Origin: Micromonospora peucetia
GTDB lineage: Bacteria; Actinomycetota; Actinomycetes; Mycobacteriales; Micromonosporaceae
Direction: 5' to 3'
Length of the DNA stretch: 64,000 nucleotides
Assembly: GCF_900091625.1 (NCBI RefSeq)
Contig: NZ_FMIC01000002.1
Coordinates: forward strand, 5,332,001-5,396,000
How positions within the stretch are numbered: position 1 is the stretch's first letter; the number at the start of each line of letters is the position of its first letter. Both the position numbers and the translations under genes were made by a program. The notes under the pieces were generated by a model that did no database searches, was not told the DNA's origin, and saw only the letters and a list, made by a program, of their open reading frames with translations. Below are positions 1 through 64,000 of this stretch, piece after piece.

Positions 1-1704
1 GTCAAGAAGGCGGACTTCGCGGCCATCCTCAGCAAGCTGAACAACACCGTCGCGGAGAACAGGCGTCCGTACGTCGCCCAGGAGATCTTCGACGGCGCCT
101 CGAACGACGCGCTCAAGGCCCGCGCCTTCATCGGCAACGGCGACGTCCTCGACTTCGCCTACGCCAAGGGACTCAGGTCCAGCTTCCAGGGCTCGATCGC
201 CAACCTCGCCAACATCGGGAGCTGGAACCTCGACGCGCCCAGCGCCAACGTCTTCGCCATGGTCACCAACCACGATCTCGAACGCGACGGGGTGGTGCTG
301 TCCTACAAGAACGGCACCGACTACACCCTGGCCAACTACTTCGCGCTGGCCTACCCGCACGGTAAGCCCTCGGTCTACGACAGCTTCACCTGGTCCAACC
401 GCAACCAGTCGCCGCCGGCCACCGGAAGCGGTCACGTGACCGACACCGCCTGCGGCGGAAACTGGACCTGCCTGACCCAGTCGACCGGGATCAAGGGCAT
501 GGTCGGCTGGGCCAACACCGCCCGGGCCGTCAAGAGCATCTCGGACTTCACCGTCGTCAACAGCAACGTCATCGGCTTCCACCGGGGCGACCGCGGCTGG
601 ATCGGCATCAACGACTCCGGCTCGGCCAGCACCGCCCAGTTCGTCACCGGCCTCGCCGACGGCGCGTACTGCGACGTCATCTCCGGTGCCGCCACGGCCG
701 CCGGGTGCACCGGCACCACGGTCACCGTGACCGGCGGCCGGGCCAGCGTCACCATCCCGGCCAACGGCGCGGTCGCGCTGCACGCCAACGCCCGGGGCGG
801 CCCCGCCGTCAAGATCGCCACCACGTTCACCGCCACGGCTCCGCTGCCCGCCGACCGGACGCTGCACCTCGTGGGCAACACCCCGGCGCTCGGCAACGGC
901 GACCCGGCCACCTCGGTGCCGCTCACCCGTAACGCCGACGGCACCTGGACCGCGACCGTCGACCTGCCCGCCGCCACCGCCATCTCCTACCGCTACCTGG
1001 CCAAGAGCGGAACGACCGTGGTCGAGCAGGAGGCTGTCAGCCGCACCTTCACCACCCCGGCCGGCGGAACGGCCACCCGGATCGACACGTACGTGCCCGG
1101 GCCCGTCGGTGACACCGTCGCCACCACCTTCACCGTCACCGCCACCGTGACCGCCGGCCAGGAGGTCTATGTGGTCGGCAGCGTCCCGGAGTTGGGCACC
1201 TGGGCGCCGGCGAGCGCGGTGCGGCTGCCGGCCGAGGGCGGGGTGTTCCGCGGCGTGGTCGACCTGCCCAAGTCCGCCGCCGTGGAGTACAAGTTCATCA
1301 AGAAGACCGCGGCCGGCGGCGTGACCTGGGAATCCGGCGCGAACCGTGCCCTCACCACCCCGGCGGGCGGCAGCCACACCGTCACCGAGACCTTCCGCGG
1401 CGACACCGCCGGACCGGTCGCCGTCTCCTTCCACGCCACCGCCACCACCAACTACGGCCAGAACGTGTACGTCGTCGGCAACCTCCCCGCCCTCGGCGGC
1501 TGGAACCCCGCGAACGCCGTCGCGCTGTCCCCGGCCGACTACCCGATCTGGCGGGCCACCGTCAGCCTGCCGCCGAACACGAGCGTCGAGTACAAGTACC
1601 TGAAGAAGAACCCCGACGGCTCCGTCACCTGGGAATCCGGCGGCAACCGGACCTTCACCACCCCGGCCGGCGGTACCAACCCCCGCACCGACACCTGGCG
1701 CTGA
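1..1704 (+). CDS. Secreted alpha-amylase (GH13), 3' part, with three CBM20-like modules
   Basis: The frame is open from base 1, so the gene starts before the window; 567 residues are visible. The enzyme should hydrolyse internal alpha-1,4 bonds of starch or glycogen outside the cell. Residues 87-92 (MVTNHD) are GH13 conserved region IV at the end of the catalytic barrel. An all-beta Aamy_C domain covers about residues 195-262. Three starch-binding (CBM20-like) modules follow at about residues 270-365, 370-468 and 472-567, each ending in a TTPAGG linker. Modules 2 and 3 carry the usual binding tryptophans (ELGTW/TWESG and ALGGW/TWESG). Module 1 has ALGNGD and VVEQEA at these places and so probably binds starch poorly. 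Three modules are more than the single one common in Streptomyces amylases. Family call is firm; the N-terminal half is unseen. Confidence 0.93.
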   Translation, partial: VKKADFAAILSKLNNTVAENRRPYVAQEIFDGASNDALKARAFIGNGDVLDFAYAKGLRSSFQGSIANLANIGSWNLDAPSANVFAMVTNHDLERDGVVLSYKNGTDYTLANYFALAYPHGKPSVYDSFTWSNRNQSPPATGSGHVTDTACGGNWTCLTQSTGIKGMVGWANTARAVKSISDFTVVNSNVIGFHRGDRGWIGINDSGSASTAQFVTGLADGAYCDVISGAATAAGCTGTTVTVTGGRASVTIPANGAVALHANARGGPAVKIATTFTATAPLPADRTLHLVGNTPALGNGDPATSVPLTRNADGTWTATVDLPAATAISYRYLAKSGTTVVEQEAVSRTFTTPAGGTATRIDTYVPGPVGDTVATTFTVTATVTAGQEVYVVGSVPELGTWAPASAVRLPAEGGVFRGVVDLPKSAAVEYKFIKKTAAGGVTWESGANRALTTPAGGSHTVTETFRGDTAGPVAVSFHATATTNYGQNVYVVGNLPALGGWNPANAVALSPADYPIWRATVSLPPNTSVEYKYLKKNPDGSVTWESGGNRTFTTPAGGTNPRTDTWR

Positions 1705-1781
1705 CCCGCCGACGGCCGGCCCCCGCCCCCGGGGGCCGGCCACCCGGGCGCCCACCGCCGTCCCGGTCCACCGGCGGAAGA

Positions 1782-2078
1782 TCCGGGATCACAAACGAGG
1801 CCGAGGACGCCTACGGGGAGCGGTACGACGCGGTGGTCCACGCCTCCGAGCATTCGATCGGTCTGCTCTATCTGTGCCACCTCGGCTGCGCGCTGCGGGA
1901 GACGCTGGTGGTCACCGGCCCGCAGCGGGGCCGGATCTGGGCCGACGACACCGCCGAGAGCGGCGGGTTCCGGCCGCTGCGCGACGACGACGGCACGCCG
2001 CTCGGCTTCGCCCGCTGGTACCGGCGCTGGCTGGAAGCGGCGGAAGTGTCACAGGACGCGGCTAGCGTGCGGGCATGA
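1782..2078 (+). pseudogene. SMI1/KNR4-like protein, 3' remnant
   Basis: The frame is open from about 1770 and encodes a segment typical of the C-terminal end of actinobacterial SMI1/KNR4-family proteins (LLYLCHLGCALRE, LVVTGPQRGRIW, GFARWYRRWLEAA). SMI1/KNR4 proteins often act as immunity or partner proteins in toxin systems. No N-terminal half is present: upstream lies the amylase stop and a GC-rich spacer. A GTG at 1833 could start an 81-residue product, but there is no clear ribosome-binding site. The stop (2076-2078) overlaps the next gene's ATG as ATGA. I read it as the 3' remnant of a larger gene, by memory of the family only. Confidence 0.5.
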
Positions 2079-2497
2079 CCGCCCCCGCAGACGTGCCACC
2101 CGAGTTCCTCGACCGCCTGCGGCCGATCTGTCGCGAGCTGCCGGAGAGCTACGAGGAGCCGGCCTGGGTGGGTGTGCGCTGGCGGATCCGTAAGCGGACC
2201 TTCGCCCACGTGCTCACCGTCGACCCCGACCACCAGATGGCATACGCGCGTGCCGTCGCGACCGACGAGCCGACCTGTGTGCTGACGTTCCGGTCGCCCG
2301 TCGACGAGCTCCACGCGCTGGTGGCCGGCGGCCACCCGTTCTACAAGCCCGGCTGGGGCGCCGACGTGCTGGGCATGGTCCTCGGTGACGGCGTCGACTG
2401 GGCGGAGATCGGCGAGCTGCTCACTGAGAGTTACTGTCTGTTGGCCCCGAAGAAGCTGGCCGCCCAGGTGGCGGGGCCAGCCGGACTCTGCTGCTGA
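2075..2497 (+). CDS. MmcQ/YjbR family protein
   Basis: This 140-residue protein has the MmcQ/YjbR layout: an N-terminal PEFLDRLRPICRELP helix, a central beta segment (RKRTFAHVLTVD) and the C-terminal SYCLLAPKKLAAQV signature. Proteins of this fold (CyaY-like double wing) are common single-domain proteins of uncertain role, sometimes described as DNA-binding. The ATG overlaps the stop of the upstream remnant by four bases, so the two were once translationally coupled. The C-terminal tail (AGPAGLCC) is slightly longer than usual. Family call is good; function is unknown. Confidence 0.8.
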   Translation: MTAPADVPPEFLDRLRPICRELPESYEEPAWVGVRWRIRKRTFAHVLTVDPDHQMAYARAVATDEPTCVLTFRSPVDELHALVAGGHPFYKPGWGADVLGMVLGDGVDWAEIGELLTESYCLLAPKKLAAQVAGPAGLCC

Positions 2498-2523
2498 CCT
2501 TTGATCCCGAGGCGGATCTGAGC

Positions 2524-2916
2524 ATGGGCTGGGACGATTACGCCGGCCAGGAGGCGCTCTACCACGACGTTCCCGAAGACCTGGTTCGCCTGGTACGGGA
2601 CCGTCCGGCGAACAAACCACTGGGCAACGTCAAGGATGTGACGACCGGCCGGACGATCCACTGGGCCTGCGGCGTGTTCTGGTTCGACGGCGAGCAGTGG
2701 CGAGTCGCCGAAGGCCTGCTGGACCACTGCGACCAGACCGGCATCGACCCGATGATGGGCTCCGAGTTCGTCTACTGCCTGGACGCCTACCGCTTCGGCA
2801 AGGACTTCCTCACCCCGGAGGCTGTCGTCGCGGACCCGGGGTCCGACTGGTTCATCGACGCTGACGAGGGTGACGAGCTGGCCGCCGTCCAGGAGATGTT
2901 CGCTCGCTACAGCTGA
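2524..2916 (+). CDS. Hypothetical protein
   Basis: A 130-residue acidic soluble protein that I do not recognise. It has no signal peptide or membrane segment. It is rich in Trp and aromatic residues (HWACGVFWFDGEQWRVAEG) and ends in an acidic helix (DADEGDELAAVQEMF). The ATG follows a weak purine-rich stretch (GAGGCGGA) 26 bases after the MmcQ-like gene. Codon use fits the neighbours. It faces the minus-strand gene ending at 2943. Small proteins like this next to SMI1-type genes are sometimes immunity proteins, but nothing here proves that. Confidence 0.55.
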   Translation: MGWDDYAGQEALYHDVPEDLVRLVRDRPANKPLGNVKDVTTGRTIHWACGVFWFDGEQWRVAEGLLDHCDQTGIDPMMGSEFVYCLDAYRFGKDFLTPEAVVADPGSDWFIDADEGDELAAVQEMFARYS

Positions 2917-2942
2917 CCCGAGCGACAGGATCCGCGGGACAT

Positions 2943-3272
2943 CTAGGCCGCCGACGCGGTCCGCGGGTGCGGCCGGGTGCGCTGCGTCGGCCCGGCGGCG
3001 GGTAGGCCGGCCCGACCCTGGCTGTCGGCCTGCCCCACGGCGGGCGACGACTGCCGGGGCTCGGCCTGGGCCATTCGCAGCGCGCGCTGGGCGTTGTTCC
3101 AGGGCGGGCAGGGCCAGGTCTGACCTGCGCAGAGCAGGCTGTGACAGCCGCCGTCCCCGTCCGGTTCATGGGCGTCGGCCACGTCCAGGGCGAGCTTCCA
3201 CAGCAACGGGTCGGTCACCTCGTCGGGCCGGTCGGCCTGGCGGTCGTACCGTTCGATGGTGGCGTCGGACAC
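2943..3272 (-). CDS. Small conserved actinobacterial protein with a Cys-rich motif
   Basis: I chose the GTG at 3272 because AAGGGGGG lies nine bases upstream; an upstream ATG at 3326 has no ribosome-binding site. The 109-residue product begins SDATIERYDRQADRPDE and contains CHSLLCAGQTWPCPPWN, a pattern I recall from small Micromonosporaceae proteins of unknown function that often occur in several copies per genome. The last 40 residues are low-complexity (Pro, Arg, Thr). There is no membrane segment. The cysteines could bind a metal, which is only a guess. It is transcribed alone, downstream of the GH38 operon. Confidence 0.6.
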   Translation of the reverse strand: MSDATIERYDRQADRPDEVTDPLLWKLALDVADAHEPDGDGGCHSLLCAGQTWPCPPWNNAQRALRMAQAEPRQSSPAVGQADSQGRAGLPAAGPTQRTRPHPRTASAA

Positions 3273-3374
3273 GAGTTTGATCCCCCCTTGAGCGCAGGTG
3301 CGATCCTCACCTTCTCCAGTTTCCACGCAGGTGAAACCTCGGCGCCCCTTCCAGAGTGCGTGGCGAGATCGCGG

Positions 3375-6146
3375 TCAGGCCAGGTCGAGCTGCACGGTGG
3401 CGATCTCCCAGGCCCGCATCGGCAGGCGGACGGCTCCGTCGCCCTCGACGGCCAGCGGGTCGCCCGGTCGGCCGAGCAGATCCGCGCGCCATGCCCCGCG
3501 CAGCCCCGGGGCGTCGATGACGGCGGTGGTGTCCGCCGGCGTCTGCGCGACCAACCGTACCTCGGTGCGGCCGTCGCGGTCCCGGACGCTGGTCAGCACG
3601 ACCCCGGGGCCGTCGACCGCCAGTCCCACGGTCGGGGCCGGTAGCGCGACGGTCGGCTCGGCGGTGCCGGGGAAGGACAGCGGCTCGTGCCGGTACGCCT
3701 CGGCGGCCTCCAGCACCCCGGCCTCGTGCCAGCTGCCCCGGAACGGCAGCACCGCCAGCTCGACGGCGTGTACGCCGCGACACTGCGCCAGGGGTGTGGG
3801 CAGCTGCGGACCGGCCGGCTCGTCGCGCAGGGCGTGCCGGTTGCGCGACAGCATCCCGATCGCCCGCAGCACGGTGACTGCCAGTTCCCGGCCGGAGTCG
3901 GTCAGCTCGTACTCGGTCGGCTGGGTCAGCAGGACGGCGAGCGAGCCGTCCGGGCCGCCCGCGGCCACGAACCCGGACGCCGGGAACGTGGGCAGCGGGA
4001 CCTCCCCGCCGCCACCCTCCGCGCTCAGCCCTCGCGCGACCACGGCGAACTGGCCCTCGGCGTACGAGGTGTCGGCCGGCGACGGCAGCGGCAGGTGCAG
4101 CCGGACCCGGTGGTCGTCGCAGCGGTTGTCGAACTCGACCCTCAGCCGGACGAATTGCTCACCGGAGCGCACCTCGACCCGCGTGGTGACGGTGGTCGGT
4201 TCGCGGTCCACGGCGCGCGAGCCCGCGTCGACGTCGGCGCCCGCCGGCCAGCGGTACTCGCGGACCACGTCGAGGACGGCGACCAGCGGCCCGTCGTGGC
4301 GGACCACGGTCCGCACCGCCCGGGGCTTGTCGACCAGCTCGTCGGCGGCCGGTGGGGCGAAGTTGTAGCTGTCACCCACGTCGCCGCCGTCGACGATCCG
4401 GCCCACCCCGTCCACGCCGACGCCGTCGGGGGTGGACAGCCGCAGCGTGCCGTCTTCGGCGACGTCCACCCGCAGCAGCCCGTTGTCGACGCTGCGGCCG
4501 GTCACCATCACCGGCGCGGGCACCGCTGCGGCGACCGGCGGGGGCACCGCTGCGGCGGACGGCGGTAGCGCCAACGGCCGCACCGCGGCGTGCCCGAGCG
4601 CGGGCAGGTCCACCAGCGCGGCGACGGTGGCCCGGGCGGCGGCGACGATGAGCACCCGCCACCGGTCGGGCTGCCCGGCGGCGGCCAGCGCCAGCCGGAC
4701 GTCCTCGACGTCGAAGGCCGGGTCGCCGTGCCGGGCAACCTGAAAGGTGAGGGTGGCGTCGGCGGCGGACACCGACCAGGCGGTGATCTCCTGACCGTAG
4801 AGTTCGCGGCCGTGCACCCGGGCGAGGACGCCCGGCAGGTCGGCCGCCGGCACCACGTCGTCGGCGAGCAGCGTGCGGGCCCGGTCGAGGACCTGCGCGG
4901 CCACCGTGCGGCCGTCGGCGTCGACCAGCCCCACCGCGCCGTCGGGCGGCGTCTCCACGTCCAGGCGCACCAGGGTGGTGCGGGGCGCCGGGGTGGGGTT
5001 GAACAGCAGGTGGCCGTCCCGGGGCACGGTGGTGGCCAGCCGCGCGCCGACCAGGTCGCAGACCGCCCGGCCGAGCTGGTCGGCCTCGGCGAGGCGGGCG
5101 GAGACCTGCTCGGCGGTCTCGTCGCAGCCGCACCCGGTCACCGAGTCGTGGCAACTGGCGTCGATCAGCCGGGTCCAGGCCATGTCGAGGAAGCGCTGTA
5201 CGGAGGTGTCGTGCGCCAGCGCGGCGAGGGGCTCGGCGTACCGTTCGACCCGCCGCTCGGCGCGGCCCATCGCCTGCTTGAGGTGGCCGCGTACGGAGAT
5301 CACGCCGGGCAGGATGTTGGCCCGGGCGTGCGAGCGCAGCTCACCGGCCACGACGGGCAGCCCGTCGACGCCGGTCGGCTGGCTGGCGAAGTACTCGGCG
5401 AGCGTGCCGAGCCGAAGCCGGGTGTCGTCGAGACCGGCGGCGGCGAGCAGGTCGGGGGCCTCCGGCGCCGGGGCGGCGTGGTCGGCGCCGTACATGGCCA
5501 GCACCGGGGTGTCGTCGCCGGCCGGACGCCACGCCCCGAGCCGGGCGGCGAGATCGGCGGCCCGCCGGGTGACCAGCGCCGCGTCGTCCATCAGCCCGGC
5601 CGCGTTGCCGTAGCCGCCCGGCAGGTACTCGGTGCGTACGGCGGTGCCGTCCGGGGACTGCCAGGCGAAGGCGTGTGTGTGCACGCGTTGCGGGACGCCG
5701 CGGAACAGGCAGGCGTGGGCGAGCCCCGCGCCGGCCAGGATCTGCGGCATCTGGGCGATGTGGCCGAACATGTCGGGCAGGTAGCCGACCGGCATGGCGC
5801 CGCCCAGTTCGGCGCTGCGGTTCAGCCCGCGTTCGAGGTTGCGCACGATGTTCTCGCCGGAGCAGAGGAACTCGTCGAGCAGGATCTGCCACGGGCCGAC
5901 GGCCAGCCGTCCGGCGTGGACCAGGGCGACCACCTGCTCCCGCCGCTCGGGGCGGACCTCCAGGTAGTCGTCGACGGCGGCGAGCTGCCCGTCCAGGGTG
6001 AACCGCTGGCGCGGGTCGCGCTCCATCCGGTCGAACACCTCGTCGAGCAGCGCCACCAGCCGCAGGCGGAACCGCTGGAACGGCTCGTACCACTCCCGGT
6101 CCCAGTGGGTGTGTGGCACCACGATGATCTCGGTAGGTCGCGCCAT
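3375..6146 (-). CDS. Alpha-mannosidase, glycoside hydrolase family 38
   Basis: A 923-residue cytoplasmic enzyme (no signal peptide) that should remove alpha-linked mannose from imported oligosaccharides, with retention and a Zn ion. HTHWDREWY at residues 12-20 supplies zinc ligands His and Asp. D125 in YLPDMFGHIAQMPQ is the expected nucleophile. SCHDSVTGC further on carries another zinc-ligand His. The central three-helix domain and C-terminal beta domains follow in the usual order and length. It is the last gene of an eight-gene minus-strand sugar locus, its ATG overlapping the stop of the oxidoreductase gene (ATGA). Context suggests the transporter imports an alpha-mannoside or related glycoside. 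Confidence 0.93.
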   Translation of the reverse strand: MARPTEIIVVPHTHWDREWYEPFQRFRLRLVALLDEVFDRMERDPRQRFTLDGQLAAVDDYLEVRPERREQVVALVHAGRLAVGPWQILLDEFLCSGENIVRNLERGLNRSAELGGAMPVGYLPDMFGHIAQMPQILAGAGLAHACLFRGVPQRVHTHAFAWQSPDGTAVRTEYLPGGYGNAAGLMDDAALVTRRAADLAARLGAWRPAGDDTPVLAMYGADHAAPAPEAPDLLAAAGLDDTRLRLGTLAEYFASQPTGVDGLPVVAGELRSHARANILPGVISVRGHLKQAMGRAERRVERYAEPLAALAHDTSVQRFLDMAWTRLIDASCHDSVTGCGCDETAEQVSARLAEADQLGRAVCDLVGARLATTVPRDGHLLFNPTPAPRTTLVRLDVETPPDGAVGLVDADGRTVAAQVLDRARTLLADDVVPAADLPGVLARVHGRELYGQEITAWSVSAADATLTFQVARHGDPAFDVEDVRLALAAAGQPDRWRVLIVAAARATVAALVDLPALGHAAVRPLALPPSAAAVPPPVAAAVPAPVMVTGRSVDNGLLRVDVAEDGTLRLSTPDGVGVDGVGRIVDGGDVGDSYNFAPPAADELVDKPRAVRTVVRHDGPLVAVLDVVREYRWPAGADVDAGSRAVDREPTTVTTRVEVRSGEQFVRLRVEFDNRCDDHRVRLHLPLPSPADTSYAEGQFAVVARGLSAEGGGGEVPLPTFPASGFVAAGGPDGSLAVLLTQPTEYELTDSGRELAVTVLRAIGMLSRNRHALRDEPAGPQLPTPLAQCRGVHAVELAVLPFRGSWHEAGVLEAAEAYRHEPLSFPGTAEPTVALPAPTVGLAVDGPGVVLTSVRDRDGRTEVRLVAQTPADTTAVIDAPGLRGAWRADLLGRPGDPLAVEGDGAVRLPMRAWEIATVQLDLA

Positions 6147-7291
6147 CAGCCCGCCGCCTCTCCGCCGATCGCCGCCCCGGTCAGCTCACCGTAGCGGCGT
6201 ACCACCTGTTGACTGGTCCTCAGGTCGGCCGCGCCCCCGGCGATGCCGGTCAGCGGCGGCACGCCCCCGGTGACCATCGCGTGGAACGCGACCAGTTCCT
6301 GTTCGAACGCCTCGGTCACCGACCGGTACGCCGCCCGCCGCTCGCCGCCGCCGTGGTGGTCCACCACGGTCAGCGTGGTGGGCGCGTTCAGCAGGTACGG
6401 CGACGGGAACACCAGCTCCAGCGAGCCGTGCGCGTGGTGCAGGGTGACCGTTTCCCGGTAGGCCGGGTACCCGGGCAGGTTGAGCCACCGGATGCCGTAG
6501 CGGGCACCGTTGGGCAGCCGCCCGCTGATCTCCACCGACGGCTCGACCGGACCGTCCGGCGTGAGCGGCCAGGTCGCGACGTGCTCCACGGTGGCCGGTG
6601 CCCCGGTGAACAGCCGCAGCAGCGACAGGTCGTGCGAGACGCTGTTGATCAGGATCTGGTAGAGGGTGCGGGCGCCGGGGTCGGCGCCCACGGCGGCGTC
6701 GAGCAGGCGTGCGCCGGCGCCGGAGAGCCGGACCACCTCCTCGGCCGGCACGTCGGCGGGGGCCGGCGGCAGGTTGGCGAACCGCAGCTGCCGGTCGCCG
6801 CCGGCGTGCAGCACGGTCACCTCCACCGCGTGCACCCGCTCCGGGCCGCCGAGCTCCGCCAGCAGCCGCGCGGCCTCGGCCACCGCCGGGTCGTACTGCT
6901 TCATGTAGCCGACCATCAGTGCCGCGCCGCCGGTGCCCAGCCCGGTCAGCCGGGCCGTCTCGGCGAGGGTGTACGCGAGCGGCTTCTCGCACAGCACCGG
7001 TACGCCCGCGCGCAGCGCCAACTCGGCGAGGTCGCCGTGCGAGCCGGAGGTCGCCAGCAGCACCGCGTCGCAGCCGCCGTCGGTCACCATCCGGGCCGCG
7101 TCGGCGTACCGGCGTTCGGGGTCGACGCCGTAGCGGTGGCCCGTCTCGGCCAGCCGCGACGGGGACAGGTCGGCCAGCGCGACGATCTCGAACAGGTCCC
7201 CGCGCCGTCGCAGCAGCGGCAGGTGCGCCGTGTGGGCGATGATGCCCAGCCCGGCCACCGCGATCCTGATCCGCTTGGCCGGCCCGCTCAT
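6146..7291 (-). CDS. Gfo/Idh/MocA family NAD(P)-dependent oxidoreductase
   Basis: A 381-residue dehydrogenase of the glucose-fructose oxidoreductase/inositol dehydrogenase type. The N-terminal Rossmann domain has RIAVAGLGIIAHTAH, an acidic residue after beta-2 (ALADLSP) that favours NAD, and the CEKPLA signature at about 101-106. The C-terminal alpha/beta domain follows. Start at ATG 7291, since the frame upstream is only the opposite-frame extension under the next gene. The gene overlaps GH38 downstream (ATGA) and the TIM-barrel gene upstream (7288). Together with that neighbour it could oxidise a sugar carbon before cleavage or epimerisation; substrate unknown. Confidence 0.9.
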   Translation of the reverse strand: MSGPAKRIRIAVAGLGIIAHTAHLPLLRRRGDLFEIVALADLSPSRLAETGHRYGVDPERRYADAARMVTDGGCDAVLLATSGSHGDLAELALRAGVPVLCEKPLAYTLAETARLTGLGTGGAALMVGYMKQYDPAVAEAARLLAELGGPERVHAVEVTVLHAGGDRQLRFANLPPAPADVPAEEVVRLSGAGARLLDAAVGADPGARTLYQILINSVSHDLSLLRLFTGAPATVEHVATWPLTPDGPVEPSVEISGRLPNGARYGIRWLNLPGYPAYRETVTLHHAHGSLELVFPSPYLLNAPTTLTVVDHHGGGERRAAYRSVTEAFEQELVAFHAMVTGGVPPLTGIAGGAADLRTSQQVVRRYGELTGAAIGGEAAG

Positions 7292-8199
7292 CGCAACGCC
7301 TCGGTGAGCCACCGCCGGTTGGCGCGCTGGTCGGCGCGGATCCGGTCGAGGTCCCGGTCGGCCGCGGGCGCGTCCTGCTCGATCACCAGCCAGCCGGTGT
7401 AGCCGACGGTGTCGAGGGCGGCGAGCACCCCGGCGAGGTCGACGTCGCCCGTGCCCAACGGACAGAAGCCACCGGCGGCCACCACGTCCACCAGGCCGCC
7501 GCCGGCCGCCCGCACCCGGTGGTGGGCGGCGAGGTCGGCGTCCTTCAGGTGCACCTGGCCGATCCGCCCGGCCCACCGGCGGACCGCCGCGACCGGGTCG
7601 CCGCCGGCCAGCAGCAGATGCCCGGTGTCCAGGCAGACCGCGATATCGGTCAGCTCCAGCAGCCGGTCGGCCTCCGCCTCGGTCTCCACGTCGGTGCCCA
7701 GGTGGTAGTGGAACACCGGCTCCAGGCCGCGGTCACGGCAGCGGTCGGCGGCCTGTTGCACCCGGGCGGCGAAGTCCGGCCAGGCCGCTGCGGGCAGCGC
7801 CGACGCCAGGTCCGGCGGGGTGCCCGGACGGGCCATCCGGGCCGGGTTGGCAGGGCAGGCCAACGTCGGCCGGGGCGCGAACCGGGGATCGTCCGTCGAC
7901 ACGGCGGTGAACACGTCCAGCGCCGCGTCGAGCTGGGCCAGGTCCTCGGCGTACCCGTCCGGGTCGGCGAACCGCAGGTCGACCCAGCCGCCGGCGAGCC
8001 CGACGCCGGTGGCGGCCAACCGCCGGGCCAGGGACTGCCCGGTGCCGAGGTAGCCGATCGGTCCGGAGTCGATCCCGGCATACCCGTCCCCGACCAGGTC
8101 CGCGAGCAGCTCGTCGGGCCCGACGAGCGGGCCGGCAGGCTGGTAGATGCCGTAGTTGACGGGTGCGCCGGCCACCCGGGTGCGTCCGGTCAGCTGCAC
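7288..8199 (-). CDS. Sugar phosphate isomerase/epimerase-like TIM-barrel protein
   Basis: A 303-residue protein of the xylose isomerase-like/AP endonuclease 2 superfamily, with metal-site segments VCLDTGHLLLAG, QVHLKD and a terminal WLVIEQD strand. Members isomerise, epimerise or cleave keto-sugars and inosose derivatives using a divalent metal. Start is GTG 8199 with GGAGGTGA about eight bases upstream; the frame continues upstream only as a shadow of the PHP gene. It overlaps the PHP gene by ten bases and the oxidoreductase by four. Pairing with a Gfo/Idh/MocA enzyme is typical of 3-keto-sugar or inositol pathways. Confidence 0.85.
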   Translation of the reverse strand: MQLTGRTRVAGAPVNYGIYQPAGPLVGPDELLADLVGDGYAGIDSGPIGYLGTGQSLARRLAATGVGLAGGWVDLRFADPDGYAEDLAQLDAALDVFTAVSTDDPRFAPRPTLACPANPARMARPGTPPDLASALPAAAWPDFAARVQQAADRCRDRGLEPVFHYHLGTDVETEAEADRLLELTDIAVCLDTGHLLLAGGDPVAAVRRWAGRIGQVHLKDADLAAHHRVRAAGGGLVDVVAAGGFCPLGTGDVDLAGVLAALDTVGYTGWLVIEQDAPAADRDLDRIRADQRANRRWLTEALR

Positions 8200-9404
8200 A
8201 GTGCGATCACCTCCATGCGGTGGGACTCCAGGACGTACGGTCCGTCGCCGGCCGGCAGCAGGCACCGGTCGCCGCGCACCAGCCGGTGCCGCCCGTCGGC
8301 GTCGGCCAGTAGCGCGCCGTCCGCGTCGAGGGCCAGCAGCTCGTCGCCGAGCCGCAGCAGCAGCGGCCCGGCGGGGTCGGCGGAGACGGCGGTACGCCCG
8401 CCGCGCAGAGCGTCCAGCACGGCGGCTTCGGGCGGGCCGTCGCCGTCGGCGAGCACCCAGGTGGTGGGGGCGCCGGGCAGCGCGTCGCCGCCGAGGTGGT
8501 GGAAGTCGCTGCCACCGACCGGCACGACGTCCGGCCGCCACGCCTGTGCCCAGGCCAGCGGGGCGCCCCAGGTGCGGTCCCACCAGCCGGAGTGCCACAC
8601 CTCCACCAGCCGGGTACGGGCCGTCAGCGGCTGGCGCCACGCGCAGTCGGCGGCCAGCGGGTGGTTCACGGACATCAGCCCGCCGGCCCGTTCCGCCGTG
8701 GCCGACCACTCGTCGGGGGGCCGGCGGAAATCGACCCAGCCCACCGGGCCGAACACGTTGGCGTGCCCCCGGTCGGTGGTCACCTCCTGGCCGGGCAGCA
8801 GCGTGACGCCGTAGCGGGCCGAGGCGTCCGGCAGCCACGGGTGGTGGCTGACGGTGTTGTGGTCGGTCACGGCGAGGAAGTCCAACCCCCGGGAGGCGGA
8901 CAGCGCGGCCAACTCGTCGATGGTGAGCGCGCCGTCGCTGTGCACGGTGTGCGTGTGCAGGTCGCCGGCGAGCCACCGCCGGCCGTCGACGTCGGGGAGC
9001 TTCCGGCCGGGCGGCCGGTCGGGGCGTGGCGGGGCCGCCGGCGGCTCGGGTGCCGGCGGGGCGGTGCTGCTGGTGGTGGCGGTGACCTCGTACTCCAGCC
9101 CGTCGGGCGGGATCCGGTGCAGCCGCAGCAACACCTGCCACTCGCCGGGTTCCAGCTCGCCCGGCAGGTAGCCGGGGGTGGCCCAACCGGCGGTGACGGT
9201 GTAGCTGTCGCGGGCGCCGCCCGACCAGCCCCGGAAGCCGTCCGGCCCGACACAGCCGAGGTCCAGCACCCCGGCGTGGCGCGGGTAGTCGAGTCGTACG
9301 GTGAGCGCGGCCGTGCCCGGCGCGACGGTGACCGGCAGGGCCCGCAGCACGTCGTCGGCGCGGTTCTGGAGCGTCCACCTGCCCCGGTGGGTGACCACGA
9401 TCAT
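8190..9404 (-). CDS. CehA/McbA-like PHP-domain metallohydrolase
   Basis: A 404-residue protein. Residues 1-120 form an N-terminal beta domain, a Pro-rich linker follows (about 115-136), then a PHP domain with HTHTVHSDG (150-158), VTDHN (179-183), LPGQEV, VNHPLA and VGGSDFHH, which provide the metal-binding His and Asp residues. PHP enzymes of the CehA/McbA group hydrolyse esters or phosphoesters. There is no signal peptide, so it should act in the cytoplasm. It sits between the ATPase and the TIM-barrel gene, with ATGA and ten-base overlaps, so it is part of the same pathway. Its substrate is not clear; a phosphorylated or acylated sugar is possible. Confidence 0.85.
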   Translation of the reverse strand: MIVVTHRGRWTLQNRADDVLRALPVTVAPGTAALTVRLDYPRHAGVLDLGCVGPDGFRGWSGGARDSYTVTAGWATPGYLPGELEPGEWQVLLRLHRIPPDGLEYEVTATTSSTAPPAPEPPAAPPRPDRPPGRKLPDVDGRRWLAGDLHTHTVHSDGALTIDELAALSASRGLDFLAVTDHNTVSHHPWLPDASARYGVTLLPGQEVTTDRGHANVFGPVGWVDFRRPPDEWSATAERAGGLMSVNHPLAADCAWRQPLTARTRLVEVWHSGWWDRTWGAPLAWAQAWRPDVVPVGGSDFHHLGGDALPGAPTTWVLADGDGPPEAAVLDALRGGRTAVSADPAGPLLLRLGDELLALDADGALLADADGRHRLVRGDRCLLPAGDGPYVLESHRMEVIALCS

Positions 9405-10603
9405 CCCCCCACCGCGGCGCCGGCGCGCGGGGCCGGGGCGGCGGCGACGGCGACCAGATTCCCGTCGCGGTAGAGCAGGGACCGGCCGGGGCGGGGCACC
9501 ACCCAGCCGGTGTCGCCGGGTTCGGGTTCGCTGCCCTCCGCGACGACGACCTGCACGCTGGTCCCGGCGGCCTCGGCCGCGCCGCCCGCCGCTGCGGCGG
9601 AGCTGCCGGCGTGTCCCGTGCCGGCCGGGGCACCGTCGTCGGCGGCCGTCTCGTCCGGCACGTCCAGGGAGACCAGCGAGAAGCTGCCCAGGTTCTCGAC
9701 GACGACGACCTGCCCGGTGAGCGCGCCGGGGACCGGGGTGGGGGAGTAGTCGAGGTACTCGGGGCGGACGCCGTAGACCAGGCTCTCCCCGTCGGTCACC
9801 TGGGCGTGGGCGCCCTCGGGCAGCGGCAGCCGCACCCCCGCCACGTGCAGTTCGTCGCCGCGCACCGTGGCGTCGACGAGGTTCATCGGGGTGGAGCCGA
9901 TGAATCCGGCGACGAAGGTGTTGGCCGGCCGGCGGAACACCTCGGTGGGGGTGCCGACCTGGCGGATCCGGCCGCCCTCCATGACGGCGATCCGGTCGGC
10001 CAGCGCCAGCGCCTCGGCCTGGTCGTGGGTGACGAAGACGGTGGTGACGCCGAGTTCGCGTTGCAGCCGCTTGAGGAAGGTCCGCGCCTCCAGCCGGAGC
10101 CGGGCGTCGAGGTTGGACAGCGGCTCGTCGAGCAGGAAGACCTGCGGGTGGCAGGCCATCGCGCGGGCGAGCGCCACGCGCTGCTGCTGGCCGCCGGAGA
10201 GCTGCCCCGGACGCCGCTCCAGCAGGGCCGACAGCCCCAGCTCGTCGGCGGTCTCGGCGGCCTTCGCGGCACGGCTGCGCCGGTCCACCTTCTTGATCCG
10301 CAGCGGGTAGGCGATGTTCTCCTGCACGGTCATGTGCGGGAAGAGCGCGTAGTCCTGGAAGACCATCGCCACGTCCCGCTTGCCGGGCGGCAGGTTGGTG
10401 ACGTCGCGGTCGTCGATGCGTACGCTGCCGCCGGAGGCGACCTCCAGCCCGGCGATGGTGCGCAGCAGGGTGGTCTTGCCGCAGCCGGACGGGCCGAGCA
10501 GGGCGAAGAACTCACCGTCGGCGATCTCCAGGTCGAGGGCGTCCAGGGCCTGAACCCCGCCGGGGTAGACCTTGGTCAATTCGCGCATCGTGATGGCGGA
10601 CAT
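9401..10603 (-). CDS. Carbohydrate ABC transporter ATP-binding protein (UgpC/MsmK type)
   Basis: A 400-residue ATPase that powers the two permeases just upstream. It has Walker A GPSGCGKTT (37-45), signature LSGGQQQR, Walker B FLLDEPLSNLD and the H-loop VFVTHD, then the C-terminal regulatory OB domain of sugar-type ATPases (GVRPEYLDY). Start ATG 10603 overlaps the permease stop. Odd feature: the C-terminal domain carries an Ala/Gly-rich insert of about 35 residues (around DETAADDGAPAGTGHAGSS). A dedicated ATPase in a sugar operon is less usual in actinobacteria, where MsiK is often shared; the hexonate locus at 43585 lacks one. Confidence 0.92.
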   Translation of the reverse strand: MSAITMRELTKVYPGGVQALDALDLEIADGEFFALLGPSGCGKTTLLRTIAGLEVASGGSVRIDDRDVTNLPPGKRDVAMVFQDYALFPHMTVQENIAYPLRIKKVDRRSRAAKAAETADELGLSALLERRPGQLSGGQQQRVALARAMACHPQVFLLDEPLSNLDARLRLEARTFLKRLQRELGVTTVFVTHDQAEALALADRIAVMEGGRIRQVGTPTEVFRRPANTFVAGFIGSTPMNLVDATVRGDELHVAGVRLPLPEGAHAQVTDGESLVYGVRPEYLDYSPTPVPGALTGQVVVVENLGSFSLVSLDVPDETAADDGAPAGTGHAGSSAAAAGGAAEAAGTSVQVVVAEGSEPEPGDTGWVVPRPGRSLLYRDGNLVAVAAAPAPRAGAAVGG

Positions 10604-11484
10604 CAGCGCTTGATCCCTCCGTGGAAGCGGAATCCGTACCGGCTGCTGACGAAGACGAACATGAGCGCCACCGGCAGCGAGTAGAGCAGCGAGAAGGTGG
10701 AGAGCAGGCGCAGGTCGGCCTGGCCGCCCTCGGTGTAGAGGGTGTACATGATCACCGCGGCGGGTGCCTTGTCCGGGCCGCGCAGCAGCAGGAACGGCAC
10801 CAGGAAGTTGCCCCAGACGTTGGCGACGGCCCACACCCCGACGGTGGCCAGCCCGGGTCGCACCACGGGCACCACGATGTGCCACATGATCTGCAACGGG
10901 CTGGCGCCGAAGACCCGCGCCGACTCCTCGTAGGACGTCGGGGTGGAGTCCATGAAGTCCTTGAGGATGAAGATCGCCGCGGGCAGCAGGCCGCCGCTGA
11001 GGATCAGGATGACGCCGAGCCGGGAGTCGATCAGGTTGAGCCGGAAGGCCAGCTCGAACAGCGGCACCATGGTGGCCGTGCCGGTCACGATGGACGACAG
11101 CAGCAGGAGCCCGTAGAGCAGCGCGTCGCGGCCGGGCACCCGGACCCGGCTCAGCGCGTACGCGGCCAGCGCCGCGAACGTGACCACCAGCCCCGCGGTG
11201 CCGCCGGCCAGGTAGACGGAGTTGAGCAGTGACTTCAGCGCGTACGGGTTGTCCAGCAGGGCGCGGAAGTTGTCGAGGGTGAAGTCCGGCAGCGAGGCGG
11301 CGATGGTCGGGGAGTCGTCGAAGGGGGCGGTAGCGAGCCACAACAGCGGCAGCGCGAAGAACCCGAGGACGGCGCAGAGGAAGGTGTAGCGGCCGATGCG
11401 GGCGAGCACGTGGCGTACCGCGATGGTGGGCCGCTCGCCGGTCGGCTCGGTGGTGGACGCGGGCCGCGCCGCGGTGGTGGTCAC
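10603..11484 (-). CDS. Carbohydrate ABC transporter permease (MalG type)
   Basis: A 293-residue inner-membrane permease with about six transmembrane helices, beginning at the first long hydrophobic stretch FLCAVLGFFALPLLWLA. The EAA-loop-like segment is SYEESARVFGASPLQIMW, where the ATPase would dock. Start is GTG 11484, overlapping the stop of the first permease (GTGA); the frame continues further upstream without support. It forms the heterodimeric channel with the product of 11481-12434. Confidence 0.9.
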   Translation of the reverse strand: MTTTAARPASTTEPTGERPTIAVRHVLARIGRYTFLCAVLGFFALPLLWLATAPFDDSPTIAASLPDFTLDNFRALLDNPYALKSLLNSVYLAGGTAGLVVTFAALAAYALSRVRVPGRDALLYGLLLLSSIVTGTATMVPLFELAFRLNLIDSRLGVILILSGGLLPAAIFILKDFMDSTPTSYEESARVFGASPLQIMWHIVVPVVRPGLATVGVWAVANVWGNFLVPFLLLRGPDKAPAAVIMYTLYTEGGQADLRLLSTFSLLYSLPVALMFVFVSSRYGFRFHGGIKR

Positions 11485-12434
11485 GCCGGCTCCTTCCGCC
11501 GGCCCAGCATGCGCAGGTAGACCAGCGCGATGACCAGGTTGATCAGCAGCATGACGAACGAGATCGCGGCGCCGAAGCCCAGCTCGCCGCCGGAGAGCGC
11601 CACCTTGTAGACGTAGACCGGCAGGATCTCCGAGTGTTGCTCGGGGCCGCCGGCGGTGATGAGGAAGGGTGCGAAGTCGTTGAACGTCCAGAGGCTGATC
11701 AGCAGCAGGTTGGTCAGCACGTGCCCGCGGATGCGGGGGAAGACCACGTCGCGCAGTTGCTGCCAGGTCGACGCGCCGGCCAGCCGGGCGGTCTCCAGGT
11801 GCGAGCGGGGGACGTTCTCCAGCGCGGCGGCGTAGAGCATCATCGAGAACGCCGTGCCGCGCCAGGTGTTGAAGATGATGATCGACAGCATCGGGTAGTC
11901 GAGCAGCCAGGCCATTCCGGGGATGCCGAGCAGCGCGTTGAGGGTGCCGGCGTCCCGGTCGAGCAGGGCGATCCACAGGAACGCGACCACCGAGCTGGGC
12001 AGGATCCAGGACAGCAGCACGAATCCCTCGACCAGCCGGCGCAGCGGGCCGCGGCGGTCGCGTAGCGCGAAGGCGATGGCGAAGCCCAACCCGGCCTGGC
12101 CGATGACCGCCGAGCCGAGGACGAACTGCAGGGTCAGCACGAGGGAGGTCTGGAACCGCTCGTCGCCCAGCGCCCGGGTGTAGTTGTCGAGGCCGACCAG
12201 CTCCGGGTGGGCGGCGGCCAGGCCGGTCAGCCGGTAGTTGGTGACGCCCAGGTAGAGCGTCCAGGCGGCCGGCACCACGAGGAAGACCAGGATGAGCACC
12301 ATGGCGGGGACGAGGAACCCGGTCGCCCGGGCCCGGCCCAGCCCGGCGGCGTCGGGGGCCGGGGAGGCGCCCGTGACCGGGCGCGCCCCCTCGACCACCT
12401 CGTCAGGAGGTGACGTTGCCTGGACCACCGACAA
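11481..12434 (-). CDS. Carbohydrate ABC transporter permease (MalF type)
   Basis: A 317-residue permease with about six transmembrane helices (first near FLVPAMVLILVFLVVPAAW) and the EAA motif HLETARLAGASTWQQL. The start is uncertain: the longest frame begins at TTG 12434, inside the end of the SBP gene (32-base overlap), with GTG codons at 12428 and 12398 as alternatives; none has a strong ribosome-binding site, so translation is probably coupled to the SBP gene. It pairs with the MalG-type permease downstream. Confidence 0.9.
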   Translation of the reverse strand: MSVVQATSPPDEVVEGARPVTGASPAPDAAGLGRARATGFLVPAMVLILVFLVVPAAWTLYLGVTNYRLTGLAAAHPELVGLDNYTRALGDERFQTSLVLTLQFVLGSAVIGQAGLGFAIAFALRDRRGPLRRLVEGFVLLSWILPSSVVAFLWIALLDRDAGTLNALLGIPGMAWLLDYPMLSIIIFNTWRGTAFSMMLYAAALENVPRSHLETARLAGASTWQQLRDVVFPRIRGHVLTNLLLISLWTFNDFAPFLITAGGPEQHSEILPVYVYKVALSGGELGFGAAISFVMLLINLVIALVYLRMLGRRKEPA

Positions 12435-13800
12435 ACCCCTCGACCTTCTTCCGGTACGCCGAGGCCGCCGCCTCGACGCCCTTGCCCGCTGCCGCGTCGG
12501 CGGTGGCCTCCTGGAGTGCCACGGAGACCTGCGGGTAGACCGCCAGCGGCGGCCGGTACGCGGTGATCGGCAGCACCTTCTCGGCGACGAAGTTGAGCAT
12601 CGGATCGCCGGCGAGGACCTCCTTGTTGACGTCGGTGCGGGCGGTGATCCGGGCGGCGCCCGCGAGCTCGGCCTTGACCGCCTCCGCCGAGTGCATGAAC
12701 GCCAGCAGCTCGAACGCCTGCGACGGGTACTTGGAGTTGGGGTTCAGCACCCGCACGCCGCCGCCGGACATGCTGACGAAGTCCTGTCCGCGGATGCCTG
12801 CGCCCGGCTGCTTGGCGGGGATCAGCGCGTACCCGACGGTGGTGTCCCGATCGGCCATCTTGGCGATGCCGTCCTTCGGGTGCACGACGCCGCGCCAGAA
12901 GTAGTCGCCCTCGGCAAGGATGCCGATCTTGCCGGCGGCGAACTCCTGGAAGGACTTGTCGCGTCCCTTGGCCTCCTGTTGGAGCTTGGGGTCGCCCAGC
13001 CCGCCACCGTAGATCTTGGCGTAGAGGTCGAGCGTGTCCCGTACCGGCTGGCTGGCGCCGGCCCACTTGCCGTCGGCGAAGATCTCGCCGCCGGCACCGG
13101 CCAGCATCGGCAGGGCACCCTGCATCGAGGTCGCCTCGCCCATCGCCGTGCCGGCGTTGAGCTGGATCGGGGTCACCCCGGGCAGCGCCTTGAGCTTGGC
13201 GCCGGCGTCGAGGATCTCCTGCCAGCTCCTCGGCTGCCAGTCGGCGGGCAGGCCGGCCTGGGCGAAGAGCTTCTTGTTGTAGTAGAGGACGCGGCCGTCG
13301 GTGCCGAGTGGGATGCCGTACCGCTTCTCCTCGAAGGAGCCGAGGCCCTGCACGGTCTCAGGGATCTGCGACCAGCCCTCCCAGGAGTCCACCTCGGCGC
13401 CGGCCACCTCCGACAACGGCTTGAGGTATCCGGCCTGGACGAACTCGCCGACCCAGATGCCGTCCACGGCGATGACGTCGGCGCCGCCCTTGGACCGCAG
13501 GTCGAGGGCGAGTTTGGTCTTGTACTGCTCGTCGTCGACGCCGTTGGGCACGAACGTCACCTTGGCGGTGACGCCCTTGGCCTTCTGGGCCTCGACGAAC
13601 CGGGGGATGACCCACTTCTCGATCCACTCCGCGCCGGCGGCGTTCTTGCCACCGGCGATGGCATTGGCGGAGACGGTGAGGGTGATGTTCTTGGCGTCCT
13701 TACCGGCGGGCTCGTCCGAGCCGCCGCAGGCCGTGGCGGTGAGGGCGACGGCGGTGAGCGCGGCGAGCACGCCCGCCGCGCGTCTCGGTCTGGCTGACAT
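12403..13800 (-). CDS. Extracellular sugar-binding lipoprotein
   Basis: A 465-residue solute-binding protein of ABC family 1. The signal peptide ends in lipobox LTATAC with Cys25 as the lipidation site, followed by a Gly/Ser/Asp linker. The mature domain shows family segments such as GIPLGTDGRVLYYNKKLF and GEIFADGKW. It captures a sugar outside the cell for the permeases encoded downstream. AAGGGGAAG precedes ATG 13800. The palindrome TGTCATGACA lies 83 bases upstream of the start, so the GntR regulator encoded upstream probably controls this gene and the whole locus. Confidence 0.92.
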   Translation of the reverse strand: MSARPRRAAGVLAALTAVALTATACGGSDEPAGKDAKNITLTVSANAIAGGKNAAGAEWIEKWVIPRFVEAQKAKGVTAKVTFVPNGVDDEQYKTKLALDLRSKGGADVIAVDGIWVGEFVQAGYLKPLSEVAGAEVDSWEGWSQIPETVQGLGSFEEKRYGIPLGTDGRVLYYNKKLFAQAGLPADWQPRSWQEILDAGAKLKALPGVTPIQLNAGTAMGEATSMQGALPMLAGAGGEIFADGKWAGASQPVRDTLDLYAKIYGGGLGDPKLQQEAKGRDKSFQEFAAGKIGILAEGDYFWRGVVHPKDGIAKMADRDTTVGYALIPAKQPGAGIRGQDFVSMSGGGVRVLNPNSKYPSQAFELLAFMHSAEAVKAELAGAARITARTDVNKEVLAGDPMLNFVAEKVLPITAYRPPLAVYPQVSVALQEATADAAAGKGVEAAASAYRKKVEGFVGGPGNVTS

Positions 13801-13882
13801 GGGCTGCTTCCCCTTCGCAAGAAGAGACTCGCGGATCGCCCGCCGGCCGCACGTCCGCCGCCGGCGGTATCTGCGGCCACAA

Positions 13883-13892
13883 TGTCATGACA
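13883..13892. promoter_or_regulatory. Putative GntR operator before the sugar-binding protein gene
   Basis: The 10-base perfect palindrome TGTCATGACA sits in the intergenic region between the gntR gene (ends 13943) and the SBP gene (starts 13800, minus strand). The same core recurs, extended to 14 bases, upstream of gntR itself (14765-14778). HutC-type GntR regulators typically bind such short AT-centred palindromes. On the minus strand an AT-richer stretch with TATTTA lies just upstream, so bound repressor would sit near the transcription start. Confidence 0.6.
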
Positions 13893-13942
13893 GCCTTACG
13901 ACGTAAATACCTGTCACTGAAATGAGCGTGAAACATTCACCC

Positions 13943-14680
13943 TCACCGCTCGGCGACAGTGACCTCCAGGGAGTAGCGGCTGGCCCGGTAGATGTGCGCG
14001 CCGTGCTCGACGTGGTGGCCCTGGTCGTCGTACGCGGTGCGGGTCATCGTGAGCAGCGGCGCACCCCGCCGCTCACCGAGCATCCGGGCCTCGGCGGTCG
14101 TCGCGGCCCGCGCCCCGATCCGCTGGTGCGCGCCCCGGATCCGCCGGCCGCCGGCCCGCAGGATCGCGTAGAGGCCGCCGGCCTGCAACGCGTCCACGCT
14201 CAGGCGCACCGGGCCCGTCGGCAGCCAGTTCTCCATCACCGCCAGCGGCTCCCCGTCGGAGAACCGCAGCCGGCGCAGGTGCTGCACCTCGCTGCCGGCG
14301 GGCAAGCCGAGCGCGGCGGCCACCTCGGTGGGGCAGGGCACGGTGGTCAGCTCCAACACCGAGGTGGACGGTTGCTGTCCGGCCCGCAGCAGGTCGTCGT
14401 GCAGGCTGGTCAGCTCGACCGCCCGGCGGACCTCGCCGCGCACCACTTGGGTGCCCACCCCACGGTGGCGCACGATCAGTCCCTTGTCGACCAGTTGCTG
14501 GATGGCCTGCCGCACCGTCGGGCGGGACAGTCCCAGCCGGTCGGCGAGCCGCATCTCGCTGTCCAGGCGATCTCCCGGGGCCAGCTCGCCGCGCTGGATC
14601 GCCGCGGCGAGCTGCTCCGCGACCTGGAAGTAGAGCGGGACCGGGCTGCTGCGGTCGACCGCGATCTCGGGGCCGGTCAC
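13943..14680 (-). CDS. GntR family (HutC/UTRA) transcriptional regulator
   Basis: A 245-residue regulator with an N-terminal winged helix (about residues 10-80; RLGLSRPTVRQAIQQLVDKG) and a C-terminal UTRA ligand domain ending YRASRYSLEVTV. UTRA domains usually bind a sugar or sugar phosphate. I chose GTG 14680 because AGGAGG lies six bases upstream; the frame runs on to 14788 without such a site. It is encoded head-to-tail before the sugar-transport operon and divergently from the inositol remnant. Palindromes at 13883 and 14765 suggest control of the operon, of itself and possibly of the plus-strand aldolase gene. Confidence 0.88.
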   Translation of the reverse strand: MTGPEIAVDRSSPVPLYFQVAEQLAAAIQRGELAPGDRLDSEMRLADRLGLSRPTVRQAIQQLVDKGLIVRHRGVGTQVVRGEVRRAVELTSLHDDLLRAGQQPSTSVLELTTVPCPTEVAAALGLPAGSEVQHLRRLRFSDGEPLAVMENWLPTGPVRLSVDALQAGGLYAILRAGGRRIRGAHQRIGARAATTAEARMLGERRGAPLLTMTRTAYDDQGHHVEHGAHIYRASRYSLEVTVAER

Positions 14681-14764
14681 GGAAACCTCCTCGCTTCGGC
14701 GGAGCGGGATCGGGCGTGCTGGTGGGCGCCACTGTACCGAAACGGTCACCGAGCGCATAGGGAG

Positions 14765-14778
14765 GTTGTCATGACAAC
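14765..14778. promoter_or_regulatory. Putative GntR operator between gntR and the iol remnant
   Basis: A 14-base perfect palindrome, GTTGTCATGACAAC, with the same core as the site at 13883-13892. It lies 84 bases before the gntR start and directly upstream of a plus-strand TTGACA hexamer (14782), so it could govern both divergent transcripts. Confidence 0.6.
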
Positions 14779-14781
14779 ACA

Positions 14782-14811
14782 TTGACACAACTCACCATGC
14801 ACTGTTACCAA
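14782..14811 (+). promoter_or_regulatory. Candidate promoter for the aldolase transcript
   Basis: A consensus -35 hexamer TTGACA (14782-14787) is followed 18 bases later by TACCAA (14806-14811). The box is adjacent to the operator palindrome at 14765-14778 and about 60 bases upstream of the iolC-like ATG at 14870. Assigned by sequence alone. Confidence 0.4.
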
Positions 14812-14869
14812 TCAGGGACAGGATCGAGCCGGTGGGCACGCCGACGCCGGCCGGGACGAAGGGCGCCGC

Positions 14870-14986
14870 ATGCTCGACGTGCTCACCATCGGCCGGATCG
14901 GCATGGACGACAGCCACGCCCGAGTGGTCAACAGCCTTCGGAACCGGAACCGTCGGGCTTCCGCACCGAAAGGAGAAGACCGGTGA
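14870..14986 (+). pseudogene. iolC: iolC (5-dehydro-2-deoxygluconokinase) 5' remnant
   Basis: The frame starts MLDVLTIGRIGMD, the characteristic N-terminus of actinobacterial IolC, but after about 13 residues it runs into unrelated sequence (DSHARVVNSLRNRNRR) and stops at 14984-14986. A full IolC has over 300 residues, so nearly all of the gene has been lost. The TGA overlaps the GTG of the aldolase gene, as expected if iolC once preceded it in an operon. The 38-codon frame may still be translated and couple ribosomes into the aldolase gene. Confidence 0.65.
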
Positions 14987-15870
14987 GCATCGAGTACGAG
15001 GCGTTGACCCGCACCCGCGCACACCGGCCGCAGGCGATCGCCGAAGCCGCCGCCGGCCGCACCCGCCGACCCTGGCCCGAGCCCGGGCGGCCACTGTTCG
15101 TCATCGCCGCCGACCACCCCGCCCGTGGCTCCCTGGGCGTACGCGACCGGCCGATGGCCATGGCCGGGCGGGCCGACCTGCTGGACCGGCTGCGCCTGGC
15201 GCTGTCCCGGCCCGGCGTCGACGGCGTGCTCGGCACCCCGGACGTCCTGGAGGACCTGCTGCTGCTCGGGGCGTTGGAGAACCGTCTCGCCATCGGCTCG
15301 ATGAACCGTGGCGGCCTCGCCGGCGCCGCGTTCGAACTCGACGACCGGTTCACCGCGTACGACGCCGACAGCATCGCCGCGATGCGCTACGACGGCGGCA
15401 AGATGCTGTGCCGCATCGATCCGGCCGACCCGGGCAGCGCGTCGACCCTGCACGCCTGCGCCCGGGCGGTCACCGCCCTGGCCGCCCACCGCACCGTCGC
15501 CCTGGTCGAGCCGCTGTGGGTGACGCGCGACGGGGGCCGGGTGAACGTCGACCTGCACCCGGAGGCGGTGATCAGGGGTGTCAGCGTCGGACAGGACCTC
15601 GGGGCCACCTCCGCGTACACCTGGCTGAAGCTGCCGGCGATCGACGAGATGGAGCGGGTGATGGCCGCGACCACCCTGCCGGTGCTGCTGCTCGGCGGCG
15701 ACCCGGTGGAGGCGCCGGACCTGGTGTACGCGCGGTGGGAGCGGGCGCTGCGGCTGCCCGGCGTGCGCGGCCTGGTCGTCGGCCGGGCCCTGCTCTATCC
15801 GCCGGACGACGACGTCGCCGCCGCCGTGGATATCGCCGGGTCGCTGCTGTCCACCGGGCAGGCGGCGTGA
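14983..15870 (+). CDS. Cgl0159-type (beta/alpha)8 aldolase of inositol catabolism
   Basis: A 295-residue aldolase-fold protein of the Cgl0159 group found in actinobacterial iol clusters, probably acting on the 2-deoxy-5-keto-gluconate 6-phosphate step or a related cleavage. FVIAADHPARGSLGV near residue 41 and YTWLKLPAIDEMERV with a candidate catalytic Lys are family features; LLLGGDP and VVGRALLYP form the C-terminal phosphate-binding strands. GTG 14983 has AAAGGAG about nine bases upstream. The gene is intact, but its neighbours (iolC, iolB, iolD) are reduced to scraps, so its present substrate supply is unclear. It may have been kept for the GntR-controlled sugar locus next door. Confidence 0.75.
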   Translation: MSIEYEALTRTRAHRPQAIAEAAAGRTRRPWPEPGRPLFVIAADHPARGSLGVRDRPMAMAGRADLLDRLRLALSRPGVDGVLGTPDVLEDLLLLGALENRLAIGSMNRGGLAGAAFELDDRFTAYDADSIAAMRYDGGKMLCRIDPADPGSASTLHACARAVTALAAHRTVALVEPLWVTRDGGRVNVDLHPEAVIRGVSVGQDLGATSAYTWLKLPAIDEMERVMAATTLPVLLLGGDPVEAPDLVYARWERALRLPGVRGLVVGRALLYPPDDDVAAAVDIAGSLLSTGQAA

Positions 15871-15904
15871 GGATCCCCGGCACGGCTGGATCCGGGGCAG
15901 TCGG

Positions 15905-15940
15905 GCCGACCAGACGATCGACCCGCGACTGCCGCTGACC
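15905..15940 (+). pseudogene. iolB: iolB 3' remnant
   Basis: Twelve codons read ADQTIDPRLPLT, matching the conserved C-terminal end of IolB (5-deoxyglucuronate isomerase), which typically ends with a DPRLPL motif. No other part of iolB remains and there is no stop in this frame at the expected place. It lies just after the intact aldolase gene, in the expected operon order. Confidence 0.5.
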
Positions 15941-15944
15941 CGGC

Positions 15945-16067
15945 CCGCGACTGGCTGCCCGCCGGCCGCTGCTGGTGGCCGGCGGCGGCGTGATCTACAG
16001 CGGGGCCACCGACGCGCTGCGCCGCTTCGTCGAGGAGCACGGCGTGCCGCTCGCGGAGACCCAGGCC
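15945..16067 (+). pseudogene. iolD: iolD internal remnant
   Basis: About 40 codons encode RRPLLVAGGGVIYSGATDAL followed by RRFVEEHGVPLAETQA, the start of the middle ThDP-enzyme domain of IolD (trihydroxycyclohexane-1,2-dione hydrolase). The N- and C-terminal thirds of this over 600-residue enzyme are missing. After 16067 the sequence no longer matches and runs into the 3' end of the GNAT gene on the other strand. Confidence 0.65.
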
Positions 16068-16113
16068 GTCTGCCCGGTGCGCGCTCATCCTGTCAGGTGT
16101 TCGATCTGGATCG

Positions 16114-16569
16114 TCAAAGGTCGAGGACGCCGACGGTCTCGCCACCGCTCTGCTCGCCGGTCGGCCGGAAGCCCAGCTTCAGGTAGAACTTCTCCGGTCC
16201 TCCGGCGCGGGGCTCCCAGGTGACGTACGCCTGGGTGCCGCCGCGCGCGCGGATCTCCTCGGACACGGCTTCGACGGCGAAGCGACCGTAGCCGCGGCCC
16301 TGGGCGCCGGCAGCGATGTTCAGCCGCCAGAGGCCGGAGCGCAGGTCGTTGGCGTTGCGGTCGGGACTCCACGGGATGTCGAGGAAAGCCATCAGAAAAC
16401 CGACCAGCCGGACGTCGTCATAGATCAGCCTCGGCCAGGCGTGGTCTGAGAATACGTACGCCTCGGCGAGCGACTTGACCACTGGCGAGACCAGATCCTC
16501 CTGATCGGGGCGCACGGACAGTGCCAGAGCCGCCTCGTAGTTCTTAGGGGTGATCCTCTCCAGCCGCAT
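16114..16569 (-). CDS. GNAT family N-acetyltransferase
   Basis: A 151-residue GNAT of the PaiA/BltD (spermidine acetyltransferase-like) type. The acetyl-CoA loop is AGAQGRGYGRFAVEAV (about 92-107), preceded by the beta-4 strand GLWRLNI and followed by KFYLKLGFRPTGE. It would transfer an acetyl group from acetyl-CoA to an amine; the acceptor is unknown. ATG 16569 has GAGAGGAT close upstream. It lies next to two gene remnants, so this is a patch of turnover. Confidence 0.85.
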   Translation of the reverse strand: MRLERITPKNYEAALALSVRPDQEDLVSPVVKSLAEAYVFSDHAWPRLIYDDVRLVGFLMAFLDIPWSPDRNANDLRSGLWRLNIAAGAQGRGYGRFAVEAVSEEIRARGGTQAYVTWEPRAGGPEKFYLKLGFRPTGEQSGGETVGVLDL

Positions 16570-16598
16570 GCTGCGGACGATAGCGGGCGGGTCTCAGA

Positions 16599-16709
16599 TC
16601 CAGCGACCGGATTCCGCGCGAAGTCATCGTCGAGCTGACGTACGTGCCATGGGCCCGGAGTTGCGGCGTTGGCAAGCTCCTCGATCTCGGCGAGATCCTC
16701 GTCGGTCAT
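16599..16709 (-). pseudogene. 5' remnant of a small conserved actinobacterial gene
   Basis: From ATG 16709 the minus strand reads MTDEDLAEIEELANAATPGP then WHVRQLDDDFARN, which I recognise as the beginning of a small actinobacterial protein family of unknown function. After about 33 residues the similarity ends and the frame runs into the GNAT gene out of frame. The rest of the family's usual length (around 100 residues or more) is absent. No function can be given. Confidence 0.5.
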
Positions 16710-16836
16710 CGGTTCGAGGTTGTCCAACAGGCGGCGAACCCCTCGCGTTCGATCGGGCGTCTGTTGGCCGGGCGGGGCCGCAGGAACCGGCGAACCCACC
16801 TGCGCCCCGCCCGAATAGGCAACTGCCGTTGCGATA

Positions 16837-16890
16837 GTAAGGAAGGGTCCCCTGCTATATGGAATCCGATAGCAGGGGACCCTTCCTTAC
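16837..16890. repeat. Perfect 22-bp inverted repeat, probable terminator
   Basis: Two perfect 22-base arms (16837-16858 and 16869-16890) flank a 10-base loop; the stem contains AAGGAAGGGTCCCCTGC. It lies 33 bases after the stop of the amidase gene (16923, minus) and so can end that transcript. From memory, similar AAGGAAGGG-containing hairpins are frequent in Micromonospora genomes, so it may be a dispersed palindromic element used as a terminator. Confidence 0.75.
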
Positions 16891-16922
16891 CCACAGCGTT
16901 GCTGCCTTTCCGCGTTGCCGTG

Positions 16923-18473
16923 TCAGACGCGGGTGATGCGGATCGCGTCGGCGATCACGTAGCCGGTGTTACCGGACCACCGGCTGACACCCACCTTGTT
17001 GGCGTCCCCGGCGGCCAGGGTGAAGTTGCCCAGCGAGCGCCATCCGCCACCGTTGGCTGTCTGGTTCATGTGGACCGTCTGGTTGCCGCTGCTGGTCGCC
17101 ACGATGTACGGCGTGGTGGTGTTGTAGCCGGCGACGGCCGGGTACCAGACCTCCACCCGGTAGGTGGCGGTGGCCGGGATGTTCACCTTGTACCAGGCGG
17201 TGTCGCTGGCCGCGACCGGGTTGGCGTACCGGTAGTCGGCGCCGTAGCGCTGCGCCGAGTACGTCGAGGTGGCCCAATTGGCGCTCGCGATGAACCGCCC
17301 GGCGGTGGTGTTGTCCACGATGGTCGACCAGGAGGTCGGCGGAGGCGTGGTGGTGCCCGTGACGAGCTGCATGTAGTAGGTCCAGTTCCAGTTCGGACCC
17401 GGATCGGTGTGCGTGGCTCCCGGCACCTGGTTGTGGCCGATGATGTTGTTGCGGGTCTTCGGGATGCCGTACTTGTCGCACAGGAATCGCGTCAGCGCGG
17501 CCGACGACCGGTACATCGCGTCGGTGTACCAGGAGGCGTTGTTGACGTAGCCCTCGTGCTCCAGACCGATCGACTGGGTGTTGTAGGTCCAGTTGCCGGC
17601 GTGCCAGGCGACGTCCTTGTCCCGCACCATCTGAGTCACCGCGCCGTCGGAGGAACGGAGCAGGTAGTGCGCGCTGGTGCCGGCGGCTGCGTTCTGGAAC
17701 CAGCTGATCGAGCCGGAGTAGCTGCCCTGCATGGTGTGGATGATGATGTAGTTGATCGGGTACGCCGACTCGCGGCTGGAGACCGTGTAGTTGGACGAGT
17801 TCGCCGGCACCCAGGCCGCCGGGCCGTAGTCGGTGCTCTGGATGCCGATGTCGGCGGTGCCCAGCGGCGCCACGGCGGCGTAGTCGCCCCGCTGGGGCGC
17901 GACCGGACGGCCGTCCACGGCGACCTGGCCGGTGGCGGTGGTCGCGTTGAACCCGCTGGCGAGCAGGTCGTACACGGCGTCGGCGTACAGCCGGGCGGTG
18001 GCCTTGTCCGACGAGCCGCCGTAGCGGGCGATCAGGCCGTACCACTGGTTGACGTCGTCGCGCTGCGCCGCGGTGAGCCCGGCCTGATCGGCGTACGAGC
18101 GGAGCACCGCCGCCGCGCCGGCGACGTTCGCCGCGTCCCGGGTGCGTAGTTCGGTGCGGTCCAGTCGAGCCCGGCGCACCGCCTCGTCGAGGGTCCGCAC
18201 CTTCGGGTTGCTGGTCAGGTGCATCACGCCGTACCCGCCGGAGGCGCTGGGCTCGCCGTTGTGGTTGTCCAGCCGGGTCTCCGCGTACCCGAGCGCGGCG
18301 AGCAGGTCGCGCGGCACGTCGGATCGGGCCGCCGCCTGGTCGAAGGCGGCGGCGAGCGTCCCCGCGCCCTGCTGCGGCGCGGCCTGGGCTGGCTGGCCGG
18401 TCAGGCCGATCATCAGGACTATTGCGCCACCGAGCAGTTGGCTCACCCGACGCGAGGGTCTCCGAACAGTCAC
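16923..18473 (-). CDS. Secreted N-acetylmuramoyl-L-alanine amidase with golvesin-like C-terminal domain
   Basis: A 516-residue exported cell-wall hydrolase. A signal peptide (about 1-32) has hydrophobic core LLGGAIVLMIGLTG and cleavage near AQAAP. Residues 35-190 resemble a lysozyme-like/transglycosylase helper domain (AALGYAETRLDNHNG). An Amidase_2/PGRP domain follows (about 238-362) with zinc residues in INYIIIHT (H246) and ATHTDPGP (H355, D357). The last 130 residues form a golvesin/Xly-type carbohydrate-binding-like domain (VEVWYPAVAGYN, GYVIADAIRITRV). GTG 18473 is preferred over GTG 18479 because GAGGA then lies six bases upstream. It should cut between muramic acid and the stem peptide. 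Confidence 0.88.
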   Translation of the reverse strand: MTVRRPSRRVSQLLGGAIVLMIGLTGQPAQAAPQQGAGTLAAAFDQAAARSDVPRDLLAALGYAETRLDNHNGEPSASGGYGVMHLTSNPKVRTLDEAVRRARLDRTELRTRDAANVAGAAAVLRSYADQAGLTAAQRDDVNQWYGLIARYGGSSDKATARLYADAVYDLLASGFNATTATGQVAVDGRPVAPQRGDYAAVAPLGTADIGIQSTDYGPAAWVPANSSNYTVSSRESAYPINYIIIHTMQGSYSGSISWFQNAAAGTSAHYLLRSSDGAVTQMVRDKDVAWHAGNWTYNTQSIGLEHEGYVNNASWYTDAMYRSSAALTRFLCDKYGIPKTRNNIIGHNQVPGATHTDPGPNWNWTYYMQLVTGTTTPPPTSWSTIVDNTTAGRFIASANWATSTYSAQRYGADYRYANPVAASDTAWYKVNIPATATYRVEVWYPAVAGYNTTTPYIVATSSGNQTVHMNQTANGGGWRSLGNFTLAAGDANKVGVSRWSGNTGYVIADAIRITRV

Positions 18474-18640
18474 TGTCACTCCTCGTCGACTTGCAAGGGC
18501 GACTGTGATCATGTCGCCCGGGTCGCCGCACCATATAGCGCGACAGCTGTCTATGTCGAGACCTTGCATCGGGATTGATGGTGTTGAAGAATTCCTTCAC
18601 ATGCGCCCGACCCGCCCCACCGTTCAGCCGAGGATCGGCG

Positions 18641-19117
18641 CTACCCGCCGCACCCCACACGCCTGCTCCGGCGCATCCGCAGCGTGGCGACTGCGGCAAC
18701 TGTCAGCATGACCGCCAGGACTGGCCCACCTGCCATGATCATCAGGCCCGCTCCGATGTTGGCGCCGATTCCCCCGGCGGTCAGCACCCGCCAGGCGAAG
18801 CCGACGAGGACGCCGGCCGCGACAAGTGGCAGCAGCACCCGCCACCATCGGGGATCGAGGCGGTGGCGTGACATGGCCCAGACCAGCCCGGCAACCGCAG
18901 CGATGGCGCCGACGCACGCCAGGGCGCCGAAGATGCGATCCCCCGCTGGACCAAGGCTCACCGGCCGGATCGCGTAGTCCAAATCGGCGCCCTCGGCGGC
19001 GAGTTGCCGGGCCTCGTCGTTGGTCAGGTCGCCGATGAGCCACCAGGACGCTACCGGTGTGCAGAGAACCAGGACGAGCGCTGTGATCGGAAACGTCATT
19101 CGGCGCTGCTTCGTCAT
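18641..19117 (-). CDS. Small four-helix membrane protein, unknown function
   Basis: A 158-residue integral membrane protein with about four transmembrane segments: ITALVLVLCTPVASWWLIG, FGALACVGAIAAVAGLVWAM, WRVLLPLVAAGVLVGFAWRV and IMAGGPVLAVMLTVAAVATL. The loop between helices 1 and 2 is acidic and probably extracytoplasmic; the C-terminus is basic (RMRRSRRVG). ATG 19117 has GGAGAAGG about nine bases upstream. I do not recognise the family. It is transcribed alone. Confidence 0.65.
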   Translation of the reverse strand: MTKQRRMTFPITALVLVLCTPVASWWLIGDLTNDEARQLAAEGADLDYAIRPVSLGPAGDRIFGALACVGAIAAVAGLVWAMSRHRLDPRWWRVLLPLVAAGVLVGFAWRVLTAGGIGANIGAGLMIMAGGPVLAVMLTVAAVATLRMRRSRRVGCGG

Positions 19118-19233
19118 GTCTGTTGCCTTCTCCCCGTGAGCTTGCCCAAGCTGCTCGGGTAAGTATGTGGGCGGCATTCAGGTTGGGCTTGGGCACACCC
19201 ACTCAGCACTGGTCTGCACAAGTGACCCCGCGG

Positions 19234-19654
19234 CTATCGCTCGGCCTGGTGCCGCTGGTAGTGGCGGGCCACCCGGGCGCGGTTGCCGCAGGACGGCTTG
19301 CACCACTGCTGGCGCGAGTGCTCCCTGACGAAGTACCGCACGCAGCGCGGCGCCGAGCCGTACCCGCGGCTCCGCCGGGCCGGCGTGCCGGGTGAGCGTC
19401 GGTGCCGCGCCGTCCGGCCAGTCCAGGCGGGGGTTGGTGGGCAGCCGCGCGGCGGCGTCGTTGAGGTGGCGTACCGCGTCCGCCGGGGCGAGCAGCGACG
19501 AATGATCGGCCCGGCTGGGCGAGGCCGGCGCGACTGCCCGGGCGAGGAGTGTGCGTACCGCGCGGCGCAGCGGTTCGGCCTGCTCGTGGTGTCCGTCGCT
19601 CGGCCACGGCCATCCCGCCCACAGCCGGAGGACCTCAGGCGGCGGACGAGACAT
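19234..19654 (-). pseudogene. CGNR zinc-finger (ABATE-domain) regulator, frameshifted
   Basis: The upstream part, from about ATG 19654, reads EPLRRAVRTLLARAVAPASP and LNDAAARLPTNPRLDWPDG, typical of the ABATE domain. The expected zinc-finger end (RYFVREHSRQQWCKPSCGNR then ARVARHYQRHQAER, stop at 19234) is present but in a different frame. The switch falls near 19360, where about 25-30 residues between PAEPRVRLGAA and SAPRCVRYFV are also missing. A deletion has therefore broken the gene. Intact homologues are putative stress-linked transcription regulators. A sequencing error alone would not explain the missing residues. Confidence 0.65.
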
Positions 19655-19775
19655 CGACAGGGATTGACAGATCACTTCGTGCGCACTGAGGATGGCCTCA
19701 CCGGACACCACCACCTCTCTTCCACCAGGTCGTGACGCCGCAGACATGGCGCGCGACCGACAGAAGGGTCGACAG

Positions 19776-22208
19776 ATGCGTGATTCCTCAGGTCCCCGGT
19801 GGCGACGCCGCCTTCCCGTCCCCGCCGCGCTGGCCGCCGCCACGGTCGTGGTGTTGCTGGTCAGCCCGGCCTCGGCCGTCATTCCCGCCGCCGAGCCCTC
19901 CGTCGAACTCGTCCGGGTCGCCGACGAGGAGGCGAACGTCGTCGAGGTGCTGCTCGCCGGCACTGCCCAACTGGATGCCCTCGTCGCCACCGGCGTCGAC
20001 CTCGACCACCACGTCACCCGCACCGAGGACGGCGTCGTCGCGCACGCGGTCGTCACCGCCACCGAGGCCACGGCGCTGACCAGGGCGGGCTTCACCCTCG
20101 GCAAGGTGTTGCACCGTCCGGCCGACGCCAGGGCCCGGGTGGCGGAACGCGAGGCGACCATCGCCGGGCACGTCGCGCAGAACCGGGAGTTCGCCGCCGC
20201 CACGTTCGGCCCGGCCGCGTCGGCCGCCTCCGATGTCAAGATCATCAGAGCGGACTGGTACACCTCCGGGACGGACCAGATCCTCTCCGTCGAGGCGAAG
20301 TGGGCGCAGGGCCAGACAGCCGCCGACACCCTCACCGTCGAGCGGGACAGCGGCCCGGGCACCGCCATCGGCTCCGGCGGGACGCAGACCATCTCCCGCT
20401 TCGTCGACGCCGGCGTCTACCTCTACCACCGGGGCGCCGCGAATGTGACCAGCCGGCCCGACCGGATCCGGATCACCAGCCCGACCGGTGATGTCGCCGT
20501 CGCGAAGGTCCGGGAGTGGCTGCCCACCCCCGGCAGCGGCCCCGAGGGCCCGGGCTACCAGAAGGACTTCGTCACCAGTTACCTGACCCCCACCGAGCTG
20601 TACGCGCGGATCCACCAGCTCGCGGCCCAGTTCCCGAGGCTGGCCCAGGTCGTGGAGCTGCCGCACAAGACCAACGGCTACCGGCGGCACGCCCAGGCGG
20701 TGCTCGGCGCCGCCACCGACAGCCGCGTCGCGGTGGACTCCCTGGCCTGGGGCCATGAGGGTGGCAACGACATTTCCGTGGAACTCGCCGACCCGGGCAC
20801 GGCGAACGCGCCGCTGTCGGTGGCTGTCACCGGCCGGGCCGTCCGGGTCACCCTCGGCACCGACGCCGCCGGCACGGTCACCAGCACGGCCGCCCAGGTC
20901 GTCGCGGCACTCAACGCCGACGCCGGGACGCTGCTACGGGCGTACGCCTATCGGGGCAGCCCGGGCACCGGCGTGGTCGCGCCGGCCGCGCGGACCCCGC
21001 TCACCGACGGGTTGAGCGCCCCGGCGAGCGTCTCGCGCGACCCGCACCCGGTGTACGCCATCCGGATCGGCAAACACCGGGACGGCTCGAAGCTCGGTGT
21101 GCTCGCCTACGCCCAGGAACACGCCCGCGAGTGGGTCCCGCCGTTGGTGACCGTCGAGACCGCCGAGCGGCTGCTGCGCAACTACGCCCACGACCGGCGG
21201 ACCCGGGAACTGCTGGACAACCTCGACATCTGGATCGCCCCGTCGGTCAACCCCGACGGCGGTCACTACTCCTTCTACGACTTCAACTCCCAGCGCAAGA
21301 ACATGACCAACCACTGCCCGACGACCGGGGCGGCCGACTTCCTGGCCCGCAACTCCTGGGGCGTGGACAACAACCGCAACTACACGGAGTACAGCCTCTT
21401 CGACGGCTACTCGGGGGCGTCGTCGAGCTGCACCAGCGGCACGTACGCCGGCCCGAGCGAGCTGTCCGAGCCGGAGAACCGTAACCTGGACTGGCTGGCC
21501 TCCCGCCCGAACATCAAGTTCTCGATGAACCTGCACTCCTCGGGCAACTACTTCATGTGGTCGCCGGGGGCGTACGCGCTGCCCGGCCGGGTCTCCGCGC
21601 CCCGACCGACGCTCGCCGAGGAGTCGGCCTTCTGGGGTGCCTCGTCGCGGATCCTGGCCGCCATCAAACGGCACCGCAACATGGCGGTCACCCCGGCCCG
21701 CACCGGCCCCATCTCCGACGTGCTCTACTCGGCGGCCGGCAACTCCGGCGACATGCTCTGGTACAAGTACGGCATCTACGCCTGGAACTTCGAGGTCGGC
21801 ACCTCCTTCCAACCGGAGTGGGACGAGGCGCACGAGGAGGCGATGGAGTTCGCCAACGGCCTCGTCGAGATGCTGCGGGTGGCGCGGGACTTCGCCAAGG
21901 ACAAGACCCGGCCGCGCAGCACGCTGACAGTCGCGCCGAGCGCGACACCCGGCATGGTGGACGTGACCTTCTCCACCAGCGAACCGGCGGCCGTCTTCTA
22001 CACCGTCGACCGGGCCGCCCCGACGTACGCGTCCACCCTCTACGGCTCGGCGGGCATCCGGGAGGGCGGAGAGACGCTGACCGTCCCGGCGGGCACGAGG
22101 GTCCACTGGTTCTCGGTGGACTCGGCGGGCAACGTCGAGAACAACTACCGCCCCGACGGCAACGGCCGCAACTACCGCAAGGGCACGGCCGTCCTGCCGA
22201 GGCACTGA
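19776..22208 (+). CDS. Secreted M14 zinc carboxypeptidase
   Basis: An 810-residue exported metallocarboxypeptidase. Signal peptide about 1-35 (basic RWRRRLP, hydrophobic core ALAAATVVVLLVSPASA). A propeptide-like region reaches about residue 260. The catalytic domain has the zinc motif QEHAREW (His, Glu), substrate-binding NNRNY, the third zinc His in MNLHSSGNYF and catalytic Glu in NFEVGTSFQPEW. The C-terminal 75 residues (VDVTFSTSEPAAVFYTVD) resemble a chitobiase/beta-hexosaminidase C-terminal domain. I chose ATG 19776, after AGAAGGG; an ATG at 19692 would add 28 residues lying before the signal peptide. It would release C-terminal residues from extracellular peptides. Confidence 0.9.
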   Translation: MRDSSGPRWRRRLPVPAALAAATVVVLLVSPASAVIPAAEPSVELVRVADEEANVVEVLLAGTAQLDALVATGVDLDHHVTRTEDGVVAHAVVTATEATALTRAGFTLGKVLHRPADARARVAEREATIAGHVAQNREFAAATFGPAASAASDVKIIRADWYTSGTDQILSVEAKWAQGQTAADTLTVERDSGPGTAIGSGGTQTISRFVDAGVYLYHRGAANVTSRPDRIRITSPTGDVAVAKVREWLPTPGSGPEGPGYQKDFVTSYLTPTELYARIHQLAAQFPRLAQVVELPHKTNGYRRHAQAVLGAATDSRVAVDSLAWGHEGGNDISVELADPGTANAPLSVAVTGRAVRVTLGTDAAGTVTSTAAQVVAALNADAGTLLRAYAYRGSPGTGVVAPAARTPLTDGLSAPASVSRDPHPVYAIRIGKHRDGSKLGVLAYAQEHAREWVPPLVTVETAERLLRNYAHDRRTRELLDNLDIWIAPSVNPDGGHYSFYDFNSQRKNMTNHCPTTGAADFLARNSWGVDNNRNYTEYSLFDGYSGASSSCTSGTYAGPSELSEPENRNLDWLASRPNIKFSMNLHSSGNYFMWSPGAYALPGRVSAPRPTLAEESAFWGASSRILAAIKRHRNMAVTPARTGPISDVLYSAAGNSGDMLWYKYGIYAWNFEVGTSFQPEWDEAHEEAMEFANGLVEMLRVARDFAKDKTRPRSTLTVAPSATPGMVDVTFSTSEPAAVFYTVDRAAPTYASTLYGSAGIREGGETLTVPAGTRVHWFSVDSAGNVENNYRPDGNGRNYRKGTAVLPRH

Positions 22209-22225
22209 CCGCGCGTCGGGTCGAC

Positions 22226-22256
22226 GGGTGGTGCCCCCGGACCGGGGGCACCACCC
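22226..22256 (+). terminator. Rho-independent-type hairpin after the carboxypeptidase
   Basis: A perfect 13-bp stem, GGGTGGTGCCCCC, with loop GGACC and its complement, begins 17 bases after the carboxypeptidase stop. There is no T-run, as is usual for GC-rich actinobacterial terminators. Confidence 0.75.
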
Positions 22257-22267
22257 GCCCTACGGGC

Positions 22268-22372
22268 TCAGCCCGGCAGCAGCGGCATCTCCAGGCCGGG
22301 ATCCCGGCCGAGCAGCACCGCCCGGGTGAGCGCCGCCGACCCGAACGTGGACGAGACGTTCGTCGGTGGTGT
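22268..22372 (-). pseudogene. Unidentified 3' gene remnant
   Basis: A minus-strand frame ending in TGA at 22268 reads TFGSAALTRAVLLGRDPGLE then MPLLPG, with codon bias like a real gene end, but no start or upstream domain is present before Imm1 (22414). I cannot name the family. It may be the tail of a gene lost at this junction. Confidence 0.3.
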
Positions 22373-22413
22373 CAGCCGAGGGGTTGGCGCGGGCAGCGGA
22401 CGGTGCCGATCAT

Positions 22414-22797
22414 CTATCGGTCTGACACCCAGTGCGTCTCAGCCGGCCACGAGCCCGTCCGGACGATATGTTCCACAGCCATCAATGCCGAGTCGAACGG
22501 CACGGTTTCTCCGTTCGGATACTCATCGTCCTGCCCATTCGCAAGCGCGTATCCATCGCCGAACTCCTCTGGATCCTCAGCCTCGGGGTCGACAGCGTGT
22601 TCGCCGGGATCACCAACGCCTTCAAGAAGCATCACCATCACGCGCTCGGTGTTGGTCACGAACGCCAGCGACCGACCAGAGGAACTGGTCAGCCATGTCT
22701 CGCGTTGGTCGTCATCGACTCGGCGACGAAGGACCGATACCACGTCGCCCGGCGCCAAAACGCCCACCCGGCCCTCTACTGTCCACGTCTCATCCAT
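22414..22797 (-). CDS. Imm1 family immunity protein (orphan)
   Basis: A 127-residue acidic protein with the Imm1 pattern: FVTNTERVMVMLLEGVGDPG, EHAVDP, a YALANGQDDEYPNGETVP segment and a conserved C-terminal Trp (THWVSDR). Imm1 proteins are predicted to neutralise deaminase-type effectors of polymorphic toxin systems. No toxin or deaminase gene lies nearby, so this is an orphan or decoy immunity gene. ATG 22797 is the best family-like start; the frame extends to 22881. GC content is visibly lower than the surroundings, which suggests transfer. Confidence 0.7.
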   Translation of the reverse strand: MDETWTVEGRVGVLAPGDVVSVLRRRVDDDQRETWLTSSSGRSLAFVTNTERVMVMLLEGVGDPGEHAVDPEAEDPEEFGDGYALANGQDDEYPNGETVPFDSALMAVEHIVRTGSWPAETHWVSDR

Positions 22798-22960
22798 AAG
22801 CACCCCAGGTCCTGCATCATTCTGGCTGAGGCTGGCACACCCAGCGCATCGAAATCCTAGAAGCGCCGCTAGTGCAACCAATCAGATACCTGGAACACAT
22901 GTTCGTGCGGAGCCCGGTGAGGACGGCACTGACCTGACCGAACGCGGCCCGACGAGTGGC

Positions 22961-23485
22961 CTACAGCTCGTCGAACGGGCGGGCGTAGCTGAACTCGCCC
23001 CGGATCGACGGCCGCCAGGCGCCCAGCGGGCGCGCCATGAAGTACTGCGACCCCCACGGCTGCGGCGGGGTGACGCCGAGGTCGACCGCCGGGCGGAACC
23101 CGAAGCGCGGGTAGTAGTCGGGATGCCCGAGCAGCACCACCAGGGCCTCGTCGCGGGCGTCGGCCGCGCCGAGCACCGCGTGCATCAACGCGGAGCCGAC
23201 TCCCCGCCGCTGCCACGCCGGCAGCACGCCGAGCGGCCCCAACCCCAGCGCGACCGGCTCGCCGGCGATCTGCCCCCGGGTGCACACCACGTGCCCGACC
23301 AGCCACCCGTCGTCGTCGGCAACGACGAGGGAGAGGGCCGGCAGCCAGCCGACGTCCGCCCGCAGCGCGTCCACCAACCCCGCCTCGACGGGTACGGCGT
23401 CCGGCTTCTCGGGGTCGGCGAAGGCGGCGAGGTGCACCGCCCGGATGGCGTCGACGTCGGCGGGGGTCTCGCGTCTGATCAGCAC
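22961..23485 (-). CDS. GNAT family N-acetyltransferase (YhbS-like)
   Basis: A 174-residue acetyltransferase. It begins [20 protein letters not shown] (first codon GTG 23485); the longer frame to 23542 has no support. The acetyl-CoA loop is [18 protein letters not shown], preceded by LGLGPLGV, and the C-terminal part has [17 protein letters not shown], all typical of YhbS-type predicted N-acetyltransferases. The substrate is unknown. It is followed by the Imm1 gene on the same strand. Confidence 0.88.
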
Positions 23486-23542
23486 CGGGCGACGATAGGC
23501 GGGGCAGCCGCCACGGCGCGCGCCATTATCGGCGCCGCCCAC

Positions 23543-23947
23543 TCACCCCGTCGACCGCCGGCGCCGGGCGCGGGTGGCGACGATCCGGTGCACCGCCACC
23601 AGCGGCAGCACCCCGACGGGGTACCAGGCGAGATCGACCGGATCGAACTGCACCCCGAGCACGAGTCGCGCCAGCAGGCTGCGCGCCGACAGCGCCGCCG
23701 GTATACCGGTCAGCTGCGACATCTCGACGGCCCAGCAGAAGGCGATCGCGATCGCGCCGGCCGCCGGTGGCGACAGGCGCGGCCGGAGGAACAACACCCC
23801 GGCCCAGACCATGGACGCGTACAGCGCGGTGCCGGAGTGCTGTTCGAGGCCGCCGCCGGCCGCCGCGCGGACGACGAGGGCGACGATCAGGAAGAGGGTG
23901 GCCGCGGCGAGCATCATGACCCGGCACCGCCGAGGGGTGATCGACAT
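23543..23947 (-). CDS. DUF2809 membrane protein
   Basis: A 134-residue protein with about four membrane segments (MLAAATLFLIVALVVRAAAG, ALYASMVWAGVLFL, AAGAIAIAFCWAVEMSQL, YPVGVLPLVAVHRIVAT). The motif CWAVEMSQLTG and the late segment DPVDLAWYPVGV are diagnostic of DUF2809 (VanZ-like) proteins. Function is unknown; VanZ-like proteins have been linked to glycopeptide tolerance, but this cannot be inferred here. ATG start 23947; the gene ends 57 bases before the GNAT start. Confidence 0.8.
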   Translation of the reverse strand: MSITPRRCRVMMLAAATLFLIVALVVRAAAGGGLEQHSGTALYASMVWAGVLFLRPRLSPPAAGAIAIAFCWAVEMSQLTGIPAALSARSLLARLVLGVQFDPVDLAWYPVGVLPLVAVHRIVATRARRRRSTG

Positions 23948-23987
23948 TCCGGCGATGCTAGGTGTTTTCCCCGGTGGTGGCGAAGGA

Positions 23988-24080
23988 CTACATCCGTGTC
24001 TGGGCGTACTCGTGCAGCACCTTCAGCCGTAGGTTGCCGGGAATCTCGCGCACCGACCCGTCCAGCAGCGCCGGGCGCCG
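23988..24080 (-). pseudogene. Unidentified 3' gene remnant
   Basis: Between a TAA at 24081-24083 and a TAG at 23988-23990 the minus strand reads LLDGSVREIPGNLRLKVLHE then YAQTRM. The codon bias looks like the true end of a gene, but only 30 codons remain, between the DUF2809 gene and the glutamate synthase-like gene. I do not recognise the family. Confidence 0.25.
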
Positions 24081-24098
24081 TTAGCGCCAGGAAGGAGG

Positions 24099-25676
24099 TC
24101 AGGGCATCGCGGTCGGCGAGGGCGGGGCGGTGCCGCCCTGCGGGGCCTCCGCCGTCATCAGCCGGACGATCTGCGCCCGGTCGGCGGCGGACGGCAGTCC
24201 CCACTCGGGACGGTAGCCGTACACCTCGTGCAGCGGGTGGGAGGCGGTCCGGCCGCCGAGGACCTCGATCGCGTCGGTGTCGATCAGGCCCGGGTGCTCG
24301 ACGCCGCACGCCTCGGCGACCTTGACCAGGTCCCGGCGCAGCGTACGGATGTAGTTCGCCGCGCGGACCGACTTCGAGGCCGGGTCCACACCCCGGGCGA
24401 GCCACGGGTTCTGGGTGGCGACGCCGGTGGGGCAGGTGTCGGTGTGGCACTTCTGGGCCTGGATGCAGCCGATCGCCAGCATCGCCTCCCGGCCGACGTT
24501 GACCATGTCGCAGCCGAGCGCGAACGCCACCACCGCGTTGTCGGGCAGGCCGAGCTTGCCGGCGCCGACGAACACCACCCGCTCGTGCAGGTCGCGCTCG
24601 GCGAAGACCTTGTAGACCCGGGCGAAGCCCTGCTGGAACGGCAGCGACACCGAGTCGGTGAAGATCAGCGGTGCGGCGCCGGTGCCGCCCTCGCCGCCGT
24701 CGACGGTGACGAAGTCGACCCCGCGTCCGGTGTCGCGCATCAGGGTGGTCAGTTCCTCCCAGAAGCCCAGGTCTCCCACCGCGGACTTGATGCCGACCGG
24801 CAGGCCGGTCTCCGCGGCGAGTAGTTCCACCCAGTCCAGCAGGCTGTCGCAGTCGGAGAACTCGGCGTGCCGGGACGGGCTGACGCAGTCGCGCCCCTGC
24901 GGGATGCCCCGGGTCGCGGCGATCTCGGCGGAGACCTTGGCCGCCGGCAGCAGGCCGCCGAGGCTGGGTTTCGCGCCCTGGCTGAGCTTGATCTCCAGCG
25001 CCCGCACCGGCGCGTCGGCGACCAGTTCCTTGAGCCGCTCCAGGCTGAACCGGCCATGTTCGTCGCGGCAGCCGAAGTAGGCGGTGCCGAGCTGGAAGAC
25101 CAGGTCACCGCCCTTGCGGTGGTACGGCGACAGCCCGCCCTCGCCGGTGTTCTGCAGGCAGCCGGCCAGGGCCGCGCCCCGGTTGAGCGCCTCGACGGCG
25201 TTGCCGGACAACGATCCGAAGCTCATCCCGGAGATGTTCACCATCGACTCGGGCCGGAACGCGCGGGCCCGGCCCCGGGCGGCGCCGAGCACCTTCGCGC
25301 AGGGCAGCCGCACGTCGTGCCCGGCGTCCGGTGCCGACGGCGGGATGGTCCGACCGAAGGTGCGGTGCTTGATGATCGGATATCCGGGGGTGAACTCGAT
25401 GTCGTTGTCGGTCCCGAAGCCGAAGTAGTTGTTCTGCTGCTTCGCCGACGCGTACACCCAGCGGCGCTGGTCGCGGGTGAACGGCCGCTCCTCGTTGTTG
25501 CCGGCGACGATGTACTGACGTAGCTCCGGCCCGATGGCCTCCAGCAGGTACCGGGCCCGACCGAGGACCGGGAAGGTACGCAGCAAGGCGTGGTCGCGCT
25601 GGATCAGGTCGCGCGCGGCGAGGGCCGCGACGGCGGCGACTGCGGCGGCGGGTACGGCTCGGCTTGCCCACTTCAT
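24099..25676 (-). CDS. FMN-binding glutamate synthase family protein
   Basis: A 525-residue protein similar to the FMN-binding domain of glutamate synthase large subunit, but without the amidotransferase domain. An N-terminal hydrophobic helix (AVPAAAVAAVAALAA) may anchor it to the membrane. Later parts show SMVNISGMSFGSLSG, LQNTGEGGLSPYHRKGG, LSQGAKPSLGG, FVTVDGGEGGTGAAP (FMN phosphate loop) and a Cys cluster AQKCHTDTCPTG, typical of the 3Fe-4S site of GltB-like proteins. It probably catalyses an oxidoreduction of unknown substrate. ATG 25676 is taken as start; a GTG nine bases upstream is possible. Confidence 0.85.
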   Translation of the reverse strand: MKWASRAVPAAAVAAVAALAARDLIQRDHALLRTFPVLGRARYLLEAIGPELRQYIVAGNNEERPFTRDQRRWVYASAKQQNNYFGFGTDNDIEFTPGYPIIKHRTFGRTIPPSAPDAGHDVRLPCAKVLGAARGRARAFRPESMVNISGMSFGSLSGNAVEALNRGAALAGCLQNTGEGGLSPYHRKGGDLVFQLGTAYFGCRDEHGRFSLERLKELVADAPVRALEIKLSQGAKPSLGGLLPAAKVSAEIAATRGIPQGRDCVSPSRHAEFSDCDSLLDWVELLAAETGLPVGIKSAVGDLGFWEELTTLMRDTGRGVDFVTVDGGEGGTGAAPLIFTDSVSLPFQQGFARVYKVFAERDLHERVVFVGAGKLGLPDNAVVAFALGCDMVNVGREAMLAIGCIQAQKCHTDTCPTGVATQNPWLARGVDPASKSVRAANYIRTLRRDLVKVAEACGVEHPGLIDTDAIEVLGGRTASHPLHEVYGYRPEWGLPSAADRAQIVRLMTAEAPQGGTAPPSPTAMP

Positions 25677-25727
25677 ACCCGCCACTCTTTCCGCGATCGT
25701 CCTGCGCCAAACGGGCCGGTGTGCGGA

Positions 25728-26948
25728 TCAGTGCCGCGTCGGGAGACGGTGGACGACCAGCAGGGCGATGTCGTCGGTCGGCTGCTCGGCGCCGAGGGCG
25801 CCCATCACCGTGGCGCAGACCTCCTCGGCCGGCGCCGGCCGGACCGTCTCGACGAGCTGATCGAGGCCGACGTCGATGACCTCGTGGCGGCGTTCGACGA
25901 GGCCGTCGGTGAAGCAGACCAGCACCGCGCCCGGCGGGAAGTCCACCTCCGTGTGGTGCCGGGCCGGCGGTCGGCGACCCGTGCCGAGCGGGGGGTCGGC
26001 GTGGACCGGGACGGGTGTGCCCGGCTGGCCTGGCACGGCGAGGACGGGGCGCAGGTGCCCGGCGGCGGAGAGCCGGATGCGGGCCCGGTCGGGGGAGATC
26101 ATGGCGTAGAGCGCCGTGGTGAGGTTCCCGGCCTCGAAGTGGCCGACCTTACGGTCGAGGAGCGTCAACGCCTCCGCCGGGTCGTCGCAGACCAGCGCGT
26201 AGGCGCGCAGCGCGCTGCGGATTCGCCCCATGATCACGGCGGACTTCAGGCCGTGGCCCGACACGTCGCCGATGACCAGGCCCAGCCAGCCCGAGGGCAG
26301 GGTGAACACGTCGTACCAGTCGCCGCCGATCCCGGCGACGTGCCCGGGCACGTACCGGGCGGCCAGGTCCAGGCCCGGCACGTCGGGCAGTTGGGTGGGC
26401 AGCAGGCTGCGTTGCAGGGCGAGGGCGGCGTTGTGGTCGAGGTTGTGGGACCGGGTGAGGTTGGCCTGGCTGGCCCGGTCGGCGACCAGCTCCAGCAGGC
26501 GGACGTCGTCGGCGGTGAATCCGCGGTGACGCAGTGTGCCTACGTGCAGTACGCCGATCAGCTCGCCCCGGGCGAACATCGGCACGCCGAGCAGCGACCG
26601 CAGCCCCATCGCCAGCAGGACCGGGTTGACCACGGCGTCGGAGGTGACCTCCTCGATGACCACCGGCCGTCGGGTCAGGGCGATCCGGCCGGCGAACCCG
26701 CGGCCGACGGAGATGCGGAAACCCCGCCGGACCTCCTCCTCCAGTCCTTTGGCAGCGGTGGCCACGAGCTGCTGCGCGTGCGTGTCCAGCAGGAGGATGG
26801 CCGCCGTGTCGACTTCGAGCAGGTCCCGGACCCGGTCGAGGAGTTCGTCGAACAGGTCGGCCGCGTCGAGGCGGGACAGCGTCGCGTCGGTCACCGCCTT
26901 GATGCGACGCAACCGTTCGTCGTCCTGGACGAGCCCCCGGTCGGCCAC
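25728..26948 (-). CDS. GAF-domain PP2C (SpoIIE-type) phosphatase
   Basis: A 406-residue signalling phosphatase. A GAF sensor domain spans about residues 25-170 (VDTAAILLLDTHAQQLVATA, RGFAGRIALTRRPVVIEEV, LGVPMFARGELIGVLHVG). A SpoIIE/PP2C domain spans about 180-400 with metal-binding GGDWYDVF, LVIGDVSGHG, AGHLRPVL, VCFTDGLVER and PTDDIALLV. Such proteins dephosphorylate anti-sigma factor antagonists in partner-switching networks. No anti-sigma factor or antagonist is encoded nearby, so its target lies elsewhere. ATG 26948. Confidence 0.92.
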   Translation of the reverse strand: MADRGLVQDDERLRRIKAVTDATLSRLDAADLFDELLDRVRDLLEVDTAAILLLDTHAQQLVATAAKGLEEEVRRGFRISVGRGFAGRIALTRRPVVIEEVTSDAVVNPVLLAMGLRSLLGVPMFARGELIGVLHVGTLRHRGFTADDVRLLELVADRASQANLTRSHNLDHNAALALQRSLLPTQLPDVPGLDLAARYVPGHVAGIGGDWYDVFTLPSGWLGLVIGDVSGHGLKSAVIMGRIRSALRAYALVCDDPAEALTLLDRKVGHFEAGNLTTALYAMISPDRARIRLSAAGHLRPVLAVPGQPGTPVPVHADPPLGTGRRPPARHHTEVDFPPGAVLVCFTDGLVERRHEVIDVGLDQLVETVRPAPAEEVCATVMGALGAEQPTDDIALLVVHRLPTRH

Positions 26949-27100
26949 GACAGGATCCTAGTCCCGTCGGCTGCGTCCGCCGCCCTCCGCGCTGCGTCGG
27001 CTGGTCCCGCCGGCCCTCGCGTCCGATCCGGCCGGAGGACCCCCGCCGGCTGATCTTGGCCGGCTGGGTCGGGCCAATCCGGACCAGCCGGATCAGCCAA

Positions 27101-29323
27101 TCAGGACCGGCGTCGGGTCGCCGACGCCTGGAGCGTGGGCCGGCGGATCACCGCGATCCGGTCGCCCCGGGCGCGCAGCGACGTACGCCCGCCGCGCCCA
27201 CGCCGTACGGTCAGGTCGATGGTGTGACCGCCGACCCGTACGCCCTCCAGCGTGAGGTCCGGCAGCCACTCCGGCAGGTGCGGGTCGACGAAGATCGTCC
27301 GCAGCGGCGCGGCCGGGCGCAGCGCCAGCAGCGCCTGGACCAGCGCGACGACCGCGCTGGCGGACCAGGCCTGCGGGGAACAGGAGTCCGGGTAGACGCC
27401 GGGGTGCGGGTGGGCGTCGTCGCGGGGCAGGCCGCTGAGCACCTCCGGCAGGCGGTGCTCCGTGAAGAGCGCCGCCGCGGCGAACATCCCCTCCGCGAGC
27501 CGGTGCAGGTGCTCCCAGCAGCCGTACCGGGCCAGCCCCAGGCCGATCGTGCCCGCCTCCACCGGCCAGACGCTGCCCCGGTGATAGCTGAAGGGGTTGT
27601 ACGCCGGGTGTGCCGAGGACAGGGTGCGTACACCCCAGCCGCTGAACATGTCGGGGGCGAGCAGCCGGTCGGCGACCAGGGGCGCGAGGCGGGCGGGCAC
27701 GATCCCGGTCGCCAGCAGGTGCCCGTCGTTGGAGTTGACCGAGCGGACCTGCCGCTTGTCCGGCCCCAGCGCCATCGCGTGACAACTCCGCTCCGGCATC
27801 CAGTAGGCGCGGTGGAAGCGGCGCCGCAGCGCGGCGGCCCGGCGCACCAGGCCGGCGCCGAAGGCGGGATGGCCGGTCGCGGCGAACACCACCCCGGCGT
27901 GCCGCAGCGCGGCGTACCAGTACGCCTGCAACTCGCTGGTCGCGATCGGGTTCGGCACCACCTCGCCGTGCTCGTCGACGATGGCGGTGTCGGAGTCCTT
28001 CCAGCCCTGGTTCTTCAGGCCGGCGGGGGACCGGCGGTGGTATTCGAGGAAGCCGTCCAGGTCGAGGTCGCCGTACCGGTCGATCCAGGCCAGGACGCGG
28101 CGCGCGGTCGGCAGCAGGTCCCGCACCGTGTCGAGGTCCCCGGTCCAGGCCAGGTACTGGCCGAGGAAGATCAGGAAGTCCGGTGCGGTCGACCAGTCGC
28201 CGTGGTAGCCGGCGAACGGGTCGATGCCGAGTGCGGACACCGGGCCCCGCCGGGCCTCGTGCAGCGGCTTGCCGGGTTCCTCGTCGCGCCAGTCGTCGAT
28301 GCGCCGCCCGAGGTGGTGGGCGTTGAGCCGCAGGCTGTCCGCCAGCATCGTCGGCCCGGCGAGCAGGGCCTGCCACGACGCGGTCATCGTGTCGCGGCCG
28401 AATATCTCCTGGTAGATCGGCAGGCCGGCGATCGGTGCCGTCGGCCCGTCCGGTTCGCCCAGCGGCAGCACGGACAGGTCTTCGACCGCGCACCGCCAGG
28501 CGGCGGTGACGTCGAAGTTGCTGCTGTGCAGCTGTGCGAGTTCGCGGGCGAGGGTGCCCCGGGCGTGCGCGGCGGCGTCGTCCGGCTCGGCGAAGGTCGG
28601 CGGTGGCGCGACAAGGCGCTGCCCGTCGAAGACGGGTTCGACGAGGAGTTCCACCCGGCAGGATCCCCGGGGCGGCACGGCGAGGTCGACCGTCAGGGTG
28701 TCGTCGGCGTACCGGACGGGCAGGTCGGTTCGGACGGGGATCGCCACCGCCCGGTCGAGGCCGTCACACCGGTAGGTCAGGCGGAGCTCCCGGTCCCGGT
28801 CGTCCCAACTCGCGTCGACCGGGCCGGACTGCACTCGGCGGCCGGTCTCGGCCTCGCTGGTGTCGGCGAAGTCGGCGGCGAGCTGGATCCGCAGCCGCAG
28901 GTCCAGCGGCACCTCCGCGTAGCTGACCACGGTCAGCCGGGTGCGCAGTCCCTCGCCGACGAAGCGCTCCACCAGCAGGTAGGCCGCGCGCGAGGGCAGC
29001 GTCTCGCCGTCGCCGAGGGCGGCGTACGAGAGTTGGGCGTGCCCGGCCACGTTGGCCGTGCTGAACGGGACGGGCTCGCGGCCGTCCACGCTGACGCGTT
29101 CGGTGCTGAGCACCCGGGTGTTGCGGGCGAAGAAGCCCTGCGGGTCGACGCCGGTGATCCGGCCACGGACGTCGGTGACCAGCGTGCTCCAGCCACTCGC
29201 CACGTACAGCAGGTCCGGGCGGACGCGCAGGTTCCGGACCCGGGTCATCGCGGCCGGGGCGGGTTCGGGCCGGGGCGGGCGCGACCGGGCCGGGAGTGCG
29301 CAGGTGTCGAGAGCATCGGGCAC
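27101..29323 (-). CDS. Glycogen debranching N-terminal domain protein (amylo-alpha-1,6-glucosidase-like)
   Basis: A 740-residue cytoplasmic protein. The first 230 residues form the beta-rich glycogen-debranching N-terminal domain (LYVASGWSTLVTDVRGRITG, GFFARNTRVLS). The rest is an (alpha/alpha)6 barrel with IFGRDTMTASWQALLAG, FHGDWST-like GYHGDWSTAPDFLIFLGQYL, SCHAMALGPDKRQV and YHRGSVWPVEAGTIGLGL, resembling GH15/GH133-like enzymes. It probably hydrolyses a branched or small alpha-glucan or a compatible-solute glycoside. GTG 29323 has AGGGGG almost adjacent; ATG 29248 (MTRVRNLRV) is a likely alternative. It stands alone. Confidence 0.8.
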   Translation of the reverse strand: MPDALDTCALPARSRPPRPEPAPAAMTRVRNLRVRPDLLYVASGWSTLVTDVRGRITGVDPQGFFARNTRVLSTERVSVDGREPVPFSTANVAGHAQLSYAALGDGETLPSRAAYLLVERFVGEGLRTRLTVVSYAEVPLDLRLRIQLAADFADTSEAETGRRVQSGPVDASWDDRDRELRLTYRCDGLDRAVAIPVRTDLPVRYADDTLTVDLAVPPRGSCRVELLVEPVFDGQRLVAPPPTFAEPDDAAAHARGTLARELAQLHSSNFDVTAAWRCAVEDLSVLPLGEPDGPTAPIAGLPIYQEIFGRDTMTASWQALLAGPTMLADSLRLNAHHLGRRIDDWRDEEPGKPLHEARRGPVSALGIDPFAGYHGDWSTAPDFLIFLGQYLAWTGDLDTVRDLLPTARRVLAWIDRYGDLDLDGFLEYHRRSPAGLKNQGWKDSDTAIVDEHGEVVPNPIATSELQAYWYAALRHAGVVFAATGHPAFGAGLVRRAAALRRRFHRAYWMPERSCHAMALGPDKRQVRSVNSNDGHLLATGIVPARLAPLVADRLLAPDMFSGWGVRTLSSAHPAYNPFSYHRGSVWPVEAGTIGLGLARYGCWEHLHRLAEGMFAAAALFTEHRLPEVLSGLPRDDAHPHPGVYPDSCSPQAWSASAVVALVQALLALRPAAPLRTIFVDPHLPEWLPDLTLEGVRVGGHTIDLTVRRGRGGRTSLRARGDRIAVIRRPTLQASATRRRS

Positions 29324-29342
29324 ACCCCCTGGCCGGCGGCTG

Positions 29343-29370
29343 CGGGCCGGGGCACACCAGCCCCGGCCCG
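29343..29370 (-). terminator. Hairpin between VOC and debranching-like genes
   Basis: A perfect 10-bp stem (CGGGCCGGGG/CCCCGGCCCG) with an 8-base loop, 44 bases after the VOC stop and 20 bases before the debranching-like gene's start codon. It can end the VOC transcript. Confidence 0.55.
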
Positions 29371-29413
29371 TCGGGACACCGGTCCCTACCCGCTCGTGCC
29401 GCTGCTACACCTG

Positions 29414-29830
29414 TCAGCCCTGCGGCTGCTGGGCGATGTTCACCATCCAGCCGATGCCGAAGCGGTCGACGCACATGCCGAACTCGTCGCCCCACATCTG
29501 CTTCTCCAGCGGCACGGTCACGGTGCCGCCCTCGGTGAGCTTCTGCCAGTAGCCGCGCAGGTCGTCGGCGTCGTCGCCGCTGAGACTCACGGAGACGTTG
29601 TTGCCGGGATCGTGCTCCATGCCGGGCGCGGTGTCCGAGCCCATCAGGGTGAAGCCCCGGTCGGTCTCCAGCATCGCGTGCATGATCTTGTCGGTCAGCG
29701 CGGGATCGTCGGTGCCCATCGAGCCGAACGTGTCCATCGACAGCGAACCGCCGAACACGCGGTGGTAGAACTCCATCGCCTCCCGCGCGCTGCCCGGGAA
29801 GCTGAAGTACGGGTTGAGTCGCGACGCCAC
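29414..29830 (-). CDS. VOC family protein (PhnB/3-demethylubiquinone-type)
   Basis: A 138-residue vicinal-oxygen-chelate fold protein: LNPYFSFPGSAREAMEFYHR, GGSLSMDTFGSMG, FTLMGSD, NNVSVSLSGDDADDLRGYW, and the end WGDEFGMCVDRFGIGWMVNI. PhnB-like VOC proteins of this type are widespread and of uncertain function; they lack clear glyoxalase activity. GTG 29830 has GGAGGAGGG a few bases upstream, so it is preferred to the longer frame from 29860. Confidence 0.88.
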   Translation of the reverse strand: MASRLNPYFSFPGSAREAMEFYHRVFGGSLSMDTFGSMGTDDPALTDKIMHAMLETDRGFTLMGSDTAPGMEHDPGNNVSVSLSGDDADDLRGYWQKLTEGGTVTVPLEKQMWGDEFGMCVDRFGIGWMVNIAQQPQG

Positions 29831-29951
29831 AGCACCCTCCTCCGGTCGTGAGAGCGCCATCGTCGCAGACCAGAGGGCTGGTGCGAGTCAGGTACGACCG
29901 CGTTTCGCCGGCCCGTCGGAGATGGTCCGTCCCACGGGCCGGCGGCGGTGG

Positions 29952-31082
29952 TCAGTGGCGGAACGACCGGCGTACGACGCCGCCGACGATCGCACACCAG
30001 GTGTCGACGTCCAGCTTGCCGTGGGCCGGCAGGCCGTGCCGCCGCTGGACGTCCTTGACGGCCATCTTCGTCGGGTGGTCGTACTCGCCGGTGACGGTGA
30101 CCTCGGAACGGCCCTGGAAGTTCAGCAGGAACTGCACGGCGGTGACCGGCAGGCCGGTGGCGTCCTTGCCCAGTTCCGGCACCAGGGTCTCCCAGGTGGG
30201 CGCGGTGAGGGTGGCGTCGACGTCGACCGGGATGCCGTTGCGGTACTGCCAGTCCTGCACCGCCGCGACGGTGGCGGCGTCGAAGACGCTGTTGATCGGC
30301 ACGGTGTAGCCACGGTGGGCCAGCAGGTACTGCACCACCCGGACACTGGGGGAGCCGACGAAGCGCCACAGGTCCGGCCAGCGGCGGGCCGGCACGTCGG
30401 CGAGGTCGGTGCCGAGCGACTCGAAGACCCGGCGGCGCAGGGTGGGGAACTGCCCGTAGAAGGAGGCGCCGGGGCACAGCGTGGTGCGGAAGTCCCAGTG
30501 GCCGAAGATGTCGTGGGCGTGCAGCCCGTACCGCCGGCAGATGGTCGCGCAGAGCGTGACCAGCGAGTCCAGCAGCGCCTCCGGTGGGGTCTCGGTGACG
30601 TACGTGCCCTCGTTCTCGATGCCGATGGCCCGGCCGTTCTCGCCCGGGCAGTGCGCCGAGATCATCTGCCGGTCGCCGGCCCGCAGCCGCTCCAGGCTGC
30701 CCCGGCGGCCCTCCATGACGTAGCCGCCGCGGCTGATGGTGAAGTGCTGGCCGGTGTCGGACCAGCCGTTGCCGTCCATGTGCAGGTTCTGGCAGTCGCG
30801 GGCCAGCTTGATTCCCTGCGCCTCGGAGTAGTCGGTGACGTTCGGGAACGCCATGTGGTGCACGATGATCTTGTTGGTGGGGATGGCGCTGACCGCCAGC
30901 GGGTCCTTCGGCGGGCGCGCGCCCCACTCGTCGCAGCTGTAGATCCAGTCCAGGTCGGTGCCGGGGTCCGCCTGCGCGGTGCCCGGAAGGGCGAGCTGGC
31001 TGCCGACGACCGCGACCGTGGCGGCGCCGAGGCCGGCCCGCAGCAGGGTCCGGCGGTCCAGTGCGGAGTTCTCGACGTGCAT
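29952..31082 (-). CDS. Tat-exported PGRP-type amidase with peptidoglycan-binding repeats
   Basis: A 376-residue cell-wall hydrolase. The N-terminus has a twin-arginine signal (ALDRRTLLRAGLGAATVAVV) with cleavage near AQADP. A PGRP/Amidase_2 domain covers about 45-215: CDEWGARPPKDP, NKIIVHHMAFPN with zinc His, IGIENEGTYV and DIFGHWDFRTTLCPG with a second zinc His and Cys. Two peptidoglycan-binding-like domains follow (VRVVQYLLAHRGYTV and VTAVQFLLNFQGRSEVTV). ATG 31082 is preceded by GAGGAGATG; the frame continues to 31151 without support. Distinct from the amidase at 16923, which uses a Sec signal. Confidence 0.9.
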   Translation of the reverse strand: MHVENSALDRRTLLRAGLGAATVAVVGSQLALPGTAQADPGTDLDWIYSCDEWGARPPKDPLAVSAIPTNKIIVHHMAFPNVTDYSEAQGIKLARDCQNLHMDGNGWSDTGQHFTISRGGYVMEGRRGSLERLRAGDRQMISAHCPGENGRAIGIENEGTYVTETPPEALLDSLVTLCATICRRYGLHAHDIFGHWDFRTTLCPGASFYGQFPTLRRRVFESLGTDLADVPARRWPDLWRFVGSPSVRVVQYLLAHRGYTVPINSVFDAATVAAVQDWQYRNGIPVDVDATLTAPTWETLVPELGKDATGLPVTAVQFLLNFQGRSEVTVTGEYDHPTKMAVKDVQRRHGLPAHGKLDVDTWCAIVGGVVRRSFRH

Positions 31083-31221
31083 GGCATCTCCTCTGCGGCC
31101 GGGCAGGCGGCTGAGGAGCCCCGAGGTGAAAAGGAGCGCCAACAGTCGCATGTGCAGTGGAGGATATTGCCAAGGCGCCGGGCCGCGCCAGAGTCCGGCC
31201 CACGCCGATGCGGAGGGGCTT

Positions 31222-31965
31222 TCAGAGCACCTGGGACAGGAAGCGGCGCAGCCGGGGGTGCTCCGCCCGCTCGAAGACCGCGGCCGGCTCGCCGGCCTCC
31301 AGCACCACGCCGCGATCCATGAACGCGACGGTGTCGGCGACCTCGCGGGCGAACCCCATCTCGTGGGTGACCACCACCATCGTCATGCCGCCGGCGGACA
31401 ACTCGGCCATCAGCCCCAGCACGCCCTTCACCAGCTCCGGGTCCAGCGCGGAGGTCGCCTCGTCGAAGAGCATCACCTGCGGGCGCAACGCCAGCGCGCG
31501 GGCGATCGCGACCCGCTGCTGCTGCCCGCCGGACAGGTGCGCCGGTCGGGCGTCGGCCTTGGCCGCCAGGCCCACCAGCTCCAGGTGGTCGCGGGCGAGG
31601 GCCACCGCCTCGTCCTCACCGAGCTTGCGGATCCGGCGCAGCGCGAGGGTGATGTTGCGCAGCACGCTCATGTGCGGAAAGAGGTTGAACTGCTGGAAGA
31701 CCATGCCGACCCGCTGCCGCAGGGCGTCCGGGTCGTCGCCCAGCACGCTGCGCCCGTCGAGCAGCACGTCGCCGCGGTCGGGCTCGATCAGCCGGTTGAT
31801 GGTGCGCAGCAGGGTGGACTTGCCCGACCCGGACGGACCGATCACGCAGGCCGTCGCCCCGCGCGCCACATCCAGGTCCACCCCGCGCAGCACCCGGTGC
31901 GCCCCGAAGGCCAGGTGCACGTCCCGGACGCTGAGGCTCACCGAGGTCGTCGTGTCGATGCTCAT
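31222..31965 (-). CDS. Amino acid ABC transporter ATP-binding protein
   Basis: A 247-residue polar amino-acid type (GlnQ-like) ATPase: Walker A GPSGSGKSTLLR, Q-loop MVFQQFNLFPHMSVLRN, signature LSGGQQQR, Walker B MLFDEATSALDPELV and H-loop VVVTHEMGFAREVAD. ATG 31965 overlaps the permease stop (ATGA). It energises import through the permease of 31962-32741. The operon is under a SAM-IV riboswitch and a leader peptide, which points to methionine, cysteine/cystine or a related sulfur compound as substrate. Confidence 0.93.
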   Translation of the reverse strand: MSIDTTTSVSLSVRDVHLAFGAHRVLRGVDLDVARGATACVIGPSGSGKSTLLRTINRLIEPDRGDVLLDGRSVLGDDPDALRQRVGMVFQQFNLFPHMSVLRNITLALRRIRKLGEDEAVALARDHLELVGLAAKADARPAHLSGGQQQRVAIARALALRPQVMLFDEATSALDPELVKGVLGLMAELSAGGMTMVVVTHEMGFAREVADTVAFMDRGVVLEAGEPAAVFERAEHPRLRRFLSQVL

Positions 31966-32741
31966 CGCTGGTTTCCTCCCGCCGCGCCCGGCAGTGCCAG
32001 GTCGAGGTCGTCATCGGCGTCGTCGGGCGCGGCAGCCTGCCGGCCGTGCCGCAGCCGCCGGTCGATCCAGTTGACGACGTGTGTCAGCGGCACAGTCAGC
32101 ACCAGGTAGCAGAGCCCGGCCAGCAGTAGCGCCGACTGGTTGCCGGTGTTCGCCGCATAGTCCTGCCCGATCCGGAACAGTTCCCGCTGGCTGGCCAGCA
32201 GGCCGAGGAAGTAGACCAGGCTGGAGTCCTTGATCAGCGCGATCAGCTGGTTCACCCAGGCCGGCAGCACCCGCCGGATGCCCTGCGGCACGATCACCAG
32301 GCGCATCGCCTCGCCCCAGGACAGGCCCAGCGCCCGGGCCCCCTCCAGCTGGGTGGCCTCCACCGACTGGATGCCGGAGCGGAAGATCTCGCCGATGTAG
32401 GCCGCCGCGATCAGCGACAGCGCCAGGATGCCCAGCGGATACGGGTTGGGCCCCCACACCTGCATGCCCAGCGGTGCCAGCCCGACGCCGATGAGCAGGA
32501 TCGTCGCCGCGGCCGGCAGGCCGCGGAACACGTCGGTGTAGACCCGCGCCGGCCACCGCAACCATCGGGTACGCGAGATGCCCGCGACGGCCAGTGCCAT
32601 GCCCAGCACCGAGCCGAGCAGGGCGGCGGAGATCGCCAGGATCAGCGTGTTGGGCAGCCCCACCGTCAGCATCTCGGGCAGCGCCTCGCGCATGGAGTCC
32701 CAGTCGAAGAAGGTCTCCCACAGGGTGCTCAACGGATCCAT
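31962..32741 (-). CDS. Amino acid ABC transporter permease (HisM/GlnP type)
   Basis: A 259-residue membrane protein with about five transmembrane helices and the typical HisM-family segments GLPNTLILAISAALLGSVLG, DVFRGLPAAATILL, AYIGEIFRSGIQSVEATQLE and EAMRLVIVPQGIRRVLPAW (EAA region that contacts the ATPase). The C-terminus is acidic and low-complexity (DDADDDLDLAL). It lies 40 bases after the binding-protein gene and overlaps the ATPase gene by four bases. Confidence 0.92.
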   Translation of the reverse strand: MDPLSTLWETFFDWDSMREALPEMLTVGLPNTLILAISAALLGSVLGMALAVAGISRTRWLRWPARVYTDVFRGLPAAATILLIGVGLAPLGMQVWGPNPYPLGILALSLIAAAYIGEIFRSGIQSVEATQLEGARALGLSWGEAMRLVIVPQGIRRVLPAWVNQLIALIKDSSLVYFLGLLASQRELFRIGQDYAANTGNQSALLLAGLCYLVLTVPLTHVVNWIDRRLRHGRQAAAPDDADDDLDLALPGAAGGNQR

Positions 32742-32781
32742 CGTCTCTCCTACCGCCCCGCTCGCTCGTCGTCCGTACGTG

Positions 32782-33636
32782 TCAGGAGGTGGCCGACGCC
32801 GCCGGCACCGGGACCGTGCCGCTGCCCGGCTTGAAGTCGGCCGGGATCGAGCGGCCCGGGTAGTACTGGGCCTGCAGGCGGCTCCACGTGCCGTCCGCGA
32901 TCACCTCGTCGAGGCCCTTGTCGAGCGCCTCGCGCAGCTTGTCGTTGCCCTTGGCGAACGCGTACGCCGTGGGCGCCGGGCTGAGCAGCTTGGCCGCCAC
33001 GGTGATCTTGCCGCTGCTGTCGGCGGCCGACTTGTCGCCGATCTCGGCGGGGGCGATCCAGGCGTCGGCGGTGCCGGCCTTGAGCTGGTTGATCGCGCCG
33101 TTGTAGTCGGGCACCCGGACCGGGTCGAGCCCCTCGCCGGTGGCGTAGTCGTCCTGGACGGTGCCCTGCACGACCACGACCCGCTTGCCGGTGAGCTGGT
33201 CGAAGCCGGTGATCGACGAGCCGGCCGGCACGTCGAGTCCGAAGTGGCCGAAGTCGTAGCCGTTGCCGAAGTCGACCGTCTTCTTCCGCGCCTCGGTGAT
33301 GGTGATCGAGGAGCTGCCGACGTCGAACTTGCGGTTGTTGACCTGGGAGAGCAGGGCGGAGAAGTCGGTGCCGACGAACTCCACCTTCAGGCCGACCTTC
33401 GCGGCGACCGCGGTGAGCAGGTCGTTGTCGAAGCCGGTGAACTTGCCGTCCTTGAGATAGACGTTCGGCGGGGCGTCGGTGAGCGTGCCGGTACGCAGCA
33501 CGCCCGCCTGGAGCAGGTTGTACGGGTTGTCGGCCGTGCCGGCCGCGTCGTCGCCGCACGCGGTCAGGGCGGTGGCGGCGAGGACGGCGGCCACGCCGAG
33601 GGCGGCGGCCCGGGTCACAGAAGAAAGGATTCGCAC
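32782..33636 (-). CDS. Amino acid-binding lipoprotein (family 3 SBP)
   Basis: A 284-residue extracellular binding protein. The signal peptide ends in lipobox LTAC with Cys27. The mature part has family 3 features: VLRTGTLTDAPPNVYLKDGK, FTGFDNDLLTAVAAKVGLKV, SSSITITEARKKTVDFG, and a VVVVQGTVQDDYA hinge strand. GTG 33636 has GGAGACACCT upstream. The gene is preceded by a 112-base spacer after the leader peptide. Regulation by SAM suggests a sulfur amino acid ligand; sequence alone does not fix it. Confidence 0.9.
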   Translation of the reverse strand: MRILSSVTRAAALGVAAVLAATALTACGDDAAGTADNPYNLLQAGVLRTGTLTDAPPNVYLKDGKFTGFDNDLLTAVAAKVGLKVEFVGTDFSALLSQVNNRKFDVGSSSITITEARKKTVDFGNGYDFGHFGLDVPAGSSITGFDQLTGKRVVVVQGTVQDDYATGEGLDPVRVPDYNGAINQLKAGTADAWIAPAEIGDKSAADSSGKITVAAKLLSPAPTAYAFAKGNDKLREALDKGLDEVIADGTWSRLQAQYYPGRSIPADFKPGSGTVPVPAASATS

Positions 33637-33748
33637 AGGTGTCTCCGAATGAGGTGTTCCGGCGGCGGGCACAGGCGTGCGGCGCCGGCGGGACGCCCGG
33701 TGGGCGTACCGCTGGGAAAGTGGTGCCTGGAAGAGGGGAGTGGCGCGC

Positions 33749-33880
33749 CTAGCGCGGGTCGCCGGGGCGACAGGAGGTGGCGCAGACCCGCATCATGTCG
33801 ATGTGGCGACGCCGGATCAGGGCCGGCGACGTCAGGGCCACGGCGGGGACCGCCGGTGGAACGCAGATGCGAAAGGACAT
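33749..33880 (-). CDS. Actinobacterial sulfur-type leader peptide
   Basis: A 43-residue frame from ATG 33880 (GGGAG-containing purine stretch just upstream) to TAG 33749. Its centre reads SPALIRRRHIDMMRVCATSC, matching the conserved RRRHID-x-x-RV-x pattern of the 'putative leader peptide' family found before sulfate, cysteine and methionine genes in actinobacteria. Three cysteines (CV near the start and VCATSC) could make ribosomes sense cysteinyl-tRNA. A stem ACGCCC/GGGCGT (33693-33707) lies between the leader and the SBP gene and could be part of an attenuator. Too short to be an enzyme. Confidence 0.75.
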   Translation of the reverse strand: MSFRICVPPAVPAVALTSPALIRRRHIDMMRVCATSCRPGDPR

Positions 33881-33904
33881 GGCTCTCCCTCGGTCGCTGT
33901 CGAC

Positions 33905-34025
33905 CTGGGAACCAGGCCGCGCTTGCACCGGAGCCGCTCCGGTGCCTGGTCTTCACCCGGGGCACCCCTGCGCGGACGAGGGTTGCCGGCCAGCGAGCCG
34001 GGGCTTGACGCTGGCGCTCATGACC
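33905..34025 (-). ncRNA. SAM-IV riboswitch
   Basis: Read on the minus strand from 34025, the RNA starts GGTCATGAGCGCCAGCGTCA and continues with AAGCCCCGGCTCGCTGGCCG, GCAACCCTC, a GGGGTGCCCCGGGTGAAGACC closing strand for P1, and then an extra hairpin GCACCGGAG-CGG-CTCCGGTGC 3' of P1. The conserved core is that of SAM riboswitches; the additional hairpin after P1 is the mark of the SAM-IV class, known from actinobacteria upstream of methionine and cysteine genes. It ends about 25 bases before the leader-peptide ATG. High SAM should reduce expression of the ABC transporter. Confidence 0.85.
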
Positions 34026-34364
34026 TGTTGACGAGGCTAGCCCCGCCACGGGGGGCCGTCCAGCCGCTATGACCACGCTCACGCGGACCCCCGTGCAGGT
34101 CAGCGTCACTCCTCGACCGCCCCGCCGACGTGCCGCGGGGGCCGGTACGCCTCCAGGAGCACGTCCACGCTCGGCGCCAGCGTCAGGTCTAGACTTTCCA
34201 CCGTGATCGCGCTGCACGTCGTCGCCGCCGCGTACGGCCGCTGGATCACCCCGGAACTTCCGTTGTACGGCGACGACCACGAACGCTCCGACTTCGCTCC
34301 CTGACCGGCCCGGTGCTCCGTCGACCTCCGGTCCACCTCCGCCACGATCCGGGAGCGCCCAGTC
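34026..34364. other. Intergenic region without a confident gene
   Basis: Between the riboswitch and the MFS gene. It must hold the divergent promoters. Two tiny frames overlap here in opposite directions (34106-34204 minus, 34203-34304 plus); neither has a ribosome-binding site or a recognisable product, although both show gene-like codon bias and may be leftovers of a lost gene. Confidence 0.4.
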
Positions 34365-35621
34365 ATGCCCGTGCCCGATGACACCGAACTCGTACCGCCC
34401 GCCGACCGTTCGTCGGGCGGCGGGCGACCCACCGACGCCGACCCCACCGACACCTCCGCCCTCGCGGTGCTCCGGGCGCCACAGACCGCCCGGGTCCTGG
34501 CGGCCAGCCTGCTCGGCCGGATCCCGCTCGGCGCGGCCCCCCTGGCCCTGCTGGTGTTCGCCCGGGAGACGATGACGCTGACCGTGGCCGGGCTGCTGGT
34601 CGCCGCGTTCACCGCCGGCACCGCGGTGGGTCAGCCGATGCTCGCCCGGATGGCGGACCGCTGGCGGCAGCCGCCGGTGCTGTGGCTGGCCGTGACGGCG
34701 TCGACGATCGGCTTCGCGCTCACCGCCGCGCACGTCAACCTGCCGGTGACCGTCTTCGCCGCCGCCCTGGCCGGAGCGGGCGCACCGCCGTTCGAGTCGT
34801 GCCTGCGGGTGCTCTGGCGCGGCCTTCTCCCCGCGCACCGGGTGCAGACCGCGTACACCCTGGACATCGCCGTGCAGGAGACCATCTTCATTCTCGGTCC
34901 GGTGGTCACGCTCGCCGCCGTGGGCCTGGTCGGTCCGGCCGGCGGTCTGGCCGCCGCCGCGTTCTTCCAGGCCGCCGGCACCGTCTGGTTCGCCACGACC
35001 GACGCGGTCCGGCGTTGGCGGGGCGAGCCGGCGGTACGACACTGGGCCGGGCCGCTGCGGGCCGGCCGGCTCCGGCTGGTTCTCGGGGCACTGGTGCTGG
35101 TCGGCGCGGCGGTGGGCAGCGTGACCGTCGCCGCGACCGGCTACGCCGAGTCGGCCGGGGCCCGGTCCTGGGCGGGCTGGCTGCTCGCCGCGCAGGCCAC
35201 CGGGGCGCTGATCGGTGGCCTGATCTTCGTACGCTTCGGCGGACTGCGCCGCTACGCCACCCTGCCCCGCGTGGTCGGGGTCTTCGCCCTCGGCTACCTG
35301 CCCCTGCTACTCACTCCGGCCCCGGCTGTGATGCTGGTGCTGATGGCGGTCAGCGGACTCGCGCTCCCGGCACTGCTGACCATCGCCTTCGTCGCGCTCG
35401 ACGACCTTGCGCCCGCCGGCACGGTGGCCGAGGCGTTCGCCTGGGCGGCGACGGCCTTCTCGGTCGGCAGCGCGGGTGGCGCGGCAGCGGCCGGGGCGCT
35501 GCTGGACGCCACGGGGGAGGTGACTGTCGGCTTCCTGATCGCCCCGCTGAGCGCCGCCGCGGCCTGTGGGATCGCGCTGACGGGTGCCCGCACCCTCGGC
35601 CGGGGCGGGTCTGCGGGATGA
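34365..35621 (+). CDS. MFS transporter
   Basis: A 418-residue membrane protein with about twelve transmembrane helices arranged as two halves; the first begins at VLAASLLGRIPLGAAPLALL after a 40-residue polar N-terminus. The loop between helices 2 and 3 (GQPMLARMADRWRQPPVLWL) is the MFS motif A-like basic turn. The closest look is to small-molecule exporters of the YbfB/YdhP-like kind common in actinobacteria. The substrate is unknown. It is transcribed divergently from the SAM-regulated transporter. Confidence 0.82.
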   Translation: MPVPDDTELVPPADRSSGGGRPTDADPTDTSALAVLRAPQTARVLAASLLGRIPLGAAPLALLVFARETMTLTVAGLLVAAFTAGTAVGQPMLARMADRWRQPPVLWLAVTASTIGFALTAAHVNLPVTVFAAALAGAGAPPFESCLRVLWRGLLPAHRVQTAYTLDIAVQETIFILGPVVTLAAVGLVGPAGGLAAAAFFQAAGTVWFATTDAVRRWRGEPAVRHWAGPLRAGRLRLVLGALVLVGAAVGSVTVAATGYAESAGARSWAGWLLAAQATGALIGGLIFVRFGGLRRYATLPRVVGVFALGYLPLLLTPAPAVMLVLMAVSGLALPALLTIAFVALDDLAPAGTVAEAFAWAATAFSVGSAGGAAAAGALLDATGEVTVGFLIAPLSAAAACGIALTGARTLGRGGSAG

Positions 35622-35714
35622 GCGACGAGAACAAGATGATCGCCGGCTCCGGGACTACTTCGCGACAGGCCGGGAAAGGGCCGGCCTGGTAGAGCCGTCC
35701 GGATCGGGGGTCCC

Positions 35715-36587
35715 GTGGAAGCCGTCGTGATCGGCGTGGTGATCGTGATCCTGTTCCTGGCGCTCGTCGGCGCGCTGAGCATCCGGCTGGTGCAGCAGTA
35801 CCAGCGCGGCATCGTCTTCCGCTTCGGCCGGGTGCTGACGCCGGTCCGGGAACCCGGCCTGCGGCTGATCGTGCCGGTCGCCGACCGGATGGTCCGGGTC
35901 AGCATGCAGACGACCGTGATCGGCGTGCCCCCGCAGGGGGCGATCACCCGGGACAACGTCACCCTCACCGTCGACGCGGTGGTCTACTACCGGGTCGTCG
36001 ACCCGGTGAAGGCGCTGGTCAACGTCCACGACTACCCCTCGGCCGTGCTCCAAGTGGCGCAGACCGCCCTGCGCTCGGTGATCGGCAAGGCCGACCTGGA
36101 CACCCTGCTGGGCGACCGGGAGCGGATCAACGCCGAGCTGAAGGCGGTCATCGACGCGCCCACGGAGAAGCCCTGGGGGCTGCTGATCGAGCGGGTCGAG
36201 GTCAAGGACGTCGCGTTGCCCGAGGGGATGAAACGGTCGATGTCCCGTCAGGCTGAGGCGGAACGCGAACGCCGCGCCCGGGTGATCGCCGCCGATGGCG
36301 AGTACCAGGCGTCCCGCCGGCTCGCCGACGCGTCCCGGGCGATGGCGGGCACCCCGGGGGCGTACCAGTTGCGGCTGTTGCAGACCGTGGTGGACGTGGC
36401 GGCGGAGAAGAACAGCACCCTGGTGATGCCGTTCCCGGTGGAGCTGCTGCGCTTCTTCGACAAGTTCACCCGCGACACCGAGCCCCCGGCGGCGGAGCGC
36501 CCGCCAGTGGCAGAGCGCCCGCAGGCCGGGCGGACGGAACCGGGCGTGCCGGCGACCGGCGATGGCCACCGAGGCCCGTTGACCTGA
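35715..36587 (+). CDS. SPFH/Band 7 (slipin-like) membrane protein
   Basis: A 290-residue protein with one N-terminal membrane helix (VVIGVVIVILFLALVGALSI) and an SPFH domain: VQQYQRGIVFRFGRVL, TVDAVVYYRVVDPVKALVNV, LQVAQTALRSVIGKADLDTL, WGLLIERVEVKDVALPE. A charged coiled-coil segment (SRQAEAERERRARVIAADGE) and a Pro/Glu-rich tail follow. Slipins scaffold membrane microdomains and often go with an NfeD protease partner, which is absent here. GTG 35715. The kinase operon begins 245 bases downstream, on the same strand. Confidence 0.9.
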   Translation: MEAVVIGVVIVILFLALVGALSIRLVQQYQRGIVFRFGRVLTPVREPGLRLIVPVADRMVRVSMQTTVIGVPPQGAITRDNVTLTVDAVVYYRVVDPVKALVNVHDYPSAVLQVAQTALRSVIGKADLDTLLGDRERINAELKAVIDAPTEKPWGLLIERVEVKDVALPEGMKRSMSRQAEAERERRARVIAADGEYQASRRLADASRAMAGTPGAYQLRLLQTVVDVAAEKNSTLVMPFPVELLRFFDKFTRDTEPPAAERPPVAERPQAGRTEPGVPATGDGHRGPLT

Positions 36588-36790
36588 CCACGGCCGGGGC
36601 GGGGCTGCCCACGGGCCGTACCCTGAGCCAGCCGCGGCGCGGGTGCGCGGCGGGCTTGCCCTCAGGTGGTACGAGTGTCATGTGTCCGTAACCGACCATG
36701 CCGCCACCCGCCGGAACGTCCCGGACGTCCGGGGGCCGGAAGTAGCCGTTGCGCCGATGGGCGCACCCGATCCCGCGACCACAATGTCCA

Positions 36791-36815
36791 CCGGAGGCGG
36801 CCCCACCGCCTCCGG
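36791..36815 (+). promoter_or_regulatory. Perfect 10-bp hairpin upstream of the kinase gene
   Basis: CCGGAGGCGG and its complement CCGCCTCCGG flank a 5-base loop, 17 bases before the kinase GTG. It could terminate transcription from the SPFH gene or be a 5'-UTR structure of the kinase message. The 245-base spacer (36588-36832) shows no gene. Confidence 0.4.
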
Positions 36816-36832
36816 GACGGGTAGGTGAACGC

Positions 36833-38470
36833 GTGACCGGCTGGCAGGTCTCCGGCTACCGCCCGGTGCGGCAGCTCGGCGCCGGCGCGTCCGGCCGGGT
36901 GGACCTCGCGGTGCACGACGCGACCGGCACACCGGTCGCGATCAAGTACCTCACCGGCGGGATCGGCGACGACCCGTCGTTCCGTGGCGCGTTCCGCGCC
37001 GAGGCCCGGTTGCTGGCCGAGATCGACGACCCGCACGTCTCCCGTCTCTACGAGTACGTCGAGTCGCCCACCGGGGCGGCGATCGTCATGGAGTTGGTCA
37101 ACGGCGTGTCGCTGCGGCAGATGCTGCGCGCGCACGGGCCGACGGCCCCGGAGTCGGCGCTCTGCGTCCTCAAGGGATCGCTGGCCGGGCTCGGCGCGGC
37201 GCACGCCCGGGGCGTCGTGCACCGCGACTACAAGCCGGAGAACGTGCTGGTCACCGCCGAGGGCACCAGCAAGCTGGCCGACTTCGGTATCGCCATGCCG
37301 GTGGGTGGCAGCTCGGGGGTCAGTGTCACCGGCACCCCCCGTTACATGGCACCCGAGCAGTGGACGGGCGCGCCGGCCAGCCCGGCCTGCGACATCTACG
37401 CCGCCACCGCGACCTTCTACGAGTGCCTCACCGGGCAGCCGCCCTACGACGGGCGGGACCTGCTCACCCTGCGCCAGCAGCATGCCCACGCGTCGATTCC
37501 CACCGACCCGGCCCCCGCGCCGGTGCACGACCTGTTGCGGCACGGCATGGCCAAGCAGCCGGCCGAGCGACCACAACCCGCCCAGGTCTTCCTCGCCCTG
37601 CTGGAGCAGGTCGCGGCCGAGGTGTACGGGGACCGGTGGGAGGAGCGCGGCCTGCGTGAGCTGGCCCGACGGGCGGCCCTGCTCGCTGCCCTCTTCCCGT
37701 TCCCGGACGGCACCGGCGGCGCGACCAGCCTGGCCAGCACGACGTTCGGTGCGGGCACCAACCGGTGGACGTGGCTGCGCGCCGGCAGGGCCCGGGCGGC
37801 GCTGGTCGGCGGCGGGCTGGCCGCGGCGCTGCTCCTCGGCGGGGCCGGCCTGAGCTACGCCGCCCGCGACGAGCCGCTGCCCGCCGCCGCGCCGGCCGCG
37901 CCGGAGGCGACGACCGGTCCGACCGGCGAGCCGTCCGTGTCGGCCGCCGAGCCGCCCACGGCGACGTCCACCCCGACTCCCACCCCGACTCCCTCCGCCG
38001 AGCCAACCGCGACGACGACGGCGGCACCTGATCCCGTCGGCACCGGCGAGCCGCCGACGTCTTCGGCCCCCGCCCCGCCGACCCCGTCGACCAGCACCAG
38101 CCCGCCACCACCGGCGGACACCGTCGCCCCGTCCGTCGGCCGGGTCACGGCCAGCCCGACCGATCTGGATCCCAAGGGCTGCCCGTACGGACCCACGTCC
38201 AGCACCGTCTCCGCGATCGTTTCCGACGACCGTACGACGGTGGGGAAGCTGAGGGTGAGCGCCCGGTACACCCTGGACGGTCGCACCGCCGAGGTGGCGA
38301 TGACGTCCGATGGGCGCGGGGTGTTCCGGGGCGTCCTGGGCGAGCTGTCCCGGCCGGCGAGCAGCATCCGGATACCGGTTCGGGTCGTCGCCGTCGACGA
38401 GGCCGGCAACGCCTCGCCCGAGGGCTCACCGGTCTACCTGACGCTGCGCTCCTTCTGCACCCCGGGCTGA
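36833..38470 (+). CDS. Membrane Ser/Thr protein kinase (PknB-type) with extracellular domain
   Basis: A 545-residue kinase. The catalytic domain (about 8-265) has GAGASGRV glycine loop, K38 in VAIKYL, VVHRDYKPENVLV (HRD 130-132), DFG 150-152, activation-loop residues SVTGTPRY with Thr166/Thr168 and APE 173-175. A single membrane helix follows near 322-345 (LVGGGLAAALLLGGAGLSYA), then a Pro/Thr-rich linker and an extracellular beta domain with two Cys (KGCPYG, RSFCTPG). GTG 36833 is chosen since the kinase fold begins there. It is followed at 45 bases by a membrane protein with a regular array of [DE]-x-Thr motifs and then by a channel-like protein with DATQVV repeats, both good candidate substrates. 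Confidence 0.92.
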   Translation: MTGWQVSGYRPVRQLGAGASGRVDLAVHDATGTPVAIKYLTGGIGDDPSFRGAFRAEARLLAEIDDPHVSRLYEYVESPTGAAIVMELVNGVSLRQMLRAHGPTAPESALCVLKGSLAGLGAAHARGVVHRDYKPENVLVTAEGTSKLADFGIAMPVGGSSGVSVTGTPRYMAPEQWTGAPASPACDIYAATATFYECLTGQPPYDGRDLLTLRQQHAHASIPTDPAPAPVHDLLRHGMAKQPAERPQPAQVFLALLEQVAAEVYGDRWEERGLRELARRAALLAALFPFPDGTGGATSLASTTFGAGTNRWTWLRAGRARAALVGGGLAAALLLGGAGLSYAARDEPLPAAAPAAPEATTGPTGEPSVSAAEPPTATSTPTPTPTPSAEPTATTTAAPDPVGTGEPPTSSAPAPPTPSTSTSPPPPADTVAPSVGRVTASPTDLDPKGCPYGPTSSTVSAIVSDDRTTVGKLRVSARYTLDGRTAEVAMTSDGRGVFRGVLGELSRPASSIRIPVRVVAVDEAGNASPEGSPVYLTLRSFCTPG

Positions 38471-38515
38471 GCCCGGACACCCGATGCCGACCACGACGAC
38501 GGAGGGCGGGCCGCC

Positions 38516-39481
38516 GTGACCCAGCCGAACGATCCGACCGAGGCGCTGCCCACCCACCGGCTGCCGGCCGGCGATGCACCGACGATGCCCCCGGCCTCGG
38601 CCGACGCCACCGTGCACCTGACCGCCGGGGAGCCAACGGCACCTCTGGCCACGGAGGAGGCCACCGTGTACCTGGCGGCCAACGAGCCCACGGCGCCCCT
38701 GCCCTCCGCTGACGCCACCGTGTACCTGGCCGCCGGGGATCCGACCATGCGCCTGGCCGCCGGTGAGGCGACCGTCCACCTGACCGCCGGTGAGCCCACG
38801 GCGCACCTGGCCCGCGGCGAGCCGACGATGCCGGGGCACGCCCCGGGCGGTCAGACCGGCGCGGGATGGACGGCGTACCCGGCCTCGGGGGAGCGGACCA
38901 CCCCGGCGGCTGTCGACACCGGGCGAACCGTCGGGCCCGGGCGTACTGTCGGGGCCGGGGTGGGGTCCCCCTTCGCCGGGCCGGTGGGCGGGGAGGTGCG
39001 GTTCGGGCCGGGCGTGCCCACGACGCCACCGCCGGCGCCCGCGTGGCCGGCACCGCCGCCACGGCGGCGCTCGGCGTGGCGCACGGTGACGTCGGTGCTG
39101 TCCACCCTGCTGACCGTCGCGCTACTCGCCGTCGTAGGCCTCTATCTCTGGCAGCGGATCAGTCCACTGGAGGTCACCGGGGTGACGGTGGCGGTTCCCC
39201 GGCCGGCCGGGGACCGGTGCGACGTCACCGTCGACGTGGTGGCCACCGTGTCGACCAACGGCCGGGCGGGGCAGATCCGCTATCAGTGGCTGCGCACCGG
39301 CAGCGCGCCCGGAAGCCTGCTGACCGAACGGGTCGGGCGTGGGCAGCGCACCGTCGAGCTGACGCTGCGCTGGTCCTTCAGCGGTGTGGGCAGCACGACC
39401 GAGGCCGCCACCGTCAACATCACCTCACCGTCCCCGGTGCAGGCCCAGACCCCGGTGTCCTACGACTGCCGGCGCCGCTGA
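38516..39481 (+). CDS. Membrane protein with nine-residue [DE]-x-Thr repeats, kinase-operon protein
   Basis: A 321-residue protein of no named family. Residues 1-110 (cytoplasmic) contain Thr at 23, 32, 41, 50, 59, 68, 77, 86, 95 and 104, exactly nine residues apart, nearly all preceded by Asp/Glu at -2 (e.g. SADATVHLTAGEPT). A Pro/Gly-rich linker leads to one membrane helix near 192-214 (SVLSTLLTVALLAVVGLYLW) and an extracellular domain of about 105 residues with two Cys (DRCDVTVDVV, SYDCRRR). GTG start 45 bases after the kinase gene implies one operon. I infer that the tail is a multi-site substrate of the neighbouring kinase; nothing in the sequence proves phosphorylation. Confidence 0.75.
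   Translation: MTQPNDPTEALPTHRLPAGDAPTMPPASADATVHLTAGEPTAPLATEEATVYLAANEPTAPLPSADATVYLAAGDPTMRLAAGEATVHLTAGEPTAHLARGEPTMPGHAPGGQTGAGWTAYPASGERTTPAAVDTGRTVGPGRTVGAGVGSPFAGPVGGEVRFGPGVPTTPPPAPAWPAPPPRRRSAWRTVTSVLSTLLTVALLAVVGLYLWQRISPLEVTGVTVAVPRPAGDRCDVTVDVVATVSTNGRAGQIRYQWLRTGSAPGSLLTERVGRGQRTVELTLRWSFSGVGSTTEAATVNITSPSPVQAQTPVSYDCRRR
38582..38827 (+). repeat. Nine-residue (27-bp) coding repeat with [DE]-[AP]-Thr
   Basis: Ten Thr codons recur every 27 bases, alternating mostly DAT/EAT followed by V-[HY]-L and EPT/DPT followed by A or M. The pattern gives an 18-residue super-repeat. DNA copies have diverged, so the spacing rather than the DNA sequence has been conserved. Confidence 0.8.
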
Positions 39482-39553
39482 CCGGTGTTTCCCGGGTCGC
39501 CGCCGGGGGTAGGTCGGGCCGGACGAACCCGGATGCGGTGTGGAGGATTTCCG

Positions 39554-40537
39554 ATGAGAGACAACTTCGGCGACGCGGTGGGGGACGCCCTTCGGTCGGT
39601 GATGCTGTTCCTGCCGAAGGCCGTCGCCTTCGTGGCCATCCTGGTGGCCGGCTGGCTGATCGCCAAGGCCGTGCTGAAGATCGTGGACAAGGTGCTGGAA
39701 CGGGTGGGCTTCGACCGTGCCGTGGAGCGCGGCGGGATCCGCCGGGCCCTGGCCCGCTCCCGGTACGACGCCAGTGACATCGTCGCCAAGCTCGCCTACT
39801 ACGGAGTGCTGCTGGTGACCCTCCAGCTGGCCTTCGGCATCTGGGGACCGAACCCGATCTCCGACCTGATCGCCGGCGTGATCGCCTGGCTGCCGCGGGC
39901 CTTCGTCGCGATCGTCATAGTCGTGGTCGCCGCGGCCATCGCCAACGCGGTGAAGGACATCATCAGCGGCGCCCTGGGCGGGCTGTCGTACGGCCGGATC
40001 CTGGCCACCATCGCTTCCGTGTTCATCCTCGGCCTGGGCGTCATCGCGGCGCTCAACCAGGTCGGCGTCGCCACCGCGGTCACCACTCCGGTGCTGATCG
40101 CGGTGCTGGCCACCGTGGGCGGCATCCTCGTCGTCGGGGTGGGCGGCGGGTTGGTCCGTCCGATGCAGAGCCGCTGGGAGTCGTGGCTGACCCGGGCCGA
40201 GCGGGAGTCGCAGTTGATCGCCACGCACGCCCGCGCCTACCAGGCCGGACGCCGTGACAGCGAGGCCCACCTCGTCGCACCCGCCACGAACGACGGCGAC
40301 CCGGACGCGACCCAGGTGGTTTCCGGCCCCCGCGTCGGCCCCGATCCGGATGCGACCCAGGTGGTCTCCGGCCCGCGCGTCGACGCCGACCCGACCGTGC
40401 CCGTGCCACGGCAGGGTGACCCGGACGCCACCCAGGTCACCTCGCACGACGCCACCGTCGGAGCCCGGCCGGTCGGCGAGGACAGCGAGGCCACCATGGT
40501 CATCCCGCCGCTGGACGGCGAGCGGCACCGCCGCTGA
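39554..40537 (+). CDS. Mechanosensitive-channel-like membrane protein with Thr-motif tail
   Basis: A 327-residue protein. Four to five membrane helices (FLPKAVAFVAILVAGWLIAK, KLAYYGVLLVTLQLAFGIW, PRAFVAIVIVVVAAAIANAV, ILATIASVFILGLGVIAAL, TPVLIAVLATVGGILVVGVG) match the conserved TM-helix repeat of small MscS-related proteins (PF05552-like). The C-terminal 90 residues are cytoplasmic and disordered, with DPDATQVVSGPRV twice, DPDATQVTS, HDATVG and SEATMVI. These resemble acidic-Thr phosphoacceptor sites and match the repeats of the preceding gene. ATG 39554 has GGAGG upstream. The operon ends at the 17-bp hairpin at 40547. Confidence 0.82.
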   Translation: MRDNFGDAVGDALRSVMLFLPKAVAFVAILVAGWLIAKAVLKIVDKVLERVGFDRAVERGGIRRALARSRYDASDIVAKLAYYGVLLVTLQLAFGIWGPNPISDLIAGVIAWLPRAFVAIVIVVVAAAIANAVKDIISGALGGLSYGRILATIASVFILGLGVIAALNQVGVATAVTTPVLIAVLATVGGILVVGVGGGLVRPMQSRWESWLTRAERESQLIATHARAYQAGRRDSEAHLVAPATNDGDPDATQVVSGPRVGPDPDATQVVSGPRVDADPTVPVPRQGDPDATQVTSHDATVGARPVGEDSEATMVIPPLDGERHRR

Positions 40538-40546
40538 CCAGGCCGC

Positions 40547-40583
40547 CGTCGGGGTGGGATCCGCAGCGGATCCCACCCCGACG
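40547..40583 (+). terminator. Strong terminator after the kinase operon
   Basis: A perfect 17-bp stem, CGTCGGGGTGGGATCCG, with loop CAG and its exact complement, ten bases after the channel-like gene's stop. It separates the kinase operon from the next MFS gene. Confidence 0.85.
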
Positions 40584-40636
40584 CGTGTCCGGTAAAGGGT
40601 GTGACCGTCCTGGCCGGCGCGGCTACTATCGCCGGC

Positions 40637-40734
40637 ATGACCTGGCGATGTTGATGCACTGCTAGGGACCACTGCCGTGGGCCGCCGCGGTCGCCGTACA
40701 TCCGGCGTCCGCTTCGTCCCCACCGGAAGGTCCC
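40637..40734 (+). promoter_or_regulatory. Putative translational attenuator with micro-ORFs before the MFS gene
   Basis: Two overlapping micro-ORFs, MTWRC (40637-40654) and MLMHC (40648-40665), are followed directly by GGGACC (40665-40670) and CCGTGGG (40675-40681). These can pair with CCCACCGG (from 40719) and GGTCCC (40729-40734), enclosing the GGAAGG ribosome-binding site (40725-40730) of the gene starting at ATG 40735. A ribosome stalled on a micro-ORF would cover the left arm and free the site, the logic of drug-inducible resistance leaders. No experimental support; pairing judged by eye. Confidence 0.5.
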
Positions 40735-42156
40735 ATGACTGTCCACTCTCCGCGCGTGTCCGACGCGCGCGCCCGCCGGCTGGCGGCCACCCTCTACGGG
40801 TACGCGTTCCTCACCGAACTGGTCCTGCTCTACCCGCTGTACGCGCTGCTGTTCAGCGACACCGGCCTGTCGGTGTGGCAGATCTCGTCGTTGTTCGTGA
40901 TCTGGTCGGCCGCCAGCATCCTGCTGGAAGTGCCCTCCGGCGCGTTCGCCGACGCGGTCTCCCGGCGGCTGCTGCTCAGCCTCGCACCGGTGGTCACCGC
41001 CGCCGGCTTCGCTCTCTGGGTGCTCGTGCCCTCGTACCCTGCGTTCGCCGTCGGGTTCGTGCTCTGGGGCGCCGGCGGGGCGCTCGCCTCGGGCGCGCTG
41101 GAGGCGCTGGTCTTCACCGAACTCGACCGCCTCGGCGCCGCCGGCCGGTACGCCCGCGTCATCGGTCGGGCGAAGACCGCCGGAACCCTCGGTGTGCTCA
41201 CCTCGATCCTGCTGGCCGGACCCGTGTACGCGGCCGGCGGCTACCTGGCCGTCGGTGTGGCCAGCGTGTTCGCCTGCCTGCTCGCCGCCGCCCTCGCCAC
41301 CCGACTTCCGGAACACCGCCGGCCAGCACCCGCCGATGTCGCCACCGCCACCCGGCTGCCGGAATACCACCGAACCGCTCCCGCTCCCGCTGACGCCGTG
41401 CCTGCCTGCGTCGACGCCGTGCCTGCCTGTGCTGACGCCGTGCTCGCCTGTGCTGCGCCCGCCCCCGCCCCCGCCGGGCCTGCCTGCGCCGCCGGTGTGG
41501 TCGACGGGGGGCCGGAGCGGACCGGGCGCGACGTCGGGGCGGACGACGACGAGGACCTCGGTTGGTGGGCGAGCCTGCGTGCCGGGTTCGCCGAGATCCA
41601 CGCCGACCGGGCCGTACGCGCGGCCGTGCTGCTGGTCGCGGTCGTCGCGGCCGTGTGGGGAGCCCTGGACGAGTACACCCCCCTGCTGGCCCGGGACACC
41701 GGCGTCGGCGAGGCGACCGTGCCGCTGCTGCTCCTGCTCACCTGGGTCGGGGTGGGCGTGGGAGGTCTGCTGGCCCCGATGGGGGAGCGGCTGACCGTCA
41801 GGGGGTACGCCGGGCTGCTGGCGCTGTCGGCCCTGGCCCTGGCCGCCGGGGCGCTGCTCGTCCGGCCGGTCGGCTTCGTGCTGGTCGGGGCCGCGTTCTG
41901 CGGCTTCCAGCTCGCCACCGTGCTCGCCGACGCCCGGTTGCAGGCCCGGATCACCGGTGGCAGCCGGGCCACGGTGACATCGCTGGCCGGGATGGCCACG
42001 GACGTGACGATCATCGGGGTGTACGGCGGGTACGGCCTGCTGGCCACCGGGGCCGGCAACGGGGTCGCCTTCGCGGTGGCCGCGGTGCCGTACCTGATCG
42101 TCGCGCTGCTCCTGGTGATCACGTGTACGGGTCCAGCCCGGCCCCGCCGCCGGTGA
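40735..42156 (+). CDS. MFS transporter, probable exporter
   Basis: A 473-residue, twelve-helix major facilitator. The first half has YGYAFLTELVLLYPLYALLF, SSLFVIWSAASILLEVPSGA-type motif A region FADAVSRRLLL and YARVIGRAKTAGTLG. The central cytoplasmic loop is unusually long (about 85 residues) and contains three seven-residue repeats with Cys (41392-41454). The second half begins at AVRAAVLLVAVVAAVWGAL. Its upstream region looks like a translational attenuator, which suggests inducible drug or metabolite export. ATG 40735 after GGAAGG. Confidence 0.85.
   Translation: MTVHSPRVSDARARRLAATLYGYAFLTELVLLYPLYALLFSDTGLSVWQISSLFVIWSAASILLEVPSGAFADAVSRRLLLSLAPVVTAAGFALWVLVPSYPAFAVGFVLWGAGGALASGALEALVFTELDRLGAAGRYARVIGRAKTAGTLGVLTSILLAGPVYAAGGYLAVGVASVFACLLAAALATRLPEHRRPAPADVATATRLPEYHRTAPAPADAVPACVDAVPACADAVLACAAPAPAPAGPACAAGVVDGGPERTGRDVGADDDEDLGWWASLRAGFAEIHADRAVRAAVLLVAVVAAVWGALDEYTPLLARDTGVGEATVPLLLLLTWVGVGVGGLLAPMGERLTVRGYAGLLALSALALAAGALLVRPVGFVLVGAAFCGFQLATVLADARLQARITGGSRATVTSLAGMATDVTIIGVYGGYGLLATGAGNGVAFAVAAVPYLIVALLLVITCTGPARPRRR
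41392..41454 (+). repeat. Three 21-bp tandem repeats inside the MFS gene
   Basis: Units at 41392-41412, 41413-41433 and 41434-41454 encode DAVPACV, DAVPACA and DAVLACA. They lie in the central loop of the transporter and differ by a few bases, consistent with slippage-driven growth. Confidence 0.85.
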
Positions 42157-42198
42157 CCAGCAGCAGGCCGGTCAGCTCGCGTACCCGCCCCCACCGCC

Positions 42199-42298
42199 CG
42201 GTCCGCCCTCACCCGCGACGGTCCACCCTCACCCGCGACGGTCCGCCCTCACCCGCGACGGTCCGCCCTCACCCGCGACGGTCCGCCCTCACCCGCGA
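42199..42298. repeat. Five 20-bp tandem repeats
   Basis: The unit CGGTCCGCCCTCACCCGCGA is present five times in a row, one copy with a single change (A for G). It directly precedes the 33-bp repeat array and shares the ACCCGCGA/CCCGCGA end with it. It is non-coding, 42 bases after the MFS stop. Confidence 0.95.
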
Positions 42299-42529
42299 GG
42301 GTCCGCCGCCACCTGCGGCCTCAGCCCGCGAGGGTCCGCCGCCACCTGCGGCCTCAGCCCGCGAGGGTCCGCCGCCACCTGCGGCCTCAGCCCGCGAGGG
42401 TCCGCCGCCACCTGCGGCCTCAGCCCGCGAGGGTCCGCCGCCACCTGCGGCCTCAGCCCGCGAGGGTCCGCCGCCACCTGCGGCCTCAGCCCGCGAGGGT
42501 CCGCCGCCACCTGCGGCCTCAGCCCGCGA
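42299..42529. repeat. Seven perfect 33-bp tandem repeats (minisatellite-like)
   Basis: Seven identical 33-base units, each beginning GGGTCCGCCGCCACCTGCGG and ending CCTCAGCCCGCGA. Because 33 is a multiple of three, several frames stay open and produce artificial repeat proteins; no start, ribosome-binding site or family supports a gene. There are no spacers, so it is not a CRISPR array. Perfect identity implies recent expansion. Confidence 0.95.
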
Positions 42530-42599
42530 TCTTGCACTTTCTGCCCCGGCAAAGGGGGCATTCGCCGCATCTAGGGGGCCCAAAGTGCAAGATCGCGGG
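42523..42599. repeat. 18-bp inverted repeat, probable bidirectional terminator
   Basis: Perfect arms CCCGCGATCTTGCACTTT (42523-42540) and its complement (42582-42599) flank 41 bases. It is 78 bases downstream of the FadR-type gene's stop (minus strand) and beyond the MFS gene (plus strand). From memory, GCGATCTTGCACTTT-containing hairpins are common dispersed elements in Micromonospora. Confidence 0.7.
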
Positions 42600-42677
42600 A
42601 GAACCAGGCGAGGGCGAGGCGAGGGAGGGCGAGAGCGGGGAGGGGGAGAGGGCTGGGCTGGGCTGGGCTGGGGCGGG

Positions 42678-43451
42678 TCAGGTGGTGGTGGTCTCGCCGG
42701 TCTGCTCCCAGATCGAGCTCATCTCGTTGAACGCCTGCTCCATGAGTTGCACCATGGCCCGCCGGGCGCGCTCGCCGTCGCGCCGCTGGATCGCCTGGGC
42801 GACTTCGGCGTGCAACTGGAGGGCCTGCTCGTGCGGGTGGTGCGGCATCAGGTGGTGCTGGTGCCGGCCGGTGAGCACCTCCGCGATCAGGTCCTGCAAC
42901 CGGACGAACATCTCGTTGCCGGAGGCGACCAGGATCCGCCGGTGGAATTCTATGTCGAGATCGAGGAAGCGCTCCTCGTCGCCGGCCTTGCCGGCGGCCC
43001 ACATCTTCGCCGCGAGCCCGACGAGGTCGCTCGCCTCGTCGTGGCCGACCCGGCTGGCGGCGAGCCAGGCGGCATGCGGCTCGACGGCGGTGCGCAGCTC
43101 GGTGATCGAGCGGAGCTGGACGATGCGCCCGGCCGAGGCGAGCCGCCAGCGGATCACCTGCGGATCGAAGACGTTCCAGGCTTCCGCGGGGCGGATCATG
43201 ACCCCGACGCGGCGACGGGTCTCTATGAACCCGATCGAGGCGAGCACCCGCAGCACCTCGCGGACGACCGAGCGGGACACGGCGTACCGGTCGACCAGCT
43301 CGTCGATGTTGAGGACCGATCCGGGTGTCAGCTCCCCGCCGCAGATGGCCGTGCCGAGGCGGTCGAGGACCTGTGCGTGCAGCCCAGCCTCGACAGGGGC
43401 GAGTTGGGCGGCGGCAACCCCTGGAGAGGACGAGTTCACAAGACGGAGCAT
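42678..43451 (-). CDS. FadR-type GntR family regulator (FCD domain)
   Basis: A 257-residue regulator. A winged helix (about 25-90) has VLDRLGTAICGGELTPGSVL and SRSVVREVLRVLASIGFIET. The FCD ligand domain (about 110-240) has metal-binding-type Asp/His residues in FLDLDIEFHRRILVASGN and LQLHAEVAQAIQRRDGERAR. FCD regulators of this kind commonly respond to sugar acids (galactonate, gluconate, galacturonate). It is encoded divergently from the hexonate operon, which it most likely represses. ATG 43451. Confidence 0.9.
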   Translation of the reverse strand: MLRLVNSSSPGVAAAQLAPVEAGLHAQVLDRLGTAICGGELTPGSVLNIDELVDRYAVSRSVVREVLRVLASIGFIETRRRVGVMIRPAEAWNVFDPQVIRWRLASAGRIVQLRSITELRTAVEPHAAWLAASRVGHDEASDLVGLAAKMWAAGKAGDEERFLDLDIEFHRRILVASGNEMFVRLQDLIAEVLTGRHQHHLMPHHPHEQALQLHAEVAQAIQRRDGERARRAMVQLMEQAFNEMSSIWEQTGETTTT

Positions 43452-43467
43452 ATCAGTTGGATGTACT

Positions 43468-43499
43468 ACTTGTATAAGTCTGCTTTTTCGGCCTAGCAT
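43468..43499 (+). promoter_or_regulatory. Candidate promoter and operator of the hexonate operon
   Basis: TTGTAT (43470-43475) and TAGCAT (43494-43499) are spaced 18 bases apart, 86 bases before the SBP start. The imperfect palindrome ACTTGTATAAGT (43468-43479) overlaps the -35 box and is a plausible FadR-type operator, positioned to block the promoter. An AT-rich island in an otherwise GC-rich region. Confidence 0.45.
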
Positions 43500-43584
43500 C
43501 CCGAAGTTAAGCGGATGTAAAACGCGAGGTGGCGGCCCACCCGACCGGGCGGCGGCCACGGCCACGGCATAAGGAGTGATGGAC

Positions 43585-44874
43585 GTGAGACGTCGAGCGG
43601 TTATCGGGACTTCCCTGGGGATGGTCGTCGCCCTCGGCCTGTCGGCCTGTGGTGGCGGCGGGGACGACGCCAGTAGTTCGAACACCGTGCGCGTGACGCT
43701 GGTGAACCACGTCTGGTCGGAGAACATCAAGAAGGCCCTGCCGGAGTTCGAGAAGCAGTCGGGCCTGAAGGTGGAGGTCACCCAGCTCGGTGAGGACCAG
43801 CTCTCCGACCAGTACAACGTCAAGCTGAACGCCGGGTCCACCGACCTGGACGTGATGATGTACCGGCCGTTGCAGGAGGGGAAGCTGTTCGGCAAGAACA
43901 AGTACCTCGCCGACCTGACCGAGAAGAGCAAGTCGGACAGCGCGTTCGAGGTTGGTGACTTCCAGTCCGGACCGGTGCAGGCCACCACGTACGAGGACAA
44001 GATGGTCGGCGTGCCGATCATCACCGAGCAGGAGGTCCTCTACTACCGCAAGGACCTGCTGGAGAAGTCTGGCTTCACCGCCCCGCCGAAGACGCTCGAT
44101 GAGCTCAAGGCGCAGGCGGCGAAGGTCGAGGCGGACAACCCGGGCGTGGCGGGCTTCGTGTCCCGTACCGGCAAGTCGGCCGCCGTCACCCAGTTCTCCA
44201 GCTTCCTCTACAGCTTCGGCGGCGACTTCGTCGATGCCAACGGCAAGGCCGCGGTCAACTCCGAGCAGGCCAAGCAGGCGTACGCCTACTACGGCGGGCT
44301 GCTGCGGGAGCACGGACCGCAGAACATCAGCACCGACATGAGCTGGTCCGAGGCGATGGCGATCTTCACCCAGGGCAAGGCGGCCTTCTACACCGAGGCC
44401 AACTCGCTCTACAAGAACGCCACCGACCCGGCCAAGTCCAAGGTCTCCGACACCGTCGGGTTCGCGGCCTTCCCGGCCGGCCCGGCCGGCTCGAAGCCGT
44501 ACAACATCCCCTCCTGGGCGCTCGGCGTGAACGAGTCGTCCAAGAACCAGGACAACGCCTGGAAGTTCATCCAGTGGGCGGCTGGCAAGGAGCAGGCGCT
44601 GGCGCAGCAGAAGGCCGGTGTTCCCAGCGCCCGTACGTCTGTCTGGGAGAACCCGGAGGGTGCGGCGACCTACCCGAAGGACCTCGCCGAGGCCACCACG
44701 GTCAGCACCGCCAACGGCGTGGGCCACGACCGTCCGCTGGTCGTGAAGGTCGCCCAGGCACGGGAGATCGTCGGTCAGCCGATCGTCGACGCGATCACCG
44801 GCAAGGACCCGGCCGCCTCGGCGGACGCCGCCAACGAGGCGTTCCAGAAGTTCCTCGACGACGAGGCGAAGTAG
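43585..44874 (+). CDS. Extracellular sugar-binding lipoprotein (family 1 SBP)
   Basis: A 429-residue lipoprotein: basic RRRAVIG, hydrophobic core, lipobox LSAC with Cys22, then a mature domain with VTLVNHVWSENIKKALPEFE, VPIITEQEVLYYRKDLLEKS and SWALGVNESSKNQDNAWKFI. I chose GTG 43585 because AAGGAG lies eight bases upstream; GTG 43576 and ATG 43579 are too close to it. It should deliver an aldonate or uronate to the two permeases encoded next. First gene of the catabolic operon. Confidence 0.92.
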   Translation: MRRRAVIGTSLGMVVALGLSACGGGGDDASSSNTVRVTLVNHVWSENIKKALPEFEKQSGLKVEVTQLGEDQLSDQYNVKLNAGSTDLDVMMYRPLQEGKLFGKNKYLADLTEKSKSDSAFEVGDFQSGPVQATTYEDKMVGVPIITEQEVLYYRKDLLEKSGFTAPPKTLDELKAQAAKVEADNPGVAGFVSRTGKSAAVTQFSSFLYSFGGDFVDANGKAAVNSEQAKQAYAYYGGLLREHGPQNISTDMSWSEAMAIFTQGKAAFYTEANSLYKNATDPAKSKVSDTVGFAAFPAGPAGSKPYNIPSWALGVNESSKNQDNAWKFIQWAAGKEQALAQQKAGVPSARTSVWENPEGAATYPKDLAEATTVSTANGVGHDRPLVVKVAQAREIVGQPIVDAITGKDPAASADAANEAFQKFLDDEAK

Positions 44875-44952
44875 TCCGAAGCGCAGGTGGCGGAGCCGAC
44901 CGGCTCCGCCACCCCGCGTCGGGACCCTGGCCCTGACCCCTCCGGAGACCCC

Positions 44953-45903
44953 ATGTCAGCCGTCACCACACCAGTCAAGAGATCGCCCGAGGCCCGTCCG
45001 GCATCCCCGGAGACGTCAGCCTGGTCGCGCTGGGCCAACGAGCACCGCAAGTGGCTCTTCGCGACACCCGCCATGTTGTTCGTCGCCGTGCTGATCGTCT
45101 TCCCGGTGGCGTGGACCGGGTACCTGAGCCTGACCGACGCCGAGGGCTCGGTGCGCGCCGAGAGCAGTTTCATCGGCTTCCAGAACTACCTCGACGTGCT
45201 CGGCGACACCGACCGGTTCTGGCCGGCCGTGTGGCGCACCGGCCTCTTCACGGGCGTCGTGCTCTTCTTCGAGGTCGTGCTCGGCATGGCGATCGCCCTG
45301 CTGCTGTGGCGGCCGTTCCGCGGTGAGAAGTGGGTCCGGGTCGCGATCCTCCTGCCGCTGGTGGCCACCCCGGTCGCGGTCGGCATGATGTGGCGACTGA
45401 TCTTCGATCCCAACATCGGCATGGCCAACCAGTTGCTCGGCTGGGTCGGGATCGACCCCCAGCCCTGGCTGTCGGGGCAGAACTCCGCCCTGCCGACGAC
45501 CATGTTCATCGACATCTGGCAGTGGACGCCGATGGTCGTGCTGATCCTGCTCGCCGGCCTGACGTCGCTGTCGGACGAGCCGCAGGAGGCGGCGCTCATC
45601 GACGGCGCCAGCACCTGGCAGCGGTTCCGGCACGTCACCCTGCCGCTGCTGATGCCCACCGTGATCGTCGCGATCCTGCTGCGCGGTATCGACGCCCTGA
45701 AGACCTTCGACATCCTCTACGCCACCAAGGGCCGCGGCGGCGGGTCGTTCCACGAGGTGGAAACCCTCAACGTGTACGCCTACGGGCTCAGCTTCGACTA
45801 CAACGACTACGGCGTCTCATCGACAGTCCTCATCATCTTCTTCCTGATCATCATCGGGGTGATGTGGGCCCTGACCTACCGCAAGAAGGGGATGAACCGA
45901 TGA
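44953..45903 (+). CDS. Sugar ABC transporter permease (MalF/UgpA type)
   Basis: A 316-residue, six-helix permease. A polar N-terminus of about 35 residues precedes WLFATPAMLFVAVLIVFPVA; the EAA motif is EPQEAALIDGASTWQRF. ATG 44953 after CCGGAGA. It overlaps the second permease by four bases (ATGA). Together they form the membrane channel for the lipoprotein at 43585. Confidence 0.92.
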   Translation: MSAVTTPVKRSPEARPASPETSAWSRWANEHRKWLFATPAMLFVAVLIVFPVAWTGYLSLTDAEGSVRAESSFIGFQNYLDVLGDTDRFWPAVWRTGLFTGVVLFFEVVLGMAIALLLWRPFRGEKWVRVAILLPLVATPVAVGMMWRLIFDPNIGMANQLLGWVGIDPQPWLSGQNSALPTTMFIDIWQWTPMVVLILLAGLTSLSDEPQEAALIDGASTWQRFRHVTLPLLMPTVIVAILLRGIDALKTFDILYATKGRGGGSFHEVETLNVYAYGLSFDYNDYGVSSTVLIIFFLIIIGVMWALTYRKKGMNR

Positions 45904-46715
45904 AGCTGCGCAGGCCGTACAAGGTCTTCCGGACGGTGGCTCTCGTCCTTGTGGTGTTGTCGCTGGTCGCGCCGCTGGTCTGGATGGTCGCCGCGTCGTT
46001 GAAGACGAACGTCGACATCTACGACACCGAGAAGGCGTTCGTCTTCTCCCCGACGTTCGACAACTACTCCAACGTGCTCCAGCAGGCGAACTACATCCAG
46101 TTCATCGGCAACAGCCTCTGGGTGGCGTTCGCGGCCACCGTGCTCTCGCTCCTGCTCGGGGTGCCCGCCGCGTACTCGATGAGCCGCTTCAACATGAAGA
46201 AGTCCGCGCTCGTCGTGCTCATGGCGCGGGTCATCCCCGGCGTCTCGCTGCTGGTGCCCTGGTACTACGTGTTCTCGAACCTGCAGATGGTCGGCGGGTT
46301 CACCCCGCTGATCCTCAGCCACATGTTCGTGTCGCTGCCGCTGATCGTCTACATCATGATGGGCTACTTCGACGGCCTGCCGACCGAGCTCGAGGAGGCG
46401 GCGCTCGTCGACGGGCTGACCCACATCGGCGCGTTCCGGCGGATCACCCTGCCGCTGTCGGTGCCCGGCATCGCCACCGCCGGCATCCTGTCGTTCATCT
46501 TCTCCTGGAACAACTTCATGTTCGCCCTGGTGCTGTCCGGGGCCGACACCAAGACGCTCCCGGTGGCGATCTTCGACTTCGTCGGCTACGCCAGCATCGA
46601 CTGGGGCGGCCTGATGGCGGCGGCCACCGTGGTCACCCTGCCGATCATGCTGATCGCCCTGTTCGTGCAGAAGTACGTCGTCTCCGGCCTCACCGCCGGC
46701 GCGACGAAGGGATGA
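45900..46715 (+). CDS. Sugar ABC transporter permease (MalG/UgpE type)
   Basis: A 271-residue, six-helix permease: TVALVLVVLSLVAPLVWMVA first helix, EAA motif ELEEAALVDGLTHIGAF, and a C-terminus VQKYVVSGLTAGATKG typical of the family. It ends eight bases before the galactonate dehydratase gene. No ATPase gene is present in this operon, so a shared MsiK-type ATPase from elsewhere probably drives transport. Confidence 0.92.
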   Translation: MKLRRPYKVFRTVALVLVVLSLVAPLVWMVAASLKTNVDIYDTEKAFVFSPTFDNYSNVLQQANYIQFIGNSLWVAFAATVLSLLLGVPAAYSMSRFNMKKSALVVLMARVIPGVSLLVPWYYVFSNLQMVGGFTPLILSHMFVSLPLIVYIMMGYFDGLPTELEEAALVDGLTHIGAFRRITLPLSVPGIATAGILSFIFSWNNFMFALVLSGADTKTLPVAIFDFVGYASIDWGGLMAAATVVTLPIMLIALFVQKYVVSGLTAGATKG

Positions 46716-46722
46716 GGAAACC

Positions 46723-47871
46723 ATGACCACGATCGCACGGGTGGAGACCTTCCTCGTCGCGCCGCGCTGGCTGTTCGTCCGGGTCGAGACGTCCTCCGGG
46801 ATCGTCGGCTGGGGCGAGGCGACCTGCGAGGGCCGGTCCGAGACCGTCCGCACCGCCGTCGAGCAGCTCAGCGAGCTGCTCGTCGGCCGGGACGCGCTGC
46901 GGATCGAGGACCACTGGCAGGTCATGACGAAGGGCGCGTTCTACCGGGGCGGGCCGATCCTGGCCAGCGCCGTGGCCGGGCTCGACCAGGCGCTGTGGGA
47001 CATCGCCGGCAAGCACTTCGGCGCGCCGGTGCACCAGCTGCTCGGCGGCCCGGTCCGGGACCGGATCCGGGTCTACGGCTGGGTCGGCGGCGACGAGCCG
47101 AGCGAGGTCCGCGACCAGATCAGCGCCGCCGTCGCCACGGGCCTGACCGCGGTGAAGATGAACGCCTCCGGCCGGATGAGCGCGGTCGCGTCCGTCGCCG
47201 AACTCGACGGCGTGGTGCAGCGGGTGGCCGCCGCCCGCGAGGTGCTCGGCGACGAGCGGGACGTGGCGGTCGACTTCCACGGCCGGTTCACCCTCGCCAG
47301 CGCCCGCCGGGTCGCCCCGCTGCTCGAGCCTTACCGGCCGTTCTTCCTGGAGGAGCCGGTGGCCCCGGAGAACTCGCACCTCATCGGCGAGTTCGTCCGC
47401 TCCACCACCACGCCGGTGTCGACGGGGGAGCGGCTCTACAACCGGCAGGAGTTCCTGCCGGTGCTCCAGGCCGGCATCGCGGTGGCCCAGCCGGACCTCT
47501 CGCACGCCGGCGGCATCACCGAGGTCCGCAAGATCGCCGCGCTGGCCGAGGTGTACGACGTGCAGCTCGCCCCGCACTGCCCGCTCGGGCCGATCGCCCT
47601 GGCGGCCTGCCTCCAGGTCGGCTTCGCCACGCCCAACTACCTGATCCAGGAACAGAGCATCGGCATCCACTACAACCTCGGCGCCGAGCTGCTCGACTAC
47701 TGCCTCGACAAGACCCCGCTGACCTTCGTCGACGGGTACGTCGAGCGGCTCACGGCACCCGGCCTCGGCATCGAGATCGACGAACACGCCGTACGGACGG
47801 CGGACAAGCGCGGACACGCGTGGCGCAGCCCCACGTGGCGACACCGCGACGGCTCCTACGCGGAATGGTGA
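46723..47871 (+). CDS. dgoD: D-galactonate dehydratase
   Basis: A 382-residue enolase-superfamily enzyme (mandelate racemase group) that dehydrates D-galactonate to 2-keto-3-deoxygalactonate. It is very similar in layout to E. coli DgoD: FYRGGPILASAVAGLDQALW, WVGGDEPSEV, metal/catalytic VDFHGRF (Asp, His), FLEEPVAPEN (Glu), STGERLYNR (Glu), QPDLSHAGGITE, APHCPLGPIALAACLQ (catalytic His) and the C-terminal SPTWRHRDGSYAEW. Length matches. The match extends to the specificity residues, so the assignment is strong. It starts eight bases after the permease. Confidence 0.9.
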   Translation: MTTIARVETFLVAPRWLFVRVETSSGIVGWGEATCEGRSETVRTAVEQLSELLVGRDALRIEDHWQVMTKGAFYRGGPILASAVAGLDQALWDIAGKHFGAPVHQLLGGPVRDRIRVYGWVGGDEPSEVRDQISAAVATGLTAVKMNASGRMSAVASVAELDGVVQRVAAAREVLGDERDVAVDFHGRFTLASARRVAPLLEPYRPFFLEEPVAPENSHLIGEFVRSTTTPVSTGERLYNRQEFLPVLQAGIAVAQPDLSHAGGITEVRKIAALAEVYDVQLAPHCPLGPIALAACLQVGFATPNYLIQEQSIGIHYNLGAELLDYCLDKTPLTFVDGYVERLTAPGLGIEIDEHAVRTADKRGHAWRSPTWRHRDGSYAEW

Positions 47872-48515
47872 CCACGATGACCGTCAACCTCACCGTCGAA
47901 CTGACCGACGCCCGCATCCTCGCCATCATCCGGGGCGCCGACACCGCCGCTGCCGTGGCCGCGGGCACCGCGCTGCTCCAGGAGGGCGTACGCGTCGTGG
48001 AGGTGGCCCTCACCACGCCGGACGCCACGCGGGTGATCGAGGCGCTGCGCGCGGCGGCCCCCGCCGGGTCGCTGGTCGGGGCCGGCACGGTGCTCACCAC
48101 CGCCGACGTCGCCGACGTGGCCGCCGCAGGCGCGCAGTTCGTGGTGACGCCGGCCGTGGTCGAGTCGATCGCCGAGGCGGCGCGTCGCGGCCTCCCGGTC
48201 GCCGCCGGGGCGTTCACCCCGACCGAGGCGTACACCGCGATGCGGATGGGGGCGTCGGTGGTCAAGCTGTTCCCGGCGGCGGTCGGGGGACCGGCGTACC
48301 TCAGGGCGGTGCGCGATCCCTTCCCGGACATCCCGTTCGTCGCGGTCGGCGGCGTCGGCCTGGACGACGTGCCCGGCTACTTCCGGGCCGGCGCGATCGC
48401 GGTCGGCCTCGGCGGCCCCCTGGTCGGTGACGCCGCCTCCGGCGGCGACCTGGACGCCCTGCGGGCGCGGGCGCGCACCTACCTCGCCGCCGTGCGGGAG
48501 TCGGCCGGATCATGA
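47868..48515 (+). CDS. KDPG/KDPGal-type aldolase
   Basis: A 215-residue class I aldolase that would cleave 2-keto-3-deoxy-6-phospho-hexonate to pyruvate and glyceraldehyde 3-phosphate. It has ILAIIRGADTAAAVAAGTAL, VVEVALTTPDA (catalytic Glu region), VGAGTVLTTADV, VVTPAVVESI and SVVKLFPAAVGGPAYL with the Schiff-base Lys in VKLFPA. The GTG at 47868 overlaps the dehydratase stop by four bases; ATG 47877 is an alternative. It acts after the kinase encoded next. Confidence 0.9.
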   Translation: MTTMTVNLTVELTDARILAIIRGADTAAAVAAGTALLQEGVRVVEVALTTPDATRVIEALRAAAPAGSLVGAGTVLTTADVADVAAAGAQFVVTPAVVESIAEAARRGLPVAAGAFTPTEAYTAMRMGASVVKLFPAAVGGPAYLRAVRDPFPDIPFVAVGGVGLDDVPGYFRAGAIAVGLGGPLVGDAASGGDLDALRARARTYLAAVRESAGS

Positions 48516-49465
48516 CCGCACCGGACCTGCTCACCGTCGGCGAGGCCCTGGTGTCGCTGCGCTCGGCCGGCCCGCTCGCCGCCGGGGGGCCGCTGACCAT
48601 GCACCTGGCCGGCGCCGAGTCCAACGTGGCGGTCGGGGTGGCCCGGCTGGGCCACCGCGCCGCCTGGGCCGGCCGGGTGGGCGCCGACGAGTTCGGCGAG
48701 TACGTGCTGCGGCAGCTGCGCGCCGAGGGCGTCGCCGTCGACGGCGTGAGCCGGGACCCCGACCGGCCGACCGGCCTGATGTTCCTGGAGCGGCGCACCG
48801 CCGACCTGACCCGGGTGCAGTACCACCGGGCCGGCTCGGCCGGCTCCGCGCTCGACGTCGAGGACCTGCGGGCTCCGCTGACCGCCGGCGCGCGGATGCT
48901 GCACCTGACCGGGATCACCCCGGCGCTGTCCGACACCGCCCGCGCGGCCACCCGGTGGGCGGCCGAGGCCGCCGCCGGGGCGGGCATCCCGGTGTGCCTC
49001 GACGTCAACCACCGGGCCCGCCTCTGGTCCCGTGCCGCCGCCCGCGAGGCGCTCACCCCGCTGGCGGGGTACGCCTCGATCGTCATCGCCTCCACCGACG
49101 AGCTGGACCTGGTCGGCGACCCGGGGGCCGACGAGTCCACCGTCGTGGCCGAGCTGTTCCGGCGGGGCGTGGACACGGTCCTGGTCAAGCTGGGCGCCGA
49201 CGGTGCCCGTGCGCACGCCCGCGACGGCGTCCGGCACACCGGGGCGCTGACCGTGACCGCCGTCGACACCGTCGGCGCCGGGGACGCGTTCACCGCGGGC
49301 TATCTGTCCGGCTGGTTCGACGGGCTCGACCTGGCCGGTCGGCTGCGCCGCGCGGCCACCCTCGGCGCCTTCGCGGTCTCCAGCCCCGGCGACTGGGAAG
49401 GGTTGCCGCGCCGCGCCGAACTGTCCCTTCTCGACGGCCACGAGGCCGGAAGCGTCATCCGTTAG
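48512..49465 (+). CDS. PfkB family 2-keto-3-deoxy-hexonate kinase
   Basis: A 317-residue sugar kinase: [40 protein letters not shown], and the catalytic motif [17 protein letters not shown]. PfkB members next to DgoD and KDPG aldolase phosphorylate 2-keto-3-deoxy-gluconate or -galactonate at O6. ATG 48512 overlaps the aldolase stop (ATGA). It ends 34 bases before the mannonate-dehydratase-like gene. Confidence 0.9.
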
Positions 49466-49499
49466 CAGCCCGAGCACCCTGAAGGAAGAGAGGCACCCC

Positions 49500-50729
49500 G
49501 TGAAGATCGTCGCAGCTGACGTCATCGTTTCCAGCCCCGACCGCAACTTCGTCACCCTCAAGATCACCACCGACGACGGCATCACCGGCCTGGGCGACGG
49601 CACCCTCAACGGACGGGAACTCTCGGTCGCCTCGTACCTGCGCGACCACGTCGTACCGCTGCTGATCGGCCGGGACGCGCACCGCATCGAGGACGCCTGG
49701 CAGTTCCTCTACCGCTCGGCGTACTGGCGACGCGGGCCGGTCACCATGGCCGCCATCGCGGCGGTCGACGTGGCCCTGTGGGACATCAAGGCCAAGGCCG
49801 CCGGGATGCCGCTGTACCAGCTGCTGGGCGGGGCGTCGCGCACCGGCATCATGGCCTACGGCCACGCCTCCGGCCGGGACCTGCCGGAGCTGTTCGACTC
49901 GATCCGCCGGCACCTCGACCTCGGCTTCCGCTCCATCCGGGTGCAGACCTCGGTGCCGGGGATCAACGCCGTGTACGGCGTCGCCGCGCAGCCCAGCGCC
50001 GACGGCAAGCGGTACGACTACGAGCCGGCGCAGCGCACCCCGCTGCCCGCCGAGGAGGACTGGGACACCCGCTCCTACCTGCGGCACCTGCCCGGCGTGT
50101 TCGAGGCGGTCCGCGGCGAGTTCGGCCCGGAACTGCCGCTGCTGCACGACGGCCACCACCGGATGACCCCGATCCAGGCCGCCAAGCTCGGCAAGGCGCT
50201 GGAGCCGTACGACCTGTTCTGGCTGGAGGACTGCACCCCGGCCGAGAACCAGGAGGCGCTGCGGCTGGTCCGCCAGCACACCACCACCCCGCTGGCGATC
50301 GGCGAGATCTTCAACACGGTCTGGGACTACCAGACGCTCATCCGGGAGCAGTTGATCGACTACGTCCGCTCCGCCGTCACCCACACCGGCGGCATCACGG
50401 CCATGCGCAAGCTGCTCGACTTCGCCGCCCAGTACCAGATCAAGTCCGGCATCCACGGCCCGACCGACATCTCGCCGGTCGGCATGGCCGCCGCGCTGCA
50501 CCTGGACCTGGCCATCCACAACTTCGGCATCCAGGAGTTCATGCAGCACGGGGCGCTCACCAACGAGGTGTTCCGGCAGTCGTTCACCTTCACCGACGGC
50601 TACCTGCACCCGGGGGAGCAGCCCGGGCTCGGAGTCGAGCTGGACGAGGAGGCCGCCGCGAAGTTCCCGTACGTGCCGGCCTACCTGCCGTTCAACCGGC
50701 TCCAGGACGGGACCGTCCATGACTGGTGA
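49500..50729 (+). CDS. D-mannonate/D-gluconate dehydratase (ManD/RspA family)
   Basis: A 409-residue enolase-superfamily dehydratase. Features are [31 protein letters not shown] (metal Asp, catalytic His), [13 protein letters not shown] (Glu), [13 protein letters not shown] (Glu), and [19 protein letters not shown] (His). The family (ManD, RspA) converts mannonate or gluconate to 2-keto-3-deoxygluconate, some members with low efficiency. GTG 49500 follows AAGGAAGAGAGG. It is a second dehydratase in one operon and widens the range of aldonates that can enter the same lower pathway. Confidence 0.88.
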
Positions 50730-51264
50730 GGGCGCGTCCCCGACGCGGCACGTCGTCGTGATGGGGGTGTCCGGGGCCGGCAAGACCACCGTGGCCCTGG
50801 GGATCGCCACCCGCACCGGGCTGATCTTCGCGGAGGCGGACGAGTTCCACTCGCCGGCCAACGTCGCGAGCATGCGCGCCGGCGTGCCGCTGGACGACGG
50901 CGCGCGCCTGCCCTGGCTGCGCGACCTGGCCGGGTGGATGGCCGACCGCGCCGCCGACGGCGTGTCGACGGTGCTGGCCTGTTCGGCGCTGCGGCGGTCC
51001 TACCGTGACGTGCTGCGCGAGGGGCCGCCGAGCGTCGAGTTCGTCCACCTGGACGGCTCGGCCGAGGTGATCCGGGAGCGGATGGCCCGGCGCGCCGGGC
51101 ACTACATGCCGGCGAGCCTGCTGGAGTCGCAGCTGGCCACCCTGGAGCAGCCCCATCCGGACGAGTCGGTGCTGGTGCTCGACGTGTCGCTGACGCCGGA
51201 CGAGCTCGTCTCGGCGGCGATCGACCGGCTCGGCCTGTCGACCGGCGTCGCCGCGAACGGATGA
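50719..51264 (+). CDS. Gluconokinase
   Basis: A 181-residue P-loop kinase: [20 protein letters not shown] (Walker A), [36 protein letters not shown] and the lid [19 protein letters not shown], the full signature of GntK-type gluconokinases. It makes 6-phosphogluconate and so offers gluconate a route into the pentose phosphate pathway. It overlaps the preceding gene by 11 bases and is the last gene of the operon, followed by a 15-bp hairpin. Confidence 0.92.
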
Positions 51265-51270
51265 CCGGGT

Positions 51271-51302
51271 CCCGGTCGCGGTGCCCCGGCACCACGACCG
51301 GG
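51271..51302 (+). terminator. Terminator of the hexonate operon
   Basis: A 15-bp stem with one mismatch (CCCGGTCGCGGTGCC against GGCACCACGACCGGG) and a 2-base loop, starting six bases after the gluconokinase stop. It lies between convergent genes and may serve both strands. Confidence 0.75.
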
Positions 51303-51343
51303 CCCGCACGCCGGCCATGCTGGTCACGGCGCCGGCACCCCCG

Positions 51344-51760
51344 TCAGCCGGGCAGCCCGTCGAGGTAGACCCAGCGGCCGTCCTCGCGGACGAACCGGCT
51401 GCGCTCGGCCTGCGTTCCCGGGTGGCCGCCGGCCCGGTGGTGGGCCCGGAACTCGACGGCGCCGGTGGCGTCGAAAAGCCCACCCCGGTCGGTGTCGACG
51501 ATCTCCAGTCCCGTCCAGCGCTGGCCGGGGTCGAGGTCGAGTTGGCGTGGCCGGGTCGAGGAGTGCCAACTGCGCAGCAGGTACCCGGTGTCGCCGACGG
51601 CGAAGGCGCTGTAGCGCGAGCGCATCAGCGCCTCGGCGGTCGCCGCGTCCGCCTCGCCACGGTGCAGCCGCCCGCAACATCCGGCGTACGGCTGGCCGGA
51701 GCCACAGGGGCAGGGCCCGTCCCGGTCGTCGGCCGCCCTCCGGCGGGATCGCTTCACCAC
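51344..51760 (-). CDS. YchJ family SEC-C motif protein
   Basis: A 138-residue protein with the zinc-binding SEC-C motif CPCGSGQPYAGCCGRLH near residue 17 and the YchJ body: AEALMRSRYSAFAVGDTGYL, LLRSWHSSTRP, GLEIVDTDRGGLFD, VEFRAHHRAGG and a terminal RFVREDGRWVYLDG. The family (UPF0225) has no proven function. The start is one of two adjacent GTG codons (51760 or 51757) with a weak ribosome-binding site. Confidence 0.88.
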   Translation of the reverse strand: MVKRSRRRAADDRDGPCPCGSGQPYAGCCGRLHRGEADAATAEALMRSRYSAFAVGDTGYLLRSWHSSTRPRQLDLDPGQRWTGLEIVDTDRGGLFDATGAVEFRAHHRAGGHPGTQAERSRFVREDGRWVYLDGLPG

Positions 51761-51806
51761 CGGCCCATTCTGGCCGACGGCCTGAGGTGACCGGCGTCCG
51801 GGCGGG

Positions 51807-52178
51807 TCAGCGGGCGCTCGTCCGGGGCGTACGCCGGCTGCCGAACGACTCCATGGTCGTCGCCTTGCGGGCCGGGGTCTTCGAGGCCGCGCCGGCGCGG
51901 GTCGCGGCGGACTTCGCCACCTTCTTGGCGGGCGCCTTCTTCGCCGGCGCGGCCGTGGCCGGCGCCTTGCCGGCGCGGGCCGGCGCCGCCGTGGCCGAGG
52001 TGTCCTTCTTCCGGGCCACCCGGGCGGTCGTCGGAGTGGGCTTCCCACCCGGGGACCTGGCCGCGGTCGCCCCGGTGGCCCGCTTCGTGGCCGTCGCCAC
52101 CTTCTTCGCCGCCGCCGTCCGCTTCATCGGGGCCTTGCGCGCCCCGGTGGCCTTCCTGGCCCGTCCTGCGTCCGCCAT
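51807..52178 (-). CDS. Histone H1-like Lys/Ala-rich nucleoid protein
   Basis: A 123-residue very basic, low-complexity protein made of Ala, Lys, Thr, Arg and Pro, with repeats such as APAKKAPAKKVAKSAATRAG and KRATGATAARSPGGKP. There is no globular domain or signal peptide. Such proteins resemble the C-terminal tail of eukaryotic H1 and of actinobacterial HupS/HU-like proteins and are thought to compact DNA. ATG 52178 has GAGGAG five to ten bases upstream. Transcribed alone. Confidence 0.75.
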   Translation of the reverse strand: MADAGRARKATGARKAPMKRTAAAKKVATATKRATGATAARSPGGKPTPTTARVARKKDTSATAAPARAGKAPATAAPAKKAPAKKVAKSAATRAGAASKTPARKATTMESFGSRRTPRTSAR

Positions 52179-52280
52179 CGTCGCTCCTCGCCGAATCGGC
52201 CCTGGGCGCACGGTCTTCCCCCGGCCCCGGCGGTCAAACACCGGGGCCGACGCGACGCGGGATCGCCGGCCTCGCGCCGG

Positions 52281-53312
52281 TCAGGTCCCGGCCGCCGGTT
52301 TGTACGCGCGGATCAGCTCCCAGCCGCCGGGCAGCACCGCCACCCGGTCGAAGCCGACCTCCTTGAGTAGGCCGGTGTAGAACTCGACCTCGCGCAGCCG
52401 GCTCACGCAACTGTCGACCCCGATCAGGAAGTAGCTCCAGAAGAACTGCACGGCCAGCCGGTCCGGGGTGCGGAACTCCTCGCAGATCAGCAGCATCCCG
52501 CCCGGCTCCAGGGCCGCGTACGCCTTCTCGACCAGCCGTCGGGCGACCTCGTTCGGCCAGTCGTGCAGCACCCGGACGAACGCCAGCGCGTCGTAGCCCG
52601 ACGGCAACGGCTCGGCCAGGAAGTCACCGCCGACGAAGCCCAGCCGGTCCGGGTGCCCTCCTCGGATCCGGGTGGCCGCCACCAGCGGTGCCACGGCAGG
52701 CAGGTTGTACACGTCGACCCGCAGCCCCGGGGCGTCGTCGAGGACGTGCGCGGCGAGCGTGCCGTCACCGCCGCCGACGTCCAGCAGGCGCCGCCGACCC
52801 GGCCACAGCCGGTCGGCGTTGCGGTGCACCGCCTCGATCACCGGGCCGAGCCCGACTGCCATGCTGCGCTCGAAGGCGGCGGTCTGCTCGTCGGTCCTCG
52901 GTGGCCAGGTGAAGTCGTCGTCGCCCATGCTGACCTCGCCGCGCAGGCTCTCGCCCAGCCGGCCGTGCAGCCGCCGCCAGGGGTAGCGGTCCCGGTCACG
53001 TTCGACGGCGTCCGGGCCGACCACCGCCGTGACGGCGTCCCGGAGCCCGGGCACGGCCCGGTACGTGGCCGCGGCGATGTCGTCACCCGGCTCGCTGCGC
53101 TCGACGAAGCCGAGGCTCTCCAGGCAGTCGAGGAACTTGTAGAGCCGCAGCGGCCGTACCTCGAACCGCCCGGCGAGCTCGCCGAGGCGGGCCGGCCCCG
53201 GCTCCAGCGCGTCGAGCAGACCCATGCCGAGCGCGGTCTCCAGCACGTCCATGGCCTTGGGCCCGTTGGCCAGCAGGCTCATCAGCGCCCGCGGTGACAG
53301 CGTGACGTTCAC
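52281..53312 (-). CDS. SAM-dependent O-methyltransferase (Methyltransf_2 family)
   Basis: A 343-residue methyltransferase with an N-terminal winged-helix dimerisation domain (AMDVLETALGMGLLDALEPG, LYKFLDCLESLGFVER) and a C-terminal Rossmann domain with RLLDVGGGDGTLAAHVL, VYNLPAVAPLV, FVGGDFLAEPLP and VRVLHDWPNEVARRLVEKAY, all typical of small-molecule methyltransferases. In sibiromycin and actinomycin-like pathways comparable enzymes methylate a kynurenine or hydroxykynurenine intermediate. It is the last gene of the tryptophan cluster, its GTG overlapping the class-V enzyme stop (GTGA). Substrate inferred from context. Confidence 0.85.
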   Translation of the reverse strand: MNVTLSPRALMSLLANGPKAMDVLETALGMGLLDALEPGPARLGELAGRFEVRPLRLYKFLDCLESLGFVERSEPGDDIAAATYRAVPGLRDAVTAVVGPDAVERDRDRYPWRRLHGRLGESLRGEVSMGDDDFTWPPRTDEQTAAFERSMAVGLGPVIEAVHRNADRLWPGRRRLLDVGGGDGTLAAHVLDDAPGLRVDVYNLPAVAPLVAATRIRGGHPDRLGFVGGDFLAEPLPSGYDALAFVRVLHDWPNEVARRLVEKAYAALEPGGMLLICEEFRTPDRLAVQFFWSYFLIGVDSCVSRLREVEFYTGLLKEVGFDRVAVLPGGWELIRAYKPAAGT

Positions 53313-54487
53313 CGGCCCAGCTCCTCTTCCAGCGCGTCCATGAACGCGTCGATCTCCGCAAGGGTGTTGTAGACGTGCGGGCCGACCCGCAGGTAGCCCC
53401 GCCAGCTACAGACCATGTCCCGCGCGGCCAGCCGCCGCTTGACCGCCTCGCCGTCGGCGACGTCCAGGCACACCACGCCGCCGCGCCGGTGCGGCTCGAC
53501 CGGGCTGACCACGTCGATGCCGGCTGCCGCCGCCCGGTCCAGGATCCGCCGGGTGCAGGCGAGCGAGTGCCGGCGGATCGCGGCGACGCCCACCCCGGCC
53601 AGCAGGTCCAGGCCGACCTGGGAGACCAGCGAGGTGAGCGGGAACGGTGTTCCGCCGGCGAACCGCCGCGCGCCGGGCGCCCAGCCGGTCGACGGCTGGA
53701 AGGTGAGCGCCCGGTCGCCGGCCTGCCAGCCGGTGGCCGCCGGTTCCAGCCGGGTCGCCAACTCCGGGCGGACGTACAGGAAGGCGGTGCCGACCCCGCA
53801 CAGCCACTTGTGCGCGCCGCCGAGGACGACGTCGACGCCGAGCGCCGTCACGTCCAGCGGCACGACCCCCACGCTCTGGAAGGCGTCGACGACCACCAGG
53901 GCGCCGACGTCGTGGGCCCGCCGCACCAGCCGGGACAGGTCGATGGTGGCGCCGGAGGAGAAGCTGGCGTGCGGGACGCACACCAGCAGCGTCCGCTCGT
54001 CGATACGCGCCTCGAGGGCGTCCTCGTCGAAGCGGGGACCTCCCGACCTGACGACGTCGGGCCGGGCGCCGTAGCGGCGGAACGCGTTGAAGATGAACGG
54101 CACGGTCGGGTACTCCAGGTCGGTGGTGACGACCCGGTCGCGCGGCGCGCGGTAGTCGAAACAGGACGCCACCCGGGCGAGTAGCGTGCTCAGGTTCGCG
54201 TCGGTGACGACACTGCCCGGGGGTGCGCCGATGAGGGCGGCGACCGAGTCGGCGTACCGGTCGAGGCCGACGTGCCAGTCCTGCCAGACCTCGTCGCGCC
54301 AGCCACGCAGCGTCTCCCAGTAGCCGGTGAGCACGTGTTCCGCGTCTCTCGGCACCGCGCCGGTGGAGTTGTTGTTCAGGTAGACGCAGGTGCTCAGCAG
54401 CGGAAACTCGGCGCGCAGGGCGGCCTGCGCGGTGGCGTCGAGGCATTCGGCGGTGTCGGGGCCGTAGGCCGGGTGGGGCGGGCTCAC
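53309..54487 (-). CDS. Class V PLP-dependent enzyme, kynureninase/desulfurase-like
   Basis: A 392-residue fold-type I enzyme: VYLNNNSTGAVPRDAEHVL, VVTTDLEYPTVPFIFNAF, VVVDAFQSVGVVPLD (PLP Asp201) and VLGGAHKWLCGVGTAFLYVR with Lys227 as the Schiff-base Lys. Next to tryptophan 2,3-dioxygenase-type genes a kynureninase-like cleavage of the kynurenine side chain is likely, but the sequence is also compatible with a cysteine-desulfurase-like or aminotransferase role. GTG 54487 overlaps the upstream stop and has GGAGG nearby. Confidence 0.8.
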   Translation of the reverse strand: MSPPHPAYGPDTAECLDATAQAALRAEFPLLSTCVYLNNNSTGAVPRDAEHVLTGYWETLRGWRDEVWQDWHVGLDRYADSVAALIGAPPGSVVTDANLSTLLARVASCFDYRAPRDRVVTTDLEYPTVPFIFNAFRRYGARPDVVRSGGPRFDEDALEARIDERTLLVCVPHASFSSGATIDLSRLVRRAHDVGALVVVDAFQSVGVVPLDVTALGVDVVLGGAHKWLCGVGTAFLYVRPELATRLEPAATGWQAGDRALTFQPSTGWAPGARRFAGGTPFPLTSLVSQVGLDLLAGVGVAAIRRHSLACTRRILDRAAAAGIDVVSPVEPHRRGGVVCLDVADGEAVKRRLAARDMVCSWRGYLRVGPHVYNTLAEIDAFMDALEEELGR

Positions 54488-55827
54488 GAGGGGGCGCCTC
54501 CGGTCGGGTCGGTGGTCCGCGATGAAATCGGATCGTGGGTTACGGAGGTGAAGACCGGGATGGACCGGACGGCGGCCAGGTAGGGCGTGCCCTCCGTGTA
54601 GCCGGTGCCGGGGCGGGGGCCGAGCATCCGGGTCGCCAGCCGGTGGTGGGTCCGCCGCCACTGGTGCACGGCTGTGGCGAACCCGCGCATCGCCTGTTCC
54701 ACCAGGTCACCGTCCGGGCCGGTGAGCAGGCCGTCGCGTACCGCCGCCCGGAACGCCTCGTCGACCGACGGCTGACCGGCGCGCACCCGGTCGCGGACCT
54801 CCGGCACCTGGTGGTAGGCGGGCGACTCCAGCCGCGGCCCCTCGGGGGTGCGGCACAGCGACTCCACCAGCTTGTAGGAGCGGGACTGGATGGCGCTCGC
54901 CCCCTCGGTGTACTGGCGAAACGTCCGGAACGCCGCCGGCTGCATGGTGGCCAGCAGCGAGAACAGCGGCCCGGCGGCGGTGAGCTGCCCGCAGGCGTAC
55001 GCCAGCCGGTCGGCGGCCTGTCGCGCCTGGCCGGCGGAGAGGGCGGCGATCGTGGCGCGCAGTTCGTCGGCGAGCCCCGCGAAGAGGCTCTCGTACGCCT
55101 GGAGCACCCGGATGAACAGGTACTCGTCGTGCGACACGTAGACCGGCAGCATGCTCAGCCGCAGGGCCAGCTCACCGGCGGGGTCGAGTCCGGCGGCGAG
55201 GTCCCGCAGTGTCGCCGGCGCCGCCGGTTCCCGGTCGTGGACCGCCCCGGCCAGGCCCAGCCGGGTGAGGGCGGGCGACGCGGCCCGCACGCCCAGCCGG
55301 CAGCGCTTGGCCACCACCTCCCGGCTCGGACGGTCCTGCGGCAGCAGGTCGGTGGCGTCGGCCCCGGCGGCCAGTTCGAACGCCAGCGCGTCGGCGACCA
55401 GGCGGACGAGCAGCTGGTCGCGGCCCCGGCGCGCGCTGTCGGCTCCGGCGACCGGCCCGTCGCCGTCGCCGTGCCCGTCGTCCTCCCGGCCCGGTCCGTC
55501 GTCCTCACCGCAGGGCAGTCGGAGCAGGCGCAGCGCCAGGTAGCTGCGGTAGTCGTACCGGCCGTCCCACTTGTCGAGCGCGACGTCGAGGAAGTCACGC
55601 AGCAGCCGGACCGCGGGCGCCGGCGGGCCGGCCGCCGGTACGGTCACCTGGGTCCGGATCTGGTCGAGCAGGGCGAGAAGTTCCTTTTCGACGAAGTGTT
55701 TACCGACCCGGTGAAACTCCGCCAGCACCTCGGAATAGGGAAAATTGTCGGCCTCGGCGGTGCCCGACAGCCAACTCGTCAGTTCACGCACGAACCGCAC
55801 CTCGACATTTCGCCCAGGGTCGACCAC
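54484..55827 (-). CDS. TDO-like histidine-ligated haem protein with N-terminal extension
   Basis: A 447-residue protein. Residues 225-420 align without gaps with tryptophan 2,3-dioxygenase: DEYLFIRVLQAYESL corresponds to the distal-His helix but has Leu242 at the position of human TDO His76; SAIQSRSYKLVE has Lys319 where TDO has the substrate-binding Arg; WRRTHHRLATRMLG keeps the axial haem His394; GPRPGTGYTEGTPYL keeps the GTG motif (Thr408). The first 220 residues, with a DDG-rich insert at 108-126, have no clear match. It belongs with haem-dependent aromatic oxygenases such as TDO, PrnB, MarE and SfmD. It probably oxidises an indole or similar ring with different chemistry from TDO. GTG 55827; start not certain. 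Confidence 0.75.
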   Translation of the reverse strand: MVDPGRNVEVRFVRELTSWLSGTAEADNFPYSEVLAEFHRVGKHFVEKELLALLDQIRTQVTVPAAGPPAPAVRLLRDFLDVALDKWDGRYDYRSYLALRLLRLPCGEDDGPGREDDGHGDGDGPVAGADSARRGRDQLLVRLVADALAFELAAGADATDLLPQDRPSREVVAKRCRLGVRAASPALTRLGLAGAVHDREPAAPATLRDLAAGLDPAGELALRLSMLPVYVSHDEYLFIRVLQAYESLFAGLADELRATIAALSAGQARQAADRLAYACGQLTAAGPLFSLLATMQPAAFRTFRQYTEGASAIQSRSYKLVESLCRTPEGPRLESPAYHQVPEVRDRVRAGQPSVDEAFRAAVRDGLLTGPDGDLVEQAMRGFATAVHQWRRTHHRLATRMLGPRPGTGYTEGTPYLAAVRSIPVFTSVTHDPISSRTTDPTGGAPS

Positions 55828-55900
55828 GTGCGGCGAGAAGGATTGTGAATTCCGGGTGGGCGGAGATTGACGGGCCCGGTCGGCATGGGAGCGGTCACTT

Positions 55901-56575
55901 TCACCTGCGGGCCGACTTCGTGCCGGCCTGCCCCAGTTCGGGAAAGAAGCGGTGCCCGATGAGCTTGGCGAGCATCGTCGCCTCGGTGCCGTCGGCGGCG
56001 TGACCTCCGACGCGCAGGGCGACCTGGTAGTGCCGAGCCCGCCACAGCGACACCCGCTCGTCCCACTCCGTCATCGCTTCGGCGAGCAGGTGGACGGGCT
56101 CCGTCGGGTCAGCTCCGGGCAGCGCCGCCAGGGTGGTTCCGCGTGCGGCGAGGTGGTCGGTGAAGGCCCGGCCGAGCTGCCGGCTCGCGGCCTGCACCCG
56201 CCGCCAGCCGGGGGACTCGGCGCCGGAACCCTTGCCCAGCGCCGGCTGCATGGCCTGGAAGTCGGCCGGGGAGAGGTATCGGAACATCTCCAACTGGTCG
56301 GTGACCAGCCGTACCCCGAGCGTCGCCCGGGCCAGCAGCGGCGTGGCCGCCGCGAGCTTGCCGGCGTGGACCCGGGCGACCGCCTCGGTCAGCTCGGCCG
56401 CCGCGAGCTTCAGCCACAGCTCGGTGGACTGGTGTACCACCTGGAAGAGCAACTCGTCGCGGTGGATCATCTCCTCCGGGCTGCGTTGCAGGTCGAGCAG
56501 CGTGTCCGTACGCATGTAGCGCGCATAGTCCGTGGCACCGTCGCCAGGCAACACAGGTGAGTGGTCCCGCTTCAC
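55901..56575 (-). CDS. Tryptophan 2,3-dioxygenase
   Basis: A 224-residue TDO, shorter than the usual 270-290. It has YARYMRTDTLLDLQ, the distal-His helix ELLFQVVHQSTELWLKL (His48), SGAESPGWRRVQAASRQL with the substrate Arg (125/126), and LWRARHYQVALRVGG with axial haem His182, ending in HRFFPELGQAG. The GTGGSSG signature is replaced by DGTEATML, so substrate binding may differ. It would open the indole ring of L-tryptophan to N-formylkynurenine. GTG 56575 has AAGGGGAC upstream. First gene of the cluster, 73 bases before the TDO-like gene. Confidence 0.85.
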   Translation of the reverse strand: MKRDHSPVLPGDGATDYARYMRTDTLLDLQRSPEEMIHRDELLFQVVHQSTELWLKLAAAELTEAVARVHAGKLAAATPLLARATLGVRLVTDQLEMFRYLSPADFQAMQPALGKGSGAESPGWRRVQAASRQLGRAFTDHLAARGTTLAALPGADPTEPVHLLAEAMTEWDERVSLWRARHYQVALRVGGHAADGTEATMLAKLIGHRFFPELGQAGTKSARR

Positions 56576-56901
56576 GGAATTGTCCCCTTCGGTCAGCGTC
56601 GCTGTATCGGGAACCGACGGTCCCGACAGCGCGTGCGGCGGCCATTATGCAACGACGAAAGGCAATGTGTCACGCCTTGGTTGCTGGCCGTGCCTGAATC
56701 CGAAAGGGGAGGTTTCCGCCGCTTTCTACGATGCGCAAAGATGGCGGGATAGCATATTGATCAACGCCGGTCAATAGCGGCGAATGGCTGACACGTCACA
56801 CCGCCGACGGCGCTCGACCGTGGTCACGTCGCATCGGGACGGCGGGGAACGGCGAGGCCCGTGGCGGGAGCGGGGGGTGCAGGCCCACCCCCGCCACGGC
56901 G
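56576..56901 (-). promoter_or_regulatory. Upstream region of the tryptophan cluster
   Basis: A 326-base gene-free, relatively AT-rich stretch between the TDO gene and the LLM gene. On the minus strand TTGACC (56769-56774) is followed 17 bases later by TATCCC, a possible promoter. An imperfect inverted repeat TATTGATC/GGTCAATA (56755-56776) overlaps it and could bind a regulator. No regulator gene lies next to the cluster. Confidence 0.45.
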
Positions 56902-57912
56902 TCATCCCCGCAGCAGCGGCAGCACCCGGCGGCCGAGCAGGTCGACACCGCCGGTCGGGGTCAGACCGTGCGGGGTGCCGAACTCCACCCGGGTCGCCCC
57001 GGCGTCGAACACCGCCGCGGCCTGCGCCGCGACGTGTTCGGGGGTGCCGGAGAAGGCGAACAGGTCGAGCAGGTCCCCACCGATCAGCGCGCCGGCAAGG
57101 TCGTGTTCCTGGCGGGCGACATGCGCCTGGATCCGCGACAGCAGCTCCGGGTCGATGTCGACGTTCGGGTCGAGGGCGGCGACCACGGCGAGGTACATGG
57201 CCACCTCCGTACGGGCCACCCGACGGGCCAGGGCGCCGTCCTCGTCCACCACGGTCACGGCGCCGAGCACCACACCGACCGGGTCACCGGCCCGGCCGGC
57301 GGGCGTGGCGTCGTCCAGCCAGGCCCGCATCGTCTTGGCCATCGCCGGGTTGGCCGACCCGCCGACCTTGATCTCCGAGGCGAACGCGGCGGCCGTCCGG
57401 GCGGTCTGCTGACCCCAGGTGCCCACCAGGACGGGCACGTCGGCGCGGACCGGGGCGTAGCGCAGCGCGGTGCCGGGCGCCACGGTGAACTCCCGGCCCT
57501 GGAAACCCCGGTCGTCGCGGGACAGCAGCAGCCGGACCACGTCGACGGTCTCGGTGATCCGCCGCAGCGGCCGGGCCTGCGCCACCCCGACCTGGTCCAG
57601 CCAGGTGCCCCGGGCCAGCCCGAGGTAGGCCCGCCCGTTCGACGCCAGGTCCAGCGCCGCGACCTGCCCGGCGATCTCCACCGGATGCATGGTGAACGGG
57701 TTGAGGCAGGCCGACCCGAGCCGGATCCGCCGAGTGTGCCGCGCGGCCACCAACAGCGGGAAGAACGGCGGCTGGTACATCAGGTCACCGAAGACCGACA
57801 GCACGTCGAAACCGTGCCGCTCGGCGAGTTCGGCCAGCGCTGCGTACTCGTCGGCGCTCTTGTCGGACTGGAGTCCGATGCCGACCAGCCGGCGTCCGTC
57901 GTCGGTGCTCAC
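56902..57912 (-). CDS. LLM-class flavin/F420-dependent oxidoreductase
   Basis: A 336-residue luciferase-like monooxygenase-fold protein: VGIGLQSDKSADEYAALAEL, FDVLSVFGDLMYQPPFFPLL, LGSACLNPFTMHPVEIAGQV, GRAYLGLARGTWLDQVGV and PVLVGTWGQQTARTAAAFAS. It is close in pattern to F420-dependent methylene-tetrahydromethanopterin reductase-like enzymes common in actinobacteria. It would reduce or oxidise an imported compound with F420 or FMN. GTG 57912 overlaps the TIGR04076 gene's stop; it is the last gene of the operon. Confidence 0.87.
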   Translation of the reverse strand: MSTDDGRRLVGIGLQSDKSADEYAALAELAERHGFDVLSVFGDLMYQPPFFPLLVAARHTRRIRLGSACLNPFTMHPVEIAGQVAALDLASNGRAYLGLARGTWLDQVGVAQARPLRRITETVDVVRLLLSRDDRGFQGREFTVAPGTALRYAPVRADVPVLVGTWGQQTARTAAAFASEIKVGGSANPAMAKTMRAWLDDATPAGRAGDPVGVVLGAVTVVDEDGALARRVARTEVAMYLAVVAALDPNVDIDPELLSRIQAHVARQEHDLAGALIGGDLLDLFAFSGTPEHVAAQAAAVFDAGATRVEFGTPHGLTPTGGVDLLGRRVLPLLRG

Positions 57913-58235
57913 GTCAGTTCTCCAGTCGGAATCTGTCGCCGGGCGGTCCGCTCGATGCGCAGGATGACCCGCTCGTCCGGATCCGGGCAGGCCACGTGGC
58001 AGTCCCGGGCCAGCCAGTCCTCCGGCGGCAACGGGCGCTGCTTGGCCGGCAACAACGGCAGGCACGCCGCGAGGGCGTAGAGGCAGAAGTGCCGGCCGGC
58101 GGGGATGGTGAGCCGGCTCGACTCGGTCAGGTCGATGTGGTCGCCCGGCTGGAGGCCGCAGACGGAGCGACCCTCGATCCGCTCCACCACGACCCGCAGG
58201 TCGTACAGGTCGGTGACCGGTTCCTCGGCGCTCAT
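57909..58235 (-). CDS. TIGR04076 family protein
   Basis: A 108-residue protein matching TIGR04076: LRVVVERIEGRSVCGLQPGD at the N-terminus, HFCLYALAACLPLLPAKQRP in the middle and CPDPDERVILRIER near the end. Members are small and of unknown function, often beside redox enzymes. ATG 58235 overlaps the stop of the SnoaL-like gene, and its own stop overlaps the LLM gene, so it is made together with both and may assist the oxidoreductase. Confidence 0.8.
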   Translation of the reverse strand: MSAEEPVTDLYDLRVVVERIEGRSVCGLQPGDHIDLTESSRLTIPAGRHFCLYALAACLPLLPAKQRPLPPEDWLARDCHVACPDPDERVILRIERTARRQIPTGELT

Positions 58236-58609
58236 CGGAGGGCCTCCGCGTGGTGGTGCACGATCCGCCAGCCCCGCTCGTCGCGGCGCAGCACGTCCGT
58301 CACCCGGAAACAGTCGTCCGGCTGCCCGGCCGCGTACCGGGCCCGCAGGACGTAGCGGACCAGGCCGGTGTCGTTCCACGCCTCGGCCCGGAACTGCTCG
58401 GGGGCGACCGAGGTCGGGGGCGCGGTCGTTCCCCGGCCGGCCGCCCGGCGGTCCCGCAGGTCGTCCAGGGCGGCCAGCCCGTCCAGCAGGCCGGGCGCGT
58501 CGGACTCCCAGATCGTCAGTTCGGGGTGCAGCCGGGCGTCGAACGCCGCCCGGTCGCCCAACGACCGGTACATGTCGGTGATGGCGGCGGTGAGATCGTC
58601 AACGGTCAT
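58232..58609 (-). CDS. SnoaL-like/NTF2-fold protein
   Basis: A 125-residue NTF2-like fold protein: TAAITDMYRSLGDRAAFDAR, LHPELTIWESDAPGLLDGLA, ALDDLRDRRA and WRIVHHHAEAL at the end. Members are small isomerases, cyclases, hydrolases or binding proteins. The His and Asp residues in the pocket are present but no substrate can be deduced. It lies 42 bases downstream of the DUF885 gene on the same strand. Confidence 0.85.
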   Translation of the reverse strand: MTVDDLTAAITDMYRSLGDRAAFDARLHPELTIWESDAPGLLDGLAALDDLRDRRAAGRGTTAPPTSVAPEQFRAEAWNDTGLVRYVLRARYAAGQPDDCFRVTDVLRRDERGWRIVHHHAEALR

Positions 58610-58651
58610 CGGGGGCTCGCTTCCGGTCGGGGCGGACGGGGGTGTCGCGGG

Positions 58652-60298
58652 TCAGGAGAGTTCGGCGAGGCGGGCGCGCAGCGGGTCGAGCCCCATCGGC
58701 CCGAGCCGCAGGGCCCGCTGGTGGAACCGCTTGCGGTCGAACCCGGCGCCCTCGCGCCGTTCGGCCTCCCGGCGGGCCTGCTGCCAGAGCCGAGCCCCGG
58801 CCTTGAAGGCCAACGCCTGCGCCGGCCAGCCCAGGTACCGGTCGACCTCGAACCGCGCGGTCGCCGGGTCCAGCCCGGCGACGCGGATCAGGAAGTCCAC
58901 GGCCAGCTCGGGGGTCCACCGGCGCGCGTCGGTGAAGCCGGTCCCGGCCGGGATCGGCACGTCCAGGTGCAGGCCGAGGTCGATGACCACCCGGGCGGCG
59001 CGCCACATCTGCCCGTCGAGCATCCCGAGCCGCTCGGCGGGGCCGGCGTAGAGGCCGAGCTCGTCGGCGAGGCGTTCGGCGTAGTGCGCCCAGCCCTCGG
59101 CGTACCCGTGTACCTGGCACAGCGACCGCTGCCAGGGGTGCAGGTCGGCGGTGGTGAGGGTGATCGCGTGCTGGAGGTGGTGCCCGGGCAGGCCCTCGTG
59201 GCAGAGCGTCCCGACGTGCCGCCACACCGGCACCGTCGCCTCGCCGGGGGGCGTCGACCACCAGATCCCGCCCGGGCGGGTCAACCTCGCGTCGGGCGGG
59301 GTGTAGTACATGACCCCGGAGGCGGCGGGGCTGATCCGGCACACCACCCGGCGGGTGGCGGCCGGGATGTCGAAGTGCGGGCCGTCCAGGGTGTCGGTGA
59401 GCTGCTCGGTGCGCTCCCGCAGCCACCGCTCCAGGTCGGGCCCGACCGGCATTCGTCCGGCGGGGTCGGCGTCCAGTGCGGCCCGTGCGCCCGCCACGTC
59501 CGGGTACCCGAGCTCGGCGGCGACCACGCGCTGCTCGGCGGCGGTGCGGGCCAGTTCCTCCCAGCCGTACGCGTACAGCTCGTCCAGGTCGACCGTCGCG
59601 CCGAGGAAGCTGCGCGCGGTGACGGCGTACAGGTCGCGGCCGACGCCGTCGACCTCGGTGGCCCGGGGCGCCAGCTCGGTACGCAGGAACGCGGCGAAGT
59701 CCGCCGTCGCGGCGGCGGCCGACCGGGCCCCGGCGGCCAGCTCGCCGGCCAGCGGCCCGTCCGGGCACCCGGCCACCAGCCGGCCGTAGAAGTCGTCGGA
59801 GGTGACCCAGGCGGTGCACTGGTCGGCGGCCGCCAGCACCTGCCGGCGGGCGACGAGGTGCCCCCGCCCGGCCGAGTGGCGCAGCGTCTCGGCGTACTGG
59901 CCGAGGGCCGTGGGCACCCGGCGCAGGTGCGCGGCGACGACCGCCCAGTCCTGCGCGGTGTCGCGGGGCAGGTTGTCGAAGACCTGCCGGACCAGGTGCA
60001 CCGGCGTCGCCAGCGGGGCCAGCAGCCGGGTGGTGAAGCCCGCGTCGTAGAGGTCGACCTCGCTGGCCAGCCGGTCGATCAGCGCGCCGGCCAGCGCCCG
60101 CTGCGCCGTGCCGTCGGCGCTGGCGCCGGCCGCCGCCGCAGCGGTGCCACGGGCCAGCTCCGCCCGGGCGGCGAAGCCGTCGGGGGAGAGGTCCGCGAAG
60201 CGCGAGTCGGGCGTACGACCAGCCGCCTCGGCCGCCTCCGGGTCCAGTCCGGCGAGCGCGTCGAGGTACCGGTCGGCGACCTCGGTGATCGTCGTCAT
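58652..60298 (-). CDS. DUF885 family putative metallopeptidase
   Basis: A 548-residue, mostly helical protein of the DUF885 family, related to M32-like and other gluzincin-type hydrolases. The metal motif is TLCHEGLPGHHLQHAI (HExxxH type), with downstream YAEGWAHYAERLADELGLYA giving a further Glu and His; both are family signatures. It probably hydrolyses a peptide or amide inside the cell, since no signal peptide is seen. ATG 60298 overlaps the amidohydrolase stop (ATGA). Confidence 0.88.
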   Translation of the reverse strand: MTTITEVADRYLDALAGLDPEAAEAAGRTPDSRFADLSPDGFAARAELARGTAAAAAGASADGTAQRALAGALIDRLASEVDLYDAGFTTRLLAPLATPVHLVRQVFDNLPRDTAQDWAVVAAHLRRVPTALGQYAETLRHSAGRGHLVARRQVLAAADQCTAWVTSDDFYGRLVAGCPDGPLAGELAAGARSAAAATADFAAFLRTELAPRATEVDGVGRDLYAVTARSFLGATVDLDELYAYGWEELARTAAEQRVVAAELGYPDVAGARAALDADPAGRMPVGPDLERWLRERTEQLTDTLDGPHFDIPAATRRVVCRISPAASGVMYYTPPDARLTRPGGIWWSTPPGEATVPVWRHVGTLCHEGLPGHHLQHAITLTTADLHPWQRSLCQVHGYAEGWAHYAERLADELGLYAGPAERLGMLDGQMWRAARVVIDLGLHLDVPIPAGTGFTDARRWTPELAVDFLIRVAGLDPATARFEVDRYLGWPAQALAFKAGARLWQQARREAERREGAGFDRKRFHQRALRLGPMGLDPLRARLAELS

Positions 60299-61533
60299 CG
60301 GGCGACGCCGAGGCGGCCGTGGTCGTCGCGGTAGGAGACGCCACCCTTGAGCACCGTGTGCAGGGTGCGCAGCGCGGACACCGAGCGGGTGGGATCGTCG
60401 CGCAGCACGAGCAGGTCGGCCTGCTTGCCCACCTCGACGCTGCCGAGGGTGTCGGCCTGGCCCAGCCACTGCGCCGGGCGGATGGTGGCGGACTTCAGCG
60501 CGTCGGCGACGGGCATCCCGGCCTCCACCATGAACTCCAGCTCGCGCACGGTCGCGGTCGTCTCGTCGTAGCCGGCGTGCGGCGGCATGTCGCTGCCCAG
60601 CGCGATCGGCACCCCGTTGCGGATGGCGTGCTGGAGGCTCTCCCAGTGCCGGGGCCCGGCGGCCAGGGCGCGGTCCATCAGCCAGCCTGGCACGCCGGAG
60701 TCGCGGAAGAACTGCTCGCAGCGGCTGACCACGATGGTCGGGACATACCAGACGTCCCGTTCGGCCATCAGCCGGGTCACCTCGTCGGTCAGCTCGTAGC
60801 CGTGCTCGACGCAGTCCAGCCCGAGTTCCACGGCCCGGCGCACCGAATCGGCCGGGCCGGCGTGCGCGGTGACTTTACGACCCCAGTCGTGCGCCACCCG
60901 GATCACCGCCGCCAACTCGTCGTCGAGCAGCTGCGGGGTGTCGATCGACTCGAACTCGCCGGCGATGCCACCGGAGATGCACACCTTGATCAGGTCGGCG
61001 CCGGCCCGGATCTGCTGCCGGGTGAGCCGGCGGAAGCCGTCCGCCCCGTCGGCCTCCAGCGCGTCGGCCTCCCAGCCGTGCCCGCCGGTGCAGCAGAGCG
61101 CGTGCCCGGCGGTGAAGATCCGCGGGCCGTCCACCGCGCCGCGCTCGATCCCCTTGCGCAGGGCGAAGTCGGCGTACCGGCTCTCGCCGACGAGCCGGGC
61201 GGTGGTCACTCCGGCGTGCAGGGTCCGGCGGGCCGAGTCGGCCATCAGCAGCACCAGCTCGGCGAGGTTCGACCGGTGCACCTCGTCGCCGAAGTGGCCG
61301 GGCAGGCCGAGCGACAGGTGGACGTGCATGTTGGTCAGGCCGGGCATGACGTGGTCGCCGTGCAGGTCGACCACCCTGGCGTCACCCGCCTCGGCGAGGA
61401 CGTCGTCGACCGGCCCGACCGCGCGGATCGTGCCGTCGGCGCCGATCCAGATGCCACTGTCGCGCTGGACGTCGTCCCGGACGCCGTCGTAGAGCGCGAG
61501 GTTGACCAGGACCTGTTCGGTGGGGATGTGCAT
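60295..61533 (-). CDS. Amidohydrolase family protein (Xaa-Pro dipeptidase-like subgroup)
   Basis: A 412-residue metal-dependent hydrolase of the imidazolonepropionase/prolidase-like subgroup: MPGLTNMHVHLSLGLPG (HxH), LIKVCISGGIAGEF with the carbamylated-Lys position, VTAHAGPADSVRRAVELGLD, CVEHGYELTDEV and IALGSDMPPHAG (Asp). N- and C-terminal strands form the small beta-sandwich (VEVGKQADLLVLRDDP). It should cleave a cyclic amide, N-acyl or Xaa-Pro type bond of the compound brought in by the Dpp-like transporter. ATG 61533 is ten bases after the ATPase stop. Confidence 0.88.
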   Translation of the reverse strand: MHIPTEQVLVNLALYDGVRDDVQRDSGIWIGADGTIRAVGPVDDVLAEAGDARVVDLHGDHVMPGLTNMHVHLSLGLPGHFGDEVHRSNLAELVLLMADSARRTLHAGVTTARLVGESRYADFALRKGIERGAVDGPRIFTAGHALCCTGGHGWEADALEADGADGFRRLTRQQIRAGADLIKVCISGGIAGEFESIDTPQLLDDELAAVIRVAHDWGRKVTAHAGPADSVRRAVELGLDCVEHGYELTDEVTRLMAERDVWYVPTIVVSRCEQFFRDSGVPGWLMDRALAAGPRHWESLQHAIRNGVPIALGSDMPPHAGYDETTATVRELEFMVEAGMPVADALKSATIRPAQWLGQADTLGSVEVGKQADLLVLRDDPTRSVSALRTLHTVLKGGVSYRDDHGRLGVAR

Positions 61534-61543
61534 GCGGTGTCCT

Positions 61544-62527
61544 CTACGCGGCGGGCACGGTGGTCGGCGCCACCGCGGGGTCGTTGAGCCAGCAGGCGGC
61601 GCTGCGGCCGCCGAGGTCGAGCGTGGGCGGCTGTTTGCCGCACGGCCCGAAGGCGTGCGGGCAGCGCGGCCGGAACCGGCAGCCGGCCGGCGCGTGCGCC
61701 GGGTCGGGCACCTCCCCGGCGAGCGTCCTGGGCAGCTGCGGGTGGGGGCCGATCTGCGGCACCGCGTCGATCAACGCCCGGCTGTACGGGTGCCGGGGCG
61801 AGTGCCACAGCTGACGGGTGGGCGCGGTCTCGACGATCCGGCCCAGGTACATCACCGCCGTCACGTCGGCGATCTCGTGCACCAGGGAGAGGTCGTGCGA
61901 GATGAAGAGCATCCCCATGTCCAGGTCCCGGACCAGCCCGACGAGCAGGTTGACCACCTGCGCCTGCGACGACGCGTCCAGCGCGGTGACCGGCTCGTCC
62001 GCGATGATCATCCGGGGTTCCGGCGCGAGCGCCCGGGCGATCGCGAGCCGTTGCCGCTGGCCGCCGGAGAACTGGTGCGGATAGCGCTCCGCGGCCTCGC
62101 CCGGCATCCCGACCCGGTCCAGCAGGTCGGCGACCCGCGTCCGGCGGGCAGCCCCGGTCACCGTGTCCGGCACCCCGTCGAGGAGTTGGGCGCCGATGGT
62201 GCGCCGGGGGTTAAGCGACGCGTACGGGTTCTGGAAGACCATCTGGAGCCCGACCTCCGGCACCGGCCGGCGCCGCCAGCCGAGCGGGGTGATCGGGCGG
62301 CCGGCGAACCGGATCGTCCCGGCGCTCGGCGCGGCCAGCCCGACCGCCACCCGGGCCAGCGACGACTTGCCGCAGCCGGACTCGCCGACCAGGCCGACGA
62401 TCTGGCCCGGCGCCACCTCCAGGCTCACCCCGGCCACCGCCCGGACCGGCCCCCGGCCGCGCGGCTTGTACTCCACCTCGACGTCGCTGATCTCGAGCAG
62501 GCTGCCCGATCCGACCGGCTCGTTCAT
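61544..62527 (-). CDS. Oligopeptide ABC transporter ATP-binding protein (DppF/OppF type)
   Basis: A 327-residue ATPase: GLVGESGCGKSSLARVAVGL (Walker A), QMVFQNPYASLNPRRTI (Q-loop), FSGGQRQRLAIARAL (signature), MIIADEPVTALDASSQ (Walker B) and a C-terminal oligopeptide-type tail with four cysteines (CRFRPRCPHAFGPC). These Cys-rich tails are typical of Dpp/Opp ATPases. ATG 62527 overlaps the DppD-type stop (ATGA); the frame upstream is only a shadow of that gene. Confidence 0.92.
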   Translation of the reverse strand: MNEPVGSGSLLEISDVEVEYKPRGRGPVRAVAGVSLEVAPGQIVGLVGESGCGKSSLARVAVGLAAPSAGTIRFAGRPITPLGWRRRPVPEVGLQMVFQNPYASLNPRRTIGAQLLDGVPDTVTGAARRTRVADLLDRVGMPGEAAERYPHQFSGGQRQRLAIARALAPEPRMIIADEPVTALDASSQAQVVNLLVGLVRDLDMGMLFISHDLSLVHEIADVTAVMYLGRIVETAPTRQLWHSPRHPYSRALIDAVPQIGPHPQLPRTLAGEVPDPAHAPAGCRFRPRCPHAFGPCGKQPPTLDLGGRSAACWLNDPAVAPTTVPAA

Positions 62528-63501
62528 GCCGCCACCTCCAGGTGCGGACGGACCACGCAGGCCACCGACCGGTCGGCGCCGGCGGGGGACAGCGGGGGAG
62601 GCGCGGTGCCGCACGACGGCTCGGCGTACCCGCACCGGGGTTGGAACGGACATCCGGGCGGCGCCTGCCCCGGCGCCGGCGGCCCGCCCGGGATGGGACG
62701 CAGCGTGCCGACGGCCTGGGTGCCGTGCGGGCGGGCGCCGAGCAGCGCCGCCGTGTACGGGTGGCGCGGCGCGGTGAGCAGCGCCCCGGTGGGGCCGGTC
62801 TCCACCACCCGCCCGGCGTAGAAGACGTACCCGCGGGTGGTGAGCGCGCTGAGCACCCCGAGGTCGTGGGTGATGAAGGCGACGGCCAGCCCGGTCTCGG
62901 CGCGCAACTGGTCCAGCAGCGCGAGGATGCCGGCCTGCACCGTCACGTCCAGCGCGGTGGTCGGCTCGTCGGCGATCAGCAGCCGGGGGCGGGCGGCGAG
63001 GGCGATCGCGATGGCCGCCCGCTGCCGCATGCCGCCGGAGAACTGGTGCGGGTACGCCCGCACCGCCCGCTGCGGGTCGGGGATGCGGACCTGGTCGAGC
63101 AGTTCCACCGCCCGCCGGTCCGCCGCGCGCCGATCCAGGCCCAGGTGGACCTGCATGTGTTCGGTCAGTTGCCGGCCCACCGTGAGCATCGGGTGCAGCG
63201 CGGCGGTGGGGTCCTGGAAGACCATCGCGATCCCGGCCCCGCGCACCTTCTGCCAGCGCTTCGTGTCCAGGTTGAGCAGTTCGGTCCCGTCGAACCGGGC
63301 CGATCCGGTGACCTTGGCGCCGGCGGGCAGCAGCCCGAGCAGGGTCTGCGCGGTGAGGCTCTTGCCGCACCCGCTCTCCCCGGCGATGCCGACCATCTCA
63401 CCCTCACCGACGGTGAACGACACGTCGTGCAGGATCGGCAGCGGCCCCGTGGGGCCGGGCAGGGTGACGGCCAGGGAGTCGACCTCGAGCAGCGGTCGCA
63501 T
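62524..63501 (-). CDS. Oligopeptide ABC transporter ATP-binding protein (DppD/OppD type)
   Basis: A 325-residue ATPase: GIAGESGCGKSLTAQTLLGL (Walker A), AMVFQDPTAALHPMLTV, FSGGMRQRAAIAIAL, LLIADEPTTALDVTVQ (Walker B) and the C-terminal Cys cluster GCPFQPRCGYAEPSC. It pairs with the DppF-type subunit. ATG 63501 lies two bases after the permease stop; longer frames upstream overlap the permease gene and are unsupported. Confidence 0.92.
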   Translation of the reverse strand: MRPLLEVDSLAVTLPGPTGPLPILHDVSFTVGEGEMVGIAGESGCGKSLTAQTLLGLLPAGAKVTGSARFDGTELLNLDTKRWQKVRGAGIAMVFQDPTAALHPMLTVGRQLTEHMQVHLGLDRRAADRRAVELLDQVRIPDPQRAVRAYPHQFSGGMRQRAAIAIALAARPRLLIADEPTTALDVTVQAGILALLDQLRAETGLAVAFITHDLGVLSALTTRGYVFYAGRVVETGPTGALLTAPRHPYTAALLGARPHGTQAVGTLRPIPGGPPAPGQAPPGCPFQPRCGYAEPSCGTAPPPLSPAGADRSVACVVRPHLEVAA

Positions 63502-63503
63502 TC

Positions 63504-64000
63504 TCAACGTCCCTTCGCGTAGCGGGGGTCGATCCGGTCGCGCAGCGCGTCGCCGAGCACGTTGAAGGCCATCACCACGGTGAGGATGGCCAGGCCGGGG
63601 AAGACGCTGACCCACCACATGGAGAGGTCCTGCGAGCCGAGCGCCACCATCGAGCCCCACTCGGCGGCCGGCGGGCGGGGACCGAGACCGAGGAAGGACA
63701 GCGCGGAGAGCAGCAGCACGGCGTTGCCGAGCTCCAGGGTGGCCAGCACGATCGCCGGCCCCACGCTGTTGGGCAGGACGTCGCGGCGCAGCGCGCGGAC
63801 CGGCCCGATGCCGAGCAGCCGGGCGGCGCTGAGATAGTCCTCGCCGCGCATGGTCAGCACGGCGCTGCGGATGACCCGGGCGTAGACCGGCCAGGAGACG
63901 ATGACCAGCGCGAGGACGGCGTTGCGGGTGCTGGGCCCGAACGCGGCGGTCACCGCCATCGCCAGGATGATCTGCGGGAACGCGAAGACCAGGTCCGTCA
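63504..64000 (-). CDS. Oligopeptide ABC transporter permease (DppC type), 3' part
   Basis: The frame is open to the window edge, so the start lies outside; about 164 residues are visible. They cover the last helices and the EAA region of a DppC/OppC permease: TDLVFAFPQIILAM, VIVSWPVYARVIRSAVLTMR, EDYLSAARLLGIGPVRALRR, LPNSVGPAIVLATLELGNAV, SALSFLGLGPRPPAAEWGSM and PGLAILTVVMAFNVLGDALR. It forms the channel with a DppB-type permease that must lie beyond the window. Confidence 0.93.
   Translation of the reverse strand, partial: TDLVFAFPQIILAMAVTAAFGPSTRNAVLALVIVSWPVYARVIRSAVLTMRGEDYLSAARLLGIGPVRALRRDVLPNSVGPAIVLATLELGNAVLLLSALSFLGLGPRPPAAEWGSMVALGSQDLSMWWVSVFPGLAILTVVMAFNVLGDALRDRIDPRYAKGR

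Follow-up and report, generated by a model that had tools for sequence, protein, structure and literature searches.

A receptor-type Ser/Thr kinase gene beside a membrane protein with a threonine-motif array in Micromonospora: a possible multi-site phospho-scaffold of pseudokinase ancestry

In a 64,000-nucleotide stretch of the Micromonospora peucetia genome (the window), the gene of a receptor-type Ser/Thr kinase (K) is followed by those of a membrane protein (M) and of a CmpX/MscS-like channel protein, and the tails of the last two carry arrays of one and the same motif, [DE]-x-T-x-x-[LVI]. The reading that we favour, and consider somewhat probable, is that K and M are a receptor kinase and its partner, with M turned into a multi-site phospho-scaffold; phosphorylation, an FHA reader, clustering and control of the channel are what we infer on this basis.

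The locus and its three proteins

The genes and the features recognized within and beside them are the following:

36833..38470, + strand: K, receptor-type Hanks Ser/Thr kinase, 545 aa (PF00069, HRD/DFG, nearest solved structures)
38117..38467, + strand: ectodomain of K, for which an Ig-like beta-sandwich is predicted; two Cys are conserved (AlphaFold2, Foldseek, alignment)
38516..39481, + strand: M, membrane protein, 321 aa, composed of an array-bearing N-tail, a single TM helix and an Ig-like ectodomain
38570..38839, + strand: Thr-motif array of M, in which ten Thr (T23–T104) are spaced by nine residues, mostly [DE]-[AP]-T-[VAM]-x-L
39149..39478, + strand: ectodomain of M, predicted seven-strand beta-sandwich with an invariant Cys pair (AlphaFold2)
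39554..40537, + strand: CmpX/MscS-like channel protein, 327 aa, with a cytosolic C-tail (PF05552, two matched stretches)
40304..40504, + strand: Thr-motif array of the channel tail, DATQVV (twice), DPTVPV, DATQVT, DATVGA and EATMVI
40547..40583, + strand: perfect 17-bp hairpin with a 3-nt loop, possible U-less terminator, beginning 9 nt past the channel stop codon

K has all that is expected of a Hanks-type Ser/Thr kinase. Its kinase domain (residues 9–252; PF00069, E = 5.5e-43, 147.7 bits against a Pfam cut-off of 31.7) is complete and contains the motifs AIK, HRD (at 130) and DFG (at 150); the Lys, HRD and DFG are invariant across 19 aligned rows, and the closest solved structures are PknE/StkP/PknA/PknB. 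One TM-like stretch (322–340) is followed by a Thr/Pro-rich outer linker and by an ectodomain that AlphaFold2 modelled as one Ig-like domain (pLDDT 93.9), in which C22 and C114 are invariant in 35 rows. When the PDB was searched with Foldseek, this model gave seven matches with E < 1e-3, namely three Ig V-type domains (PD-1, VNAR; E ~6e-4), Integrator complexes and peptidylarginine deiminase. K resembles the PASTA kinases PknB/StkP, which are likewise receptor Ser/Thr kinases with one membrane pass and unimpaired catalytic motifs, but its Ig-like ectodomain replaces the PASTA repeats: Pfam found none in K, which scores 184.6 bits with the NCBIfam PASTA-kinase model NF033483, below the cut-off of 450.

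M matches no Pfam and no NCBIfam family, and the precomputed PF11259/DUF3060 labels of three repeat-rich homologues (P0044, P0046 and P0047) look like low-complexity matches. The model of its ectodomain (pLDDT 94.2), where C24 and C107 are invariant in 44 rows, retrieved generic beta-sandwiches from the PDB, none with E < 1e-3; a common origin with the ectodomain of K was considered and is not supported (hhalign, 1.2%). The third protein is like CmpX-type MscS-like channels in that the PF05552 TM helix is matched in two stretches (E = 6.6e-18, 64.8 bits against a cut-off of 22), and it reaches 44.7 bits, under the cut-off of 100, with the NCBIfam mechanosensitive ion channel model NF033912. 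Judging from hydropathy and basic flanking residues, the tails of both M and the channel would lie on the cytoplasmic side.

The first-pass annotation closed the unit with a 17-bp terminator. The hairpin itself is well supported by its folding energy (-47.5 kcal/mol, z -6.2), but because it is accompanied by no T-run at 40547–40583 and the terminator scan returned 0 sites, the name terminator is unproven. An SPFH gene upstream was left out of the unit since it was matched at just two of 53 loci (L004 and L019), several loci being short.

A composite threonine motif in two unrelated tails

The regularity first noticed in M was confirmed: ten Thr residues (23, 32, 41, 50, 59, 68, 77, 86, 95 and 104) stand exactly nine apart, nine of them with D/E at -2, while T23 has D at -3. 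The array takes up most of the 184-residue N-tail, and in 20,000 shuffles of this tail, with all periods from 2 to 30 scanned, the longest Thr chain was 8, reached once, and never 10; [DE]xT, observed 11 times, had a mean of 2.2 and a maximum of 8 in the shuffles. In the translated channel tail, the peptides DATQVV (twice), DATQVT, DATVG and EATMV listed in the first-pass annotation were all found, and [DE]xT occurs six times against a shuffle mean of 1.6 (at least six in 30 of 20,000 shuffles). At the DNA level, the M array has tandem periods of 27, 54 and 108 bp (73–76% match) and the channel array a period of 45 bp.

Beyond the acidic residue, both tails show a coupling between positions -2 and +3. 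The residue at +3 is hydrophobic in 78% of cases with an acid at -2 and in 18% without it in M tails, and in 76% and 10%, respectively, in channel tails, whereas the 337 other ORFs sampled from the genome give 25% and 24%. Counted on distinct Thr 9-mers, the odds ratio is 15.4 for M tails (n = 2,099) and 28 for channel tails (n = 227), compared with 1.1 for the other ORFs (p 0.55, n = 7,832). Because the coupling is present in both tails and not in the 337 other ORFs, two unrelated proteins carry one composite motif, which is recurrent, position-specific, acceptor-like and above background, as in a multi-site substrate. A sample of ~464 kb of this genome gave 339 ORFs, M and the channel among them; in density of the strict motif M ranks first (8 in the best 120 aa) and the channel second (4); three other ORFs have two strict motifs, 39 have one and 295 none. 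Such a motif would be as expected for sites of a kinase or of a phosphothreonine reader, and its Thr is probably phosphorylatable in both tails.

The same grammar is found once in the GarA of this genome (over the NCBIfam cut-off), which has D-V-T-S-T-L near its N-terminus; we take the known phosphosite of GarA to lie in this stretch. GarA/OdhI is an actinobacterial kinase substrate with an FHA domain, whose FHA reading is intramolecular; unlike M, it is soluble and has a single D-x-T-x-x-L site and no array.

The preference of mycobacterial PknA/PknB, invoked in the first-pass annotation, accounts for part of the motif. In the pattern described for PknA-dependent sites (PMC7164672), Pro at -1, Leu/Val at +3 and upstream acidic residues agree with the arrays, but the acids are at -1 and at -3 to -6, not at -2, and Gln after Thr does not appear. 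The residues at +1 and +2 also differ between the two tails (V/A and H/R in M, Q and V/P in the channel). This difference, and a tight grammar common to two proteins in which phosphorylation is putative, would suit a docking function independent of phosphorylation, where avidity among the many acidic-x-T-x-x-hydrophobic copies would hold a partner (a cytoskeletal protein, for example, or the surface of the kinase) and the Thr is structural; we regard this as unlikely, considering that a kinase gene is the constant neighbour and that a Thr directly preceded by Pro and with Leu/Val at +3 matches the PknA-dependent sites as that source presents them.

Relatives of the locus and the ancestry of M

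Homologues of M were taken as the best 120 of 231 proteins, with the exclusion of two that have no usable tail, and the pseudokinase or kinase forms (L025, L047–L053) do not enter the tail statistics. The conserved kinase neighbourhood predicted at the outset was borne out by these homologues: a kinase domain is encoded upstream of M at 49 of 53 loci (own included), and at the other four (L003, L012, L025 and L036) the contig ends inside the kinase gene, with the kinase ectodomain visible. In a separate draw of Micromonosporaceae genomes, a kinase is near 10 of 12 M homologues, the window's own excluded. The two loci without a kinase within the stretch examined count against the favoured reading, as does one of two other genomes of the same genus (G009), which has no M match.

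The nine-residue spacing, predicted to be conserved as well, did not hold: it is modal in only 64 of 146 M tails, 42 have no repeated spacing and the others use 17, 10, 18 or 15. At the level of sequence, the conserved element is the motif and not the spacing; in 127 of the 146 tails the motif content is higher than in any of 200 shuffles of the same tail. The number of motifs varies from 0 to 15, and the 15 Actinoplanes/Paractinoplanes tails, with 0–5 full motifs and two with none, are a further point against the favoured reading.

The 28 channel tails at these loci (own included; the L038 channel, at a contig end, was left out) have at least one full motif in 26 cases, at least three in 24 and a C-terminal motif in 25. 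Outside Micromonosporaceae, 19 channel loci gave 10 readable tails with 0 motifs (L133, L136, L139 and L142–L144 were excluded, and L140 and L147 have the TM piece only). Among the tails examined, the array-bearing C-tail is thus restricted to Micromonosporaceae, and it distinguishes the protein of the window from CmpX-type channels. The channel gene follows M at 29 of 30 Micromonospora-type loci and at none of 15 Actinoplanes/Paractinoplanes loci. In three Actinoplanes/Paractinoplanes genomes, channel homologues located elsewhere still carry arrays, two of these genomes showing this clearly and one in part; therefore, the channel array is independent of the operon, and K need not be the kinase of these unlinked channels. 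Two other observations were counted against the favoured reading: Micromonospora echinofusca MPMI6 has M with an array, its sole channel match (L101) being short-tailed with little motif, and two Sphaerisporangium genomes gave no channel match. Of the dedicated kinase-substrate module controlling a channel that had been proposed, the conserved kinase neighbourhood and the common motif stand, while the link to the channel is weakened.

Deeper relatives of M carry a pseudokinase on its cytosolic side. Seven of them (L047–L050, L052, L053 and L025) have a kinase fold in which HRD has become HG[AS] and DFG has become ERG; their profile (A2) matches PknA with E 1.4e-7 and the kinase profile of K with 95% probability, while the window's M has no Pfam domain. 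These relatives adjoin the same kinase family as K and represent a kinase–pseudokinase receptor pair; Micromonospora forms that combine the pseudokinase with an EPTQR[IL] array exist. In the tree (L105, L108, L109, L112, L115 and P0121 dropped as duplicates), the array form has a clade of 51 rows (99/97), placed within the pseudokinase forms. Because deeper relatives carry the pseudokinase and the array form nests among them, the array apparently took the place of the pseudokinase in M, and the relatives suggest that M is derived from an inactive kinase. This ancestry is absent from the first-pass annotation.

With pseudokinase-bearing relatives beside the same kinase family, binding K is a plausible old role of M. 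M might accordingly be a kinase sink, which competes for K or holds it at the membrane as a pseudosubstrate or buffer and sets a threshold or an ultrasensitive switch with no phosphothreonine readers, substrate avidity having replaced the hold of the lost pseudokinase on K. Besides these relatives, a copy number of 0–15 is what dosage tuning would predict, and FHA matches are few in this genome (four among the matches listed, the nearest ~120 kb off), which also counts against the favoured reading; yet the channel array is a separate motif carrier, and hydrophobic +3 is also the classical FHA selectivity position, so that we find a sink quite unlikely. A neutral by-product of tandem duplication in a GC-rich disordered tail, with nine residues as the mere duplication unit, would explain the tandem DNA periods of the M array and the copy number and period that differ among species, but it is very improbable and already disfavoured by the recurrence of the motif in an unrelated channel with a different repeat (45-bp period, +1 Gln), by a -2/+3 coupling absent from the background, and by the identity of +3, a position not used in picking units, in 49% of pairs of acidic-Thr units within one M tail, compared with 23–35% at the other positions that played no part in picking them.

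Proposed function and known systems

K and M, both single-pass membrane proteins, form a conserved pair, and each has a predicted Ig-like ectodomain that would face the envelope. According to the favoured phospho-scaffold reading, M would have begun as a pseudokinase and partner of K. Its pseudokinase domain would have been lost in the Micromonospora/Actinoplanes lineage, where one or two sites resembling phospho-acceptors, in the membrane-proximal linker, would have been amplified to as many as 15, most in Micromonospora. In the mechanism that we find most probable, an envelope signal would join K and M, and K, possibly with other PknA/B-type kinases, would phosphorylate the array, making the cytosolic tail of M a graded, multivalent phosphothreonine platform that may recruit forkhead-associated (FHA) domain proteins and cluster the complex. 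The neighbouring channel, with its own array of the same class, would be a co-substrate whose gating or clustering may be tuned by phosphorylation.

In mycobacteria, the lipid II flippase fusion MviN is a membrane protein that bears a pseudokinase, in the company of Hanks kinases, and its phosphothreonine is read by the FHA protein FhaA. The relatives of M share with it a membrane-protein pseudokinase beside Hanks kinases, but what sets them apart is a pseudokinase form with just one TM helix and with an Ig-like ectodomain; in the window, M no longer has the pseudokinase. Another comparison is offered by PknF, whose gene is presumably a neighbour of that of Rv1747, an ABC transporter of Mycobacterium tuberculosis. 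Phosphorylation-dependent clustering is described for Rv1747 in the PknF system (review, PMC9312465), and as outlined there this system is like the K/M/channel set in its membrane transport protein with a Ser/Thr kinase, its disordered cytosolic segment and its clustering, although in our case phosphorylation and clustering are only proposed. Rv1747 has two FHA domains of its own, whereas Pfam finds none in M or in the channel. We know of no counterpart in the Rv1747 system of the site array, the ectodomain or the pseudokinase ancestry of M. Among the titles listed by literature searches, none described a membrane partner with a Thr array next to a kinase, and no paper found combined Micromonospora with phosphoproteomics and a serine/threonine kinase; nor did the titles and abstract openings listed report that a kinase controls a CmpX/MscS-like channel in bacteria.

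Bacterial Hanks kinases usually phosphorylate few sites, which are scattered and difficult to predict. Here an acceptor code seems to be displayed by the genome itself beside a kinase, with as many as 15 copies in a tail, and the locus is thus a direct test of the targets of a non-PASTA actinobacterial kinase and of their reader; it also points to putative kinase control of a CmpX/MscS-like channel. The forms seen run from a pseudokinase that has one or two seed sites, through one that also has an array, to the array alone, and they outline a possible path from a pseudokinase partner to a phospho-tail. The boldest version, which we put forward as doubtful, is that a transmembrane array of phosphothreonines arose from a receptor pseudokinase and took over from kinase-fold signalling as a length-tunable multivalent scaffold that clusters the kinase with a mechanosensitive-type channel bearing the same motif. 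If true, this would be a bacterial counterpart of the multi-site tails of eukaryotic receptors.

Three genes and their threonine arrays

Going by its nearest named homologues, the window belongs to a Micromonospora genome; it maps to C2:5332001-5396000 of a 7.37-Mb assembly. The unit consists of three genes in one orientation:

36833-38470, plus strand: Hanks Ser/Thr kinase (K), first gene of the unit
38516-39481, plus strand: membrane protein with a Thr-array tail (M), second gene, after a 45-base gap
39554-40537, plus strand: channel-like protein (PF05552), third gene, after a 72-base gap

A perfect 17-bp hairpin lies 3' of the channel gene, the last of the unit. K has an intact kinase domain (nearest solved structures: PknE, StkP, PknA and PknB), and a single transmembrane (TM) stretch; an Ig-like sandwich was predicted for its ectodomain (pLDDT 93.9). 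M has a low-complexity N-terminal tail; basic residues precede its only TM helix, and its ectodomain was predicted to fold as a seven-strand sandwich (pLDDT 94.2). No relationship between the two ectodomains was detectable by profile comparison. PF05552 matches the channel in two stretches.

The coordinates, residues and Thr spacing given for the M array in the first-pass annotation proved correct, with an acidic residue at -2 in nine of the ten Thr. These ten Thr in register compare with a maximum of eight in 20,000 shuffles. The genome control comprised 339 ORFs (125,126 aa) from the window and from 20 stretches of 20 kb, two picked for FHA or kinase genes and the other 18 spread along the contig. 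M and the channel ranked first and second in motif density, their densest 120-residue segments containing 8 and 4 sites; among the other ORFs, three had two sites, 39 had one and 295 had none. The arrays are not due to chance.

The MFS-type gene at 40735-42156, a relative of which comes after the channel in many Micromonospora loci, encodes an internal Ala/Cys/Pro repeat (VPACVDAVPACADAVLACA...). Downstream of it, a head-to-tail repeat at 42269-42583 (AEAAGGGGPSR in minus-strand reading) is probably a non-coding or degenerate tandem array.

A composite motif and its conservation

The dependence of the +3 residue on an acid at -2 was examined in distinct Thr-centred 9-mers from 146 unique M tails (drawn from 45 loci together with 118 of the 120 listed proteins) and from 28 channel tails. 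In M tails, +3 was hydrophobic in 587 of 755 9-mers with the acid and in 248 of 1,344 without it; the channel figures were 60/79 and 15/148. The 337 background ORFs showed no association (182/733 against 1,694/7,099), and it is this contrast that matters, because related sequences are not independent and p-values of the coupling are not to be taken literally. M tails prefer P/A at -1, V/A at +1, H/R at +2 and L at +3, and channel tails D at -4, Q at +1, V/P at +2 and V/I/L at +3: two dialects of one grammar, [DE]-x-T-x-x-[LVI], in unrelated proteins.

M tails hold a median of 6 full motifs (range 0-15, 0.28 expected), and 127 of the 146 exceed all 200 of their own shuffles. Conservation of the nine-residue spacing, in contrast, was not borne out: it is modal in 64 tails, 42 lack any repeated spacing and the remainder have others. 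What is conserved is therefore the motif, with the period mostly reflecting the unit of duplication. At least one full motif occurs in 26 of the 28 channel tails, three or more in 24, and a C-terminal [DE]-x-[DE]-[AS]-T-[MIV]-[VI]-[IL]-P site in 25. The L006 channel tail has an unrelated terminal sequence without full motifs, possibly through a frameshift.

The kinase neighbourhood of M was upheld: 49 of 53 loci have a kinase domain upstream of M, and the remaining four are contig ends with the K ectodomain still visible. These loci are close relatives by design, having been retrieved with two peptide patterns of M. Among 61 Micromonosporaceae genomes drawn separately, 13 (in 11 of 44 genera) have the M ectodomain, and one of two other genomes of the same genus lacks it. 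A kinase lies near M in 10 of the 12 loci other than the window's own, none being found near M in L122 and L126. At L121:3435-4207 the K homologue is spread over two overlapping reading frames, through either a frameshift or a sequencing error, and the adjoining M looks broken.

Of 30 Micromonospora-type loci, 29 have the channel after M, 25 of them immediately after it; none of 15 Actinoplanes/Paractinoplanes loci does, and in the three genomes of the latter checked, the channel is elsewhere. Sites of D-x-T-Q-V-I type were seen by eye in these unlinked tails (L102, L103, partly L104), so the channel array is independent of position beside M. Outside Micromonosporaceae (19 loci), no motif occurs in the ten readable channel tails, and a channel search of two Sphaerisporangium genomes gave no match. 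M. echinofusca MPMI6 has an array on M, but the sole channel found there is the short-tailed L101, resembling L146. The latter (G000:C2:7006874-7007575), a second channel paralogue in the window's genome, is 74% identical, and its short tail has only about two Thr sites of the array kind.

Pseudokinase relatives and history of M

In six Streptosporangiaceae loci (L047-L050, L052, L053), the M ectodomain and TM helix are joined to another N-terminal domain; tblastn revealed the same form in 10 of another 12 Micromonosporaceae loci (L118-L127; L121 weak and partial). Pfam did not recognise the domain in the seven tested (these six and L025). The profile of the seven matches PknA in the PDB (1.4e-7), and aligns with that of K with 95% probability across the HRD-DFG region, where HRD is replaced by HG[AS] and DFG by ERG. 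As judged from these profiles, the domain is a pseudokinase. An intact kinase takes its place in L051, an actinomycete MAG locus (6029-7492: M-type ectodomain fused to a Hanks kinase, another kinase gene adjoining).

Pseudokinase and an EPTQR[IL] array coexist in one protein in M. echinofusca MPMI6 and Micromonospora strain CPCC 206060. Other Micromonospora pseudokinase forms have few full motifs (0-5), and PTEAL or PTEAF sites instead. L025 and P0121-P0136 (Micromonospora echinofusca, echinospora, inyonensis, pallida and sagamiensis among the names) combine a pseudokinase with a Thr-rich linker; the PTEAL/PTEAF sites in part of this group have the acid at +1, not -2. One or two full motifs, such as ESTVLL, EATVQL and EETVQL in the linker, precede the TM helix in seven of nine pseudokinase forms (L118-L120, L122-L127), a count that covers the pseudokinase domain too and excludes L121, whose frame is broken.

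In the ectodomain tree (83 rows), a single clade (support 99/97), placed among pseudokinase forms, takes in 51 of the 54 array-only rows. As drawn, the tree has three label changes, only one of them forced by well-supported branches; its deep forks are weak because the columns are few. The simplest history would be that the pseudokinase was lost and that seed sites expanded into the array, perhaps on more than one occasion.

A possible phosphothreonine platform

The array motif agrees in part with known kinase specificity. A PknA-depletion study reports acids at -1 and -3 to -6, Pro at -1 and +2, and Leu/Val at +3 (PMC7164672); other mycobacterial site sets feature Glu-x-x-pThr and acidic surroundings (PMC5845002, PMC6554272). 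Only four FHA matches are listed in the window's genome, against 23 kinase matches. One of the four is GarA, which scores above its family cut-off and whose N-terminal D-V-T-S-T-L follows the same grammar as the arrays. Locus L056 of this genome carries a small FHA protein.

The closest printed mechanism known to us is PknF-driven clustering of Rv1747, in which, unlike the unit described here, the FHA domains are within the transporter itself (PMC9312465).

We infer that K and M may be a receptor pair, with an Ig-like ectodomain on each; K would phosphorylate the M array, turning the tail into a multivalent pThr platform, and the channel, carrying the same class of site, would be a co-substrate. 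The observation behind the first-pass proposal of a dedicated kinase-substrate module was confirmed, and its interpretation was partly supported and extended. The arrays are real, non-random, conserved and unusual.
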